64,000 nt of DNA from Gammaproteobacteria bacterium (lineage in GTDB: Bacteria; Pseudomonadota; Gammaproteobacteria; Thiohalomonadales; Thiohalomonadaceae). Shown piece by piece: positions 1-64,000 of the stretch; the stretch's first letter is position 1, and the number at the start of each line of letters is the position of its first letter. The notes beneath the pieces were generated by a model. The model worked only from the letters and a program-made list of their open reading frames with translations, did no database searches and was not told the DNA's origin. The stretch is from positions 16,240 to 80,239 of the forward strand of contig JAPHSX010000053.1 in the NCBI GenBank assembly GCA_026196575.1, written 5' to 3'. The position numbers were made by a program, and so were the translations under genes.

Positions 1-1278
1 CTAACGCCCCGGCAACCACAGCGACAGCCCCGGCCAGTAGGTGATGATCAGTACACAGCCGAAGAGCAGGAAGAAGAAGGGGAGGGTAGAGCGGTAGAGC
101 TGACTTACCGGGCGGTTGAAGCGGAAGCTGGCGATGAAGAGATTCATCCCCACCGGCGGGGTGAAATAGCCGATCTGCATGTTGGCGAGGAAGATAATGC
201 CAAGGTGTACCGGATCGATACCGTAGCCAATGGCCACCGGCAGCAGCAGCGGCACCATCAGCACCAGTGCCGAGAAGATATCGAGCATGGTGCCAAGTAG
301 CAGCAGGAAGATATTGAGCAGGATGAGGAAGGTGTATTTGTCGGAGATATTGGCGCTGATGAAGTCGAATAGCTGGCTGGGAATCTGCGCGTCGATGAGG
401 TAGTTTGTGGAGGCGAGCGAGACGCCGAGGATCACCAGAATCGCCCCCACCATCACCATCGATTCGCGCACTATACGCGGCAGTTGCCGCAGCGGGATCT
501 CCCGGTAGATGAAGATCTCGATCAGCAGCACATAGATCACCGTCACCGCCGCCGCCTCGGAGACCGCAAAGTAGCCGCTGTAGATCCCGCCAAGTACGAT
601 AAGCGGCAGCGGCAGCTCCCATATCGCCTCGCGCAATGCCGCCTTTGCCTCACCCCAGTCGAAGGGTTGGGTGTGGCGTACCTTGCTGCTCCAGATGCTC
701 CAGGCGGAGAGCAGCGTCAGCATCAGCAACCCCGGCAGGATACCGGCGAGAAACAGCTCATCGATGCTCAGTGGTTTGCCCACCCCCAGCTGTTGCACGA
801 TGATGCCGTAGAGGATCAGCGGCAGCGAGGGGGCGAAGAGCAGACCGAGGCTGCCCGAGGTGGTGATGAGGCCGAGGCTGAAGTTCTCCTTGTAGCCGGC
901 CTTCATCAGCGCCGGGTAGAGCAGGGCGCCGAGGGCGACGATGGTCACCCCCGAGGCCCCGGTGAAGGCGGTGAAGAGGGCGCAGGCGCTAAGGGCGACG
1001 ATCGCCAGCCCGCCGTGCATCCACCCCAGCAGTGCCTGGGTCACCCGCACCAGACGGAGGGGGGCGCGGCTCTCGCTCAGCAGATAACCGGCGAAGGTGA
1101 AGAGCGGTATGGCGAGCAGGATCGGCATCTCGGCGAGACGGTAGAACTCGATCGCCATGATCGAGAGATCCAGCTCCTCGCGGTAGAAGCCGAGCATTGC
1201 GCTGGCGGCGATCACCGCGAACAGCGGCGCGCCGAGCAGGGCAATGGCCAGCAGCAGGAGGGCAATGGCGAGGGTCAT
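1..1278 (-). CDS. dctM: TRAP transporter large permease subunit (DctM-like)
   Basis: Hydrophobic multi-TM protein; ORF start trimmed from 1410 to the internal Met (MTLAIALLLLAIALLG) overlapping the DctQ stop; motifs such as GASGVTIVALGALLYPALMKAGY and TPPVGMNLF typical of DctM. Confidence 0.9.
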   Translation of the reverse strand: MTLAIALLLLAIALLGAPLFAVIAASAMLGFYREELDLSIMAIEFYRLAEMPILLAIPLFTFAGYLLSESRAPLRLVRVTQALLGWMHGGLAIVALSACALFTAFTGASGVTIVALGALLYPALMKAGYKENFSLGLITTSGSLGLLFAPSLPLILYGIIVQQLGVGKPLSIDELFLAGILPGLLMLTLLSAWSIWSSKVRHTQPFDWGEAKAALREAIWELPLPLIVLGGIYSGYFAVSEAAAVTVIYVLLIEIFIYREIPLRQLPRIVRESMVMVGAILVILGVSLASTNYLIDAQIPSQLFDFISANISDKYTFLILLNIFLLLLGTMLDIFSALVLMVPLLLPVAIGYGIDPVHLGIIFLANMQIGYFTPPVGMNLFIASFRFNRPVSQLYRSTLPFFFLLFGCVLIITYWPGLSLWLPGR

Positions 1279-1748
1279 TCCGGCGCCTCGTCTTTGCGCA
1301 GGAATAAAAGCAGGGTGAAGCGCAGCGTCATCACCGCAAATCCCAGGGGCAGGATCGACTCGGCCACCCAGGTCGGGATGTGTTGCAGCAGCATATTGCC
1401 ATCTTGCCACTCACTATGGACAAAGCGTCCGCTGTGCCAGGCGAGCAGGCCGCACACCACGGCGCTGAAGAGGTGGTTGAGGCGTGCCGCGCGACGGCGC
1501 CAGAGGGGGGGGAGGTAGCGGGAGAGCAGGTCGATGCGGATGTGGCGATCCTGCTGGGTGGCAATCATCGCCCCCACCATTCCCACCCATAACACCAGCA
1601 CCCGCAGGAGCGGGTCGCTCCAGCTGATGCCGCTATCGAACAGGTTGCGCAATACAATCTGCCCGCCCGCCAGCGTGATCATCAGCGTCAGCAGCAGCAC
1701 CAATAGGCCGTTTTCAAGATGGCGAACGGTGTGCAGCAGGCGCGCCAT
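1275..1748 (-). CDS. dctQ: TRAP transporter small permease subunit (DctQ-like)
   Basis: 157 aa, about 4 TM helices, located between DctP and DctM with a 4-nt overlap. Confidence 0.88.
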   Translation of the reverse strand: MARLLHTVRHLENGLLVLLLTLMITLAGGQIVLRNLFDSGISWSDPLLRVLVLWVGMVGAMIATQQDRHIRIDLLSRYLPPLWRRRAARLNHLFSAVVCGLLAWHSGRFVHSEWQDGNMLLQHIPTWVAESILPLGFAVMTLRFTLLLFLRKDEAPE

Positions 1749-1753
1749 GGTGG

Positions 1754-2755
1754 TTACGGTGCCGTCTTGCGCTGGCGAAACTCCTGCAGATGGTCCTGCA
1801 ACTGTTTCAATATTGCCGGGTCGAACAGCCCCTGTTGCAGCAGCCGCTGCATGGCGCTGTCGAGGCTGGCGCGCCAGCGCTGTGTCTCGGTCTCGTCCGG
1901 CGTTACAAAGCCGATCCCCTGTTGTTGCAACGCCGCCATGGCACTCTGGTTGTCGTTGCGGTTGAGGTGGTCGAGTCGTTCGAAGACGCCACTCATCACC
2001 TGGTGGACGATCTGCTGATCCTCCGCGCTCAGTTTCTCAAACTGCTTGGCACTCACCACCATGCTGCCGTAGAGGTACATCAGCGGTGAGTCGGTGAGGT
2101 GCTTTACCCGGGTGTGCCACTGCAGGGCGATAGCCCCCATGGCAGAGCTGGCGACGGTGTCGATGAGTCCGGTCTGCAGCGCGGTGAGCACATCGGTCAG
2201 CGGCAACGAGATGGGCGAGACGCCGCTCGCCTCGAAGGCGGCACGGCTGATCTCATCACCCTCGGGCACCCATACCTTGAGTCCCTTGAGGTCATCAATA
2301 CCGCCCACCGGTGACTTGGACATCAGATAGGCAAAGCCTCCCTCGCTGATACCAAAGCTGACGTAACCCCGCTCCTTCATGCCGGTCAGCAGCACCGGGT
2401 CCATCAGCCGGCGGGCGTAGTCCACCTCCGCGTAATTGTGAAAGATGAAGGGGATGGTATAGACCTGTGCATCGGGGTAGATCATTGCCAGGCCGCCGCC
2501 GGTCAGCGCGCCGCCGTGCAGTTGTCCCACCCGCATCTTGCGCAGCACGCTCTTGTCGTTGCCCATGATGCCGCCGGGATAGAAGCGAAACTCGACCCGC
2601 CCATCGGTGCGTTTATTGATCTCCTCGGCCCCGGCGCGCATCTCCTTCATCCAGCTGGTGCCGTCCGGGGCGAGACTGGCGATCTTGAAGGTGGTGGCGG
2701 CGTGCGTCAGTGGCATGGCCGTGAGCAGAAAGAGGGTGAGGAGATATCGCAGCAT
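1754..2755 (-). CDS. dctP: TRAP transporter substrate-binding protein (DctP family)
   Basis: Signal peptide MLRYLLTLFLLTAMPLTHAA then TTFKIASLAPDGTSWMKEMRAGAEEI...; start trimmed from 2830. Confidence 0.9.
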   Translation of the reverse strand: MLRYLLTLFLLTAMPLTHAATTFKIASLAPDGTSWMKEMRAGAEEINKRTDGRVEFRFYPGGIMGNDKSVLRKMRVGQLHGGALTGGGLAMIYPDAQVYTIPFIFHNYAEVDYARRLMDPVLLTGMKERGYVSFGISEGGFAYLMSKSPVGGIDDLKGLKVWVPEGDEISRAAFEASGVSPISLPLTDVLTALQTGLIDTVASSAMGAIALQWHTRVKHLTDSPLMYLYGSMVVSAKQFEKLSAEDQQIVHQVMSGVFERLDHLNRNDNQSAMAALQQQGIGFVTPDETETQRWRASLDSAMQRLLQQGLFDPAILKQLQDHLQEFRQRKTAP

Positions 2756-2771
2756 GGAGGTAAAAACCTTT

Positions 2772-3623
2772 TTAGAAATAGTCGGCCGAGGAGCGCAGTA
2801 GCTCCCGGGCCTGTCGTTGTGCCAGTACATTGCTCAGGGTATGACCGGGTACCACCACCTCGGCGTTGAGTACCTCATTTAATAGACGATCGTGCAGTGC
2901 CTGATCGAACATCATCCGCCCGTAGTGTCTGGCGTACTCCACCTTGATCATCAGGTCGCGGCCCTGCGAATGACGCAGTGCCTTCTCGAAGTGGCGCCTT
3001 GCCAGTTCGGGTTTACCGCCCAGGGAGGGGGGACGCTGCGAGTGCAGAATGCCCAGGTAGAGGTGGGCCTGCCCCTCCTCGAAATCATCCTTCAACTCGA
3101 CCACGCGGTTGAGCATCGCCTCGATCTTCGGCAGGTCGGCCACCGCCGCCCAGTTGTCACTATGACGTTGAATCCACAGTGCCCAGGCGAGGGCGTAGGT
3201 GTAGAGTGCCGGCAGATGTTCATAGCGGCTTTCGCCCAGCACCGGCAGCATCTCGGTAAAGGGGCCCTGATCCACCGCGCAGAGGGCGTCCTGTTTCAGA
3301 CAGATGGCGCGACGGGCGTAGCCCCTGGCCTTGCTGCTCAGACGCTGGCCCCGCTCGGCATCCTCCACAAACACCGCATCGTAGACGCTGTAGAGCCTGG
3401 CCCCGGCGATAAGAATGGTCGCGTCCCTGGGGTTGCCTTCAATCAAACTGTCCAGCAGCAACAGGTAGGCTGGAGCCCCGGCCTTCACCGTCTCCGGATC
3501 ATCCTGATTGAGGATCGCGTTGGAGAGATTGTTGCCCAGACGCGAGGTGATCATCGAGGTGCAGCCGCCCAGCGTGAGCACCATCAATAGAAGCAGATGA
3601 CGGTAGGGGAAAAGGTGTTTCAA
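2772..3623 (-). CDS. TRAP transporter TatT-component family lipoprotein
   Basis: Lipobox-like LTLGGC; helical-repeat protein encoded immediately upstream of dctP; resembles TatT family (Tp0956-like). Confidence 0.8.
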   Translation of the reverse strand: MKHLFPYRHLLLLMVLTLGGCTSMITSRLGNNLSNAILNQDDPETVKAGAPAYLLLLDSLIEGNPRDATILIAGARLYSVYDAVFVEDAERGQRLSSKARGYARRAICLKQDALCAVDQGPFTEMLPVLGESRYEHLPALYTYALAWALWIQRHSDNWAAVADLPKIEAMLNRVVELKDDFEEGQAHLYLGILHSQRPPSLGGKPELARRHFEKALRHSQGRDLMIKVEYARHYGRMMFDQALHDRLLNEVLNAEVVVPGHTLSNVLAQRQARELLRSSADYF

Positions 3624-3759
3624 CGTGAGTCCGTCTACGGTTGTTTATCAGCCGCAAAGGCTAGCGCTTTTTTTCAGAACCAACAAGCAGCGGATGACCC
3701 CTATGGGTACCCGCAGGGGTGTAAAACCGCACAGAATTCAGTGGGAAAATCTTGAAGTT

Positions 3760-3845
3760 TGGTACCGAGGGTCGGACTCGAACCGACATGGTGTCACCAC
3801 CGGGGGATTTTGAATCCCCTGCGTATACCATTTCGCCACCCCGGC
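3760..3845 (-). tRNA. tRNA-Leu (anticodon CAA)
   Basis: Reverse complement GCCGGGGTGGCGAAATGGTATACGCAGGGGATTCAAAATCCCCCGGTGGTGACACCATGTCGGTTCGAGTCCGACCCTCGGTACCA; anticodon loop TTCAAAA, encoded CCA, variable arm. Confidence 0.95.
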
Positions 3846-3961
3846 AAGGGAGGGCGCATTATAGGAGGTAAAGGTAAAAAGGAAAAGATAAATGGAGCAG
3901 GCGTCGCCATGGATCTCTCCGACTACCTGTCACTTTCCAGCTGCGGTATCATGCGCGCCCT

Positions 3962-6149
<2,188 letters not shown>

Positions 6150-6228
6150 TGGGCGGCCTGTTCCGGCCAGCCCCGGATAGTTGGCCATAACCAGTTGATT
6201 TTTCTCAAGAACAATTAAGGAATTTGCA

Positions 6229-6564
6229 ATGAGCTTTTTTATCTCCGACGCCATGGCCGAAGCGGCCCCCGCCGCCACCCAGCAACCTGGCATGCTGGAA
6301 GCCCTGTTCCCCTTTATCATCCTCTTTGTGGTCTTCTATTTTCTGCTTATTCGCCCCCAGTCGAAGCGTGCCAAGGCGCACAAGGCGATGGTCGAGGCGG
6401 TGGCCAAGGGGGATGAGGTGGTCACCCAGGGTGGCCTCTACGGCAAGGTGACCGCCGTGAACGAGGAGTACCTGCAGATCGCGCTGGCTGACAATGTCGA
6501 GGTGAAGCTGCAGCGTGGCGCCATCGCCAGCCTGCTCCCCAAAGGGACCATCAAGAGTCTGTAA
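6229..6564 (+). CDS. yajC: Preprotein translocase subunit YajC
   Basis: Single TM then RPQSKRAKAHKAMVEAVAKGDEVVTQGGLYGKV; between tgt and secD. Confidence 0.95.
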   Translation: MSFFISDAMAEAAPAATQQPGMLEALFPFIILFVVFYFLLIRPQSKRAKAHKAMVEAVAKGDEVVTQGGLYGKVTAVNEEYLQIALADNVEVKLQRGAIASLLPKGTIKSL

Positions 6565-6620
6565 ACCCGCCACAACCATGGCCCGCCGGCGGATGTGGCG
6601 GGCTGCACCTGGGTACCAAC

Positions 6621-8477
6621 ATGATTAATCAATATCCTCTCTGGAAATACCTGCTGATCGTCGCGTTGTTTGTGGTCGGTGCGATCTACGCACTGCCCAA
6701 TCTCTATGGTGATGACCCGGCACTGCAGATCTCCGCCAACCGCATGGCCGAGGTGGATACCGCCACCCGTGATCGCGTGCTCAAGCTGCTGGAGGAGCGC
6801 AAGCTGCCGGTCAAATCCTACGAGTTTCGCCCCGGCTTGCTGCTGGTGCGCTTCGCCGATACCGAGACCCAGCTGCAGGCCTATGAGCCGCTGAAGGAGG
6901 CGCTGGGCGATAACTACACCACCGCCCTCAATCTGGCCCCCGCCACCCCCGACTGGCTGCGCCAATTTAATGCGATGCCGATGTATCTTGGCCTCGATCT
7001 GCGCGGTGGTGTCCATTTCCTGATGGAGGTGGATATGAATGCCGCCCTCGACAAGGCGGCGGAGCGCTATGTGGGTGATCTGCGTACCCTGTTGCGCGAT
7101 GAGAAGGTGCGCTACCTCACCATCACTGATAACAAGCAGCGGGTGGAGATGCGTTTTGGTACGGCCGAGGAGTTGGCCAGGGCAGAGGAGCTGATTCGCG
7201 CCGAGTACCGTGAGCTGGAGCTGCTGGAGGAGCAGGGGGAGGGTGGCCTCTTCCTCCATGCCGCACTCAATGAGCAGGCGCGTCTGGATACCACCAGGTT
7301 TGCCCTGCAACAGAACATCACCACCCTGCGCAAGCGGGTGAACGAGCTGGGGGTCTCCGAGCCCACCATTCAGCAGCAGGGCGATAGCCGCATCGTGGTG
7401 CAGCTGCCGGGAGTGCAGTGTACCTCCTGCGCCAAGGAGCTGATTGGTGCCACCGCCACCCTGGAGTATCACGCGGTGGATGAGGAGCACGACATCGCGG
7501 CGGCCCTCGCCGGTCGCGTCCCCTTCGGCTCACGCCTGTACAAGAATCGTGATGGTCGCCCGGTGCTGTTGCAAAAGAGCATTATCGTCAGCGGTGATCA
7601 GATCGTTGACGCCTCCTCCGGTCTCGATTCGCAAAGCGGCCAGCCGATGGTCAGCGTGACCCTCGATGCCAGTGGCGCCAAGCGTATGAGCAACTTTACC
7701 CGCGACAATGTCGGCAAGGGGATGGCGGTGGTCTATATCGAGTCGAAGACCGAAACCCGCATCGTTGAGGGCAAGGCGGTGCGCACCACCAAGCGCCTCG
7801 AAGAGGTGATTAGCATCGCCAATATCAAGGAGCACTTCAGCAAGCGGTTCCAGACCACTGGCCTCGACAGCGGTGCCGAGGCGCATAACCTGGCACTGCT
7901 GCTGCGTGCCGGCGCCCTGGCCGCGCCGATGGAGATCGTCGAGGAGCGCACCATCGGCCCGAGTCTGGGACAGGACAACATCGATCAGGGGTTGCGCTCG
8001 GTGATCATTGGTTTTGTCGTGGTGCTGCTCTTCATGGCGATCTGGTACAAGGGTTTTGGCCTGGTGGCCAACCTGGCGCTGGGGCTCAATCTGGTCTTTA
8101 TCGTTGCCGTGCTGTCGCTGCTGCAGGCAACACTTACCCTGCCCGGCATTGCCGGTATCGTCCTTACCGTCGGTATGGCGGTGGATGCCAATGTGCTCAT
8201 CTTCGAGCGTATCCGCGAGGAGTTGCTGAACGGCAATACGCCGCAGGCGGCGATTCATGCCGGTTATGAGAAGGCCTTTTCCACCATCGCCGATGCCAAT
8301 ATCACCACCCTGCTGGCGGCGTTGGTGCTGTTTGGTTTTGGCACCGGGCCGATCAAGGGCTTCGCCATCACCCTCTCCATCGGCATTATTACCTCGATGT
8401 TCACCGCCATCATGGTGACCCGCGCGGTGGTCAATCTGATGGTGCGCGGCAAGCGCCTCACCAAACTGTCGATCTAG
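6621..8477 (+). CDS. secD: Protein translocase subunit SecD
   Basis: 618 aa; LGLDLRGGVHFLMEVD, VGMAVDANVLIFERIREEL. Confidence 0.97.
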   Translation: MINQYPLWKYLLIVALFVVGAIYALPNLYGDDPALQISANRMAEVDTATRDRVLKLLEERKLPVKSYEFRPGLLLVRFADTETQLQAYEPLKEALGDNYTTALNLAPATPDWLRQFNAMPMYLGLDLRGGVHFLMEVDMNAALDKAAERYVGDLRTLLRDEKVRYLTITDNKQRVEMRFGTAEELARAEELIRAEYRELELLEEQGEGGLFLHAALNEQARLDTTRFALQQNITTLRKRVNELGVSEPTIQQQGDSRIVVQLPGVQCTSCAKELIGATATLEYHAVDEEHDIAAALAGRVPFGSRLYKNRDGRPVLLQKSIIVSGDQIVDASSGLDSQSGQPMVSVTLDASGAKRMSNFTRDNVGKGMAVVYIESKTETRIVEGKAVRTTKRLEEVISIANIKEHFSKRFQTTGLDSGAEAHNLALLLRAGALAAPMEIVEERTIGPSLGQDNIDQGLRSVIIGFVVVLLFMAIWYKGFGLVANLALGLNLVFIVAVLSLLQATLTLPGIAGIVLTVGMAVDANVLIFERIREELLNGNTPQAAIHAGYEKAFSTIADANITTLLAALVLFGFGTGPIKGFAITLSIGIITSMFTAIMVTRAVVNLMVRGKRLTKLSI

Positions 8478-8491
8478 AAGGCGAGAGAATA

Positions 8492-9427
8492 ATGCAGATT
8501 TTAAAGAGTGAAAGCAGCTTCGATTTTCTGGGTAAACGCCGGCTGGCGCTGTTTTTTTCCGGCGTGCTGCTGTTGATCTCCATCCTTTCGATTGCCCTGC
8601 GCGGTTTCAATTTTGGTATCGACTTTACCGGCGGCACCCTGCTGGAGGTCGGTTACCCGCAGGGAGTGGAGCTGGCGGGTATTCGTGGTGCCTTGCAGCA
8701 GGAGGGCTACGGCGATGCGGTGGTGCAGCACTTTGGCTCGGCCAGCGATGTGCTCATCCGCATCGCGCCCAAGGAGGGGATCACCAGCGCGCAGTTGAGC
8801 GACAACCTCTTTCATACCCTGCAAATCCAGAACGACAAGGTGGAGCTGCGCCGTGTCGAGTTTGTTGGCCCGCAGGTGGGTGATGAGCTGACCAACGATG
8901 GCGGCCTGGCGATGATCTATGCCCTGGTGGGGATCCTCATCTATGTCGCATTGCGCTTCGAGTACCGTTTTGCCGTCGGCTCGGTGGCGGCGCTGGTGCA
9001 TGATGTGATCATCACCCTGGGTGTCTTTTCGCTGTTCCAGCTCGATTTTGACCTGACCGTACTGGCGGCAATCCTGGCGGTGATCGGCTACTCGCTCAAC
9101 GACACCATCGTGGTGTTTGACCGCATTCGCGAGAACTTCCGCAAGCTGCGCAAGGGGACACCGGTGGAGATCGTCAACGTCTCCCTCAACCAGACCCTGT
9201 CGCGTACCTTGATGACCTCGTTCACCACCATCCTGGTGCTGCTCGCCCTCTTCTTCCTGGGGGGCGAGCTAATCCACGGTTTTGCCACCGCGCTGCTGGT
9301 GGGGATCTTTGTCGGTACCTACTCCTCCATCTATGTTGCCAGTGTCGCCGCCCTGGCGCTGGGCATTACCAAGGAGGATCTGATGCCGGTGGAGAAGGAG
9401 GGGGCGGAGATCGACGATCTGCCGTAG
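8492..9427 (+). CDS. secF: Protein translocase subunit SecF
   Basis: 311 aa; FNFGIDFTGGTLLEVGY, GYSLNDTIVVFDRIRENFRK. Confidence 0.97.
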   Translation: MQILKSESSFDFLGKRRLALFFSGVLLLISILSIALRGFNFGIDFTGGTLLEVGYPQGVELAGIRGALQQEGYGDAVVQHFGSASDVLIRIAPKEGITSAQLSDNLFHTLQIQNDKVELRRVEFVGPQVGDELTNDGGLAMIYALVGILIYVALRFEYRFAVGSVAALVHDVIITLGVFSLFQLDFDLTVLAAILAVIGYSLNDTIVVFDRIRENFRKLRKGTPVEIVNVSLNQTLSRTLMTSFTTILVLLALFFLGGELIHGFATALLVGIFVGTYSSIYVASVAALALGITKEDLMPVEKEGAEIDDLP

Positions 9428-9487
9428 CGTGCAATGTAAAAAGGCCAGCATTTGCGTAATGCCAGTCAGTTAAGGAAGAAAAGAGTT

Positions 9488-9589
9488 GTGGGAGCGGCTT
9501 CCAGCCGCGATTTTTTGCATCACTTCGCGGCAAGATGCCGCTCCCACAGATAAACGCATCACTTCGCGGCAAGATGCCGCTCCCACAGA
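9488..9589. repeat. REP-like repeat cluster: one GTGGGAGCGGCTTCCAGCCGCGA arm and two 34-bp direct copies
   Basis: Exact 34-bp direct repeat GCATCACTTCGCGGCAAGATGCCGCTCCCACAGA at 9517-9550 and 9556-9589; inverted GTGGGAGCGGC at 9488. Confidence 0.85.
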
Positions 9590-9638
9590 CTGATCGGCAT
9601 TACCGCGTTTGCGGGCCTTGTTGCGTGGGTTACGTTGT

Positions 9639-9872
9639 TTAAGCGACCCGTCGGGCAGCGGTGGAGAACGGTATGACGACGGCGCCGGCAGGCGGCGTAT
9701 GGCCCGTGGCCTCGCCACCGTGGTCGCTGGCAGGTTCTATCGCCAGGATCTCGAATTCGCCGCCCATGTCACGAAGGCCATATTCGCCGGCCAACTCCTC
9801 CATGTTGCCGAGGACATCGCGCATGGTCATCTCCAGTGCACCGCGCGGCTTGATGATCTTTATCTCTCTCAC
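9639..9872 (-). CDS. Small hypothetical protein (77 aa)
   Basis: GTG start preceded by SD-like GGAGGGG; MREIKIIKPRGALEMTMRDVLGNMEEL...; fills the gap between secF and suhB. Confidence 0.5.
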   Translation of the reverse strand: MREIKIIKPRGALEMTMRDVLGNMEELAGEYGLRDMGGEFEILAIEPASDHGGEATGHTPPAGAVVIPFSTAARRVA

Positions 9873-9952
9873 GTGGCCCCTCCGCCCCTGGTTAACTGCC
9901 TCCTTTGGTTAACGGATGGGGGCGGAAAAACTTTAGCTGATCAATGAGCCGG

Positions 9953-10753
9953 TTAGTGTGTGATCTCCGCGGGCAGACACGGCTTGATGGCGCGGTGCAT
10001 GGCATCGAACAGGTTGAGGTTGCCGGCGATGACGTTGCCGCTCTGCAGGTACGCCTCGCCAGCGGCAAAGTCACCCACCTTGCCACTCGCCTCCATCACC
10101 AGGAGTGCACCGGCGGCCATGTCCCACGGCTGGAGGTCGAACTCCCAGAAACCGTCCATGCGGCCAGCGGCCACATAGGCGAGATCCAGCGCCGCGGAGC
10201 CGGGACGGCGGATACCGGCGGTGTTGGCAGAGAGCGCCTTGAAGGTGCAGAGGTAGGTGTCCATCAGGTGCTGTGACTTGAAGGGGAAGCCGGTGCCAAG
10301 CAGTGCGCCATCCAGCCCCTTGCGGTTGGTGACGCGGATGCGCCGCCCGTTAAGCTGCGCCCCGCTGCCACGGCTGGCGGTGTAGAGATCCTGGCTGATA
10401 GGGTCGTAGACCACTGCCTGATCGAGCTTGCCGCGGAATTGCAGGGCGATGGAGACCGCAAACTGTGGAAAGCCGTGCAGGAAGTTGGTGGTGCCGTCCA
10501 GCGGGTCGATGATCCAGAGGTACTCCTCGTTGCCCTTGAGCTGGCCGCTCTCCTCGGCAAGGATGGCATGATCCGGGTAGTGCTTGCGGATCAGCTGTAT
10601 GATCGCCTGCTCGGCCATGCGGTCGACGTCGCTGACGAAGTCATTGCTGGCCTTGGTGTCGACGGCGAGGCTATCCACATGGGGGAATGAACGGGCGATA
10701 ATGTTGCCTGCCTCACGCGCGGCGCGTACGGCGATATTCAGCATGGGGTGCAT
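9953..10753 (-). CDS. suhB: Inositol-1-monophosphatase
   Basis: Motifs ILAEESG and WIIDPLDGTTNFLHGFPQFAVSIAL; WDMAAGALLVMEASG. Confidence 0.96.
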   Translation of the reverse strand: MHPMLNIAVRAAREAGNIIARSFPHVDSLAVDTKASNDFVSDVDRMAEQAIIQLIRKHYPDHAILAEESGQLKGNEEYLWIIDPLDGTTNFLHGFPQFAVSIALQFRGKLDQAVVYDPISQDLYTASRGSGAQLNGRRIRVTNRKGLDGALLGTGFPFKSQHLMDTYLCTFKALSANTAGIRRPGSAALDLAYVAAGRMDGFWEFDLQPWDMAAGALLVMEASGKVGDFAAGEAYLQSGNVIAGNLNLFDAMHRAIKPCLPAEITH

Positions 10754-10864
10754 GGGAGAGCCTCCGGATTGTTAAACAGCGGCGGCAGCGAGCACCGCGG
10801 GCCGCGCATTTTAAACCGGATGGTGAAAAATTTCAGCATTCCGAGCCAGATATTAAGGTGATAT

Positions 10865-11593
10865 GTGACCCCGTTTCCCACAGTTCGTATCGTTATGGTC
10901 GAGACCTCGCACCCCGGTAATATCGGGGCGGCCGCGCGGGCGATGAAGAATATGTCGTTGCAGCGGCTCTATCTGGTGCGGCCGCAGCGTTTTCCCGACG
11001 GCGAGGCGATGGCCCGTGCCTCGGGCGCGGCCGACATTCTGGATGCGGCCACCGTCTGCGATACCCTGGCGCAGGCGCTGGCCGGCTGCACCATGGTGTT
11101 TGGCGCCAGTGCCCGTTCGCAGCGCACCATGCCGTGGCCCCAGCTCGACGCGCGCGGTGCCGCCCTGCGGGTGGCGCAACAGCCACCGCAAAGCGAGGTG
11201 GCGCTGGTATTCGGGCGTGAGCACTCGGGGCTGACCAACGAGGAGCTGGCGCTCTGTCACACCCTGCTGCATATCCCCACCAACAGCGAGTTCAGCTCGC
11301 TGAATGTCGCCGCGGCGATTCAGGTGGTCAGCTACGAGCTGATGATGGCGCGTCGCGGCGAGTGGCGCGCACCGCCCAGCAACAAGGAGGATGAGCCCGC
11401 CTCGGCGGATGAGGTGGAGGGGTTGATTGATCACCTGGCGCGCACCATGGTAACGGTAGGCTTTCTCGATCCGGCCAATCCACGTCACCTGGTGCGGCGT
11501 ATGCGACGCCTCTTCAACCGCGCGCGGGTGGAGAAGACCGAGGTCAATATCCTGCGCGGGGTGCTCTCGGCGGTGGAGCGGTTCAGGGGGTGA
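10865..11593 (+). CDS. trmJ: tRNA (cytidine/uridine-2'-O-)-methyltransferase TrmJ
   Basis: SpoU-type: VRIVMVETSHPGNIGAAARAMKNM, LVFGREHSGLTNEEL. Confidence 0.93.
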   Translation: MTPFPTVRIVMVETSHPGNIGAAARAMKNMSLQRLYLVRPQRFPDGEAMARASGAADILDAATVCDTLAQALAGCTMVFGASARSQRTMPWPQLDARGAALRVAQQPPQSEVALVFGREHSGLTNEELALCHTLLHIPTNSEFSSLNVAAAIQVVSYELMMARRGEWRAPPSNKEDEPASADEVEGLIDHLARTMVTVGFLDPANPRHLVRRMRRLFNRARVEKTEVNILRGVLSAVERFRG

Positions 11594-11668
11594 CCCCTGA
11601 TGGCGGCCTCATTCCGGCGCTGCAAACAGGATATAATTTCAACTCGATAACAAACCGGAAACCACCCG

Positions 11669-12502
11669 ATGTTTAACAGAATCAAAGAGGATGTGCTCTG
11701 CATCTTCGATCGCGACCCGGCGGCACGTCATACCTTTGAGGTGCTTACCGCCTATCCCGGCCTGCATGCGGTGCTGTTCCACCGCCTCACCCACTCTCTG
11801 TGGGGGTGGGGGCTGAAGTGGCTGGCGCGTTTTATCTCCGCCTTTGCCCGCTGGTTCACCGGCATCGAGATCCATCCCGGGGCGGTGCTGGGACGGCGCT
11901 TTTTTATCGATCACGGCATGGGGGTGGTGATTGGCGAGACGGCCATTATCGGCGATGACTGCACCATCTATCACGGCGTCACCCTGGGCGGCACCAGCTG
12001 GGAGAAGGGCAAGCGCCACCCCACCCTGGGCAACAACGTGGTGGTAGGGGCCGGGGCCAAGGTGCTGGGACCGATTGAGATTGGCGATGGGGCGCGCATC
12101 GGTTCCAATGCCGTGGTGGTGAAGGGGGTGCCGGCGATGGCCACTGTGGTCGGCGTGCCGGGGCGCATCGTCAAGCAGCCGGGGAGTGATGACAAGGAGC
12201 GTCAGCGCCGCGCGATCGCCGAGAAGATAGGGTTTGACGCCTACGGCACCAGTGCCGATATGCCCGACCCGGTGGCCCACGCCATCAACTGCATGCTCGA
12301 CCACATTCACGCCATGGACAAGAAGATGGAGGGGATGTGCGGGGCGATTAAGGAGCTGGGCGCCGAGATAGGGGAACTGCACTTGCCGGAGCTCGATACC
12401 TGCGAGCTTCGCTCCAGTATGGGGGAGGATGACCTGAGTGGTGAACGGCTGGAAACCGGTGACGACGAGGCGGGAAAAGAGGCGGAAAAGAAAGTTGACT
12501 AA
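11669..12502 (+). CDS. cysE: Serine O-acetyltransferase
   Basis: Left-handed beta-helix hexapeptide repeats; [31 protein letters not shown]; upstream of iscR. Confidence 0.95.
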
Positions 12503-12515
12503 AACAGTTGGTATT
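12491..12515 (+). promoter_or_regulatory. Candidate IscR type-1 binding site upstream of iscR
   Basis: AAAGTTGACTAAAACAGTTGGTATT; the first 21 positions agree well with the recalled type-1 consensus ATASYYGACTRWWWYAGTCRRSTAT, with mismatches at the 3' end. Confidence 0.45.
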
Positions 12516-12574
12516 GGTAAGGTTTGCCCTGTTTTGAAGCCACATCAGTTTACTGGGAATCTAGGGAGAAGGCA

Positions 12575-13021
12575 ATGAGACTGACCACCAAGGGGCGTTA
12601 TGCGGTAACCGCCATGCTCGATCTTGCAATTCATTACAAGGATGGGCCGATCACCCTGGCCGATATCTCCAAGCGTCAGGGTATTTCACTCTCCTATCTG
12701 GAACAGCTCTTCTCGCGCCTGCGCAAGAACGGTCTGGTCGACAGCGCGCGCGGCCCCGGTGGCGGCTATCGGCTCAGTCGAGCCGCCTCGGAGATCAATG
12801 TCGCCGATGTGATCACGGCGGTCGATGAGAAGATCGACGCGATGCGCTGCGAGGGCAAGGGCAACTGCCAGAACGATGGCCCCTGCCTTACCCACGACCT
12901 GTGGTGTGACCTTAGCGCGCAGATCTACAGCTTTCTCAAGGGGATCGATCTGGGACAATTGGTGGCGCGCAAGGGGGTAGGCGGGCACGCGGTGCATCGG
13001 GATACCTCCGCCACCGTCTGA
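12575..13021 (+). CDS. iscR: Fe-S cluster assembly transcriptional regulator IscR
   Basis: [18 protein letters not shown]; three-Cys cluster region [19 protein letters not shown]. Confidence 0.96.
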
Positions 13022-13026
13022 TCCGC

Positions 13027-14178
13027 ATGGTCTATCTCGACCACAACGCCACCACCCCGCTCGATGAGCGGGTGCTGGAGGCGATGTTGCCCTACCTCAG
13101 AGAGCGTTACGGCAACCCCTCCAGTGTGCATGCGGCGGGACGCGAGGCACGCTCCGCGCTGGAGATGGCCCGTGAGCAGGTGGCGGCACTGGTCAATGCC
13201 CATCCCAGTCAGGTGATCTTTACCAGCGGCGGCACCGAGGCGAATAACGCCGCACTCAAGGGGTTTGCCCTTGGCAGCACGGCAGCGCGACTGGTGCTGG
13301 GGCCTACGGAGCACGCCTCGATACGGCGGCCTGCCGAGGCGCTCGGCCGTCACGGCTGGCAAGTGGGGCAGGTGGGATGTGACGCAGACGGTGTCACTTG
13401 CGCGCAGACCCTGTCACAGGCCGTCGATGACCAGACCCGTCTGGTCTCCGTGATGTGGGCCAACAACGAGAGCGGGGCGATTAACCCCATTGCCGAACTG
13501 GCGGCGGTGTGCCGCGAACGGGGCGTGCCGCTGCACAGCGATGCGGTGCAGGCGGCGGGCAAGCTGCCACTCGATTTTGCCGCTAGCGGGCTGCAGTTAA
13601 TGAGCCTCTCGGCGCACAAGCTTTATGGCCCCAAGGGGGCCGGCGCCCTGATTGTCGACAAGGCGCTGGGCCTCGAACCGCTGTTGCATGGGGGCGGTCA
13701 GGAGCGTGAACGGCGCGGCGGCACCGAGAATGTCGCCGCCATTGTCGGCTTCGGCCGGGCAGCCGAGCTGGCGCAGGCGGAGCTGGTGTCACGGCAGCAA
13801 CAGACACGCACGCTGCGTGAGCGCTTTGAACAGCGGTTGAGCGCGGCGTTGCCCCAGGCGGTGATCTTCGCCACCGGGGCAGAACGGCTGCCCAACACCA
13901 GTTTCTTTGCCGTTCCTCCGCTGGAGGGGCGCACCCTGATCATGGCGCTGGACCAACGCGGATTTGCCGTGGCCAGCGGCTCGGCCTGCGGTAGCGGACA
14001 GCACGAGCCAAGCCATGTGCTCAAGGCGATGGGGGTGGCGAGTGCACAGGCACACGGTGCGGTGCGTGTCAGTTTTGGTCAGCAGAATAGTGACAGCGAT
14101 ATTGAGCGCTTGATAACGGCGCTCGTATCCCAAACTAAACAGTTACAGGGGATGGGTGCGGCAACGGCCTGGACCTGA
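13027..14178 (+). CDS. Cysteine desulfurase family protein (NifS-like, second desulfurase in the isc locus)
   Basis: MVYLDHNATTPLDERVLEAM...SAHKLYGPKGAGAL...SGSACGSGQHEPSHVL. Confidence 0.92.
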   Translation: MVYLDHNATTPLDERVLEAMLPYLRERYGNPSSVHAAGREARSALEMAREQVAALVNAHPSQVIFTSGGTEANNAALKGFALGSTAARLVLGPTEHASIRRPAEALGRHGWQVGQVGCDADGVTCAQTLSQAVDDQTRLVSVMWANNESGAINPIAELAAVCRERGVPLHSDAVQAAGKLPLDFAASGLQLMSLSAHKLYGPKGAGALIVDKALGLEPLLHGGGQERERRGGTENVAAIVGFGRAAELAQAELVSRQQQTRTLRERFEQRLSAALPQAVIFATGAERLPNTSFFAVPPLEGRTLIMALDQRGFAVASGSACGSGQHEPSHVLKAMGVASAQAHGAVRVSFGQQNSDSDIERLITALVSQTKQLQGMGAATAWT

Positions 14179-14211
14179 GTGTGAATGCACAAAACACTTT
14201 GTGGAGTTACG

Positions 14212-15435
14212 ATGAGTATGAAGAAACCGATCTATTTTGACTATTCGGCAACTACCCCGGTAGATCCGCGCGTGGCGGAGAAAATGTGCCACTTTCTCAC
14301 CATGGAGGATGGCCTGTTTGGCAATGCCGCCTCCCGTTCGCACCAGTACGGTTGGGATGCCGAGACGGCAATCGAGGAGGCGCGGCGCAATGTGGCGCTG
14401 CTCATTGGCGCCGACCCCAGGGAGATCGTCTGGACCTCCGGCGCCACTGAGTCCGACAACCTGGCGATCAAGGGGGTGGCCCAGTTTTACAAAAAGAAGG
14501 GCAACCACATCATCACCTGTAAGACCGAGCACAAGGCGGTGCTCGATACCTGCCGCCACCTGGAGCGTGAGGGCTTTGAGGTGACCTATCTTGACCCCGA
14601 GGAGAACGGCCTCATTGACCTCGCCAAGCTGGAGGCGGCGATGCGTGATGAAACCATCCTCGTCTCCCTCATGCATGTAAATAACGAGATCGGCGTAATT
14701 CAGGATGTACAGGCGATCGGCGAGTTGTGCCGTGGCCGCAAGATCCTCTTTCACGTCGATGCTGCGCAGAGTTGCGGCAAGGTGGCGATCGATGTCGATG
14801 CGATGAAGATCGATCTGCTCTCCATGTCGGCCCACAAGATTTACGGCCCCAAGGGGATGGGCGCGCTCTATGTACGGCGCAAGCCGCGCGTCCGTCTGGA
14901 GGCGCAAATGCACGGTGGCGGTCACGAGCGCGGCATGCGTTCCGGTACCCTTGCCACCCACCAGATCGTCGGCATGGGTGAGGCGTTCCGTCTCGCCCGC
15001 GAGGAGATGGCGAGCGAGAGCGAGCGGTTGCGCATGTTGCGTGACCGGCTGCTGAACGGTCTCAGTGATATCGAGGAGGTCTACGTCAACGGTGACCTGG
15101 AGCGGCGTGTGCCGCACAATCTCAATATCAGTTTCAACTATGTCGAGGGTGAATCGCTGATGATGGCGCTGGCCGATCTGGCGGTCTCCTCCGGCTCGGC
15201 CTGCACCTCGGCCAGTCTGGAGCCCTCCTATGTGCTGCGTGCCCTGGGCCGTAGCGATGAGTTGGCGCACAGTTCCATCCGTTTCAGTATCGGCCGCTTC
15301 ACCACCGAGGCCGATGTGGACCACGCCATAAAGTTGTGCCACGACAAGATCCAGAAGCTGCGCGATCTATCGCCGCTGTGGGATATGCACAAGGAGGGGA
15401 TCGACCTCTCCACCGTGCAGTGGAGCGCACATTAA
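14212..15435 (+). CDS. iscS: Cysteine desulfurase IscS
   Basis: [21 protein letters not shown]...[21 protein letters not shown]. Confidence 0.97.
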
Positions 15436-15506
15436 GATAAAATCGCCCCCCCGTGGTCATGTGACACGGGGCCACCGAACCGTCGTATACCCGAGGTAGA
15501 GAGAAG

Positions 15507-15884
15507 ATGGCATACAGTGACAAGGTCATGGACCATTATGAAAATCCGCGCAATGTCGGCAGTTTCGACAACGACGATGCGGGTGTCGGTACCGGCATGG
15601 TGGGCGCCCCCGCCTGTGGTGATGTGATGCGCCTGCAGATCAAGGTGAGCGAGGAGGGGGTGATTGAGGATGCCTGTTTCAAGACCTATGGTTGTGGCTC
15701 CGCCATCGCCTCCAGCTCACTGGTGACCGAGTGGGTCAAGGGTAAGACCCTGGACGAGGCGGCTGCCATCAAGAATTCCGATATCGCCGAAGAGCTGGCG
15801 CTGCCGCCGGTGAAGATCCACTGTTCGGTGCTGGCCGAGGATGCGATCAAGGCGGCCATTACCGATTACAAAAGCAAGCATTAA
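15507..15884 (+). CDS. iscU: Fe-S cluster scaffold protein IscU
   Basis: [21 protein letters not shown]...GAPACGDVM...[13 protein letters not shown]. Confidence 0.97.
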
Positions 15885-15906
15885 CCCCGGCGTTGGAGAG
15901 ATTGAG

Positions 15907-16230
15907 ATGGCGATCACCCTGAGCGAAAAGGCCGCAGAGCATGTGCGCAAATTTCTGCAGAATCGCGGCAAGGGGGCCGGCTTGCGCCTTGGCGTCAAGA
16001 CCTCAGGCTGTTCCGGCATGGCCTATGTGCTGGAGTTTGCCGACGAGGTGAACGCCGAGGATCAGGTCTTCGAGAGCCACGGCGTCAGGGTGATCGTCGA
16101 TCCCAAGAGCCTCGCCTATCTTGATGGTACCGAGGTTGATTTTGCCCGGGAGGGGCTGAACGAGGGCTTTAAATTCAACAACCCGAATGTCAAGGATGCC
16201 TGCGGCTGCGGCGAAAGCTTCAACGTCTAG
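15907..16230 (+). CDS. iscA: Iron-sulfur cluster assembly protein IscA
   Basis: [17 protein letters not shown]...[16 protein letters not shown]...CGCGESFNV. Confidence 0.97.
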
Positions 16231-16239
16231 GGGGCTCAC

Positions 16240-16767
16240 TTGCTACAGCAGAATCACTTCGCGCTGTTCGGGCTGGAGCCCGGCTTTGGGATTGACCCCC
16301 ACTATCTTGCGGAGCGCTACCGGGAGCTGCAACGGCAGGTGCATCCCGATCGCTTCGCCGGCGCCTCCGATCAGGAGCGCCTTCTCTCCGTGCAGCAGGC
16401 CGCCCAGGTCAATGAGGCCTATCAGACCCTCAAGTCGCCGTTGCGCCGTGCCCGCTACCTGTTGACCTTGCGCGGCGTCGAACTGAATGAGCAGGACACC
16501 CGCATGGACCCGCTGTTCCTGATGGAGCAGATCGAGTTGCGTGAGGCGCTGGCGGCGGTGGCTGGCAAGGGCGATCCACTCGCCGCCCTGATGGCGCTGC
16601 GTGACACCATCGAGACCAAAGAGCGTGCTCTGGTCACCAGCCTGACCGAGGCCTTTGCCCGCGGTGACGAGGCGGCACTGGAGGAGGCGCGCGTCAGCGT
16701 GCGCAAGCTGCAATTCATGGCGCGGCTGAACAGTGAAGTAGAAGAGCTGGAAGAGGGGCTGGCGTAG
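16240..16767 (+). CDS. hscB: Co-chaperone HscB
   Basis: J-domain with HPDRF; TTG start; located between iscA and hscA. Confidence 0.95.
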   Translation: MLQQNHFALFGLEPGFGIDPHYLAERYRELQRQVHPDRFAGASDQERLLSVQQAAQVNEAYQTLKSPLRRARYLLTLRGVELNEQDTRMDPLFLMEQIELREALAAVAGKGDPLAALMALRDTIETKERALVTSLTEAFARGDEAALEEARVSVRKLQFMARLNSEVEELEEGLA

Positions 16768-16806
16768 GCCGGCCCACCCGTAACAGAGAGAAGATGACAC
16801 CAACGC

Positions 16807-18681
16807 ATGGCCTTACTGCAGATTAGCGAACCGGGCGCCTCCGCCGCCCCCCACCAGCACCGTCTCGCGGTCGGTATCGACCTTGGCACCACCAACTCAC
16901 TGGTCGCCACGGTGCGCAGTGGTCTGGCCGATACCCTGCCCGACGCGCAGGGCCGCCACCTGCTCCCCTCGGTGGTGCGCTATTTCAGGGACGGTCAGCA
17001 CGAGGTGGGCAGTGAGGCGAAACAGGCCTGCACCACCGACCCGCTCAACACCATCTGCTCGGTAAAACGGTTCATGGGGCGCGGGGTGGGCGATGTGCAG
17101 AGCCTCGGCTCGCGTCTGCCCTACGAGTTTATCGCGGGCGACTCGGGGATGCCGCGCATTCGCACCGTAGCCGGGGACCTGAGCCCGGTGGAGATCTCCG
17201 CCGATATCCTGAAACACCTCAAAGGGCGAGCCGAGGAGAGCCTGGGCGGGGAGCTCGTCGGCGCGGTGATCACCGTGCCCGCCTACTTCGACGATGCGCA
17301 GCGCCAGGCGACCAAGGATGCGGCTAAACTGGCCGGACTGAATGTGTTGCGTCTGCTCAACGAGCCGACCGCCGCCGCCGTCGCCTACGGTCTGGATCAG
17401 GGCTCCGAGGGGGTGATCGCGGTCTACGACCTGGGTGGCGGCACCTTTGATATCTCCGTTTTGCGCCTCAACAAGGGGGTCTTCGAGGTGCTGGCCACCG
17501 GCGGGGATTCGGCACTCGGCGGGGACGATATGGATCGCGCCGTCGCCGAGTGGCTCATGGCCGAGGCGGGGATTGGTGATGACGCCGACCATAGGCAATT
17601 GCGCCGCCTGATGCGCGAGGCCTGTGTGGCCAAGGAGGCGCTGACGCACAGTGATACCACCACCATCAAGGTGGAGTTGAGCGATGGCAGCTACTGGCAG
17701 GGGGAGCTGGCGCGTGACAAATTCAATGCGCTGGTCGACCCCATTATCACCAAGACGCTGGCCCGTTGCCGCCGTGCCATCAAGGATGCCGGCGTGGAGT
17801 TTGACGGTATCCTCGATGTGGTGATGGTGGGCGGCTCGACCCGCGTGCCGCGGGTGCGCGAGCGGGTCGCCGAGTTTTTCCAGCGCGAGCCGCGTGTCGA
17901 TATCGACCCCGACAAGGTGGTGGCCATCGGCGCGGCGATGCAGGCCGACGCGCTGGTGGGCAATAAACCCGATGAGGAGATGCTGCTGCTCGATGTGATC
18001 CCGCTGTCGCTCGGGCTGGAGACGATGGGCGGCCTGGTGGAGAAGGTGATCCCGCGCAACACCACCATTCCGGTGGCGCGTGCCCAGGACTTTACCACCT
18101 TCAAGGATGGGCAGACGGCGCTGGCGGTGCATGTACTGCAGGGGGAGCGCGAGCTGGTGAGCGATTGCCGCTCGCTGGCGCGCTTTGAGCTGCGCGGTAT
18201 CCCGCCGATGAGTGCCGGGGCGGCGCGTATTCGTGTCACCTTTCAGGTCGATGCCGATGGTCTGTTGTCGGTCACCGCCCGTGAGCAGAACAGCGGGGTG
18301 GAGAGCTCAATTCAGGTCAAGCCCTCCTACGGCCTGAGTGATGATGAGATCGTCACCATGCTGCAGGACTCCATGAGCCATGCCCGCGAGGATATGGATG
18401 CACGCAACCTGCGCGAGCAGCAGGTGGAGGCGGAGCGGGTGCTGGAGGCGCTGGAGGTGGCGCTGGCGGCCGACGGGCAAACCCTGCTCAGTGATGAGGA
18501 GCGCGCCGTGCTGGAGGGGTCGATGCAGCGGGTGCGCGAGCTCGCTGCGGGCAGCGACTACAAGGCGCTGAAGACGGGGATTGGCGAGCTGAATGCCAAC
18601 AGCACCGAGTTTGCGGCGCGGCGCATGAATGCCAGTATCCAGCTGGCCCTCTCCGGGCGTCAGTTGGAGGATTTTGAGTGA
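16807..18681 (+). CDS. hscA: Fe-S protein assembly chaperone HscA
   Basis: Hsp70 family: [18 protein letters not shown]; context hscB-hscA-fdx. Confidence 0.97.
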
Positions 18682-18711
18682 ACCCACCACCGGATCGAAT
18701 GGAGTAATACC

Positions 18712-19050
18712 ATGCCGCAACTGATCTTCCTGCCCCACGCCGAGATCTGCCCTGACGGGGCGGTGATTGCGGTCGAAAGGGGGGTTACCATCTGCGATGC
18801 CGCCAATGCCAACGGCATCGAGATCGAGCACGCCTGTGAAAAGTCCTGCGCCTGCACCACCTGTCACGTGATTATTCGTGAGGGGCTCGACTCACTGGCG
18901 GAGGCGGATGAACTGGAAGAGGATATGCTCGACAAGGCGTGGGGGCTGGAGCCCGAATCGCGCCTCTCCTGCCAGGCAGTGGTGCAGGATACGGACCTGG
19001 TGATCGAGATCCCAAAGTACACCATCAACATGGTTTCCGAAGGGCATTAG
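18712..19050 (+). CDS. fdx: ISC system 2Fe-2S ferredoxin
   Basis: CEKSCACTTCHVIIREG...RLSCQAVV. Confidence 0.96.
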   Translation: MPQLIFLPHAEICPDGAVIAVERGVTICDAANANGIEIEHACEKSCACTTCHVIIREGLDSLAEADELEEDMLDKAWGLEPESRLSCQAVVQDTDLVIEIPKYTINMVSEGH

Positions 19051-19061
19051 GGGTATTAGCC

Positions 19062-19256
19062 ATGAAATGGACCGACATTAATGACATTGCCATCGAGCTG
19101 GACGAGGCCCATCCCGAGGTCGATCCGCAGTATGTGCGCTTTACCGACCTGCACGACTGGGTCTGTGCGCTGCCGGGGTTTGATGACGACCCCGACCACT
19201 CCAACGAGAAGATCCTTGAGGCGATTCAGATGACCTGGATCGAGGAGCGCGCGTAG
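19062..19256 (+). CDS. iscX: Fe-S assembly protein IscX
   Basis: MKWTDINDIAIELDEAHPEVDPQYVRFTDLHDWV...ILEAIQMTWIEE. Confidence 0.95.
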   Translation: MKWTDINDIAIELDEAHPEVDPQYVRFTDLHDWVCALPGFDDDPDHSNEKILEAIQMTWIEERA

Positions 19257-19314
19257 CGGCGTGATTTGGTCTCTTCGCACCGCGGGCTGAGTGCCCACAG
19301 GGCAACCGCATACT

Positions 19315-20988
19315 TTACTGCTGTTGCGCCGTGGCGAGCATCGCCCTTGCGTGGGAGAGGGTCTGTTCGCTGATATCGATACCGCCCGACATGCGCGCCA
19401 CCTCGGTGACGCGCTGTTCGTCAGCGATGAGCTCGACGGTGGTTCGGGTCCCTGTCGAGTCACTCTGCTTGCTGATGCGAAAATGGTGGTGTCCCTGGGC
19501 GGCGACCTGCGGCTGGTGGGTGACGCACAGCACCTGGCGCTCCTGTCCCAGGGCGCGCAGCTGGCGCCCGACCCTCTCGGCCACACCGCCGCCGATCCCG
19601 ACATCGACCTCGTCGAAGATAAGGGTGGGGATCCCCTCCCTGCCGGCGCTAATTACCTGAATGGCCAGACTGATGCGCGATAGCTCGCCGCCAGAGGCAA
19701 CCTTGCTCAGCGGGCGCAGTGGCTGGCCTGGGTTGGCGCTGACCTGAAACTCCACGCTCTCCTGGCCGTGGGCGCTGGCGATCTCCTTGATGGGGGCGAG
19801 TGTGATGTCGAAACGGCCGCCGCCCATCCCCAGCTCCTGCATGTTGTCGCCGATGAGTTGGGCGAGGGTCTTGGCCGCCGTGGCGCGTCCGGCGCTGAGC
19901 TTGCCGGCCGCCTGGCGATAGTCGGCGAGGGCGGCGTTGATCTTCAGCTGCAGGCCGTCAAGGCGGCCACCGGCGCCCTCCAGCTGTGCCAGCTCCTGCT
20001 GCAACTGCTCCAGCAGGGGCGGCAGCTGCGCCGGCTCCACCCGGTGCTTGCGCGCCAGTTCGTGGATCGCCCCGAGGCGCTGTTCCACGATGTTGAGGCG
20101 CTGCGGGTCGTTGTCGAGGCGGTCGAGGTAGTGGCGAATCTCGACGGCCGCTTCGCGAAGCTGGATGGCAGCCCCCTCCAGCAGCTCGTTGGCGGGGGCG
20201 AGAGCGCCATCAATACCCTGCAGCTCCTGCAATTCTCGCAGCATGCGGTCGAGCAGGGTGACCATGGCACTCTCTTCCTCCTCATAGAGGCGTGCAGCGG
20301 CACGTTGTGCTCCCTCCTGTAGTCGGGAGACGTTAGCCAGCCTGCCGTGCTCCTCGTCGAGCGCAGCAAGCTCGTTCTCCTGCAGCTGCAGTGCCTCCAG
20401 CTCTTCGACCTGGTAGCGCAACAGCTCCAGGCGTGAGTCGCGCTCGCCGGCGAGGCGCTGCAGTTGCGCCAGCTCCTGCCCCAGCCGCTGCCACTGCTGG
20501 AAGCTCTGTGCGAGCTGTTTCAACAGCGGGCCGTGCCCGGCATAGTCGTCCAGCAGCTGGCGTTGTACCTCGCGTTTGAGCAGTGACTGGTGGGCGTGCT
20601 GGCCGTGAATGTCGACCAGTTGCTCTCCCAGTTCGCGCAGCATCTGCAGCGGGGCGGGCTGACCGTTGATGAAGGCGCGGGAGCGTCCATCCGCACCCAC
20701 GGTGCGACGCAGGATACATTCGCCATCCATCACCAGTTCGCGCTCTTCCAGCCAGGCGGTAACGGTGGGCAGCTGTTCGGTGGTGAAGCTGGCGCTGATC
20801 TCGGCGCGCTCACTGCCGTGGCGCACCACCGTACTGTCGGCGCGGTCTCCCAGGGTGAGACCCAGGGCATCGAGGAGGATCGATTTACCGGCGCCGGTCT
20901 CGCCGCTGAGCACGCTCATGCCCTGCTCGAAGCTCAGCTCCAGGGCCTCCACCAGGGCGAAGTTGCGGATATACAGATGGGTGAGCAT
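19315..20988 (-). CDS. recN: DNA repair protein RecN
   Basis: MLTHLYIRNFALVEALELSFEQGMSVLSGETGAGKSILLDALGL...LIFDEVDVGIGGGVAE. Confidence 0.97.
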   Translation of the reverse strand: MLTHLYIRNFALVEALELSFEQGMSVLSGETGAGKSILLDALGLTLGDRADSTVVRHGSERAEISASFTTEQLPTVTAWLEERELVMDGECILRRTVGADGRSRAFINGQPAPLQMLRELGEQLVDIHGQHAHQSLLKREVQRQLLDDYAGHGPLLKQLAQSFQQWQRLGQELAQLQRLAGERDSRLELLRYQVEELEALQLQENELAALDEEHGRLANVSRLQEGAQRAAARLYEEEESAMVTLLDRMLRELQELQGIDGALAPANELLEGAAIQLREAAVEIRHYLDRLDNDPQRLNIVEQRLGAIHELARKHRVEPAQLPPLLEQLQQELAQLEGAGGRLDGLQLKINAALADYRQAAGKLSAGRATAAKTLAQLIGDNMQELGMGGGRFDITLAPIKEIASAHGQESVEFQVSANPGQPLRPLSKVASGGELSRISLAIQVISAGREGIPTLIFDEVDVGIGGGVAERVGRQLRALGQERQVLCVTHQPQVAAQGHHHFRISKQSDSTGTRTTVELIADEQRVTEVARMSGGIDISEQTLSHARAMLATAQQQ

Positions 20989-20994
20989 TCGGGT

Positions 20995-21864
20995 TCAACC
21001 CCAGTTGAGTTTTTCGCGCAGAATGTGGAAGTGGTCGTGATCGACCGGGTGGATCATCCTGACGGAGTGCTCCTTTTTGCGGATCTGCACCCGGTCTCCT
21101 GCCATCACCCCCAGGTTGATCTGGCCGTCGCAGCTGATTTGGGCGTGTACCTGCCCCTGCCCCTTGATCACGATCTCCACCACCGTATTGGCGTCGATCA
21201 CAATGGGGCGATTGCTCAGGGTATGGGGGCAGATTGGCACCAGAATCATGGCGTTGAGGCAGGGTTGCAGGATCGGGCCGCCGCCGGAGAGGGCGTAGGC
21301 GGTGGAGCCGGTGGGGGTCGAGACGATGAGCCCGTCGGAGCGCAGGGTGTTGACAAAGGTGCCGTTAACGTAGGTATCGACCTCGATCATGCGCGCTACG
21401 TCCCACTTGTGAACCACTACATCGTTAAACGCATCGCTCTGGCTGATGAGCTCGCCGTCGCGCAGCACCCGGCACTGCAACAAGAAGCGATCCTCCTCGG
21501 TATACTGGCCGGCGAAGATCTCGTCGAGCTTGCACTGCATCTCGGCGGGGGAGATATCGGCGAGAAAGCCGAGCCGCCCCAGATTCAGCCCCAGCAGGGC
21601 GATATCGTGGTGGGCCAGGCTGCGTGCGGCGTTAAGAAAGGTGCCGTCACCGCCGACCACGATCGCCAGGTCGCACTGACGCCCCAGTTGCTCGCGGTTG
21701 ACGATCTCCAGCCCGTGCTCGGGCCACACCTCGGCGGTGGCATCATCCAGCAGGAGGGGGATATCGCACGCGGCGAGGTAGTCGCTGAGGGCGCGCAGGG
21801 TCGCGCTGACGCTGCTGTCAGCGTATTTTCCGATGATGCCGATGCGCCTGAATGTCGATGCCAT
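20995..21864 (-). CDS. nadK: NAD kinase
   Basis: VVGGDGTFLNAAR, STPTGSTAYALSGGGPIL; start trimmed to MASTFRRIGIIGKY. Confidence 0.96.
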   Translation of the reverse strand: MASTFRRIGIIGKYADSSVSATLRALSDYLAACDIPLLLDDATAEVWPEHGLEIVNREQLGRQCDLAIVVGGDGTFLNAARSLAHHDIALLGLNLGRLGFLADISPAEMQCKLDEIFAGQYTEEDRFLLQCRVLRDGELISQSDAFNDVVVHKWDVARMIEVDTYVNGTFVNTLRSDGLIVSTPTGSTAYALSGGGPILQPCLNAMILVPICPHTLSNRPIVIDANTVVEIVIKGQGQVHAQISCDGQINLGVMAGDRVQIRKKEHSVRMIHPVDHDHFHILREKLNWG

Positions 21865-21940
21865 GCCTGCCTCCAAAAACTCCCCGAAAGTTAACACGTT
21901 AGGCCAATTCAAGCCAAGCACCGATGGAGCGCGATGCGGC

Positions 21941-21968
21941 TTGACACGTCGCCTGTTACATGGATAAT
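21941..21968 (+). promoter_or_regulatory. Candidate sigma70 promoter of hrcA operon
   Basis: TTGACA (21941-21946), 16-nt spacer, GATAAT (21963-21968), immediately upstream of the CIRCE palindrome. Confidence 0.65.
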
Positions 21969-21972
21969 TCTA

Positions 21973-21999
21973 TTAGCACTCGATCCTGGTGAGTGCTAA
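21973..21999 (+). promoter_or_regulatory. CIRCE element (HrcA operator)
   Basis: TTAGCACTC-GATCCTGGT-GAGTGCTAA: exact 9-9-9 inverted repeat. Confidence 0.97.
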
Positions 22000-22035
22000 T
22001 AACTGTATTGGCAGGGTAATGAAGAAGCACCACTG

Positions 22036-23076
22036 ATGTCCGGCACTGAACTGACAGAGCGCGCACAGCTCCTGCTGAAGAATCTGGTGGAGCGCTATAT
22101 TCGTGACGGCCAGCCGGTCGGTTCGCGCACCCTGTCACGCGATGAGCAGATTGGCCTGAGTCCGGCCACGGTGCGCAACGTGATGGCGGATCTGGATGAG
22201 CTGGGTCTGATCCATTCGCCCCATACCTCGGCCGGACGGGTACCCACCATCAAGGGTTACCGGCTGTTCGTCGATAGCCTGCTCACCATCAAACCGCTGA
22301 ATCGCGGCACCGTGAGCACTATCCAGAAGCAGATTGGCGGCGGTGTCGATCCGGATCGGTTGCTGGCCAGCGCCTCGCGTCAGCTCTCGGATATTACCTC
22401 GATGGCCGGGGTGGTGATGCTGCCCAGGCGTGAGGTGGCGGCACTGCGCCAGGTGGAGTTCCTGCCGCTCTCCAGCCGCCGCGTGTTGGTGATTCTGGTG
22501 CTCAACGAGCGTGAGGTGCAGAACCGCATCATTCACACCTCTCGCGACTACAGCCCGGCGGAACTGCAACAGATCGCCAACTATCTGACCCAGCTGTGTG
22601 GCGGGCAGGATCTGCGCCAGGCGCGCGCGCGGTTGTTGCGCGAGATGGATGAGTCGCGCCGCAGCATGAACCAGATGATGACCGATGCCATTGAGATGGC
22701 GGCACAGGCCTTCACTACCGAGGGCGTGGAGCAGGACTGCCTCATTGAGGGGCAGACCAATCTGATGTCCTACGCGGAGATGGGCAATATGGAGCGCATG
22801 CGCAAGCTGTTCGATGCCTTCAATCAGAAGCGTGACATCCTGCAACTGCTGGATCAGTCGCTGCATGCCAACGGGGTGCAAATTTTTATCGGTGAGGAGT
22901 CGGGTTACGAGGTGCTGGGGGGATGCAGTGTGGTCTCCGCCCCCTACAAGGTGGATAACGAGGTGATTGGGGTGCTGGGGGTGATTGGCCCCACCCGCAT
23001 GGCCTATGATCGGGTGATCCCCATCGTCGATATGACGGCCAGGTTGCTGGGCAGTTCGTTAAACCAGTTCAAGTAG
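22036..23076 (+). CDS. hrcA: Heat-inducible transcriptional repressor HrcA
   Basis: LTERAQLLLKNLVERYIRDGQPVGSRTLSR...LSPATVRNVMADLDELGLIHSPHTSAGRVPT. Confidence 0.97.
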   Translation: MSGTELTERAQLLLKNLVERYIRDGQPVGSRTLSRDEQIGLSPATVRNVMADLDELGLIHSPHTSAGRVPTIKGYRLFVDSLLTIKPLNRGTVSTIQKQIGGGVDPDRLLASASRQLSDITSMAGVVMLPRREVAALRQVEFLPLSSRRVLVILVLNEREVQNRIIHTSRDYSPAELQQIANYLTQLCGGQDLRQARARLLREMDESRRSMNQMMTDAIEMAAQAFTTEGVEQDCLIEGQTNLMSYAEMGNMERMRKLFDAFNQKRDILQLLDQSLHANGVQIFIGEESGYEVLGGCSVVSAPYKVDNEVIGVLGVIGPTRMAYDRVIPIVDMTARLLGSSLNQFK

Positions 23077-23140
23077 TGTGACAGAAAATTTGCGTTAATC
23101 CCGTTGTCTGACGGGCCAGTTTCTACAAGCGGAGTAAGTG

Positions 23141-23707
23141 ATGAGTAAGAAGAAAATGCCAGCCGATAGTCACAGCGGGACCGAGGAGCTTGCCGCCGAG
23201 GCGCCGGTTGAGGAGACCGGCGCCAAGGTTGAGGTTGGCACCGAGGATCCGGCACTGCTGCTGGAGGACGCTCGCGCCAAGGCCGACGAGCACTGGAACC
23301 AGGTGCTGCGCATCCAGGCAGAACTGGAGAATACCCGCCGCCGTGCCCAGGCCGATGTCGAGAAGGCCCACAAGTATGGCCTGGAGAAATTTGCCCAGGA
23401 GCTGCTGCCGGTAAAGGACAGCCTGGAGATGGGGCTGGCCGCCGCCGAGGGCAGCGACCATGAGATCGCCGCGAAATTGCGCGAGGGAACCGAGCTGACC
23501 CTGAAGATGCTCATCGGGGTACTGGAAAAGTTCGGTGTGAAGGAGGTCAATCCGTTGGGGCAGTCCTTTAACCCCGAGCTGCACCAGGCGATGAGCATGC
23601 AGCCCTCCGAGGAGCATGCCCCGAACACCGTCACCCTGGTGATGCAGAAGGGTTACACCCTTAACGACCGGCTGATTCGCCCGGCGATGGTGATGGTAAG
23701 TAAATAA
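23141..23707 (+). CDS. grpE: Nucleotide exchange factor GrpE
   Basis: RIQAELENTRRRAQADVEKAHKYGLEKFAQELLPVKDSLEMGL; between hrcA and dnaK. Confidence 0.96.
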   Translation: MSKKKMPADSHSGTEELAAEAPVEETGAKVEVGTEDPALLLEDARAKADEHWNQVLRIQAELENTRRRAQADVEKAHKYGLEKFAQELLPVKDSLEMGLAAAEGSDHEIAAKLREGTELTLKMLIGVLEKFGVKEVNPLGQSFNPELHQAMSMQPSEEHAPNTVTLVMQKGYTLNDRLIRPAMVMVSK

Positions 23708-23792
23708 TCCTTGAATTCGATCGGGTCGCCATTATGTACGGCCTAACACTTTTTCCCCACGGGGACAGCACAGACATTTTGGAGAGATGAAG

Positions 23793-25730
23793 ATGGGCAA
23801 GATTATCGGTATTGACCTGGGCACCACCAACAGCTGCGTGGCGGTAATGGAAGGTGGCAAGCCGCGCGTCATCGAGAACAGCGAGGGTGCCCGTACCACC
23901 CCCTCCATCATTGCCTACAGCAAGGACGATGATGAGGTACTGGTCGGCCAGTCGGCCAAGCGTCAGGCGGTCACCAACCCGGAGAACACCCTGTTTGCCA
24001 TCAAGCGCCTCATTGGCCGTCGCTTTACCGACGCCGAGGTGCAGAAAGATATCAAGATGGTGCCCTACAAGATCGTCAAGGCCGACAACGGTGATGCCTG
24101 GGTTGAGGTGAAGGGCAAGAAGATGGCCGCCCCCGAGATCTCCGCCAAGGTGCTGCAGAAGATGAAGAAGACCGCCGAGGAGTACCTTGGTGAAGAGGTG
24201 ACCGAGGCGGTGATCACGGTACCCGCCTACTTCAATGATTCGCAGCGCCAGGCCACCAAGGATGCGGGCAAGATCGCCGGTCTCGAGGTGAAGCGTATCA
24301 TTAACGAGCCGACCGCCGCGGCGCTCGCTTTCGGCATGGACAAGCAGACAGGGGATCGCAAGATCGCGGTCTATGACCTGGGTGGCGGCACCTTCGATAT
24401 CTCCATTATCGAGATCAATGAGATCGACGGTGAGCACCAGTTCGAGGTGCTGTCGACGAATGGCGATACCTTCCTCGGTGGCGAGGACTTCGACCTGCGC
24501 CTCATCGACTACCTGGCCGAGGAGTTCAAAAAAGAGAGCAGTGTCGACCTGCATACCGATCCGCTGGCCTTGCAGCGTCTGAAGGAGGCCGCCGAGAAGG
24601 CGAAGATCGAGCTCTCCTCCAGCCAGCAGACCGAGGTCAATCTGCCATATATCACCGCTGACGCCACCGGGCCGAAGCACCTCAACATCAAGATCACCCG
24701 CGCCAAGTTCGAGTCGCTGGTCGAGGAGCTGATCAAGCGCACCGTCGAGCCGTGCCGCATCGCCCTGAAGGATGCCAGCGTATCCGCCTCCGAGATCGAT
24801 GATGTGATCCTGGTCGGCGGCATGAGCCGCATGCCCAAGGTGCAGCAAACTGTAGAGAGTATCTTCGGCAAGGAGCCGCGCAAGGACGTCAACCCCGACG
24901 AGGCGGTGGCCGTGGGTGCCGCCATTCAGGGTGGTGTACTCGGGGGCGAGGTCAAGGATGTGCTGCTGCTCGACGTTACCCCACTGTCACTCGGTATCGA
25001 GACCATGGGCGGTGTGATGACCAAGCTCATCGACAAGAACACCACCATCCCCACCAAGGCAAGTCAGGTCTTCTCCACCGCCGATGACAACCAGACCGCG
25101 GTGACCGTGCACGTGCTGCAGGGTGAGCGTGAACAGGCGGCGGCCAACAAGTCGCTGGGGCGTTTCGACCTTACCGATATTCCACCTGCACCGCGCGGCG
25201 TGCCGCAGATCGAGGTCTCCTTCGATATCGACGCCAACGGCATTCTCAACGTCTCGGCCAAGGACAAGGGCACCGGCAAACAGCAGAATATCGTGATCAA
25301 GGCCTCCTCCGGTCTCTCCGATGCCGAGATCGAGAAGATGGTGCAGGATGCCGAGGCGCACAAGGCCGAGGATGCCAAATTCCACGAACTGGTGACCGCC
25401 CGTAACACGGCTGACAACATGATTCACGCCACCCGCAAAGGGCTCAAGGAGGTGGGCGACAAGATCGATGAGGCCGAGAAGACAGCGATCGAGAGCGCCA
25501 TCAAGGATCTGGAAGAGGCGATGAAGGGTGACGACAAGGAGGCGATTGAAGCCAAAACCAACGCCCTTACCGAGGCCTCCGGCAAGATGGCTGAGAAGCT
25601 CTATGCCCAGCAGGACGCCGAGGGCGGTGCTGCCGCTGGCGCTGAGGGGGCCGATGCCGGTGGCTCCGCCAAGGCCGGTGGCGACGATGTGGTCGATGCC
25701 GAGTTTGAAGAGGTCGACGAAAAGAAATAA
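23793..25730 (+). CDS. dnaK: Molecular chaperone DnaK
   Basis: [39 protein letters not shown]. Confidence 0.98.
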
Positions 25731-25750
25731 GGTCTGGACGGCGACCCTGA

Positions 25751-25787
25751 ACGGCAACAGGCGGATCATCCGCCTGTTGCCGTTTTA
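25751..25787 (+). terminator. Strong hairpin terminator between dnaK and dnaJ
   Basis: ACGGCAACAGGCGGATCATCCGCCTGTTGCCGTTTT: near-perfect inverted repeat followed by T run. Confidence 0.75.
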
Positions 25788-25872
25788 ACCGGTGCCGTTT
25801 ACGGAGCCACGGTGCAACCACAGCCCGAAGTGTAACGACAACCCAAAGTGTAACCACAACAAAGCGAAGACG

Positions 25873-27009
25873 ATGGCGAAACGTGACTTTTACGAAGTAT
25901 TGGGGGTGCAGAAAAACGCCACCGAGGCCGAGATCAAGAAGGCCTTTAAGCGTCTGGCGATGAAGCACCACCCGGATCGCAATCCGGACGACACAGCGGC
26001 GGAGGGGAAATTCAAGGAGGCCAAGGAGGCCTACGACATCCTCTCCGATGCAAAGAAGCGCGCCGCCTACGATCAGTTTGGTCACGCGGGGGTCGACGCC
26101 AGCATGGGCGGCGGCCAAGGTGGCGGCTACGGCGGTAACGGCTCTTTTTCCGATATTTTCGGTGATGTTTTTGGTGATGTCTTTGGCGGCGGCGGTGGTC
26201 GTGGCGGTCAGCGCGTCTATCGTGGTGCCGACCTGCGCTATAACCTCGAACTCAATCTGGAGGAGGCGGTTAACGGCACCTCGGTAAAGATTCGTGTCCC
26301 GACGCTGGTTACCTGTGAAGAGTGTGGTGGCAGCGGGGCCAAAAAGGGCTCCTCGCCGACCACCTGTCCGACCTGCCACGGTCATGGCCAGGTGCGTATG
26401 CAGCAGGGGTTTTTCTCACTGCAGCAGACCTGTCCGCGTTGTCACGGCAGTGGCAAGATCATCACCGATCCCTGCCGCGCCTGTCATGGTGAGGGACGCA
26501 AGGAGAAACAGAAGACCCTCTCGGTGAAGGTGCCACCCGGTGTCGATAACGGTGATCGTATTCGCCTGAGTGGTGAAGGCGAGGCGGGTGAACACGGTGG
26601 CCCGGCTGGTGACCTTTATGTGCAGATCAGTGTGCGTGAGCACCCGATCTTCAAACGTGACGGCGGCGATCTCTACTGCGAGGTGCCGATCGGCTTTACC
26701 ACCGCGGCACTAGGCGGTGAGCTTGATGTACCCACCCTCAATGGTCGGGTAAGACTCAAGGTGCCCGCCGAGAGTCAGACCGGCAAGCTGTTCCGTATGC
26801 GTGGCAAGGGGGTAAAGTCGGTGCGCAGCAGCCAGGTGGGCGATCTGCTCTGTCGCATCGTGGTCGAGACCCCGGTCAACCTCACCGGCAAGCAGAAGGA
26901 GTTGTTGCAGGAGTTTGACGCCAGCATGAAGGACAACGGCAAACACAGCCCCAAGCACCATGGCTGGCTTGATGGGGTAAAGAAGTTTTTTGACGACATG
27001 AAACTGTAG
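25873..27009 (+). CDS. dnaJ: Molecular chaperone DnaJ
   Basis: [40 protein letters not shown]; four CxxCxGxG-type repeats. Confidence 0.97.
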
Positions 27010-27051
27010 CTCGTGGGGTTGCTCCTGATAGTTACCCTATCTTCACAGCAG

Positions 27052-27081
27052 GCCACCGCTCCCGCGGTGGCTTTTGCTTTT
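27052..27081 (+). terminator. Intrinsic terminator after dnaJ
   Basis: GCCACCGC-TCCC-GCGGTGGC followed by TTTTGCTTTT. Confidence 0.75.
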
Positions 27082-27094
27082 CGACAAGAGGTGC

Positions 27095-27619
27095 ATGATG
27101 GCTGAAGAGAGTAATAATCCGGTGTGGCGCAATCGCATTGATGGCGTTCGTCGTCGTCTGCTTGGCGGTCTGCTGGCCGGTGGTGCCGTCCTGGCCACCA
27201 CGGCCGTGGCGCGTGCTGCAGACGAGGAGGCGGTGGAGCCACGCTTTCCCGGCGACCCGCCGGATCACTATGTGGTGTTTCAGTTCAACAAGTCCGACCT
27301 GGGCTATCAGGACCATGTGATCTTCTCCATCGGCGCGGTGCTGCGCAAGTATGGCGATAACGTAAAGATCGTCGTTGTCGCCTTTGCCGAGGGGATCCAT
27401 ATCCTCGCCAGCAAACCGGGACGTGAGGTGAAGGAGGAGATCCGCCAGCGCGTCTCCTCACTGGCGCAATACGGAGTCGAGTTTCACGCCTGCGGCAATA
27501 CCCTGAAGAGCCTGAACTGGAGCGAGAAGGATCTGCTCCCCTTCGCCCAGGTGGTCGAGGTGGGGGCCGCCGATCTGATGGAGCTGCAGGAGCAGGGTTA
27601 CAGCTACATCAGCTGGTAG
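27095..27619 (+). CDS. DsrE-family-like protein with Tat-type signal peptide
   Basis: VRRRLLGGLLAGGAVLATTAVARA signal; HVIFSIGAVLRKYGDNVKIVVVAFAEGI...YGVEFHACGNTLKSL resembles periplasmic DsrE/DsrF-like proteins. Confidence 0.75.
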   Translation: MMAEESNNPVWRNRIDGVRRRLLGGLLAGGAVLATTAVARAADEEAVEPRFPGDPPDHYVVFQFNKSDLGYQDHVIFSIGAVLRKYGDNVKIVVVAFAEGIHILASKPGREVKEEIRQRVSSLAQYGVEFHACGNTLKSLNWSEKDLLPFAQVVEVGAADLMELQEQGYSYISW

Positions 27620-27646
27620 GCGTGCAGTACAGAAACAACGTCATGA

Positions 27647-28468
<822 letters not shown>

Positions 28469-28490
28469 CCTCTCTTGCATTGTGTGAAAT

Positions 28491-28522
28491 AGACGGGCCG
28501 CAATAGCGGCCTGTCTGGTTTT
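28491..28522 (+). terminator. Intrinsic terminator after dapB
   Basis: AGACGGGCCGC-AATA-GCGGCCTGTCT (one mismatch) followed by GGTTTT. Confidence 0.65.
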
Positions 28523-28625
28523 GGGGGGAGATATCAGATGTTATCGGTGATCCCGTGATTCACCCCCCGTGGCGCGTGGTGTATCATAACCGGCTTTGCT
28601 GCCTTACCTGCGACGGTCATAATCA

Positions 28626-29724
28626 ATGTTGGAAATCAATCTTATTGTTAACAAAATCAAGGATATGCGAGGGCGCGTGGCTGCCCTGAGGGGGTATCTT
28701 TGACTATGAGGTCAAGAGCGAGAGACTGACCGAGGTCGAGCGTGAGCTGGAGGACCCCAAGATCTGGGACAAGCCGGAGTATGCCCAGGAGCTGGGGCGT
28801 GAGCGCTCGGCGCTGGAGAAGGTGGTCTCCACCATCGATGCGCTGACCGGCGGCCTGGCCGATGCCCGTGACCTGCTGGAGATGGCCGCCGAGGAGGATG
28901 ATGAGGCGGGCGTGGCGGCGGTGGAGGCGGATCTCGATCAGTTTGAGAAGCGGCTGCAGGAGCTGGAGTTCCGCCGCATGTTCTCCGGCGAGATGGATGC
29001 CAATAACGCCTATCTCGATATCCAGGCCGGCTCCGGTGGTACCGAGGCGCAGGACTGGGCCAACATCCTGCTGCGCATGTACCTGCGCTGGGGCGAGGCA
29101 CGCGGCTTCAAGACCGAGCTGATGGAGGTCTCCGAGGGCGAGGTGGCCGGCATCAAGTCGGCCACCATCCGCTATGAGGGGGAGTACGCCTTCGGCTGGC
29201 TGCGTACCGAGATTGGGGTGCACCGTCTGGTGCGCAAATCCCCCTTCGATTCGGGCAACCGCCGCCACACCTCGTTTGCCTCGGTCTTCGTCTCGCCCGA
29301 GATTGACGACACGGTGCAGATTGATATCAATCCGGCAGACCTGCGCATCGACGTCTATCGCGCCTCCGGGGCCGGCGGACAGCACGTCAATCGCACCGAG
29401 TCGGCGGTGCGCATTACCCACAACCCCACCGGTATTGTGGTGCAGTGCCAGAACGACCGCTCGCAGCACAAGAACAAGGATCAGGCGATGAAGCAGCTCA
29501 AGGCCAAACTCTACGAGTATGAGATGCAGAAGCGTAACGCCGCCGCCCAGGTGCTGGAGGACTCCAAGTCCGATATCGGCTGGGGCAGCCAGATCCGCTC
29601 CTATGTGCTGGATCAGTCGCGCATCAAGGATCTGCGCACCGGGGTCGAGACCAGCAATACCCAGGCGGTGCTGGACGGCGATTTGGATGATTTTATCGAG
29701 GCCAGCCTGAAGAGCGGTCTCTAA
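28626..29724 (+). CDS. prfB: Peptide chain release factor 2 (programmed +1 frameshift)
   Basis: ATG 28626 frame gives [25 protein letters not shown] then in-frame TGA at 28701-28703 inside AGGGGGTATCTTTGAC; the +1 frame (GAC at 28702) continues in the 28822-29724 ORF containing [18 protein letters not shown]. Confidence 0.97.
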
Positions 29725-29741
29725 CCAACGGTTGAATAATG

Positions 29742-31271
29742 ATGAGCGAAGAGAATCAGGTCCAGGGTCAGGAAGCGACACAGGAAGAGGCGAGGGACGA
29801 GAACAAGTTGATTGCCGAGCGCCGCGCCAAGTTGACGGCACTGCGTGAGAATGGCATCCCTTTCCCCAATGACTTTCGGCGCAACGTGGTGGCCGGTGAG
29901 CTGCACGCCAAGTATGGCGAGATGGAGAAGGAGCAACTGGAGACCGAGAACGTGCGCGTTGCCGTGGCCGGTCGCATGATGGGCAAGCGCATCATGGGCA
30001 AGGCAAGCTTTGCCCAGGTGAAGGATATGTCCGGTGCGATCCAGCTCTATGTTCAGGGGGCGCTGGTGGGTGAGGCGGTGTACGAGCAGTTCAAGACCTG
30101 GGATGTCGGCGATATCCTCGGCGGCGAGGGCATCCTGTTCAAGACCAACAAAGGCGAGCTGTCGGTGAAGGTCGATACCATTCGCCTCCTTACCAAGTCG
30201 TTGCGCCCGCTGCCGGAGAAGTGGCACGGCCTCTCCGATCAGGAGACCAAATACCGTCAGCGCTACCTCGACCTCATCGTCAACGATGTGACCCGTGACA
30301 CCTTTAAGATGCGCTCGCAGATCATCCACTATATTCGTGAATTCATGGTGGCGCGCCAGTTCCTGGAGGTGGAGACGCCGATGATGCAGGCGATCCCCGG
30401 CGGCGCCGCCGCCAAGCCCTTCACCACCTACCACAACGCCCTCGATATGGAGCTCTTTCTGCGTATCGCGCCCGAGCTCTACCTCAAGCGGCTGGTGGTG
30501 GGCGGCTTTGAGCGGGTCTTCGAGATCAACCGTAACTTCCGTAACGAGGGGCTCTCCACCCGCCACAATCCCGAGTTCACCATGATGGAGTTCTATCAGG
30601 CCTACGCCGATTATCGCGACCTGATGGACATGACCGAGGAGCTGTTGCGCGGCCTGGCCGAGACAGTGCTGGGCACCACCCTGGTCAACTATCAGGGCGA
30701 TGTCTACGATTTCGGCAAGCCCTTTGCGCGGATGTCGATCAAGGAGTCGATTCTGCACTTCAACCCCGAAATTACTGCCGCACAGCTGGAGGATATCGGG
30801 CAGGCGCGCGGAGTGGCAGAACGGCTGGGGCTGAAACTCAAGGATTCCTACGGACTGGGCAAGGTGCAGATCGAGATCTTCGAGGAGACGGTGGAGCACC
30901 GCCTCAAGGATCCCACCTTTATTACCGGTTACCCGACCGAGGTCTCACCGCTGGCACGTCGCAACGATGAGGATCACTTCGTTACCGACCGCTTTGAGTT
31001 CTTCATCGGCGGGCGTGAGCTGGCCAACGGCTTCTCCGAGCTGAACGACGCCGAGGATCAGGCCGAACGTTTTCGCAAGCAGGTGGAGGAGAAGGACGCC
31101 GGTGATGAGGAGGCAATGCACTTTGATGCCGACTACATCGTCGCCCTGGAGCATGGCCTGCCACCCACCGCCGGCGAGGGGATCGGTATCGACCGTCTGG
31201 TAATGCTCTTTGCCAATGCCCCGTCGATTCGCGATGTGCTGCTATTCCCGCATATGCGCCCGCAGTTGTAA
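29742..31271 (+). CDS. lysS: Lysine--tRNA ligase
   Basis: Class II aa[54 protein letters not shown]. Confidence 0.97.
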
Positions 31272-31296
31272 CGGCACACGCCCTACCATAAATCAA

Positions 31297-31327
31297 ACAG
31301 CCCGCAAAAGCGGGCTGTCTGGTTTTT
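31297..31327 (+). terminator. Intrinsic terminator after lysS
   Basis: ACAGCCCGC-AAAA-GCGGGCTGT followed by CTGGTTTTT. Confidence 0.85.
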
Positions 31328-31347
31328 ATCCGGTGATCAACAGGCGG

Positions 31348-32190
31348 TTAGAAGGAGAGCAGGCGCTGTGCCTCACGGATATCATCGGCGGTCTCTTCCA
31401 TCTCGATAACATTGATGTCGTGGCTCAGCCCCAGTTTGGCGAAGGCGGGGATGGCGCTCCAGTCTTCATTGGCAAGAGGGTGGTTGCTCCCCATATAGCT
31501 TTGCAGGTTGGCGACGGTCACCACATCGACGTAGTCGACCTGCTCCGAATCACGACTGAGATTTTCGTGCTCGGCTGCCACCTTTACCAGCTCTGCCGGA
31601 AAGTTCCAGGCCTGCAGGATCGCCTTGCCGATCTTGGGGTGGAGCTTGCGGATAATAAGGTCGAGCGTTGCCTCATCCTCCAGCAACTCCGGGTACTCCT
31701 CTGCCTTGGTGAGGATGGGCAGGGCGCCGATATCATGTATCAGCCCCGCCAGCATTGCCTGTTCGGGCGAGAGTTTGGTGTAGGCGGCGGCGAGAACATG
31801 GCTGATGGCCGCGACCGTAGTACTGTGCTCCCATATTTCGCGCAGCTTGCGATCGGTTACATCGGAGGTTGCCTGGAACATCTGCTGCATCACCATTGAG
31901 ACGACCATGTCGCGGATCAGCTTCATGCCGAGCCGGTTGACGGCCATATCGAGGTTGTCGATCTCACGACTGGCACGCATCAGCGGGCTGTTGGCTACCT
32001 GAATGATGCGGGCGCTGAGGGCGGCATCGGTGGCAATCACCCGGGCGATATCGGAAATGGATGAATTCTCGTCATCGACCGCATCACGCACCCGCAGGGC
32101 GACCTCGGGCAGGGTGGGAAGTACCAGTTCGTTCTTTTCCAGATCCTTGAGTAGCTCCTGCAGGAACTGCTTGGCTATATCGGATGCCAT
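31348..32190 (-). CDS. HDOD domain-containing protein
   Basis: LPTLPEVALRVRDAVDDENSSISDIARVIATDAALSARIIQVANSPL...AGLIHDIGALPIL. Confidence 0.9.
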   Translation of the reverse strand: MASDIAKQFLQELLKDLEKNELVLPTLPEVALRVRDAVDDENSSISDIARVIATDAALSARIIQVANSPLMRASREIDNLDMAVNRLGMKLIRDMVVSMVMQQMFQATSDVTDRKLREIWEHSTTVAAISHVLAAAYTKLSPEQAMLAGLIHDIGALPILTKAEEYPELLEDEATLDLIIRKLHPKIGKAILQAWNFPAELVKVAAEHENLSRDSEQVDYVDVVTVANLQSYMGSNHPLANEDWSAIPAFAKLGLSHDINVIEMEETADDIREAQRLLSF

Positions 32191-32214
32191 GGTTGCCCCT
32201 TAGTTATGCCACTG

Positions 32215-33285
32215 TCATGTCGACGGATGTGCTTGCTCGATAAACCGGTATGGCAACTTACGCATATCGAGCCGCGGTCCATCGGCATCCTGCAGGTGGA
32301 GGGTCTGCTGTTGCGCACTGTTGATCTCGGCCACCACCAGCAACTCGCACCCCCCCTCCGGGACACGGCAGGCGCGCACCACCTTGCCGGCACCCTGCGC
32401 GCTCTGTGAGTCGGCGGCGTAGAGATCGGTGCCGGGGGGCGGTGGCTCCGCTGAATTGATATATGCCCGATACATGCGTCGTTTGAGTTTACCAAGATAT
32501 TGCATGCGTGCCACCACCTCCTGGCCCGGATAGCACCCTTTTTTGAAGTTGACGCCATCAATCAGCTGCAGATTGACCATCTGGGGGACAAAGGCCTCGA
32601 CGGTGTCGCCGGTGATCTGGGGAATGCCGGCGCGGATCTCCAACAACTCCCAACCGTCGGCACCGACTGGGGTTGCCTCCGGGGTGAGCCGGTGCCACAA
32701 GGCTTGCAGTCGTTCGGGGGTGGCGAGACAGATAAACCGGGGAGCCCCGCCGGGACGGCGCAGCAGGGTGACCCCGTCAAGGGTAAGCGAGTGGCCCGCC
32801 TCGACGGGGCAATCGCCCAGCGCCTGGGTAAGCAGGCTGTCGGCCTGTGGGCCGCCAAGGCCAAGACTGACCAGTTTACTCCCCGCCTCCTCCAGCTTTA
32901 CCGCGGAGCGCATGATAAAGATGCCAAGCCGTTTTTGTACTGCCGCCAGCAACTCTTGTGGCAACTGCAGGTAGTAGTCGGCATCGCGCATAAACAGGGT
33001 GAAGAGGGCCAGCATCCGCCCCTTGGCGGTGCAATAGCTGTTGAGCTGATGATGTTCGGCATCGACCAGACGCACGTCATTACTGGTCTGGCCCTGCAGG
33101 AAATCGGCCGTATCCTGACCACTGGCACGCAACAGGCCAAGGTGTGTCAACGGAACCAGGACCGTGCTGGAGGTGACGCATTGCAGTTCGGTGGTGGCAT
33201 TGCCAAAATCGGTGACCCGCCCCCCGACGAGGGTCGCTCCCTGCTGCTGTAAAAAATTAACCCAGCTACTCTGTTCAATACCCAT
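32215..33285 (-). CDS. ygfZ: Folate-binding protein YgfZ
   Basis: FLQGQTSNDV...SYCTAKGRMLALF...KKGCYPGQEVVARMQYLGKLKRRMY (KGCxxGQE motif). Confidence 0.94.
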   Translation of the reverse strand: MGIEQSSWVNFLQQQGATLVGGRVTDFGNATTELQCVTSSTVLVPLTHLGLLRASGQDTADFLQGQTSNDVRLVDAEHHQLNSYCTAKGRMLALFTLFMRDADYYLQLPQELLAAVQKRLGIFIMRSAVKLEEAGSKLVSLGLGGPQADSLLTQALGDCPVEAGHSLTLDGVTLLRRPGGAPRFICLATPERLQALWHRLTPEATPVGADGWELLEIRAGIPQITGDTVEAFVPQMVNLQLIDGVNFKKGCYPGQEVVARMQYLGKLKRRMYRAYINSAEPPPPGTDLYAADSQSAQGAGKVVRACRVPEGGCELLVVAEINSAQQQTLHLQDADGPRLDMRKLPYRFIEQAHPST

Positions 33286-33462
33286 GGAGTTTTTTTCCTA
33301 CTGAAACGGTGGGCCAATGATAGCGAAATATCCGTGGCGTGGTAAGTTTATCCAGAATCCGCACATTTCATCTATCAGGATAAATGGTGTGGTGCCCGGG
33401 CAAATCAATCGCCACCGCTGAAAAAGGGAGACAGTCGTGTCGAACAGGGAGGAGTTTTTCAT

Positions 33463-33933
33463 ATGAACGCGCCAAGATTCGCCACCCCGCTGCGACTACA
33501 CGTTGGCGGGTCGCGACGTTTGCGGTGGGTTGTGGCCGCGTTTCTCTCCATTTCGCTGCTGGCGCTGTTGGCGCTGCCGCTGGCCTGGTCGGTAAAGCTG
33601 CCGATGGCCCTGTTTCTGAGCGCCCTGTTCTTCGCGGCCTGGCGCAAGCGGGCGGAGTTGGGCGGGGTGCCGGTTGAGCTTGTACTGCTCGGTGATGGCG
33701 GCTGGCGGCTGCAGCGGGGCGGGGAGTCTCTCCCCCTGCAACTGCTCGGCCAGAGCACGGTAAGCCATTCGCTGTTGCTGCTCTGCTTTGCCGGGCCGCC
33801 GGGGCAGGGTGGCTTCGACTGTCTGCTGTGGCAGGCGGAGTTGCCGCCGCTGCTGTGGCGCCGCCTGCGGCTCTATCTGCGCCTTTATGCCGCGCAATCC
33901 CCCCTTAGCTGGAGTGAAAGTTTTCCGGGGTGA
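33463..33933 (+). CDS. YgfX-like membrane protein
   Basis: 156 aa with two TM helices near the N terminus; [29 protein letters not shown]...[10 protein letters not shown]; between ygfZ and nadB. Confidence 0.6.
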
Positions 33934-35563
33934 GGATGGTGTTGACTGGCGGCTGGCTCTCGTCCGCCCGTGGGTAGTCGAGGGTGTAGTGCAGGCCGCG
34001 ACTCTCCTTTCGCGCCATTGCCGAGCGGATGATGAGATCGGCCACCACCACCAGATTGCGCAGCTCCAGCAGGTCGTTGCTGACGCGAAAGTTGCCATAG
34101 TACTCGGCGATCTCGCCGCTCAGCAGGTCAACGCGCCGCTTGGCCCGCTGCAGGCGTTTGTCGGTGCGCACGATACCAACATAGTCCCACATGAAGTGGC
34201 GCAACTCCTCCCAGTTGTGGGAGACCACCACCTCTTCGTCGGAGTCGGTGACGCGGCTCTCGTCCCACGCCGGCAGTGTCCGCGGCAGCGACACCGTGTC
34301 GAGCCGGGCGATGATGTCGCGGGCGGCGGCATGCCCGAATACCAGACACTCCAGCAGCGAATTGCTGGCCAGGCGATTGGCCCCATGCATGCCAGTAAAG
34401 GTGACCTCGCCAATGGCGTAGAGGCCGGGCAGGTCGGTGCGACCGTGGACATCGGTCATTACCCCGCCACAGGTGTAGTGGGCCGCCGGTACCACCGGGA
34501 TTGGCTCACGGGTGATGTCGATACCCAGCTCCATGCAGCGAAGATAGATATTGGGGAAGTGCTCGGTAATGAATTCGGCCGGCTTGTGGCTGATATCGAG
34601 ATAGAGACACTGTGCGCCAAGGCGCTTCATCTCGTGGTCGATGGCGCGGGCGACGATGTCCCGCGGCGCCAGCTCGGCGCGCTTGTCGAATCGGTGCATA
34701 AAACGGCTGCCGTCGGGCAGCTTGAGTATCCCCCCCTCGCCGCGAATGGCCTCGGTGATGAGGAACGACTTGGCCTTGGGGTGGTAGAGGCAGGTGGGGT
34801 GGAACTGGTTGAACTCCATGTTGGCGACGCGGCAGCCGGCGCGCCACGCCATGGCGATGCCATCGCCGGTGGAGAGGTCGGGGTTACTGGTGTAGAGATA
34901 GACCTTGCTGGCGCCGCCGCTGGCAAGCACGACAAAGCGCGCGCGGAACACCTCGACATGGCCTGAGTCGCGATTGAGCACATAGGCGCCGAGTACCCGA
35001 TCCTCGATGGTTCCCTGTTTGGCCCCCAGTTTGGCCCCGGTAATAAGGTCGATGGCAAGGCGGTGCTCGTGCAGGGTGATGTTGGGGTGGGCCTGCGCGG
35101 CGCCGAGCAGGGTGGTCTCTATCGCCTTGCCGGTGGCATCGGCGGCGTGGATCACCCGGCGGTGGCTGTGGCCACCCTCGCGGGTAAGGTGGTAGCCGCC
35201 CAGCCCATCCTCACGCCGCTCACGACTGAACTTGACGCCGTGGGCGATCAGGGTGCGGATCGCCTCGGCGGCATTCTCCGCCACATGGCGCACCACCGCC
35301 GGGTCGCACAGCCCGGCCCCGGCAGTGAGGGTATCCTGCAGATGGGACTCGACCGAGTCCTCCGGCTCCATCACCACGGCGACACCGCCCTGCGCATGGA
35401 GTGTGCATCCCTCGACTAGCTCCCCCTTGGCCAGGAGGGTCACCTTGGCATGCGCCGCCAGTTGCAGTGCCAGGGTGAGTCCGGCGGCACCACTGCCGAT
35501 TACCAGTATGTCGCTGCTATGTTGGAGCTGTCTGTTCACGGGCTGGGAAACCGAGTCTTTCAA
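33905..35563 (-). CDS. nadB: L-aspartate oxidase
   Basis: [19 protein letters not shown]...[15 protein letters not shown]...[26 protein letters not shown]. Confidence 0.96.
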
Positions 35564-35676
35564 GTAGGGGTAAAGGCCGTTAAGCTTGACGCATCAAAGG
35601 GAGGCCGTTCATGGCTTCATTCACGGTATTCTGGCATACAATAGCGACTGTTGAGAATTAAAGTCTGCAGTCGGGC

Positions 35677-35704
35677 GAACTCTGCCACAGACGGCGTGTC
35701 ATAA
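35677..35704 (+). promoter_or_regulatory. Possible sigmaE/AlgU-type promoter upstream of rpoE
   Basis: GAACTC-N16-TCATAA; resembles GAACTT-N16/17-TC(TGA) but imperfect. Confidence 0.3.
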
Positions 35705-35758
35705 GGGTACGTTGTGTGTGGTGAGCCGCCCGACCATCATATTAAGGGGTAGGCCCGA

Positions 35759-36343
35759 ATGGGCGAACAGAGTGTCGACCAGGAGCTGGTCAGACGTGTC
35801 CAGAAGGGCGACAAAAAGGCTTTCGATGTACTGGTGCTCAAGTACCAGCAGCGCATCGTCAAGCTGATCTCCCGCTATGTGCGGGATCAGGACGAGGTGC
35901 TGGATGTGGCCCAGGAGGCCTTTATCAAGGCCTATCGCGCCCTGGCCAACTTCCGTGGCGAAAGTGCCTTCTACACCTGGCTCTACCGCATCGCCATCAA
36001 TACAGCGAAAAATTATCTGGTGGCGCAGGGGCGTCGTCCGCCGGCCACTGATGTGGATGCGGAGGATGCGCTCTATGTGGATGGCGGTATGCGCCTGAGT
36101 GACAACGACACCCCGGAGCAGCTGGTGCAGCGCGATCAAATCGAACGGGTGATCTTCGATACCATCGACGCCCTGCCCGAGGAGCTGCGCACCGCCATCA
36201 CGCTGCGCGAGATGGAGGGGTTGAGTTATGAGGAGATCGCGGTGACCATGGATTGCCCGGTCGGTACGGTGCGCTCGCGGATCTTTCGGGCGCGCGAGGC
36301 GATAGAGACAAAACTGAAACCACTGCTTGAATCGAGGGGATGA
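35759..36343 (+). CDS. rpoE: RNA polymerase sigma factor RpoE/AlgU
   Basis: MGEQSVDQELVRRVQKGDKKAFDVLVLKYQQRIVKLISRYVRD; followed by rseA/rseB/rseC/degP. Confidence 0.97.
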   Translation: MGEQSVDQELVRRVQKGDKKAFDVLVLKYQQRIVKLISRYVRDQDEVLDVAQEAFIKAYRALANFRGESAFYTWLYRIAINTAKNYLVAQGRRPPATDVDAEDALYVDGGMRLSDNDTPEQLVQRDQIERVIFDTIDALPEELRTAITLREMEGLSYEEIAVTMDCPVGTVRSRIFRAREAIETKLKPLLESRG

Positions 36344-36347
36344 GTGA

Positions 36348-36935
36348 ATGGCTGACCCGCGCAAAGATGCGATAACGAACAATGAGGACCGCGATGAAGA
36401 GCGTGCGTGGCTTTCGGCGCTGGCCGATGGTGAGTTGCACGGGGCGGAGCTGGAACGCCAGCTTGGCCTGCTGCGCGATGACCCGCGGCTGCTGGCAAGC
36501 TGGCAGGCCTACCATCTTATTCGCGATACCGTCTCCAGCAATCTCAACCATGCGGTGGCGCCACAGCTGCACCTGCGGGTAGCCGCGGCGCTGGAGTCGG
36601 AACCCACTATCCTGGCCCCACGGCAACGCAGACCCTGGCTTAAACAGGTGGCGGGGCTGGCGATTGCCGCCTCGGTGACCGGGGTGGCGATCATCGGCCT
36701 GCAGAACATGAACGGGATCGACGCCACTCCCGCCGCCGCGCAGGTGGCAGAGAAGCAGGAGTACCTGCGCATCGAACCGTCACTGGTGGCACAGCAAAAG
36801 GCGCAGGCCGGGCAAAATCAAAATAACGACGCGCTCGACCGCTACCTGGTTAATCACAACGAATATGCGGTCAGCTCCGGGATTCAGGGGGTGCTGCCGT
36901 ATGTGCGCATCGTCGGTTACAAGGCCGGTCAGTAA
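36348..36935 (+). CDS. rseA: Anti-sigma factor RseA/MucA
   Basis: LSALADGELHGAELERQLGLLRDDPRLLASWQAYHLIRDTV; single TM; operon position. Confidence 0.93.
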   Translation: MADPRKDAITNNEDRDEERAWLSALADGELHGAELERQLGLLRDDPRLLASWQAYHLIRDTVSSNLNHAVAPQLHLRVAAALESEPTILAPRQRRPWLKQVAGLAIAASVTGVAIIGLQNMNGIDATPAAAQVAEKQEYLRIEPSLVAQQKAQAGQNQNNDALDRYLVNHNEYAVSSGIQGVLPYVRIVGYKAGQ

Positions 36936-36936
36936 C

Positions 36937-37905
36937 ATGCGTCGCGCGCACCGCTGTTCCGCCCTCTTTCTTCTGCTGCTGACAGCGTCGGCGGCGCACG
37001 CCACCGAAGACGCCACCCGCTGGCTGGAGCGCATGTCACAGGCGGCCCACTCCCTGAGCTACGAGGGAACCTTCGTCTACATGCAGGAGGGGAGGCTGGA
37101 GTCGCTGCAGCTGGTGCATGCGGTCGATGCGACGGGGGAGCATGAGCGCCTGGTTTCGCTCAGCGGCCCCTATCGCGAGGTGATACGCGACCACGGCCGG
37201 GTAACCTGCTATCTCCCCGAAAAGGAGGCCCTGGTGGCGGGGCAGCCGGCCACCCCCCCCCGATTCCCCCTCAATCTGCCCACCCAGTGGGAGCAGTTGC
37301 GTAGTGTCTACGATTTTGAGCTGCTCGGCCTGTCGCGCGTGGCCGGCCTGGCGGCGCAACGGCTCGCCATCGTGCCGCGCGACGAGCTGCGCTACGGCCA
37401 GCACTACTGGATCGCGGTCGATAGTGGCCTGTTGCTGCGTGCCGACACCCTCAATGAGCACGGTGAGCTGGTGGAACAGCTGGAATTTACCTCACTGAAA
37501 CTGATGGAGCAGATCCCGGCACAGCTGCTGCAACCCGAGGCGGGTGGCAGGGCGATTGAGCTACCGCCCGGCTTCAGCGCCACGGCAGCGGAGCGTCCAG
37601 CGCCATTGCATTGGCACGTCACCCGTCTGCCCGCCGGTTTTGAGCTGGAGTTACAGCGTCAGCACGCCATCGCCGATGACGGCGTGGTGGTCGACCACCT
37701 GGTCTATAGCGACGGCCTCGCCTCGGTCTCGGTCTTTATCGAACCACGCCGCGACCCGGCGGAGGAGAGCGCTGGCACCTCGCGGCGCGGCAGCGTCAAT
37801 GCCTACACCCGCCTGCTGCCACAGCAGCGGATCACCGTGCTGGGCGAGGTGCCGCTGGCCACGGTCAGGCAGATCGGCGAGTCGATCGAGCCATTGGGAC
37901 AGTAG
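36937..37905 (+). CDS. rseB: Sigma-E regulatory protein MucB/RseB
   Basis: Signal peptide; LERMSQAAHSLSYEGTFVYMQEGRLESLQLVHAVD. Confidence 0.94.
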   Translation: MRRAHRCSALFLLLLTASAAHATEDATRWLERMSQAAHSLSYEGTFVYMQEGRLESLQLVHAVDATGEHERLVSLSGPYREVIRDHGRVTCYLPEKEALVAGQPATPPRFPLNLPTQWEQLRSVYDFELLGLSRVAGLAAQRLAIVPRDELRYGQHYWIAVDSGLLLRADTLNEHGELVEQLEFTSLKLMEQIPAQLLQPEAGGRAIELPPGFSATAAERPAPLHWHVTRLPAGFELELQRQHAIADDGVVVDHLVYSDGLASVSVFIEPRRDPAEESAGTSRRGSVNAYTRLLPQQRITVLGEVPLATVRQIGESIEPLGQ

Positions 37906-37908
37906 CCG

Positions 37909-38388
37909 ATGGTGGAAGAGAGTGGTCTGGTCGTCGCCACCGAGGGCGAGATGGCCTGGGTGGAGACCTCACGGCGCAGCAGTTGCGGCAGTTGCGAGGC
38001 CAAGGGGTGTGGCACCGGGGCGCTTAGTCAGGTGCTGGGGCGGCGCCGTCAACGCCTGCGGGTGAAAAACCCGATTGCCGCCGCCACTGGCGACGCGGTC
38101 GTGCTGGGGCTCCCGGAGGCGGCGCTGCTCCAGGGGGCAGTGGTCGTCTATCTGGTGCCGCTGCTGGCGCTGTTGGCCGGTGGCCTGCTGGGCGAGATAG
38201 TGGCACCGCAACTGGCGCTGACGCCGGAGGTGGGGAGCATCCTCTTTGCCCTTGGCGCTCTGGCCTGCAGTTTTCTCTGGCTGCGCCGCTTTAATCGGCG
38301 TGCCGCAGACGATGACCGTTTCAACGCCGTAATTTTGCGCCGGGCAGACGCCCCGGCTGCAACCATTTCCTTTCATCCCAACAAGTGA
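37909..38388 (+). CDS. rseC: SoxR-reducing system / sigma-E regulator RseC
   Basis: SSCGSCEAKGCGTGALSQVLG Cys cluster followed by two TM helices; operon position. Confidence 0.92.
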   Translation: MVEESGLVVATEGEMAWVETSRRSSCGSCEAKGCGTGALSQVLGRRRQRLRVKNPIAAATGDAVVLGLPEAALLQGAVVVYLVPLLALLAGGLLGEIVAPQLALTPEVGSILFALGALACSFLWLRRFNRRAADDDRFNAVILRRADAPAATISFHPNK

Positions 38389-38404
38389 ACAGGTAGGGAA
38401 AATC

Positions 38405-39838
38405 ATGAGAATGCTCAAACACCTCTATGCGACCACGCTGATGTTGACACTGTCGCTCGGTCTGCTGCTGCCGGCCGCGCAGGCGCGTGAACTGCCCGAG
38501 TTTACCCGGCTGGTGGAGGCCTATGGCCCGGCGGTGGTCAATATCAGCACCAAGCAGAAGAAGAGTGTGCATGGCGCCCTGCCCAAGGGGCTGCAAATCC
38601 CCGATCTGCCCAAGGGCGGGCCGTGGGATGAGCTGTTCCGCCACTTCTTTGGCGAGGGTGAGGGCGGTGACAAGATGCCGGAACACGAGGCACGCTCGCT
38701 CGGTTCGGGCTTTATTATTGACGAGGCCGGTTACATCCTGACCAATAACCATGTGGTCGAGGGGGCCGAGGAGGTGATCGTGCGCCTGAGCGACCGCCGC
38801 GAACTGGTAGCCGAGGTGGTTGGCACCGATCCCCGCAGCGACATCGCCCTGTTGCGGGTGCAGGCGGCCGATCTGCCGGTGGTAAGGCTGGGCCGCAGCC
38901 GCGATCTCAAGGTAGCCGAGTGGGTGATGGCAATCGGCTCCCCCTTTGGCTTTGACCACTCGGTATCGGTGGGGGTGGTGAGCGCGCTGGGGCGCAGTCT
39001 GCCGAGTGAAAACTATGTCCCCTTTATCCAGACCGATGTGGCGATCAATCCCGGCAACTCCGGCGGTCCGCTCTTCAATCTTGATGGCGAGGTGGTCGGT
39101 ATCAACTCCCAAATTTACAGCCGTACCGGTGGTTTTATGGGGCTCTCCTTCGCCATTCCCATCGATGTGGCGATGGATGTGGTGGCACAGCTGAAGGAGA
39201 CGGGGCATGTCAGCCGCGGCTGGCTGGGGGTGCTGATTCAGGATGTGACCCGCGAACTGGCCGAGTCCTTCGGCATGAGCAAGCCGGCGGGGGCGCTGGT
39301 GGCCAAGGTGCAGGATGACTCTCCGGCGGGCAAGGCGGGGATCAGGGTGGGCGATGTCATCATCGAGTTTAACGGCGAGACGGTACACTACTCCTCCGAC
39401 CTGCCGCCGCTGGTGGGGCGTGTGCGGGCCGGCAGTGACGCCAAGGTGAAGGTGCTGCGCGACGGCAAGACCCGTACCATCAAGGTGCGCATCGGTGAGT
39501 TGCCGGTGGAGGATGAGATGGTGCAGGCGAGCGGTGAGCCGAAGAAGATCGAGGCGGATCGTCTGGGTCTGGTAGTTAGTGGCCTCAGTGCCGAGCAGCG
39601 CAAGCAGCTCGAAGTCGCCGAGGGCGGGGCGTTGGTGGCGCAGGTAAAGCCGGGGGCCGCCGCCGAGGCGGGGATTCAAGGCGGCGATGTCATTGTCAAA
39701 CTGAACAATCGTGACGTTGCGGATGCCGCCGACTTTCGCCGGCAGGTGGCAGAGTTGCCCGCCGGACGCTCGGTACCGGTGCTGGTGTTGCGTCGTGGTG
39801 GCCCACTCTTCCTGGCGCTGCGGGTACCGGCCGATTGA
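38405..39838 (+). CDS. degP: Do-family periplasmic serine endoprotease (DegP/MucD)
   Basis: LTNNHVV, DIALLRV, NPGNSGGPLFN catalytic motifs and two PDZ domains. Confidence 0.96.
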   Translation: MRMLKHLYATTLMLTLSLGLLLPAAQARELPEFTRLVEAYGPAVVNISTKQKKSVHGALPKGLQIPDLPKGGPWDELFRHFFGEGEGGDKMPEHEARSLGSGFIIDEAGYILTNNHVVEGAEEVIVRLSDRRELVAEVVGTDPRSDIALLRVQAADLPVVRLGRSRDLKVAEWVMAIGSPFGFDHSVSVGVVSALGRSLPSENYVPFIQTDVAINPGNSGGPLFNLDGEVVGINSQIYSRTGGFMGLSFAIPIDVAMDVVAQLKETGHVSRGWLGVLIQDVTRELAESFGMSKPAGALVAKVQDDSPAGKAGIRVGDVIIEFNGETVHYSSDLPPLVGRVRAGSDAKVKVLRDGKTRTIKVRIGELPVEDEMVQASGEPKKIEADRLGLVVSGLSAEQRKQLEVAEGGALVAQVKPGAAAEAGIQGGDVIVKLNNRDVADAADFRRQVAELPAGRSVPVLVLRRGGPLFLALRVPAD

Positions 39839-40107
39839 GCCGCGACACCACGCTCACGCTCTACTACCGTAGCGGCTGTTCACTGTGCGAGCAGATGGAG
39901 GCAGAGCTGCTTGCCGCACAGTCGCGTTACGGTTTTCGCCTGCAGACGGTGGATGTCGATGGCAGTGCGGCGCTGGTGGCGGCCTATGGCCACAAGGTGC
40001 CGGTGTTGACCTTTGCCGATGGCGCGGAGATCTGCCACTACTTTCTCGACCACTCGGCACTTGCCGAGTGCCTGTCGAGTGTTTCTCCGGCGGCTGAGTT
40101 CCGGTAG
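39835..40107 (+). CDS. Glutaredoxin-family (thioredoxin-like) protein
   Basis: TLYYRSGCSLCEQMEAELLAAQ...VDVDGSAALVAAYGHKVPVLTF. Confidence 0.85.
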   Translation: MSRDTTLTLYYRSGCSLCEQMEAELLAAQSRYGFRLQTVDVDGSAALVAAYGHKVPVLTFADGAEICHYFLDHSALAECLSSVSPAAEFR

Positions 40108-40133
40108 AATCGGCACTCCTGATGCAAGACCCG

Positions 40134-40185
40134 AAAAACAGGAAGACCGGAGACCTGGATGGGTACGCCGGGTTCCTGTTTTTTT
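40134..40185. terminator. Hairpin with A/T flanks between the glutaredoxin-like gene and lepA
   Basis: AAAAACAGGAA...TTCCTGTTTTT inverted arms followed by a T run. Confidence 0.6.
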
Positions 40186-40223
40186 ATGGTCGCCATCCCG
40201 CTATTGAATGAAAGAAAGATACC

Positions 40224-42029
40224 GTGGCAGAACTGAGCAAGATCCGTAATTTTTCCATCATCGCCCACATCGATCATGGCAAGTCCACCATCTCTGATCG
40301 CTTTATCCAGCACTGCGGTGGTCTCACCTCGCGTGAGATGGAGGCGCAGGTGCTGGACTCGATGGATATCGAGCGCGAGCGTGGCATCACCATCAAGGCG
40401 CAGAGCGTCAGTCTCAACTACCCGGCACGCGATGGTGAAACCTACCTGTTGAACTTCATCGACACCCCCGGTCACGTCGACTTCTCTTACGAGGTCTCCC
40501 GCTCACTGGCGGCCTGCGAGGGGGCACTGCTGGTGGTTGATGCCTCGCAGGGGGTAGAGGCGCAGACGGTGGCCAACTGCTACACCGCCATTGAGCAGGG
40601 GCTGGAGGTATTGCCGGTACTCAACAAGATCGACCTGCCCGCCGCCGATCCGCAGCGGGTGATCGACGAGATCGAGGAGATCGTCGGCATCGAGGCGCAT
40701 GACGCGGTGCTGGTCAGTGCCAAGAGCGGCATTGGCATCGAAGATCTGCTTGAAGAGCTGGTAAAAAAGATCCCGCCACCGCAGGGAGATCGCGATGCCA
40801 GCCTCAAGGCACTGATCATCGACTCCTGGTTCGATAACTATCTGGGCGTGGTCTCCCTGGTGCGGGTGATGCAGGGGACATTGAAGAAAAAGCAGAAGTT
40901 CACCGTAATGTCGACCGGGCGCAGTCACCAGGCGGATCGCGTGGGGATCTTTACCCCGAAGATGACCGATACGGAGATGCTGCAGGCGGGGGATGTCGGC
41001 TTCATCGTCGCCGCGATTAAGGAGATCGACGGCGCCCCGGTGGGCGATACCCTGACCCATACCGATCGCCCCGCCAGCGAACCGCTGCCCGGCTTTAAAC
41101 CGGTGCAACCGCGGGTCTTTGCCGGACTGTTTCCGGTAAGCAGTGATGATTACGAGAATTTGCGCGAGGCGCTGTCTAAACTGCGCCTTAACGATGCCTC
41201 CCTGTTTTATGAACCGGAGACCTCGCAGGCGCTGGGCTTTGGCTTTCGCTGCGGCTTTCTCGGTATGTTGCACATGGAGATCATCCAGGAGCGGCTGGAG
41301 CGCGAGTACGATATCGACCTCATCACCACTGCGCCGACCGTGGTCTATGAGGTGCTGACCACCAGGGGCGAGACCCTGATGGTGGACAACCCCTCCAAAC
41401 TGCCGCCGGAAAATACCCTGGCCGAGATTCGCGAGCCGATCATTACCGCCAACATCCTGATGCCGCAAGAGTATGTGGGCAACGTGATGACCCTCTGCGT
41501 GGAAAAGCGCGGGGTGCAGAAGAACATGCAGTACATGGGCAAGCAGGTATCGCTCAGCTATGAGCTGCCGATGAACGAGGTGGTGCTCGACTTTTTCGAT
41601 CGTCTCAAGTCGGTCAGTCGCGGCTTTGCCTCGCTCGACTATCACTTCACCCGTTTTCAGGCGGCGAAACTGGTCAAGCTCGATATCATGATTAACGGTG
41701 AGGTGGTCGATGCGCTGGCGGTGATTGTACACCGTGAGAATGCCCAGGCCCGTGGCCGCGAGCTGGCGGAGAAAATGAAAGAGCTGATCCCACGCCAGAT
41801 GTTCGATGTGGCGATCCAGGCCTCGATTGGCTCACAGATCATCGCCCGCACCAACGTCAAGGCGCTGCGCAAGAATGTCATCGCGAAGTGTTATGGTGGC
41901 GACGTCAGCCGCAAGCGCAAGCTGCTGGAGAAACAGAAGGCGGGCAAGAAACGGATGAAGCAGGTGGGCTCGGTGGAGATCCCGCAAGAGGCCTTCTTTG
42001 CCGTACTGCATGTGGGGAAGGATAAATGA
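40224..42029 (+). CDS. lepA: Elongation factor 4
   Basis: [23 protein letters not shown]...[30 protein letters not shown]. Confidence 0.98.
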
Positions 42030-42859
42030 GTCTCGATTTTCCATTACTGTTGGTGTTGTTGACCCTTGGCACCGGGGCGGTATGGGCGCTGGACAGCTTG
42101 TGGCTGAAACCGAGGCGGCAGCAGCGGGTAGCCACTCTGAAGCTCGACGGAGAGAGTGATGGCGAGCGCCTCGACAAGGCGGGGCGTGAGCCTTATCTGG
42201 TGGAGATGTCACGCTCCTTTTTCCCCATCATCCTCATCGTGCTGGTGGTGCGGTCGTTCATCGTCGAACCTTTTCGCATCCCCTCCGGCTCGATGATGCC
42301 AACCCTGTTGATTGGCGACTTTATCCTGGTCAACAAGTTTGCCTATGGGGTGCGCCTGCCGGTGGTCAATTTGCGCATTCTCGACACTGGCAGCCCGCAA
42401 CGAGGGGATGTCGCGGTGTTTCGTTACCCGGAAAACCCCAAGATCGATTTCATTAAACGTATCGTCGGTGTGCCCGGCGATCGTGTCGTTTATATGAACA
42501 AGGTGCTCTATATTAACGGCGAGCAAGCCCCGCAACACTATCTTGGGAGTTATGTCGGAATAGGAAGCGGGAATGTGATGACCGGGGCACGGCACCTGCA
42601 AGAGGAACTGAACGGCGTTGAGCATGAGATCCTGGTGATGCCCGGACGCAATGAGGTTAACGGGAATTTCGATTATCTGGTGCCGGAGGGGAACTACTTT
42701 GCCATGGGTGATAACCGTGATAACAGTCGTGACAGCCGCTACTGGGGTCTTCTGCCCGAAGAGAATCTGGTAGGCAAGGCTTTTATGATCTGGATGAACT
42801 GGGACTGGCAACAGGATGGTGTGGTCGGCTGGGGTCGTCTGGGTAACGGGATTCATTAA
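42026..42859 (+). CDS. lepB: Signal peptidase I
   Basis: [29 protein letters not shown]...[14 protein letters not shown]; 4-nt overlap with lepA. Confidence 0.97.
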
Positions 42860-42883
42860 CAAGGGTTATTTAAGGAGGATAAA

Positions 42884-43261
42884 ATGGAAATAAAATCACG
42901 AAAAAGACAACAGGGCGTCACCATGATCTCCGTCGCCTTTTTCCTGGGACTGCTGGCGTTTGCGGTGTTCACGGTACTGAAGCTGTTTCCGGTTTATATG
43001 GAGAGTTTTACCGTGGCCTCATCGGTAAAAAATTTGGAGAATAGGACCGAGGAGTACATGGGGGCGAAGGCGGTGAGGGATGCGCTGATGAAGAACTTTG
43101 GCGTTAACAACGTCACTGCTGTCAGCGCAGAGGATATCAGTGTGACCCGTGAGGATCAGATGTATCTGGTCGATGTCAATTATGAGGTTCGCATACCCTA
43201 TATCAAGAATCTCAGTCTGGTGGTGACGTTTGAAAATCACGCCGAGGTTCCCGCACGTTGA
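42884..43261 (+). CDS. DUF4845 domain-containing protein
   Basis: Small N-terminal-TM protein between lepB and rnc: QQGVTMISVAFFLGLLAFAVFTVLKLFPVYMESF. Confidence 0.85.
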   Translation: MEIKSRKRQQGVTMISVAFFLGLLAFAVFTVLKLFPVYMESFTVASSVKNLENRTEEYMGAKAVRDALMKNFGVNNVTAVSAEDISVTREDQMYLVDVNYEVRIPYIKNLSLVVTFENHAEVPAR

Positions 43262-43956
43262 CCCCCTCTGTCGAGCGACTCTGTGACAAGCTGGAATATC
43301 GCTTTACGCAGCCTGAGCTGTTGCAGCGGGCGCTCTGTCATCGCAGTGTTGGCAGTGACAATAATGAACGGCTGGAGTTTCTCGGTGACGCTATTCTCAG
43401 CTATATAATCTCGGTTGAGCTGTTTCAGCGTTTCCCCGAGGTGGATGAGGGACGACTGAGTCGTCTGCGTGCCTCGCTGGTGAAGGGCGATACTCTGGCT
43501 CTGGTGGCGCGTGAGCTGTCGTTGGGGGAGTATCTGCAACTGGGGCCAGGTGAGTTGAAGAGCGGCGGCTTTCGCCGCAGCTCCATTCTTGCCGATGCCT
43601 TTGAGGCCCTGCTTGGGGCCATCTATCTGGACTCCGATATTGCTACGGTGCAACGGGTGACGCTGCAGCTCTTTCATGAGCGACTGGCGGCAATTAACCC
43701 CGATACCGCGTTGAAGGATCCCAAAACCCGCCTGCAGGAGTACCTGCAGTCACGCCAATACCCACTGCCGGATTACGAAGTGACACAGATCCGCGGAAAG
43801 GCGCATGCCCAGACCTTTACCGTAAGTTGTCGCATAGAGGCGCTGCAGATGGCAGTGAGCGCCGAGGCCGCCAGCCGGCGCAAGGCCGAGCAGCAGGCGG
43901 CCAAACTGATACTGGAAAAACTGGATAGTGAGCAGAGCAGAAGAGATGTTTCGTAG
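43258..43956 (+). CDS. rnc: Ribonuclease III
   Basis: [21 protein letters not shown]; dsRBD at the C terminus. Confidence 0.97.
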
Positions 43957-44836
43957 CGGCTTCGTGGCCATCGTCGGCAGACCCAATGTGGGCAAATCGA
44001 CGCTGATGAACCACATCCTGGGGCAGAAGATCAGCATTACCTCGAGCAAGCCGCAAACCACGCGCCACCGTATTCTGGGCATCAAGACTGACGAGCAGAG
44101 CCAGGTGATCTATGTCGATACCCCCGGGGTGCACCTTAATGCGAAGAACGCGATGAACCGTTATATGAATCGGGCCGCGACCTCCAGTATCGAGGATGTG
44201 GAGCTGATCCTCTTTCTGGTCGAGGCGACCACCTGGACCGAGGAGGACGAGAATGTCCTGCAACGGCTGAAGGGGGTCAAGGCACCGGTGGTACTGGTGG
44301 TCAACAAGATCGATCGCATCAAGGAGAAGGAGGAGCTGTTCCCGGTACTGGAGGCGCTGGCGCAGAAGATGGACTTTGCCTCGGTGATCCCGCTCTCGGC
44401 GCTCAAGGGCTCCAATGTAAAGGCGCTGGAGCGGCTGGTCACCGAGCGGTTGCCCGAGGCGGAGCCGATGTTTCCCGAGGAGTACGTGACCGATCGCAGC
44501 GAGCGTTTTCTGGCCGCCGAGCTGATTCGGGAAAAACTGATGCGTGGCCTGGGCAAGGAGCTTCCCTATTCCACCACCGTGGAGATTGAGAGTTTCAAGC
44601 AGGAGAAGGGGATGCTGCGCATCCACGCCCTGATCTGGGTGGAGCGTCAGAGCCAGAAGCGCATCGTGATCGGCAAGGGTGGCGAGAAGCTCAAGGAGGT
44701 GGGACAGCAGGCACGGCTCGATATGGAGCGGCTGTTCGATACCAAGGTATTTTTGCAGTTGTGGGTCAAGGTGAAGGAGGGGTGGTCGGATGATGAGCGG
44801 CTCCTCAACAGCCTTGGTTACAAGGATGAGTTCTGA
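43928..44836 (+). CDS. era: GTPase Era
   Basis: [44 protein letters not shown] domain. Confidence 0.98.
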
Positions 44837-45560
44837 GCAGCGGGTAGCGCTGCAACCCGCCTACCTGCTGCATCGCACGCCGTTTCGTGATAGCAGTCTG
44901 CTGCTCGAACTCTTTACCCCGGGGCATGGCCGCATTGGCCTGGTGGCGCGTGGCGCACGCGGTGCCCGCTCCAAACTCAAGGGGGTGCTGCAACCCTATC
45001 AGTTGCTGTTGATCAGCTGGAGCGGTCGCGGTGAGCTGCCGACGCTCACTGGCGCCGAGTGCCAGGATGGCGGCGTCTTTCTGCAGGGCGATGCCCTGAT
45101 CAGTGGCTTCTATCTGAATGAGCTGCTGCTGCGCCTGCTGGCGCGTCATGACCCCCACCCCCATCTGTTTCACCGTTATCAGGTCGCACTGCAGGGCTTG
45201 ATTGCCAACGCGGGGGTGGAGTGGGCGTTGCGCCTCTTCGAGCGTGACCTGTTGCAGGAGTTGGGTTATGGCCTGCTGCTAACCCATGAGGGGGGAGACG
45301 GCAAGGAGGTCGAGGCCGATGCCCTCTACTGCTATCATCACGAGTCGGGGCCGCAGCGCATCGCCACCGAGAGCCGTGGCGTGCTCTCGGTGCGCGGCGC
45401 CACCCTGTTGGCGCTGGCGCGGGGCGAGTGTGGGGATGCGCAGTTGCGCCGCGAGAGCAAACTGTTGATGCGCGAGGTGCTGGGGCGCTATCTTGGCCCA
45501 CGTCCGCTTGCCAGTCGGGAGCTGTTTCGCCAGAAATGGCCATCTAGTCACGAGGAGTAA
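44826..45560 (+). CDS. recO: DNA repair protein RecO
   Basis: [35 protein letters not shown]; start set to ATG 44826 rather than 44790. Confidence 0.95.
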
Positions 45561-45563
45561 CTG

Positions 45564-46304
45564 TTGAGCGTTAAAGAGAACATTCTGCTGGGGGTGAATA
45601 TTGACCATGTGGCCACCCTGCGTCAGGCACGGGGAACCCGTTATCCCGACCCCATTCAGGCGGCCATTGAGGCGGAGCAGTCGGGGGCCGACAGCATCAC
45701 CCTGCACCTGCGTGAAGATCATCGCCACATTCAGGAGCGCGATGTGCGCCTGCTGCAGGAGATTTTGCAGACGCGGATGAATCTGGAGATGGCGGTGACC
45801 GACGAAATGCTGGCGCTGGCCGAGGAGCTTCGTCCCTCCGACTGCTGCCTGGTGCCGGAGAAGCGTGAAGAGCTCACCACCGAGGGCGGACTGGATGTGG
45901 CCGCAGCGCCGGGGCGCATTGGCGATGCCTGCAAACGGCTGGCCGATGCCGGGGTGCGTGTCTCGCTCTTTATCGATGCCGAGCCCCGGCAGATCGAGGC
46001 GGCGCTCGCCTGTGGCGCGCCGGTGATCGAGATCCACACCGGCCACTACGCCGATGCCACCAACGAGGCGCAGCAGGCGCAGGAGCTGGCGCGTATTCGG
46101 GAGGGGGTGCGGCTCGCCCACGCGGCGGGGTTACAGGTGAATGCCGGTCACGGCCTGCACTATCACAACACCCGCGCCATCGCCGAGATGGCGGCGATCC
46201 GTGAACTCAATATTGGCCACGCCATTATCGCGCGTGCGGTTTTTGTCGGTCTGCAAAGTGCCGTCGCAGAGATGAAACGTCTGATGGTTGAGGCGCGCGG
46301 GTGA
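45564..46304 (+). CDS. pdxJ: Pyridoxine 5'-phosphate synthase
   Basis: [27 protein letters not shown]...[15 protein letters not shown]. Confidence 0.98.
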
Positions 46305-46681
46305 TCTTCGGCATCGGCACCGATATTGTCAGTGTGTCGCGCATGGAGCATGCACTGGCGCGACACGGCGAGCGTTTCGCGGAAAGAATCCTGGCTGCGG
46401 TGGAACTGGCGGAGTATCGCCAGAGCAGCAAGCCGGCCCATTTTCTGGCGAAACGTTTTGCGGCCAAGGAGGCGGCCGCCAAGGCCTTTGGCACCGGTTT
46501 TCGTGACGGGCTCGGGATGGGCGATTTTATTATCGGCCATGATGGGCTGGGCAAGCCGCTGCTGCAGTTTGCCGGACGCGCCGAGCTGTTCTGTCGTCAG
46601 CAGGGTGTCGGTGAGAGCTTTCTCTCCATCTCCGATGAGAAGGAGCACGCCGTCGCCTTCGTCACCCTGCTTAAATCCTGA
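46301..46681 (+). CDS. acpS: Holo-ACP synthase
   Basis: [19 protein letters not shown]...[16 protein letters not shown]. Confidence 0.97.
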
Positions 46682-46686
46682 AGAGA

Positions 46687-47109
46687 GTGCCCCCCATGCT
46701 GGAATATCTGTTTTTTGATGAGGCCATTCGTGACAAGTTCGTCGCCTTTCTTGCCGAGCGCAAGGTCGAACATCGGCTGAGTGACGCTGACGCCCTGCTG
46801 ATCGAGGTAGCCGAGGATCTGGATGATGCCACGGGCGATGCCATCGACCACTGCTATGAGACCCTGCTGCAGGAGACCGCAGCGCTGATGGAGCAGGGGG
46901 CCGATGCCCTGGAGAAGAATGTCGCCGGGGTGCAGGTGCAGTTGGCCGATGGTGCCATCTGCACCGTGCGGCTTGATCCCGACCTGGTGGGGCGCATCCT
47001 CGGTTGTATCTCCATGGCGGAGTTGCGCGACATGGTGCAAGAGGTGGCGCACTGGGTGGAGTTGAAGGACAACAGTCCGTTGTGTCATCTCGTAGAGCTT
47101 GAACAATGA
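46687..47109 (+). CDS. Hypothetical protein (140 aa), first gene of MBL/SQR-like operon
   Basis: ORF 5 nt after acpS and overlapping the next gene by 4 nt; MLEYLFFDEAIRDKFVAFLAERKVEHRLSDADALLIEVAEDLDD... Confidence 0.8.
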   Translation: MPPMLEYLFFDEAIRDKFVAFLAERKVEHRLSDADALLIEVAEDLDDATGDAIDHCYETLLQETAALMEQGADALEKNVAGVQVQLADGAICTVRLDPDLVGRILGCISMAELRDMVQEVAHWVELKDNSPLCHLVELEQ

Positions 47110-48023
47110 TGAAATTTTTCTCCCTGTTGCTATTACTGGTGAGTGTGCCTGCCACCAGTGCGCAGTTTGAGCTTGAGGTGCAGCAACTGGCGCCGAATGT
47201 CTATGCACTGGTGGGTGAGCTGGAGCAGCGCTCTGATGCCAACCTCGCCAACAACGCCACCTTTGGCGTGGTGGTGACGGAGGCGGGCGTCGTGCTGATC
47301 GACTCGGGCGGCAGTTACCGTGGTGCCGGGCAGATCGCGCAGACCCTGAAAAACATTACCGACAAACCGGTGGTGCAGGTAATCAATAGCGGCGGCCAGG
47401 ATCACCGCTGGCTGGGTAATGGCTATTTCAAACAGCAAGGGGCGCGGATCATCACTTCGGCGGCGGCGCTGGCCGATCAGAAGAGCCGTGCCACGGATCA
47501 GATGCTGGCACTGCAAAATTTTCTCACTGCCGATAATCTCAAGGGAACCGAACCGCTCTTCGCCGAGGAGAGCTTTGAGGAGTCAACGTCGTTACAGTTT
47601 GGCGGCGTGACGTTTGAACTGCAGCGCGTAGGCCCGGCACATACACCTGGTGATGTGTTGGTGTGGTTGCCACAACAGCGTATCGCCTTTGCCGGCGATG
47701 TGGTCTATGTGGAGCGCATGCTCGGGGTTGGGTCGATGTCCAATAGTGGTCACTGGCTCCAGGCCTTCGAGAGACTGGCCGCGCTGCAACCCGAGTGGGT
47801 GGTGCCGGGGCATGGCCATGCGGTGAGCCTTGCACAGGCGCGAGCCGACACCTATGACTATCTGATATTTTTGCGCGAGGCGGCAGGCAAGATGATCGAT
47901 GAGGGGCTCGGCATGGAGCGTGTGGGAGAGATTGACCAATCCCGTTTCAGCTACCTGCGGGTCTATGAGCAAATCAAGGGGCGCAATGCGCAGCAGGTCT
48001 ACTCCGAAATGGAGTGGGAGTAA
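47106..48023 (+). CDS. Exported metallo-beta-lactamase-fold protein with atypical metal motif
   Basis: Signal peptide MMKFFSLLLLLVSVPATSA; INSGGQDHRWLGN in place of the HxHxDH motif; AHTPGD, FAGDVVY and VPGHG present. Confidence 0.88.
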   Translation: MMKFFSLLLLLVSVPATSAQFELEVQQLAPNVYALVGELEQRSDANLANNATFGVVVTEAGVVLIDSGGSYRGAGQIAQTLKNITDKPVVQVINSGGQDHRWLGNGYFKQQGARIITSAAALADQKSRATDQMLALQNFLTADNLKGTEPLFAEESFEESTSLQFGGVTFELQRVGPAHTPGDVLVWLPQQRIAFAGDVVYVERMLGVGSMSNSGHWLQAFERLAALQPEWVVPGHGHAVSLAQARADTYDYLIFLREAAGKMIDEGLGMERVGEIDQSRFSYLRVYEQIKGRNAQQVYSEMEWE

Positions 48024-48065
48024 ACCGCTCAATAATTCACTCAATCACACTGTCAGGAACAAACA

Positions 48066-49199
48066 ATGAGCAGCCATCATATCACCGTTATTGGCAGCGG
48101 CTTTGCCGCCCTGGCCTCTGTACGCGAGCTTCGTAAACGTGACCCGGAGGCTCACATTACGGTGATCGCACCCAGGGCCGAATTTGTCTATCTCCCCAGT
48201 CTCATCTGGATCCCCTCGGGGCTGCGCCAACCCGACGAGTTGCGCATTCCACTGGATAACTTCTTTGCCCGCATGCGCGTCGAGTTCATCGCCGCCGAGG
48301 TGACGGGACTCAGGGAGGGCGGTCGTACTGTGGAGACCACGGCAGGCGAGGTGGCGAATGATGCACTGATCATTGCTTCGGGCGGGCGCTTCATAAAGAA
48401 ACTTCCGGGCATCGAGCACGCCATCACGCCGTGTGAGGGCGTTGAGTCGGCGCTAAAGATCCGTGAGCGTCTCAAGGCAATGAGTGGCGGCACCATTGCC
48501 ATCGGTTTTGCCGGCAATCCGCAGGAGCCGTCGGCAATGCGTGGCGGTCCGATGTTCGAGTTTCTCTTTGGTATCGACACCCTGCTGCGCCAGCAGGGAC
48601 GGCGCGACAAGTTCAAACTGGTCTTCTTCAGTCCGGCCGCGGAGCCGGGGAAACGTCTCGGCCCGAAGGCGATGACGGGGTTGCTCGATACTATGCGCCG
48701 GCGCGGCATCGAGACCCGCCTGGGGCATAAGATGAAGGCATTCGAGTCGAACAAGGTGATCACCGAAGGGGGTGAGTTCGCGGCCGATCTCATCCTCTTC
48801 ATGCCGGGGATGACCGGCAACCTCTGGTTTGATAACAGTGAACTGCCGCGCTCCGCGGGCGGGCTGCTGCAGGCCGATGCGCAGTGTTGCGTGCCTGGCT
48901 TTGCACATCTCTATGTGGCCGGTGATTCCGGCAGCTTTCCTGGCCCGGAGTGGATGCCCAAACAGGCGCACATGGCCGAGCTGCAGGCGAAGGCGGCGGT
49001 GGCCAATCTGCTGGACGAGCTGGCGGGGGGCGAGGCGAAGGCGAGCTTCAGGGTGGAGTTGATGTGTATTGTCGACAGCCTTGATCGCGGCATGTTTGTG
49101 GCGCGCACCACGCAACGCGCCATAGTGCTGCCGCCGCTGCGCATCGCCCACTGGGCGAAGCGGATCTTCGAGTGGTGGTTTTTGCGCCAGTTACGCTAA
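48066..49199 (+). CDS. FAD/NAD(P)-binding oxidoreductase, sulfide:quinone oxidoreductase-like
   Basis: HITVIGSGFAALASVRELRKRDPEAHITVIAPRAEFVYLPSLIWIPSG; LYVAGDSGSF; Cys123 and Cys334; basic/aromatic C-terminal tail. Confidence 0.82.
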   Translation: MSSHHITVIGSGFAALASVRELRKRDPEAHITVIAPRAEFVYLPSLIWIPSGLRQPDELRIPLDNFFARMRVEFIAAEVTGLREGGRTVETTAGEVANDALIIASGGRFIKKLPGIEHAITPCEGVESALKIRERLKAMSGGTIAIGFAGNPQEPSAMRGGPMFEFLFGIDTLLRQQGRRDKFKLVFFSPAAEPGKRLGPKAMTGLLDTMRRRGIETRLGHKMKAFESNKVITEGGEFAADLILFMPGMTGNLWFDNSELPRSAGGLLQADAQCCVPGFAHLYVAGDSGSFPGPEWMPKQAHMAELQAKAAVANLLDELAGGEAKASFRVELMCIVDSLDRGMFVARTTQRAIVLPPLRIAHWAKRIFEWWFLRQLR

Positions 49200-49204
49200 C
49201 CCGG

Positions 49205-49402
49205 CTAATTCAATGCGACGATCACGATGCCATTGACAACGATCAGCAGAACCGCCGCCACCAGCATGATGGTCAAACGACGGCGACGGCTGGCGTGCTC
49301 ACGCTCTACCCGCGCAATCGCCTGATTGACGGCGTCCACCCGATCACTCTGGCGACGGAATGGCGGATAGGGGGAAGATTCGATCTTTCGTGCGGTGTTC
49401 AT
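49205..49402 (-). CDS. Small hypothetical membrane protein
   Basis: MNTARKIESSPYPPFRRQSDRVDAVNQAIARVEREHASRRRRLTIMLVAAVLLIVVNGIVIVALN; one C-terminal TM helix. Confidence 0.55.
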   Translation of the reverse strand: MNTARKIESSPYPPFRRQSDRVDAVNQAIARVEREHASRRRRLTIMLVAAVLLIVVNGIVIVALN

Positions 49403-49530
49403 TACGCTAAGTCCCTGGTAAAACCATTTATTATTCTTTGGTGGCTGGCCACGGATGGACCCCGCAAGGGTAGCCACCCAAATCGGGGCCGCATTCTAGC
49501 AGAAAACAGATTGGATGGTGCTGACTAATC

Positions 49531-50727
49531 ATGAAATTTGCCGAGTTTACAATCTCCACCCTGCCGCGCATCTACTTTGGCGAGGGACGACTGGAGTTGC
49601 TCCCCGCGCTGATTGCCGAATATGGCCGGCGGGTGCTGGTGGTATCGGGCAAGAGTTCGTTTTCTGACTCACCACATTGGCAAACCCTGCAACAGGGGAT
49701 GGCGCAGGCGGGGTTGACGCACCAGCTCTTCGGGGTGGCGGGCGAGCCTTCACCGGCGCTGGTCGATAGCGCCGTGCGCGAATTTCATCAAGAGGGTTTC
49801 GAGGTGGTGGTCGGCATCGGTGGCGGCAGTGTACTGGATGCGGCCAAGGCGATCGCCGGCCTGCTCCCCAGCGGCCGATCGGTACTGGCCCACCTGGAGG
49901 ATGTGGGGGAGGGGCTCCCTTATGAGGGACCGTCGCTTCCCTTTATTGCTGTACCCACCACGGCTGGTACCGGCAGTGAGGCGACCAGGAATGCCGTGCT
50001 GAGTGAGCAGGGGACGGGGGGGTATAAAAAATCGTTTCGCCATGAGTCGCTGGTGGCGCGGGTGGCGCTTGTCGACCCCCTGTTGCTGGAGCATTGCCCC
50101 CGTGAGCTGATCGCCGCGCAGGGGATGGACGCCTTTACCCAGCTGCTCGAATCCTATGTCTCGCTGCGCGCCAACCCCTTTACCGATGCCCTTGCCTGGT
50201 CGGGACTGGAGGCGATAGCCCAGGGCTTTTTTGCCGCCTACGATGGCGGCGATGATGAGGCGGCGCGCCAGGGACGGGCAGCGATGGCCTATGGGGCACT
50301 GCTCTCGGGGATCACCCTGGCCCAGGCGGGGTTGGGCTCAGTGCATGGGCTGGCACAACCGCTGGGATCCCTATTTTCAGTACCCCACGGCATTGCCTGT
50401 GGCACTACCCTGGCGGTGGCGACCGAGGTGAATATCAAGGCGCTGCGTGAGCGCGCGCCACAGAGCCCGGCGCTGGCAAAGTACGCAAGGGTGGGACGGC
50501 TGCTGCTCGGTGATCAGCGCCTTTATGAACAGGCCGCCTGCCACGCCCTGGTCAGCCAGTTGCAGATGTGGACAGAGCGTATGGCAATCCCACGCCTGGG
50601 GCAATTCGGTATTGGCATGGATGACTTGCCTCTCATCATCGCCAATGCGCGAGGCAACAGCATGCAGACCAACCCGATATGGCTTAGCGATGAGGAGATA
50701 GGAAAGATTGTCAGCCGCAGGGTGTAG
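49531..50727 (+). CDS. Iron-containing alcohol dehydrogenase family protein
   Basis: GIGGGSVLDAAKAIAGLL, PTTAGTGSEATRNAVL, GSVHGLAQPLGSLFSVPHGIACG. Confidence 0.92.
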   Translation: MKFAEFTISTLPRIYFGEGRLELLPALIAEYGRRVLVVSGKSSFSDSPHWQTLQQGMAQAGLTHQLFGVAGEPSPALVDSAVREFHQEGFEVVVGIGGGSVLDAAKAIAGLLPSGRSVLAHLEDVGEGLPYEGPSLPFIAVPTTAGTGSEATRNAVLSEQGTGGYKKSFRHESLVARVALVDPLLLEHCPRELIAAQGMDAFTQLLESYVSLRANPFTDALAWSGLEAIAQGFFAAYDGGDDEAARQGRAAMAYGALLSGITLAQAGLGSVHGLAQPLGSLFSVPHGIACGTTLAVATEVNIKALRERAPQSPALAKYARVGRLLLGDQRLYEQAACHALVSQLQMWTERMAIPRLGQFGIGMDDLPLIIANARGNSMQTNPIWLSDEEIGKIVSRRV

Positions 50728-50835
50728 CAGCAATAAGTTACCGGTATACTCGTTTGAAGCGGGCAGCCTTTGCCGCTACAAGTGTCTTGTCAAAATGGAG
50801 ATGCAGCGCACTCTGTTCAATGCTGTGGAGGAAAC

Positions 50836-51255
50836 ATGGAAACACTCAACAAGTTAGAACAACAGAATCAGGAAATATCAGAGCTCTGCAAGGTGCTGCA
50901 GGTGCTTCTAACGGATAACAGCGTGTGTGATACGCGGATCGCGCGTGAACTGTTCCGCCGCTTTACCGACAAGGTCAAGGAGCACCTCTCGCTGGAGGAC
51001 AATACCCTCTATGCAAAGATGCTGGGGCACGGAGACAAGCATATCAACGCGCTCACCAAACGTTTTTTGAGCAACTCACTGGAGTTGCAGCGTATCTTTC
51101 TGGATTATGAGAGACTCTGGTGTAGAGAGGGGGTCGAAGTTACCGGTAATGATGCCTTTATTCGTGAGACGCATGGGATCTTCGCCATGATTCGAGAACG
51201 CATCAAGGCCGAGCGCGATGAGTTCTTTCCTGCCGCGAATACCGCTCTCGCCTGA
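50836..51255 (+). CDS. Hemerythrin-like HHE domain protein
   Basis: RELFRRFTDKVKEHLSLEDNTLYAKML...THGIFAMIRERIKAERDEFFP; start set to ATG 50836. Confidence 0.7.
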   Translation: METLNKLEQQNQEISELCKVLQVLLTDNSVCDTRIARELFRRFTDKVKEHLSLEDNTLYAKMLGHGDKHINALTKRFLSNSLELQRIFLDYERLWCREGVEVTGNDAFIRETHGIFAMIRERIKAERDEFFPAANTALA

Positions 51256-51346
51256 GTCCATCCGCATTGTTGCACGCTGACTTGTAGCAATCCCATAGTC
51301 AGCGTCACTTTTGCCGCTTGTGTTACAAGACGGATGGACTCTTTTG
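51254..51346. other. Nested inverted-repeat structure 3' of the hemerythrin-like gene
   Basis: Outer arms GAGTCCATCCG (51254-51264)/CGGATGGACTC (51331-51341), inner arms ACGCTGACT (51274-51282)/AGTCAGCGT (51297-51305), then CTTTTG. Confidence 0.75.
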
Positions 51347-51412
51347 CCACTCACCTCCTGGAACAGGTGACTTACACTGACACGGAATGTTACCACATGG
51401 GTATAGAACGTC

Positions 51413-52594
51413 GTGTCAAGCCGTATAAAAGTATTATTGAGACGCACACTTGGTGAGATCTCCACCGACCTGCGTGGTATTATCGTCCCCTGGTTCTACT
51501 CTCCGCTGGTATTGAGTCACCGTGCCGAATTATTGATTGGCCGGGTGCGTTTGATTGCGGCACTGTTTGCCCTGTTAACACCGTTATGGTGCATCGTCGA
51601 TCGGCTCTTCATGCCGCAGGCGGTAATGTGGCCACTGTGCGGCGCCCGTATTCTTGCCGCTCTGGCCTTTGCCATGCTTGCCATCTCTTATCGCAAGTCA
51701 GACCACACGGCTCATGCCTATGTGGCACTGGGTAGCCTGTTCCTCATCCCCACGCTCTTTTTTGCCTTTGCCAGCGTGTTACTGGGTGATCTCGAGGGCG
51801 AGGGGATCGCCATCAGCCTGATCAGCGGCTATCACCTGTTGCCCTTTCTGATCGCTGCGGGTCTGAGCGTCTTTCCGCTGACCGCCATCGAGGGGGTCAT
51901 CTTCGCCATCCCGGTGGTGGCCGTGCAGTGGGTAAGCACGGTGGTGCTGGGTGATGCCAACGCCACGGAAGAGTTGGGGCTGATCTGGTTGATTGTGCTA
52001 ATCGCCGCCGTCGCGGTGCTCTCCGGGATGACGCAGTTGCACTATCTGAGCGAGATCGTTACCAAGTCGGCACACGACCCGCTGACCAATGCCTATAATC
52101 GGCTGACCGGTGAGGAGTTCATGGAAAAGTACCTCTCACTGGCCCGGCGCAACAAGACCCCCTTTTCGCTGGTGTTTGTCGATATCGACCACTTCAAATC
52201 GATAAACGACAGCTACGGTCACGAGGCCGGTGATGCGATGCTGGAGCAGGTGGGTAAGGCGCTCGCCTCACAACTGCGCAAGGAGGACTCGTTAATCCGT
52301 TGGGGTGGTGAGGAGTTCATTCTCGCCCTGCCGATGTCGAACCTCGATGAGAGTGCCGAGATGATCTCCCGCCTGGGCGCACATGGCTTGGGGTTGCGTC
52401 CAGACGGCACCGCCTTGACCGCCAGCGTCGGTGTCGCCTGCAATATCGCGGACAATATTGATGAGTTGCAGGCACTGATCCAGTGTGCCGATGAGCGCAT
52501 GTATCAGGCCAAGGAGGGGGGCAGAAACCGTTACTGTGACGGTACGAAGAATGAGCCGGAGAAGATGACACCCTTCATACGGATCGGTGCCTGA
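51413..52594 (+). CDS. Membrane-bound diguanylate cyclase (GGDEF domain)
   Basis: Several N-terminal TM helices; DPLTNAYNRL, FVDIDHFKSINDSYGHEAGDAML, RWGGEEF with RKED (RxxD) inhibitory-site motif upstream. Confidence 0.93.
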   Translation: MSSRIKVLLRRTLGEISTDLRGIIVPWFYSPLVLSHRAELLIGRVRLIAALFALLTPLWCIVDRLFMPQAVMWPLCGARILAALAFAMLAISYRKSDHTAHAYVALGSLFLIPTLFFAFASVLLGDLEGEGIAISLISGYHLLPFLIAAGLSVFPLTAIEGVIFAIPVVAVQWVSTVVLGDANATEELGLIWLIVLIAAVAVLSGMTQLHYLSEIVTKSAHDPLTNAYNRLTGEEFMEKYLSLARRNKTPFSLVFVDIDHFKSINDSYGHEAGDAMLEQVGKALASQLRKEDSLIRWGGEEFILALPMSNLDESAEMISRLGAHGLGLRPDGTALTASVGVACNIADNIDELQALIQCADERMYQAKEGGRNRYCDGTKNEPEKMTPFIRIGA

Positions 52595-52747
52595 TCAATC
52601 TGGGCGGCTGTTGCAATTCACTCCAGCGAGTGTAAGAGAGGGCACTAATTGGATAACAAGCGCCGTTTACAGGCAGTCAATGAGTATTTTTAGCCCACTT
52701 TTAACGCACTATCGTGTCACATGAGTAGAATTTCGATAGCCTGCTGG

Positions 52748-53314
52748 TCAATTGTGGCGGATGTAGAAGTGCTGCCACTCCGTCCCGCTGCAACTTTCCA
52801 GCAGTGACAACAGATTGGGGCTGGGAACCGCCTCACTCTCAAAGATCCCCCACACCTTGATGAAGAGACGCCCGAAACCGGCACACTTGCGCCAGCGCAG
52901 CTGCGTTGCCGAAAGGGTTTCTCCACACTCGGCACAGGTCATTTTCGCGTAAGGGGCAGCACGCCACGCATTGACCACTGCCTGCCAGTCGTCATAACGG
53001 TGGCCGCAGTACGGACAGCGCGGTATCTTGAGGTTATCGCCCGCGAGAAAATGAGGCTCTGCCGATGGCCCCTCGATGGCGATATGGCAGGACTGCTCAC
53101 CATTATGTTTCCCCCCCGTGGCAATCATCGGTGAACATCCGAGGAAGGTAATGAGTGTCATGAACGCCTCCCCGGGGTGATAGTGCAGCGCCCCATTTAT
53201 CTCAAGCGTATCGGCAATGAAGCGCCTCTCTCGCAGGGTTTTGAGCAGCATGCCGTGATCCGGGGGCGTGGCGTCAAAGGGGGCGGGCGCCAGGATCAGA
53301 ATATTCTCCGCCAT
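52748..53314 (-). CDS. Hypothetical protein with two CxxC (zinc-ribbon-like) motifs
   Basis: MAENILILAPAPFDATPPDHGMLLKTLRERRFIADTLEINGALHYHPGEAFMTL...CPYCGHRYDDW...CAECGETL; start trimmed from 53509. Confidence 0.75.
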   Translation of the reverse strand: MAENILILAPAPFDATPPDHGMLLKTLRERRFIADTLEINGALHYHPGEAFMTLITFLGCSPMIATGGKHNGEQSCHIAIEGPSAEPHFLAGDNLKIPRCPYCGHRYDDWQAVVNAWRAAPYAKMTCAECGETLSATQLRWRKCAGFGRLFIKVWGIFESEAVPSPNLLSLLESCSGTEWQHFYIRHN

Positions 53315-53553
53315 CGCAGGGCTCTTTAAAATTGGGATGGCATCATTGTAACAGATCGTCGTGCTCGCACCGGGGCGTGCGCCAACACACCACCCACGCG
53401 CATAGCGGAACATTCCATGATGGGCTATACCATAGATGCTCTCTGCGAGGCGCTGCCACGATACTGAAACACGCATCAGGTGCTGGATTTCGGAGCGCGC
53501 AGTGACCACGGCGGTGCCCCGTTACCGTTCCCTTTTCAAGAGGAGTTGATCGC

Positions 53554-53985
53554 ATGAAAAGATATTTTCCACCACTGTTTATTGCATTCACCCTGGCGCT
53601 GGCCAGCCCTGTGCTGATTGCCGAGGAGGAAGAACAACCTGCCGCCGGACCATCACAGCAAGGCTATGGGTGGGGGCCGGGAATGATGCAGGGTCCCGGT
53701 TATGGATATGGTCCAGGGATGATGCGCGGCCCCGGTTATCAGATGGGTCCGGGGATGATGTATGGCCCCGGCTATGGCTATGGCCCCGGTTATCGAATGG
53801 GGCCCGGGATGATGTATGGCCCGGGATATGGCCCAGGTTATCCGATGGGTCCGGGGATGATGCAGGGCCCCGGGTACGGGTGGGGACCTGGTTATGGTTG
53901 GGGTCCCGGCGGTGACAATGACACGGCACCCAATTTCCGCTGCCCCGGATCGCCTTACGACCCCAGGTGCAGTGGCCGGCGTTAA
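53554..53985 (+). CDS. Secreted Gly/Pro/Tyr/Met-rich repeat protein (sulfur-globule-protein-like candidate)
   Basis: Signal peptide MKRYFPPLFIAFTLALASPVLIA; five GPGMM units; SD-like AAGAGGAG upstream; C-terminal CPGSPYDPRCSG. Confidence 0.8.
   Translation: MKRYFPPLFIAFTLALASPVLIAEEEEQPAAGPSQQGYGWGPGMMQGPGYGYGPGMMRGPGYQMGPGMMYGPGYGYGPGYRMGPGMMYGPGYGPGYPMGPGMMQGPGYGWGPGYGWGPGGDNDTAPNFRCPGSPYDPRCSGRR
53662..53913 (+). repeat. Degenerate coding repeat of GYGPGMMxGPGY type
   Basis: Repeated GGTCCGGGGATGATG / GGCCCCGGTTATGG-type blocks at DNA level. Confidence 0.85.
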
Positions 53986-54029
53986 ACGGCTGTTGAAGCC
54001 CATTCAGGCACGCGATCTGCAAAAGGCAT

Positions 54030-54382
54030 TTAACCGCGAAGGAACGCGAAGAGGAGCAACATGTTCTTGCTGCCCTGTGCATTTCTGGGGGGAGCGTCTG
54101 AGAAACTTCTCTCACCTGCAACTACTCTCCCCAGGGGGCGCCAGAACTGTAGGGTGGGCATTGCCCACCTCCATACCGCCATCGAAACCCCCGTTTTGGT
54201 GGGCGATGCCCACCCTACATAAAAAATACAGCCTGGGGTGGTTTTGCCCACTTCTCCCCTTTGAAAAAGGGGGAATGAGGGGGGGGGCAGCTTCACTACC
54301 GTTATTTCCGTAAGTACGGGGGCGAGCAGTTACTCTCACCTCTGTTTTTACTTTGCGTGACTTGGTGTCCTTTGCGGCTTAA
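54030..54382. repeat. Candidate composite intergenic element with TTAACCGCGAAGG / CCTTTGCGGCTTAA ends
   Basis: Left end TTAACCGCGAAGGAACGCGAAG and right end CTTTGCGTGACTTGGTGTCCTTTGCGGCTTAA in inverted orientation. Confidence 0.5.
54149..54218. repeat. MITE-like palindromic repeat GTAGGGTGGGCATTGCCCACC...GGTGGGCGATGCCCACCCTAC
   Basis: 21-bp terminal arms matching at 20/21 positions in inverted orientation. Confidence 0.85.
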
Positions 54383-54394
54383 TAGGTGTCCTTG

Positions 54395-56203
54395 CTATTT
54401 TTCCCCGTCCTCCTGATGTGGGAGCCAGTTTCCGGTTTGCTGTTCATGGGCCACGCTCAACCATGCCGTATCGGCGACGGGAGTGGTGATGGTCAGTTGC
54501 CACTGTTGCAGCAGGTCGCGGCGAAAGCCATGTAGCGTCACCCTGTCACCGGGTTGGAAACGGGAGAGCTGTTTGTCGAGCCGGCTGTTGTCGGTTTTCA
54601 TGCCGTCAACGGCCATTACCAGGTCACCTGCGCTGATCCCCGCCTGGTGGGCGGGCGAGTGGTTGAGGACAACACTGGCCTTGGCACCTACCGGATCGGC
54701 GGCAAGGCGCATACCCGTGTAGTAGGGTGGGGTTTTACCGTTACCCGGCCTTCCCCCCTTGTCCTCTGCCCCCTCGCTGGGGCGCAGGTTAAGGGTGATG
54801 CCAAACCCGCCAAGCAATTCGGACAGCGGCAACTCTTGCGCAGTGCGCAGGGCGAGGGCGAAAAATGCCTTGAGATTGACGCCCGTCGTCTCTTCGATAA
54901 ATTGCTCCAGCCCCTCGCTGGTGACGCCAATAAGCGGCTTGCCGTGCAGTTGCCACAGGGCGCGCATTACATCATCCAGTGAGAGCTGGCCACCGCTCTC
55001 CCGACGGATCGTCAGGTCAAGACAGAGGGCGATGAGCGCCCCCTTGTTGTAATAACTGATCGTCGCATTTGCGGCATTCTCATCCGCCTTGTAGAGCTTG
55101 GTCCAGGCATCAAAGCTCGATTCACTGACGCTCTGGTGGTGGCGTCCGGGGGTGCGCAGCAGACGGGTGATCTGCTGGCCGAGCAGTTCGAGATAGCCGG
55201 TTCGATCGATGCAGCCGCTGCGCAGAAGCAACAGGTCATCGTAGTAGCTGGTAACCCCCTCGAAGAACCAGAGCAGCGGGGTGTGGCTCTCGGCTTGCAG
55301 ATTGTAGGGGAGATAGGCCGCCGGCTTGATCCGTTTGACGTTCCAGGTGTGAAAGTATTCGTGGCTACAGAGGCCGAGGAAGCGGCGATAACCGTTGTTG
55401 ATTACCGTCTCGCCGCGTTGCGGCAGATCATCGCGCGCCGTGATGAGGGCGGTGGAGTGGCGGTGTTCCAGCCCACCGTAACCCTCGTCAACGGTCAGCA
55501 CCAGAAACAGATAACGCGCCATCGGCGGCAGTTCACCGAAGAGCGCGACTTGCGTCTCGCAGATTTTTTTCAGATCAACAGCCAGACGCCCGTTGTCGGC
55601 GTAATGTTTGCCACTGATGGTCATGGCGTGCGGAGTGCCCCCCACCTCAAATTCAATCAGGGTAAAGTCGGCGATCTCCACCGGATGGTCGATCAGCTCG
55701 TCATAGTCGTTGGCCTGATAGCCGCCAAAACCCCACAACGCGGCGCCATTTAGCGGCAGGGTGGTGGCGACGCGCCACGGTTTGTACTCTCGGCCCTTTG
55801 GGCGCAGCAGTTCCACGCTGCACGGTTTGTCGTCCTGCTCATGCACCCGCAGAAAGAGGCTGCTGCCGTTGAAGAAGGCGTGCGACTGGTCGAAGTGGGC
55901 GGAGCGCACCGAGAGATCCCATGCGTAGACCGTGTATTTGAGGATCAACGCACCATGGCAGGGGACGGCCTGCCAGCTCTGTTTGTCGAGCTTGGTGAGG
56001 GCAACCGGCTGGCCGGCGCATTCAGCCTTGATGGTGACAATGTTTCTGGCAAAGTCGCGGATCATATAACTGCCGGGGAGCCAAGCCGGCAGTGAGAAGA
56101 TCTGACCTGTGGCGACCGGATTGATGACGGTGAGCTGGATCTCGAAGAGGTGTGCAGCCGGATCGGCCGGTACGACACGGTAGTGTACGGAGTGTTGTTG
56201 CAT
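54395..56203 (-). CDS. M61 family metallopeptidase with PDZ domain
   Basis: SHEYFHTWNVKRIKPAAYLPYNL (HExxH); WFFEGVTSYYDDL; C-terminal PDZ; start set to MQQHSVHYRV. Confidence 0.94.
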   Translation of the reverse strand: MQQHSVHYRVVPADPAAHLFEIQLTVINPVATGQIFSLPAWLPGSYMIRDFARNIVTIKAECAGQPVALTKLDKQSWQAVPCHGALILKYTVYAWDLSVRSAHFDQSHAFFNGSSLFLRVHEQDDKPCSVELLRPKGREYKPWRVATTLPLNGAALWGFGGYQANDYDELIDHPVEIADFTLIEFEVGGTPHAMTISGKHYADNGRLAVDLKKICETQVALFGELPPMARYLFLVLTVDEGYGGLEHRHSTALITARDDLPQRGETVINNGYRRFLGLCSHEYFHTWNVKRIKPAAYLPYNLQAESHTPLLWFFEGVTSYYDDLLLLRSGCIDRTGYLELLGQQITRLLRTPGRHHQSVSESSFDAWTKLYKADENAANATISYYNKGALIALCLDLTIRRESGGQLSLDDVMRALWQLHGKPLIGVTSEGLEQFIEETTGVNLKAFFALALRTAQELPLSELLGGFGITLNLRPSEGAEDKGGRPGNGKTPPYYTGMRLAADPVGAKASVVLNHSPAHQAGISAGDLVMAVDGMKTDNSRLDKQLSRFQPGDRVTLHGFRRDLLQQWQLTITTPVADTAWLSVAHEQQTGNWLPHQEDGEK

Positions 56204-56265
56204 GGCGTGGATAAACCGTTGGTTGGAGAGGAAATTGACCCGAATTTTTACATCGTGGATGACGC

Positions 56266-56766
56266 CTAGATCCCCAGGCGGCGAAATTCCGAGGAGGGAC
56301 TGGAGCGCTCCCACATGGCAAGAAACTGCTCCCGTAGATCTCGGGCGACGATGGGGGCGTGAAGAGAGGCGATCCCTTCAAAACGGTCGGCCAGCGGGCG
56401 GCGAAAATAGGCGATGCCATCAACCACCATATAGGACTCGATAAGTTCGCCATGTACCGGGTCGGGTTCATGGATCTTGATGCGGCTGCCGAGCCGTTGC
56501 GCCAGTTCGATCAGGCGGTGTCCCTGCTTGACGGCCGGTTCATGACGCCACACCAGAATATGCACATGGGCGTAGCGGTGGGCGCGTACAAAGGCAGAGA
56601 GGGCGTCGACGAACTCCTGGTTGCTGTAGAGGCGGTGGTCGAGATCGTAACTGGCGATGAGGATCTCACGCCGTGCCCGTTGTGCCAGCGCCAGCGCCAA
56701 TTCGCGATTCTGCTCCGCGCCGGTCAGCACAATCTCTTTTCGTTCGTCGTCCAGTGTGTAATCCAT
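56266..56766 (-). CDS. Conserved hypothetical protein (DUF7931-like)
   Basis: ILIASYDLDHRLYSNQEFVDALSAFVRAHRYAHVHILVWRHEPAVKQGHRLIELAQRL. Confidence 0.6.
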   Translation of the reverse strand: MDYTLDDERKEIVLTGAEQNRELALALAQRARREILIASYDLDHRLYSNQEFVDALSAFVRAHRYAHVHILVWRHEPAVKQGHRLIELAQRLGSRIKIHEPDPVHGELIESYMVVDGIAYFRRPLADRFEGIASLHAPIVARDLREQFLAMWERSSPSSEFRRLGI

Positions 56767-56860
56767 CGCCTCTCTCCGTTGTTATCGCCACGTCTCATTT
56801 CCCAATCATAGTATTGTGGGGCTTCCAGTAACAGGAGTGGCCGCGCCCTGCCGACCGGGG

Positions 56861-58033
56861 TCAGTCGCTTTCGGGGAAATAGAGCGCGCCAAGATTATAG
56901 AGTGTCACCAGCAGCTCGGCGAAGCCCACGGTGTCAAGATGGGGGCGCAGGGTTGCCAGCGCAAAGCGGCGCTGCCCGGAGAGCAGCGGGGCGGCGAAGA
57001 CGAGGGTATCGTGCAGCGGGATCTCTTCGCCGGCGACGTAGAGCAGGGTCTGACCGCGCGCCTCAATGTAGGCAAAACGGGCATATTCGCTGCGCCACAG
57101 CTCGCCGGTTTGTTGCAGTGTCGCCAGCAGTGTTTCGCGGTCGAGATCCTGCTCCGGCTCTGGCAGGTAGTGGCCCGGTTTGACATCGGTGGTGAAGGAG
57201 GCAAACCAGCGCGCCATCTCCTCATCATCGCGTAGCAAAGTCTCGCGCAGAGTCTCTCGTACCCGGGCGAGCTCATGGGCGGTGATGAGTCCGGGGTGTG
57301 GCCGCAGTTCGATGGCGGGATCGTTGTAGTAGTGTTCGGTATCAATCCGCGAGACGGTATCGGCACACCAGGCGGCGGCCAGCTCGGCAATGACCGGGGC
57401 GCGACAGCCGATGGTGATGGTGAGGCAATCTTCCAGCGCCACGCCGTGATGTACCACCCCCGGGGGGAGGTAGAGGATGTCCCCCTCCTCAAGGATGTAC
57501 TCCTCCTCGGGCTGGAAATCGGCAAGGATTTGCAGCGGCAGGTCGGGGAGCCGATGCTCGGGGCCGTCCGGTTGATGGCTGAGTTGCCAGCGCTGTCGCC
57601 CCGGCCCCTGGACAAGAAAGAGGTCGCGACCATCGGTATGCGGGCCGACGGTACCGTGCTCGGGGGCGAAGCTCACCATCACCGCATCGAGGCGCCAGTT
57701 GGGCAGAAAGGCGAAGCGCTCCTGCAACAGTGCCAGCGCGGGGATGTGCTGATTTGCCTCCGCCACCTCTAATCTCCAGTGGCTCGCGGGCAGCGAGGTG
57801 AATGCCTCCTCGGTAAAGGGGCCACTCTTCAACTCCCACGGCGTGGCCCCATCCCTCTCAAGGATGAGACGTGACTCCACCTCATCCTCCATTGCCAGAC
57901 CGGCCAGCTCCTCCGGAGTTACCGGGCAGACAAAGTCGGGCAAGGCCTTGCGAATCACCAGCGGCTTCTGCTGCCAGTACTTGGAGAGAAACTGCTCGAC
58001 CGTGATATCGCCTAAAGGTGGGAGAGTCTTCAT
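56861..58033 (-). CDS. roxA: Cupin-domain ribosomal protein L16 arginine 3-hydroxylase
   Basis: EQFLSKYWQQKPLVIRKAL; Fe-binding HTDGRDLFLVQGPGRQRW; YLPPGVVHHGVA. Confidence 0.9.
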   Translation of the reverse strand: MKTLPPLGDITVEQFLSKYWQQKPLVIRKALPDFVCPVTPEELAGLAMEDEVESRLILERDGATPWELKSGPFTEEAFTSLPASHWRLEVAEANQHIPALALLQERFAFLPNWRLDAVMVSFAPEHGTVGPHTDGRDLFLVQGPGRQRWQLSHQPDGPEHRLPDLPLQILADFQPEEEYILEEGDILYLPPGVVHHGVALEDCLTITIGCRAPVIAELAAAWCADTVSRIDTEHYYNDPAIELRPHPGLITAHELARVRETLRETLLRDDEEMARWFASFTTDVKPGHYLPEPEQDLDRETLLATLQQTGELWRSEYARFAYIEARGQTLLYVAGEEIPLHDTLVFAAPLLSGQRRFALATLRPHLDTVGFAELLVTLYNLGALYFPESD

Positions 58034-58044
58034 GGGGTAAATTC

Positions 58045-58206
58045 AACCGCAAAGGACGCGAAGGACGCAAAGGACGCAAAGGACGCGAAGGAACGCTAAG
58101 GATAAAGATGTATGGGGATAGTTGAAATATGTGTATTAACTTCAGTTATGCACGTTTGCAACTAAACCTCTCATTACTTTGCGTTACTTAGCGACCTTTG
58201 CGGTTA
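58045..58206. repeat. Intergenic element with 9-bp tandem AAAGGACGC/GAAGGACGC units and inverted distal end
   Basis: AACCGCAAAGGACGCGAAGGACGCAAAGGACGCAAAGGACGCGAAGGAACGC at left, TTTGCGTTACTTAGCGACCTTTGCGGTT at right. Confidence 0.7.
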
Positions 58207-58211
58207 GAGAA

Positions 58212-59705
<1,494 letters not shown>

Positions 59706-59848
59706 TTAGGAGAACTGTGATCCAAAAATCTGGAAATCCCTCTCCTGCCATCATCCCTGACGGGTATCCCTAAATCGTAAAATGTCCCTCTCTGGCCTCA
59801 TGCCGGAACAACCTCCCTGCAGCCTCCCTGCCAACCTGCTGCCCTTGG

Positions 59849-60841
59849 TTAAAACTTGTAGACGAAGCCAACGCTCAGGGCGGAGGCGTCGCCACCCAAC
59901 TTGCCTTTATGGTCAAGACCGCCATCGGTGCCGGCGGCATAGAGGGCGTAGACCGAGGCCTGCTTGTCCATCTTGTGGTCAATGCCGATGGCGGTCAGCA
60001 CCTCATCATCGGTGGCCGAGACACCGTCATCACGCATACCGTAGGCCGCCTTCAGGGTGTTCTTGTCGTCCATCTTGAACTTGGCGCTGAGGTAGCTCTC
60101 GGTTACGTCCTTGCTGGTCTCGTAGGCGAGGGTCTCGTAGACCAGGCCAAGGTCAAAGGCACCAATCTTGTAGCCGAGACCAAACTTGCTGGCACTCTCC
60201 ATCTCGTCGGCATCGGCGGTGTCATCGGCGGCAAAGCTCTCTACCGCAGCGGCCAGGTAGAGGGCACCCGCCTCATAGCTGACCATGATGCTGGTGGCAT
60301 CGGCGTTGTTTTCGTTATCCACCTCATCATCACCGGCGTAGTAGGCGGCAGCAAGACCGATGGGGCCGAAGTTGTTGAGGTAGGCAATAGCGTTGCCTAC
60401 ACGGTTGTCATTCTGGATGATGTTGTTGTAGTCGGCATAGGTGTCGCCGAAGGGGTCGAGCCTGGCGGTGGCAATCTTGTGCGGGGTGTCGTGGTTGCCG
60501 ATACGCACCTCGCCGAAGCCGCCCTTCAGGCCGACATAGGTGTTGCGCAGCTTGATGAGATCGGTGCTGGACTTCTGGGTGTCGCCGGCGGCATCGACCT
60601 CAAACTCGAACTGCCCCTTGAACTCCATGCCGTTTTCCAGCTTCTTGGCGGACTTTATGCCAAAGCGGGAGGAGTTGCTCTTGATCTCCATCGAGCTGGT
60701 ATCGCTGGTGCCGGTATCCTCGGAGACCGAGGCGACAGAGGTGTGAATCTTGCCGTAAACATTCACCTCGGCACTGGCGTTGGCAGAGACGGCGAGGGCG
60801 GCGGTGATTGCTGCAGCAATCAGGGCATTCTTGTGTTGCAT
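59849..60841 (-). CDS. Gram-negative outer membrane porin
   Basis: MQHKNALIAAAITAALAVSANASAEVNVYGKIHTSVAS...GEVRIGNHDTPHKIAT; C-terminal ...ALSVGFVYKF. Confidence 0.93.
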   Translation of the reverse strand: MQHKNALIAAAITAALAVSANASAEVNVYGKIHTSVASVSEDTGTSDTSSMEIKSNSSRFGIKSAKKLENGMEFKGQFEFEVDAAGDTQKSSTDLIKLRNTYVGLKGGFGEVRIGNHDTPHKIATARLDPFGDTYADYNNIIQNDNRVGNAIAYLNNFGPIGLAAAYYAGDDEVDNENNADATSIMVSYEAGALYLAAAVESFAADDTADADEMESASKFGLGYKIGAFDLGLVYETLAYETSKDVTESYLSAKFKMDDKNTLKAAYGMRDDGVSATDDEVLTAIGIDHKMDKQASVYALYAAGTDGGLDHKGKLGGDASALSVGFVYKF

Positions 60842-61036
60842 GGCGTACTCCAGAGTGTTGAAGAAAAAAAATATCTAAATAACGCGGCCAGTATTGCCCC
60901 GATTTGTGACAAATCCCTGACAGGGAGATGACAGTTGGGTGAACCTTTTGTGACGACCCGGTGGTTGCACGGAGGGACGGACGGCACGATTTGCGCTAGA
61001 CTGCGCGGCTTTGAATATGACCAATATGGAATCAAC

Positions 61037-62089
61037 ATGAGCGCACTACACGACACCATTCGCGCCGTCCTGTGGGAGGACGACCAGCTCAAGCTGCTGG
61101 ATCAGCGCCTGTTGCCGACGCAGGAGATCTATAACGAGTATCAGGATTCTGATGCGGTGGCCCGGGCCATTACCGACATGGTGGTGCGTGGTGCCCCGGC
61201 CATCGGCATCACCGCCGCCTACGGGGTGGTGCTGGCGGTGCGCCGGCGCCTGGCCGAGGGGGGTGAGGATGTCGTCGAGCGGCTGGAGCGTGACTTTACC
61301 CACCTGGCCGATGCTCGCCCCACCGCGGTCAACCTGGCGTGGGCGCTGGAGCGGATGGGCAGGGTGCTGTTTGACCTGCCCGAGGGGAGCGATGTGGTGG
61401 CGGCGATGCTGGCCGAGGCACGTGCCATTCATGAGGAGGACATCGCCGCCAACCAGCGGATGGGCGAACTGGGGGCAGCGCTAATCGAGGAGCAGGGGTA
61501 CGGCATCCTCACCCACTGCAATACTGGCTCCTTGGCCACTGGCGGCTACGGCACCGCACTGGGGGTGATCCGTACCGCCTTTGCCCAGCAGAAGATCAGC
61601 CGCGTCTACGCCGATGAGACCCGCCCCTGGCTGCAGGGGGCGCGCCTTACCGCCTGGGAGCTGGTGAAAGACCAGATCCCGGTGACGCTGCTGGCCGACG
61701 GCGCGGCAGCGGCACTGATGCAGCAGGGGCGGGTGAAGTGGGTGGTGGTCGGCTCCGACCGCATCGCCGCCAACGGCGATGTGGCCAACAAGATCGGCAC
61801 CTACAGCGCGGCGGTGGCGGCCAAATATCACGGGGTGAAGTTTATGGTGGTGGCCCCCACCTCCACCGTCGACATGTCGCTGGCCAACGGCGACCTCATC
61901 CCCATCGAGCAGCGCAGCGCCGATGAGGTATTCGCTCTGGGCGGTCAGCGTATCGCCGCCGAGGGGGCGGAGGCGTGGAATCCCGCCTTTGATGTCACCC
62001 CGGCGGCGCTGGTCGACGCCATCGTCACCGAAAAGGGGGTGGTGTTGAACCCGACCCCCGAAAAGATGGCCGCCATGATGGCAAAGTAG
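61037..62089 (+). CDS. mtnA: S-methyl-5-thioribose-1-phosphate isomerase
   Basis: [66 protein letters not shown]. Confidence 0.96.
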
Positions 62090-62114
62090 ACTATTTATTG
62101 GATGATGTAGTGCT

Positions 62115-62146
62115 GAGAGGCCCTAAACGGGCCTCTCGTCGTTTTT
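62115..62146 (+). terminator. Intrinsic terminator after mtnA
   Basis: GAGAGGCCC-TAAAC-GGGCCTCTC followed by GTCGTTTTT. Confidence 0.85.
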
Positions 62147-62244
62147 ATGGCAGATGCAGGGGTTGGATAGGGTGTGCTATCATTGGCCTGTTTTTTCGCC
62201 GCAATAATCTCTTGCCACAGGTATAGTAAGGACAACGCCTTTCA

Positions 62245-64000
62245 ATGACTGAGTTCGCCAAAGAAGTCCTCCCGATTAACATCGAAGAGGAGATGAAGCA
62301 GTCTTACCTCGATTACGCCATGAGCGTGATCGTCGGTCGCGCCCTGCCCGATGCGCGCGATGGCCTCAAGCCGGTACACCGCCGTGTGCTCTATGCGATG
62401 CGCGAACTGGGCAACGACTGGAACAAACCCTACAAAAAGTCGGCCCGCGTGGTCGGTGACGTCATCGGTAAATACCACCCCCACGGCGACTCGGCCGTCT
62501 ACGACACCATCGTGCGCATGGCCCAGCCCTTCTCGCTGCGCTACATGCTGGTCGACGGCCAGGGCAACTTCGGCTCCATCGATGGCGACTCTGCCGCGGC
62601 GATGCGCTACACCGAGGTGCGCATGGCCAAGATCGCCCACGAGCTGCTGGCCGATATCGACAAGGAGACGGTCGACTTCATCCCCAACTACGACGAGTCG
62701 GAGAGCGAGCCTGCGGTACTCCCCGCCAAACTGCCCAACCTGCTGATCAACGGCTCTGCCGGGATCGCGGTGGGGATGGCGACCAATATCCCGCCCCACA
62801 ACCTGACCGAGACGGTGAATGGCTGTCTGGCGCTGATCGACAACCCCGCGCTCGATATTGCCGGGTTGATGGCGTACATACCGGGCCCCGATTTCCCTAC
62901 CGCCGGCATCATTAACGGTGCCAGCGGCATCCATGAGGCCTATCACACCGGCCGCGGTCGCATCTATGTGCGGGCCCGTGTCGAGATGGAGGAGATGGAG
63001 TCGGGGCGCAAGCGTATCGTCGTCACCGAGTTGCCCTATCAGGTCAACAAGGCGCGGCTGGTGGAGAAGATCGCCGAGCTGGTGAAGGAGAAGAGGCTGG
63101 AAGGGATCTCCGAGCTACGAGATGAGTCTGACAAGGATGGGATGCGCCTGGTCATCGAGCTGAAGCGCGGCGAGGTGGCCGAGGTGGTGCTTAACAACCT
63201 CTACAAGCAGACCGCGATGCAGAGCGTCTTTGGCATCAATATGGTGGCACTGCTCGACGGTCAGCCCAAACTGCTCAACCTCAAGCAGATGCTGGAGGCA
63301 TTCATCCGCCACCGCAAGGAGGTGGTGACCCGCCGTACCATTTTCGAACTGCGCAAGGCGCGTGAGCGTGCCCATGTGCTGGAGGGTCTGGCCGTCGCGC
63401 TGGCCAATATCGACCCCATCATTGCCCTCATCAAGGCGGCCCCCAGTCCTGCCGAGGCGAAGGCGGGTCTGCTCGCCCAGGGGTGGCAGCCAGGGGTCGT
63501 CGTCGACATGCTGTCACGCGCCGGCGCCGATGCCTCCCGCCCCGATGGGCTGGGCAGGGAGTTCGGTCTGGCGGAGGATGGCTACCACCTCTCCGAGACC
63601 CAGGCCCAGGCGATTCTGGATCTGCGCCTGCACCGCCTGACCGGTCTTGAGCAGGATAAGATAATCAGTGAATACAAAGAGTTACTTCAAACTATTGAGG
63701 GTTTGCTTGAGATTCTGAATAGTGCTACCCGCCTCCTCGAGGTGATTCGCGAGGAGCTGGTGGCGGTGCGTGACCAGTTTGGTGATGCGCGCCGTACCGA
63801 GATCCTTGCCTCCCACCTGGACCTCACCCTGGAGGACCTCATCAGCGAGGAGGATGTGGTGGTCACCCTCTCCCACGAGGGGTACGCCAAGGCGCAGCCG
63901 CTCAGCGACTACCGGGCGCAGAAACGTGGCGGCCGTGGCAAGTCGGCCACCGCCACCAAGGATGAGGACTTCGTCGACAAGATGTTTGTCGCCAGCACCC
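62245..64000 (+). CDS. gyrA: DNA gyrase subunit A (3' end truncated by window)
   Basis: Translation [59 protein letters not shown]...[41 protein letters not shown]; absent from ORF track because it runs off the edge. Confidence 0.98.

Follow-up and report, generated by a model that had tools for sequence, protein, structure and literature searches.

A small protein encoded beside a predicted type VI sulfide:quinone oxidoreductase is a candidate accessory protein of sulfide oxidation in Gammaproteobacteria

Described systems and layout of the locus

The sulfane sulfur made by sulfide:quinone oxidoreductases (SQRs) must pass onward, and many sulfur oxidisers have two SQR types. Among sulfur carriers, DsrC has an essential-looking cysteine near its C-terminus. 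In Paracoccus the sox cluster closes with soxH, after soxF and soxG, and SoxH is the best named counterpart there of the second protein described here; the literature on SoxH function holds little beyond its position in sox clusters. Clusters of the order soxF-soxG-soxH have also been described, and in Sulfitobacter SoxH may stand apart from the sox genes, so that a sox-cluster location is usual and not required (PMC11034169). For the SQRs, the characterised type VI enzyme is SqrF of Thiocapsa roseopersicina (TrSqrF, KY595105), an active SQR with two key cysteines. Models place a covalent link to FAD at Cys121; Cys332 is flanked by V331 and I333, and the residues F366 and W369 contribute to quinone binding (PMC9666304). 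Type VI SQRs have a single C-terminal helix (PMC9666304), and Alvin_1195 of Allochromatium vinosum is a known SqrF (PMC3368242).

The locus analysed here lies in a 64,000-nucleotide stretch (the window) of a contig from a sulfur-oxidising member of the Thiohalomonadaceae and contains three open reading frames on the plus strand, at 46687-47109, 47106-48023 and 48066-49199. These ORFs, the 4-nt ATGA overlap between the first two (47106-47109) and the 42-nt gap before the third had all been called correctly in the original prediction, and the many homologues recovered in searches with each of the three proteins exclude chance ORFs. The same prediction had the unit begin 5 nt after acpS, which is corrected here: aligned homologues of the first protein, designated U137, start MLEYxFF, so that its start is most likely the ATG at 46696 and not the GTG at 46687, giving a predicted protein of 137 aa that begins 14 nt past the end of acpS (46681). 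The features are as follows.

46301..46681, plus strand: acpS, which ends the conserved operon upstream of the module and is given for context
46696..47109, plus strand: U137, putative SQR-associated small protein of 137 aa, assigned from homologue starts and SQR co-occurrence, with no family match
47083..47085, plus strand: codon of the invariant Cys130 of U137, in the C-terminal tail
47106..48023, plus strand: predicted SoxH-family metallo-beta-lactamase-fold protein of 305 aa, by homology to Paracoccus SoxH and a G013 protein
47388..47405, plus strand: codons of the degenerate HxHxDH motif, S95-G-G-Q-D-H100 (NENGQGH at the same site in Paracoccus SoxH)
48066..49199, plus strand: SqrF, predicted type VI SQR of 377 aa, by residues, fold and C-terminal helix
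48432..48434, plus strand: codon of Cys123 (TrSqrF Cys121), invariant in alignment A1
49065..49067, plus strand: codon of Cys334 (TrSqrF Cys332, between quinone-site residues), invariant in alignment A1

The three-gene stretch forms the 3' end of a lepA-rnc-era-recO-pdxJ-acpS operon, and the upstream order lepA-lepB-DUF4845-rnc-era-recO-pdxJ-acpS is common to most genomes of family f1. Co-transcription of acpS with the three ORFs is plausible. A scan of 44700-50000 returned no promoter-like site, which is weak evidence because shuffled sequences yield 1.4 sites on average.

The flavoprotein and the metallo-beta-lactamase-fold protein

The only Pfam match of the third product is to pyridine nucleotide-disulfide oxidoreductases, its nearest PDB structures by sequence are SQRs (E 3e-23), and its predicted model (pLDDT 85) aligns with Aquifex SQR at a TM score of 0.91. 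In an alignment of 25 relatives and two outgroups C123 and C334 are fully conserved and C274 is present in most sequences, and the middle redox cysteine of other SQRs (the Cys160/178 equivalent) is replaced by AMRGGPMFE. At an offset of 2 residues C123, C334, I335, F368 and W371 fall on C121, C332, I333, F366 and W369 of TrSqrF, and the TrSqrF quinone site V331/I333/F366/W369 reads M333/I335/F368/W371 in the window protein, with three of the four positions identical and the fourth apolar. Of the Chromatiaceae orthologues compared, two agree exactly with the published numbering at both cysteines, I333 and F366, and W369 is likewise present in one of these two. The C-terminus of the model consists of strands (residues 332-358) followed by a lone helix (359-374). 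Judged by the residue numbers published for TrSqrF, the product of 48066-49199 is a predicted type VI SQR. It is like TrSqrF in the placement of the two cysteines, the Ile, Phe and Trp of the quinone site, the one C-terminal helix and the SQR fold; it differs in having Met for Val at the first quinone-site position and, at the level of the gene, in being encoded alongside U137 and a SoxH-family protein.

That the third gene instead encodes an NDH-2-like quinone-linked flavoprotein, which lost SQR function together with the middle cysteine, would account for the absence of a Cys160/178 equivalent, and NDH-2 structures are also close to the model. Genes for cytochrome bd and Rieske-like proteins are neighbours in Burkholderiales. 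All NDH-2 structures nevertheless score below the SQR structures, and the residue pattern is that of the active type VI enzyme, leaving this alternative very improbable. The Burkholderiales loci concerned (L141, L144, L156, L191, L192 and L205) have sqrF next to a truncated globin gene and to genes for cytochrome bd oxidase or Rieske-like proteins, an arrangement consistent with a quinone-linked role of SqrF. Overall sqrF is found in 61 of 369 Gammaproteobacteria genomes, and its named carriers include Thiothrix, Sedimenticola, Thiodiazotropha, Chromatiaceae and Burkholderiales; in Thiothrix fructosivorans the gene is on plasmid pTfr446 (L128 10001-11116). A second SQR-like clade (L123 7114-8295), about 36% identical to SqrF and bearing an RGGQMYE motif, is related to the Nterm_to_SelD family and occurs in several of the sqrF genomes.

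The second product opens with a clear, apparently Sec-type export signal of about 19 residues. The canonical dinuclear-zinc motif of metallo-beta-lactamase (MBL)-fold proteins, HxHxDH, is absent from it, S95-G-G-Q-D-H100 standing in its place with two metal-binding His lost; the Asp-His of the second metal site, PAHTPGD, GD and PGHG are kept, and a degenerate HxHxDH of this kind is found throughout the clade. Identity to Paracoccus SoxH is 36% over 310 aa (E 3e-63) with a C-terminal signature common to both proteins, and comparison with Paracoccus SoxG revealed no similarity. In the genome G013, which belongs to the same family, a 54-56% identical homologue closes a soxX-A-B-Y-Z-thioredoxin (soxXA-B-YZ-W) operon, in G106 a homologue adjoins a TusA-like gene, and soxB is present in 19 of the 20 genomes that carry the clade. 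These features identify the product of 47106-48023, at the level of sequence, as a periplasmic SoxH-family protein. It resembles SoxH in the MBL fold, the export signal, the degenerate HxHxDH, the PAHxPGD/GD/PGHG motifs and the C-terminal signature, and differs in the modest identity and in the location of its gene, away from sox genes and beside sqrF. The gene lies outside any sox cluster in the window genome, where soxB stands alone on contig C63 and the 47106-48023 product is the sole close SoxH homologue, so that soxH appears to have been relocated beside sqrF. The best NCBIfam matches, both full length, are TIGR04558 and TIGR04559 (SoxH_rel_PQQ_1/2); membership in these quinoprotein relay hydrolase families was rejected, the scores of 142.9 and 152.8 bits falling short of the respective curated thresholds, 300 and 280 bits. 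On a Pseudosulfitobacter plasmid (L246 4341-12846) a SoxH-family gene of 55% identity is accompanied by genes for a thioredoxin, a permease, OsmC, TauE/SafE and an arsenate reductase (azurin).

Linkage of a SoxH-family gene to sqrF is confined to the window and family f85 (G103 and G226). The gene orders differ between the two, implying that the SoxH-family gene joined independently, and its presence in the unit in only two lineages marks it as a facultative member. The loss of two canonical metal ligands, and the lack of any MBL gene at this locus in the closest relatives, could also mean that the MBL-fold protein is catalytically dead, or a beta-lactam-type enzyme unrelated to sulfur, and is here by chance. 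We consider this quite unlikely, given that the degenerate motif is conserved in the clade and in Paracoccus SoxH, that a sox operon within this family ends with a sister gene, and that the gene adjoins sqrF in two families in different orders.

The deviations at canonical active-site positions noted in the original prediction are thus real in both enzymes (S95-G-G-Q-D-H100 in the second ORF, AMRGGPMFE in the third), and its view that they set the unit apart from the standard SQR pathway was partly right: they are the family norm of SqrF and SoxH, both known families, and point to no new chemistry. Novel SQR chemistry was rejected on the match to the type VI literature and its residue numbering. 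Beyond U137 the unit holds nothing unusual and shows that two seemingly odd active sites are normal for their families; its novelty is U137, which represents a protein family linked to SQRs.

Conserved residues, neighbours and co-occurrence of U137

Profile and sequence searches with U137 gave no Pfam, NCBIfam or PDB match, a Foldseek comparison of its predicted model (pLDDT 83) with the PDB found nothing significant, and a plasmid search returned no match. U137 is an acidic, mostly alpha/beta small protein with no export signal. Among the non-redundant homologues that reach the C-terminus C130 is invariant (41/41); F15 (42/42) and F7, G86 and E109 (each 41/41) are the other invariant residues. 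The remaining cysteines vary, many homologues having C130 alone, and C130 sits in a tail, VExPDDxPxC, that is predicted to be flexible (pLDDT 63-70).

U137 adjoins sqrF in the same direction in four families (f1, f35, f85 and f110), and this pair is the core of the unit. In family f1 U137 usually lies between acpS and sqrF, and in families f35, f85 and f110 (the last Thioglobus-like, with L202 as a named example) it is away from acpS yet directly upstream of sqrF. The suggestion that U137 might belong functionally with acpS and pdxJ only is rejected on these grounds, since in the latter three families it stands beside sqrF in loci that lack both genes. In a fifth family (f16) U137 follows a type I SQR gene, the product of which has Acidithiobacillus SQR as its best PDB match. 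The pair is common and not obligate, as U137 follows acpS without sqrF in one genome (G008) and sqrF is kept without U137 in four others (G001, G010, G015 and G017). Most genomes have U137 adjacent to no SQR gene, which counts against an SQR-accessory reading. The original proposal is weak as regards a fixed unit of three genes: U137 and SqrF are the conserved pair, and the MBL gene joins them only in two lineages, in differing order.

Across the full set of 369 Gammaproteobacteria genomes (counts likewise not tree-corrected in the smaller sample below) SqrF is present in 32 of the 42 that have U137, against 61 SqrF-positive genomes overall (odds ratio 33, p 1e-20), and the odds ratio is 8 among genomes with dsrA and 175 among those without. 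In a thinned sample of 143 genomes (about one per family) type I SQR occurs in 13/13 genomes with U137 and 27/130 others (p 1e-8), and SqrF in 11/13 and 12/130, respectively (p 1e-8). Type I SQR is also present in nine of the ten genomes that have U137 and lack SqrF. Together with the gene neighbourhoods, these counts make an association of U137 with SQR enzymes likely.

The same counts bear on whether U137 could be a general protein of sulfur-oxidising Gammaproteobacteria, acting for example with the reverse Dsr pathway, with its SQR link a reflection of lifestyle. In the thinned sample dsrA is present in 12 of the 13 U137 families (p 2e-5), and the U137-dsrA link is still seen when only genomes with type I SQR are counted (p 0.013), indicating that part of the U137-SQR signal may be due to a sulfur-oxidiser lifestyle. 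Among the dsrA-negative genomes of the full set, however, SqrF is found in 9 of 11 with U137 compared to 15 of 250 overall, SqrF-positive genomes show no further link between U137 and dsrA, and U137 adjoins SQR genes in five families. On balance we judge the lifestyle explanation unlikely.

Proposed roles and flanking genes

We hold it fairly probable that the three genes form a sulfide-oxidation locus in which U137 is an SQR accessory protein, with SqrF as its partner and the SoxH-family protein as a facultative member; this is the best explanation of the evidence as a whole. The original prediction of a sulfur-related membrane or periplasmic redox module is supported by this assignment of SqrF, the SoxH-family protein and the SQR-linked U137, and by the presence of dsrA, soxB and a type I SQR gene in the same genome. 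From its membership in the biochemically characterised type VI group, SqrF would oxidise sulfide with FAD and pass the electrons to quinone, yielding sulfane sulfur or polysulfide. U137, as an accessory protein of SQR enzymes, might receive or shuttle this sulfane sulfur, or contact the active-site cysteines of the SQR, a role suggested by the lone invariant cysteine on a flexible C-terminal tail encoded beside SQR genes. The SoxH-family protein, which belongs to a sox operon in relatives, has probably retained a single metal site, given that D99, H100 and the His/Asp residues further on are all present, and, by conjecture, may act on a periplasmic sulfur-carrying thiol or ester.

The neighbourhood and co-occurrence evidence also fits an SQR partner that acts in assembly, membrane docking or regulation (e.g. 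FAD insertion or active-site protection) and carries no sulfur, and an acidic alpha/beta protein with conserved F7, F15, G86 and E109 could form a binding surface for such a purpose. The most striking feature of U137, the lone cysteine in a flexible tail, is better suited to thiol chemistry, and we regard this alternative as somewhat unlikely, if the strongest of those considered. Within the SQR-accessory reading a role of U137 as a sulfane-sulfur carrier is possible, at a rather low probability, and would need U137 and SqrF to be on one side of the membrane. By analogy of working, U137 is like DsrC/TusE and TusA in being small and soluble with an essential-looking cysteine, and it differs from these carriers in that profile and fold comparisons found no sequence or fold similarity between them. 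The bolder proposal, that U137 is the founding member of a family of acceptors or carriers dedicated to sulfane sulfur from type I and type VI SQRs of Gammaproteobacteria, with C130 handing this sulfur to the cytoplasmic oxidation pathway, is doubtful. U137 tracks both SQR types, adjoins the genes of both and ends in one invariant cysteine, and as such is a testable candidate for an SQR accessory protein or sulfur acceptor.

Several relatives have arsS (TIGR04167) and two arsenosugar-type glycosyltransferase genes just past sqrF (L087 10066-13172, L090 9553-11943 and L095 3986-6280), preceded in L087 by a gene for a MerA-like flavoprotein, and arsS adjoins sqrF once in family f35 (L088 7336-8298). 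An arsenosugar pathway was rejected as part of the unit, no arsS being found above cut-off in the window genome, which keeps the downstream Fe-alcohol dehydrogenase gene (49531-50727). Further along the window, 53554-53985 encodes an apparently secreted protein rich in GPGY/GPGMM repeats (MMQGPGYGYGPGMM...).
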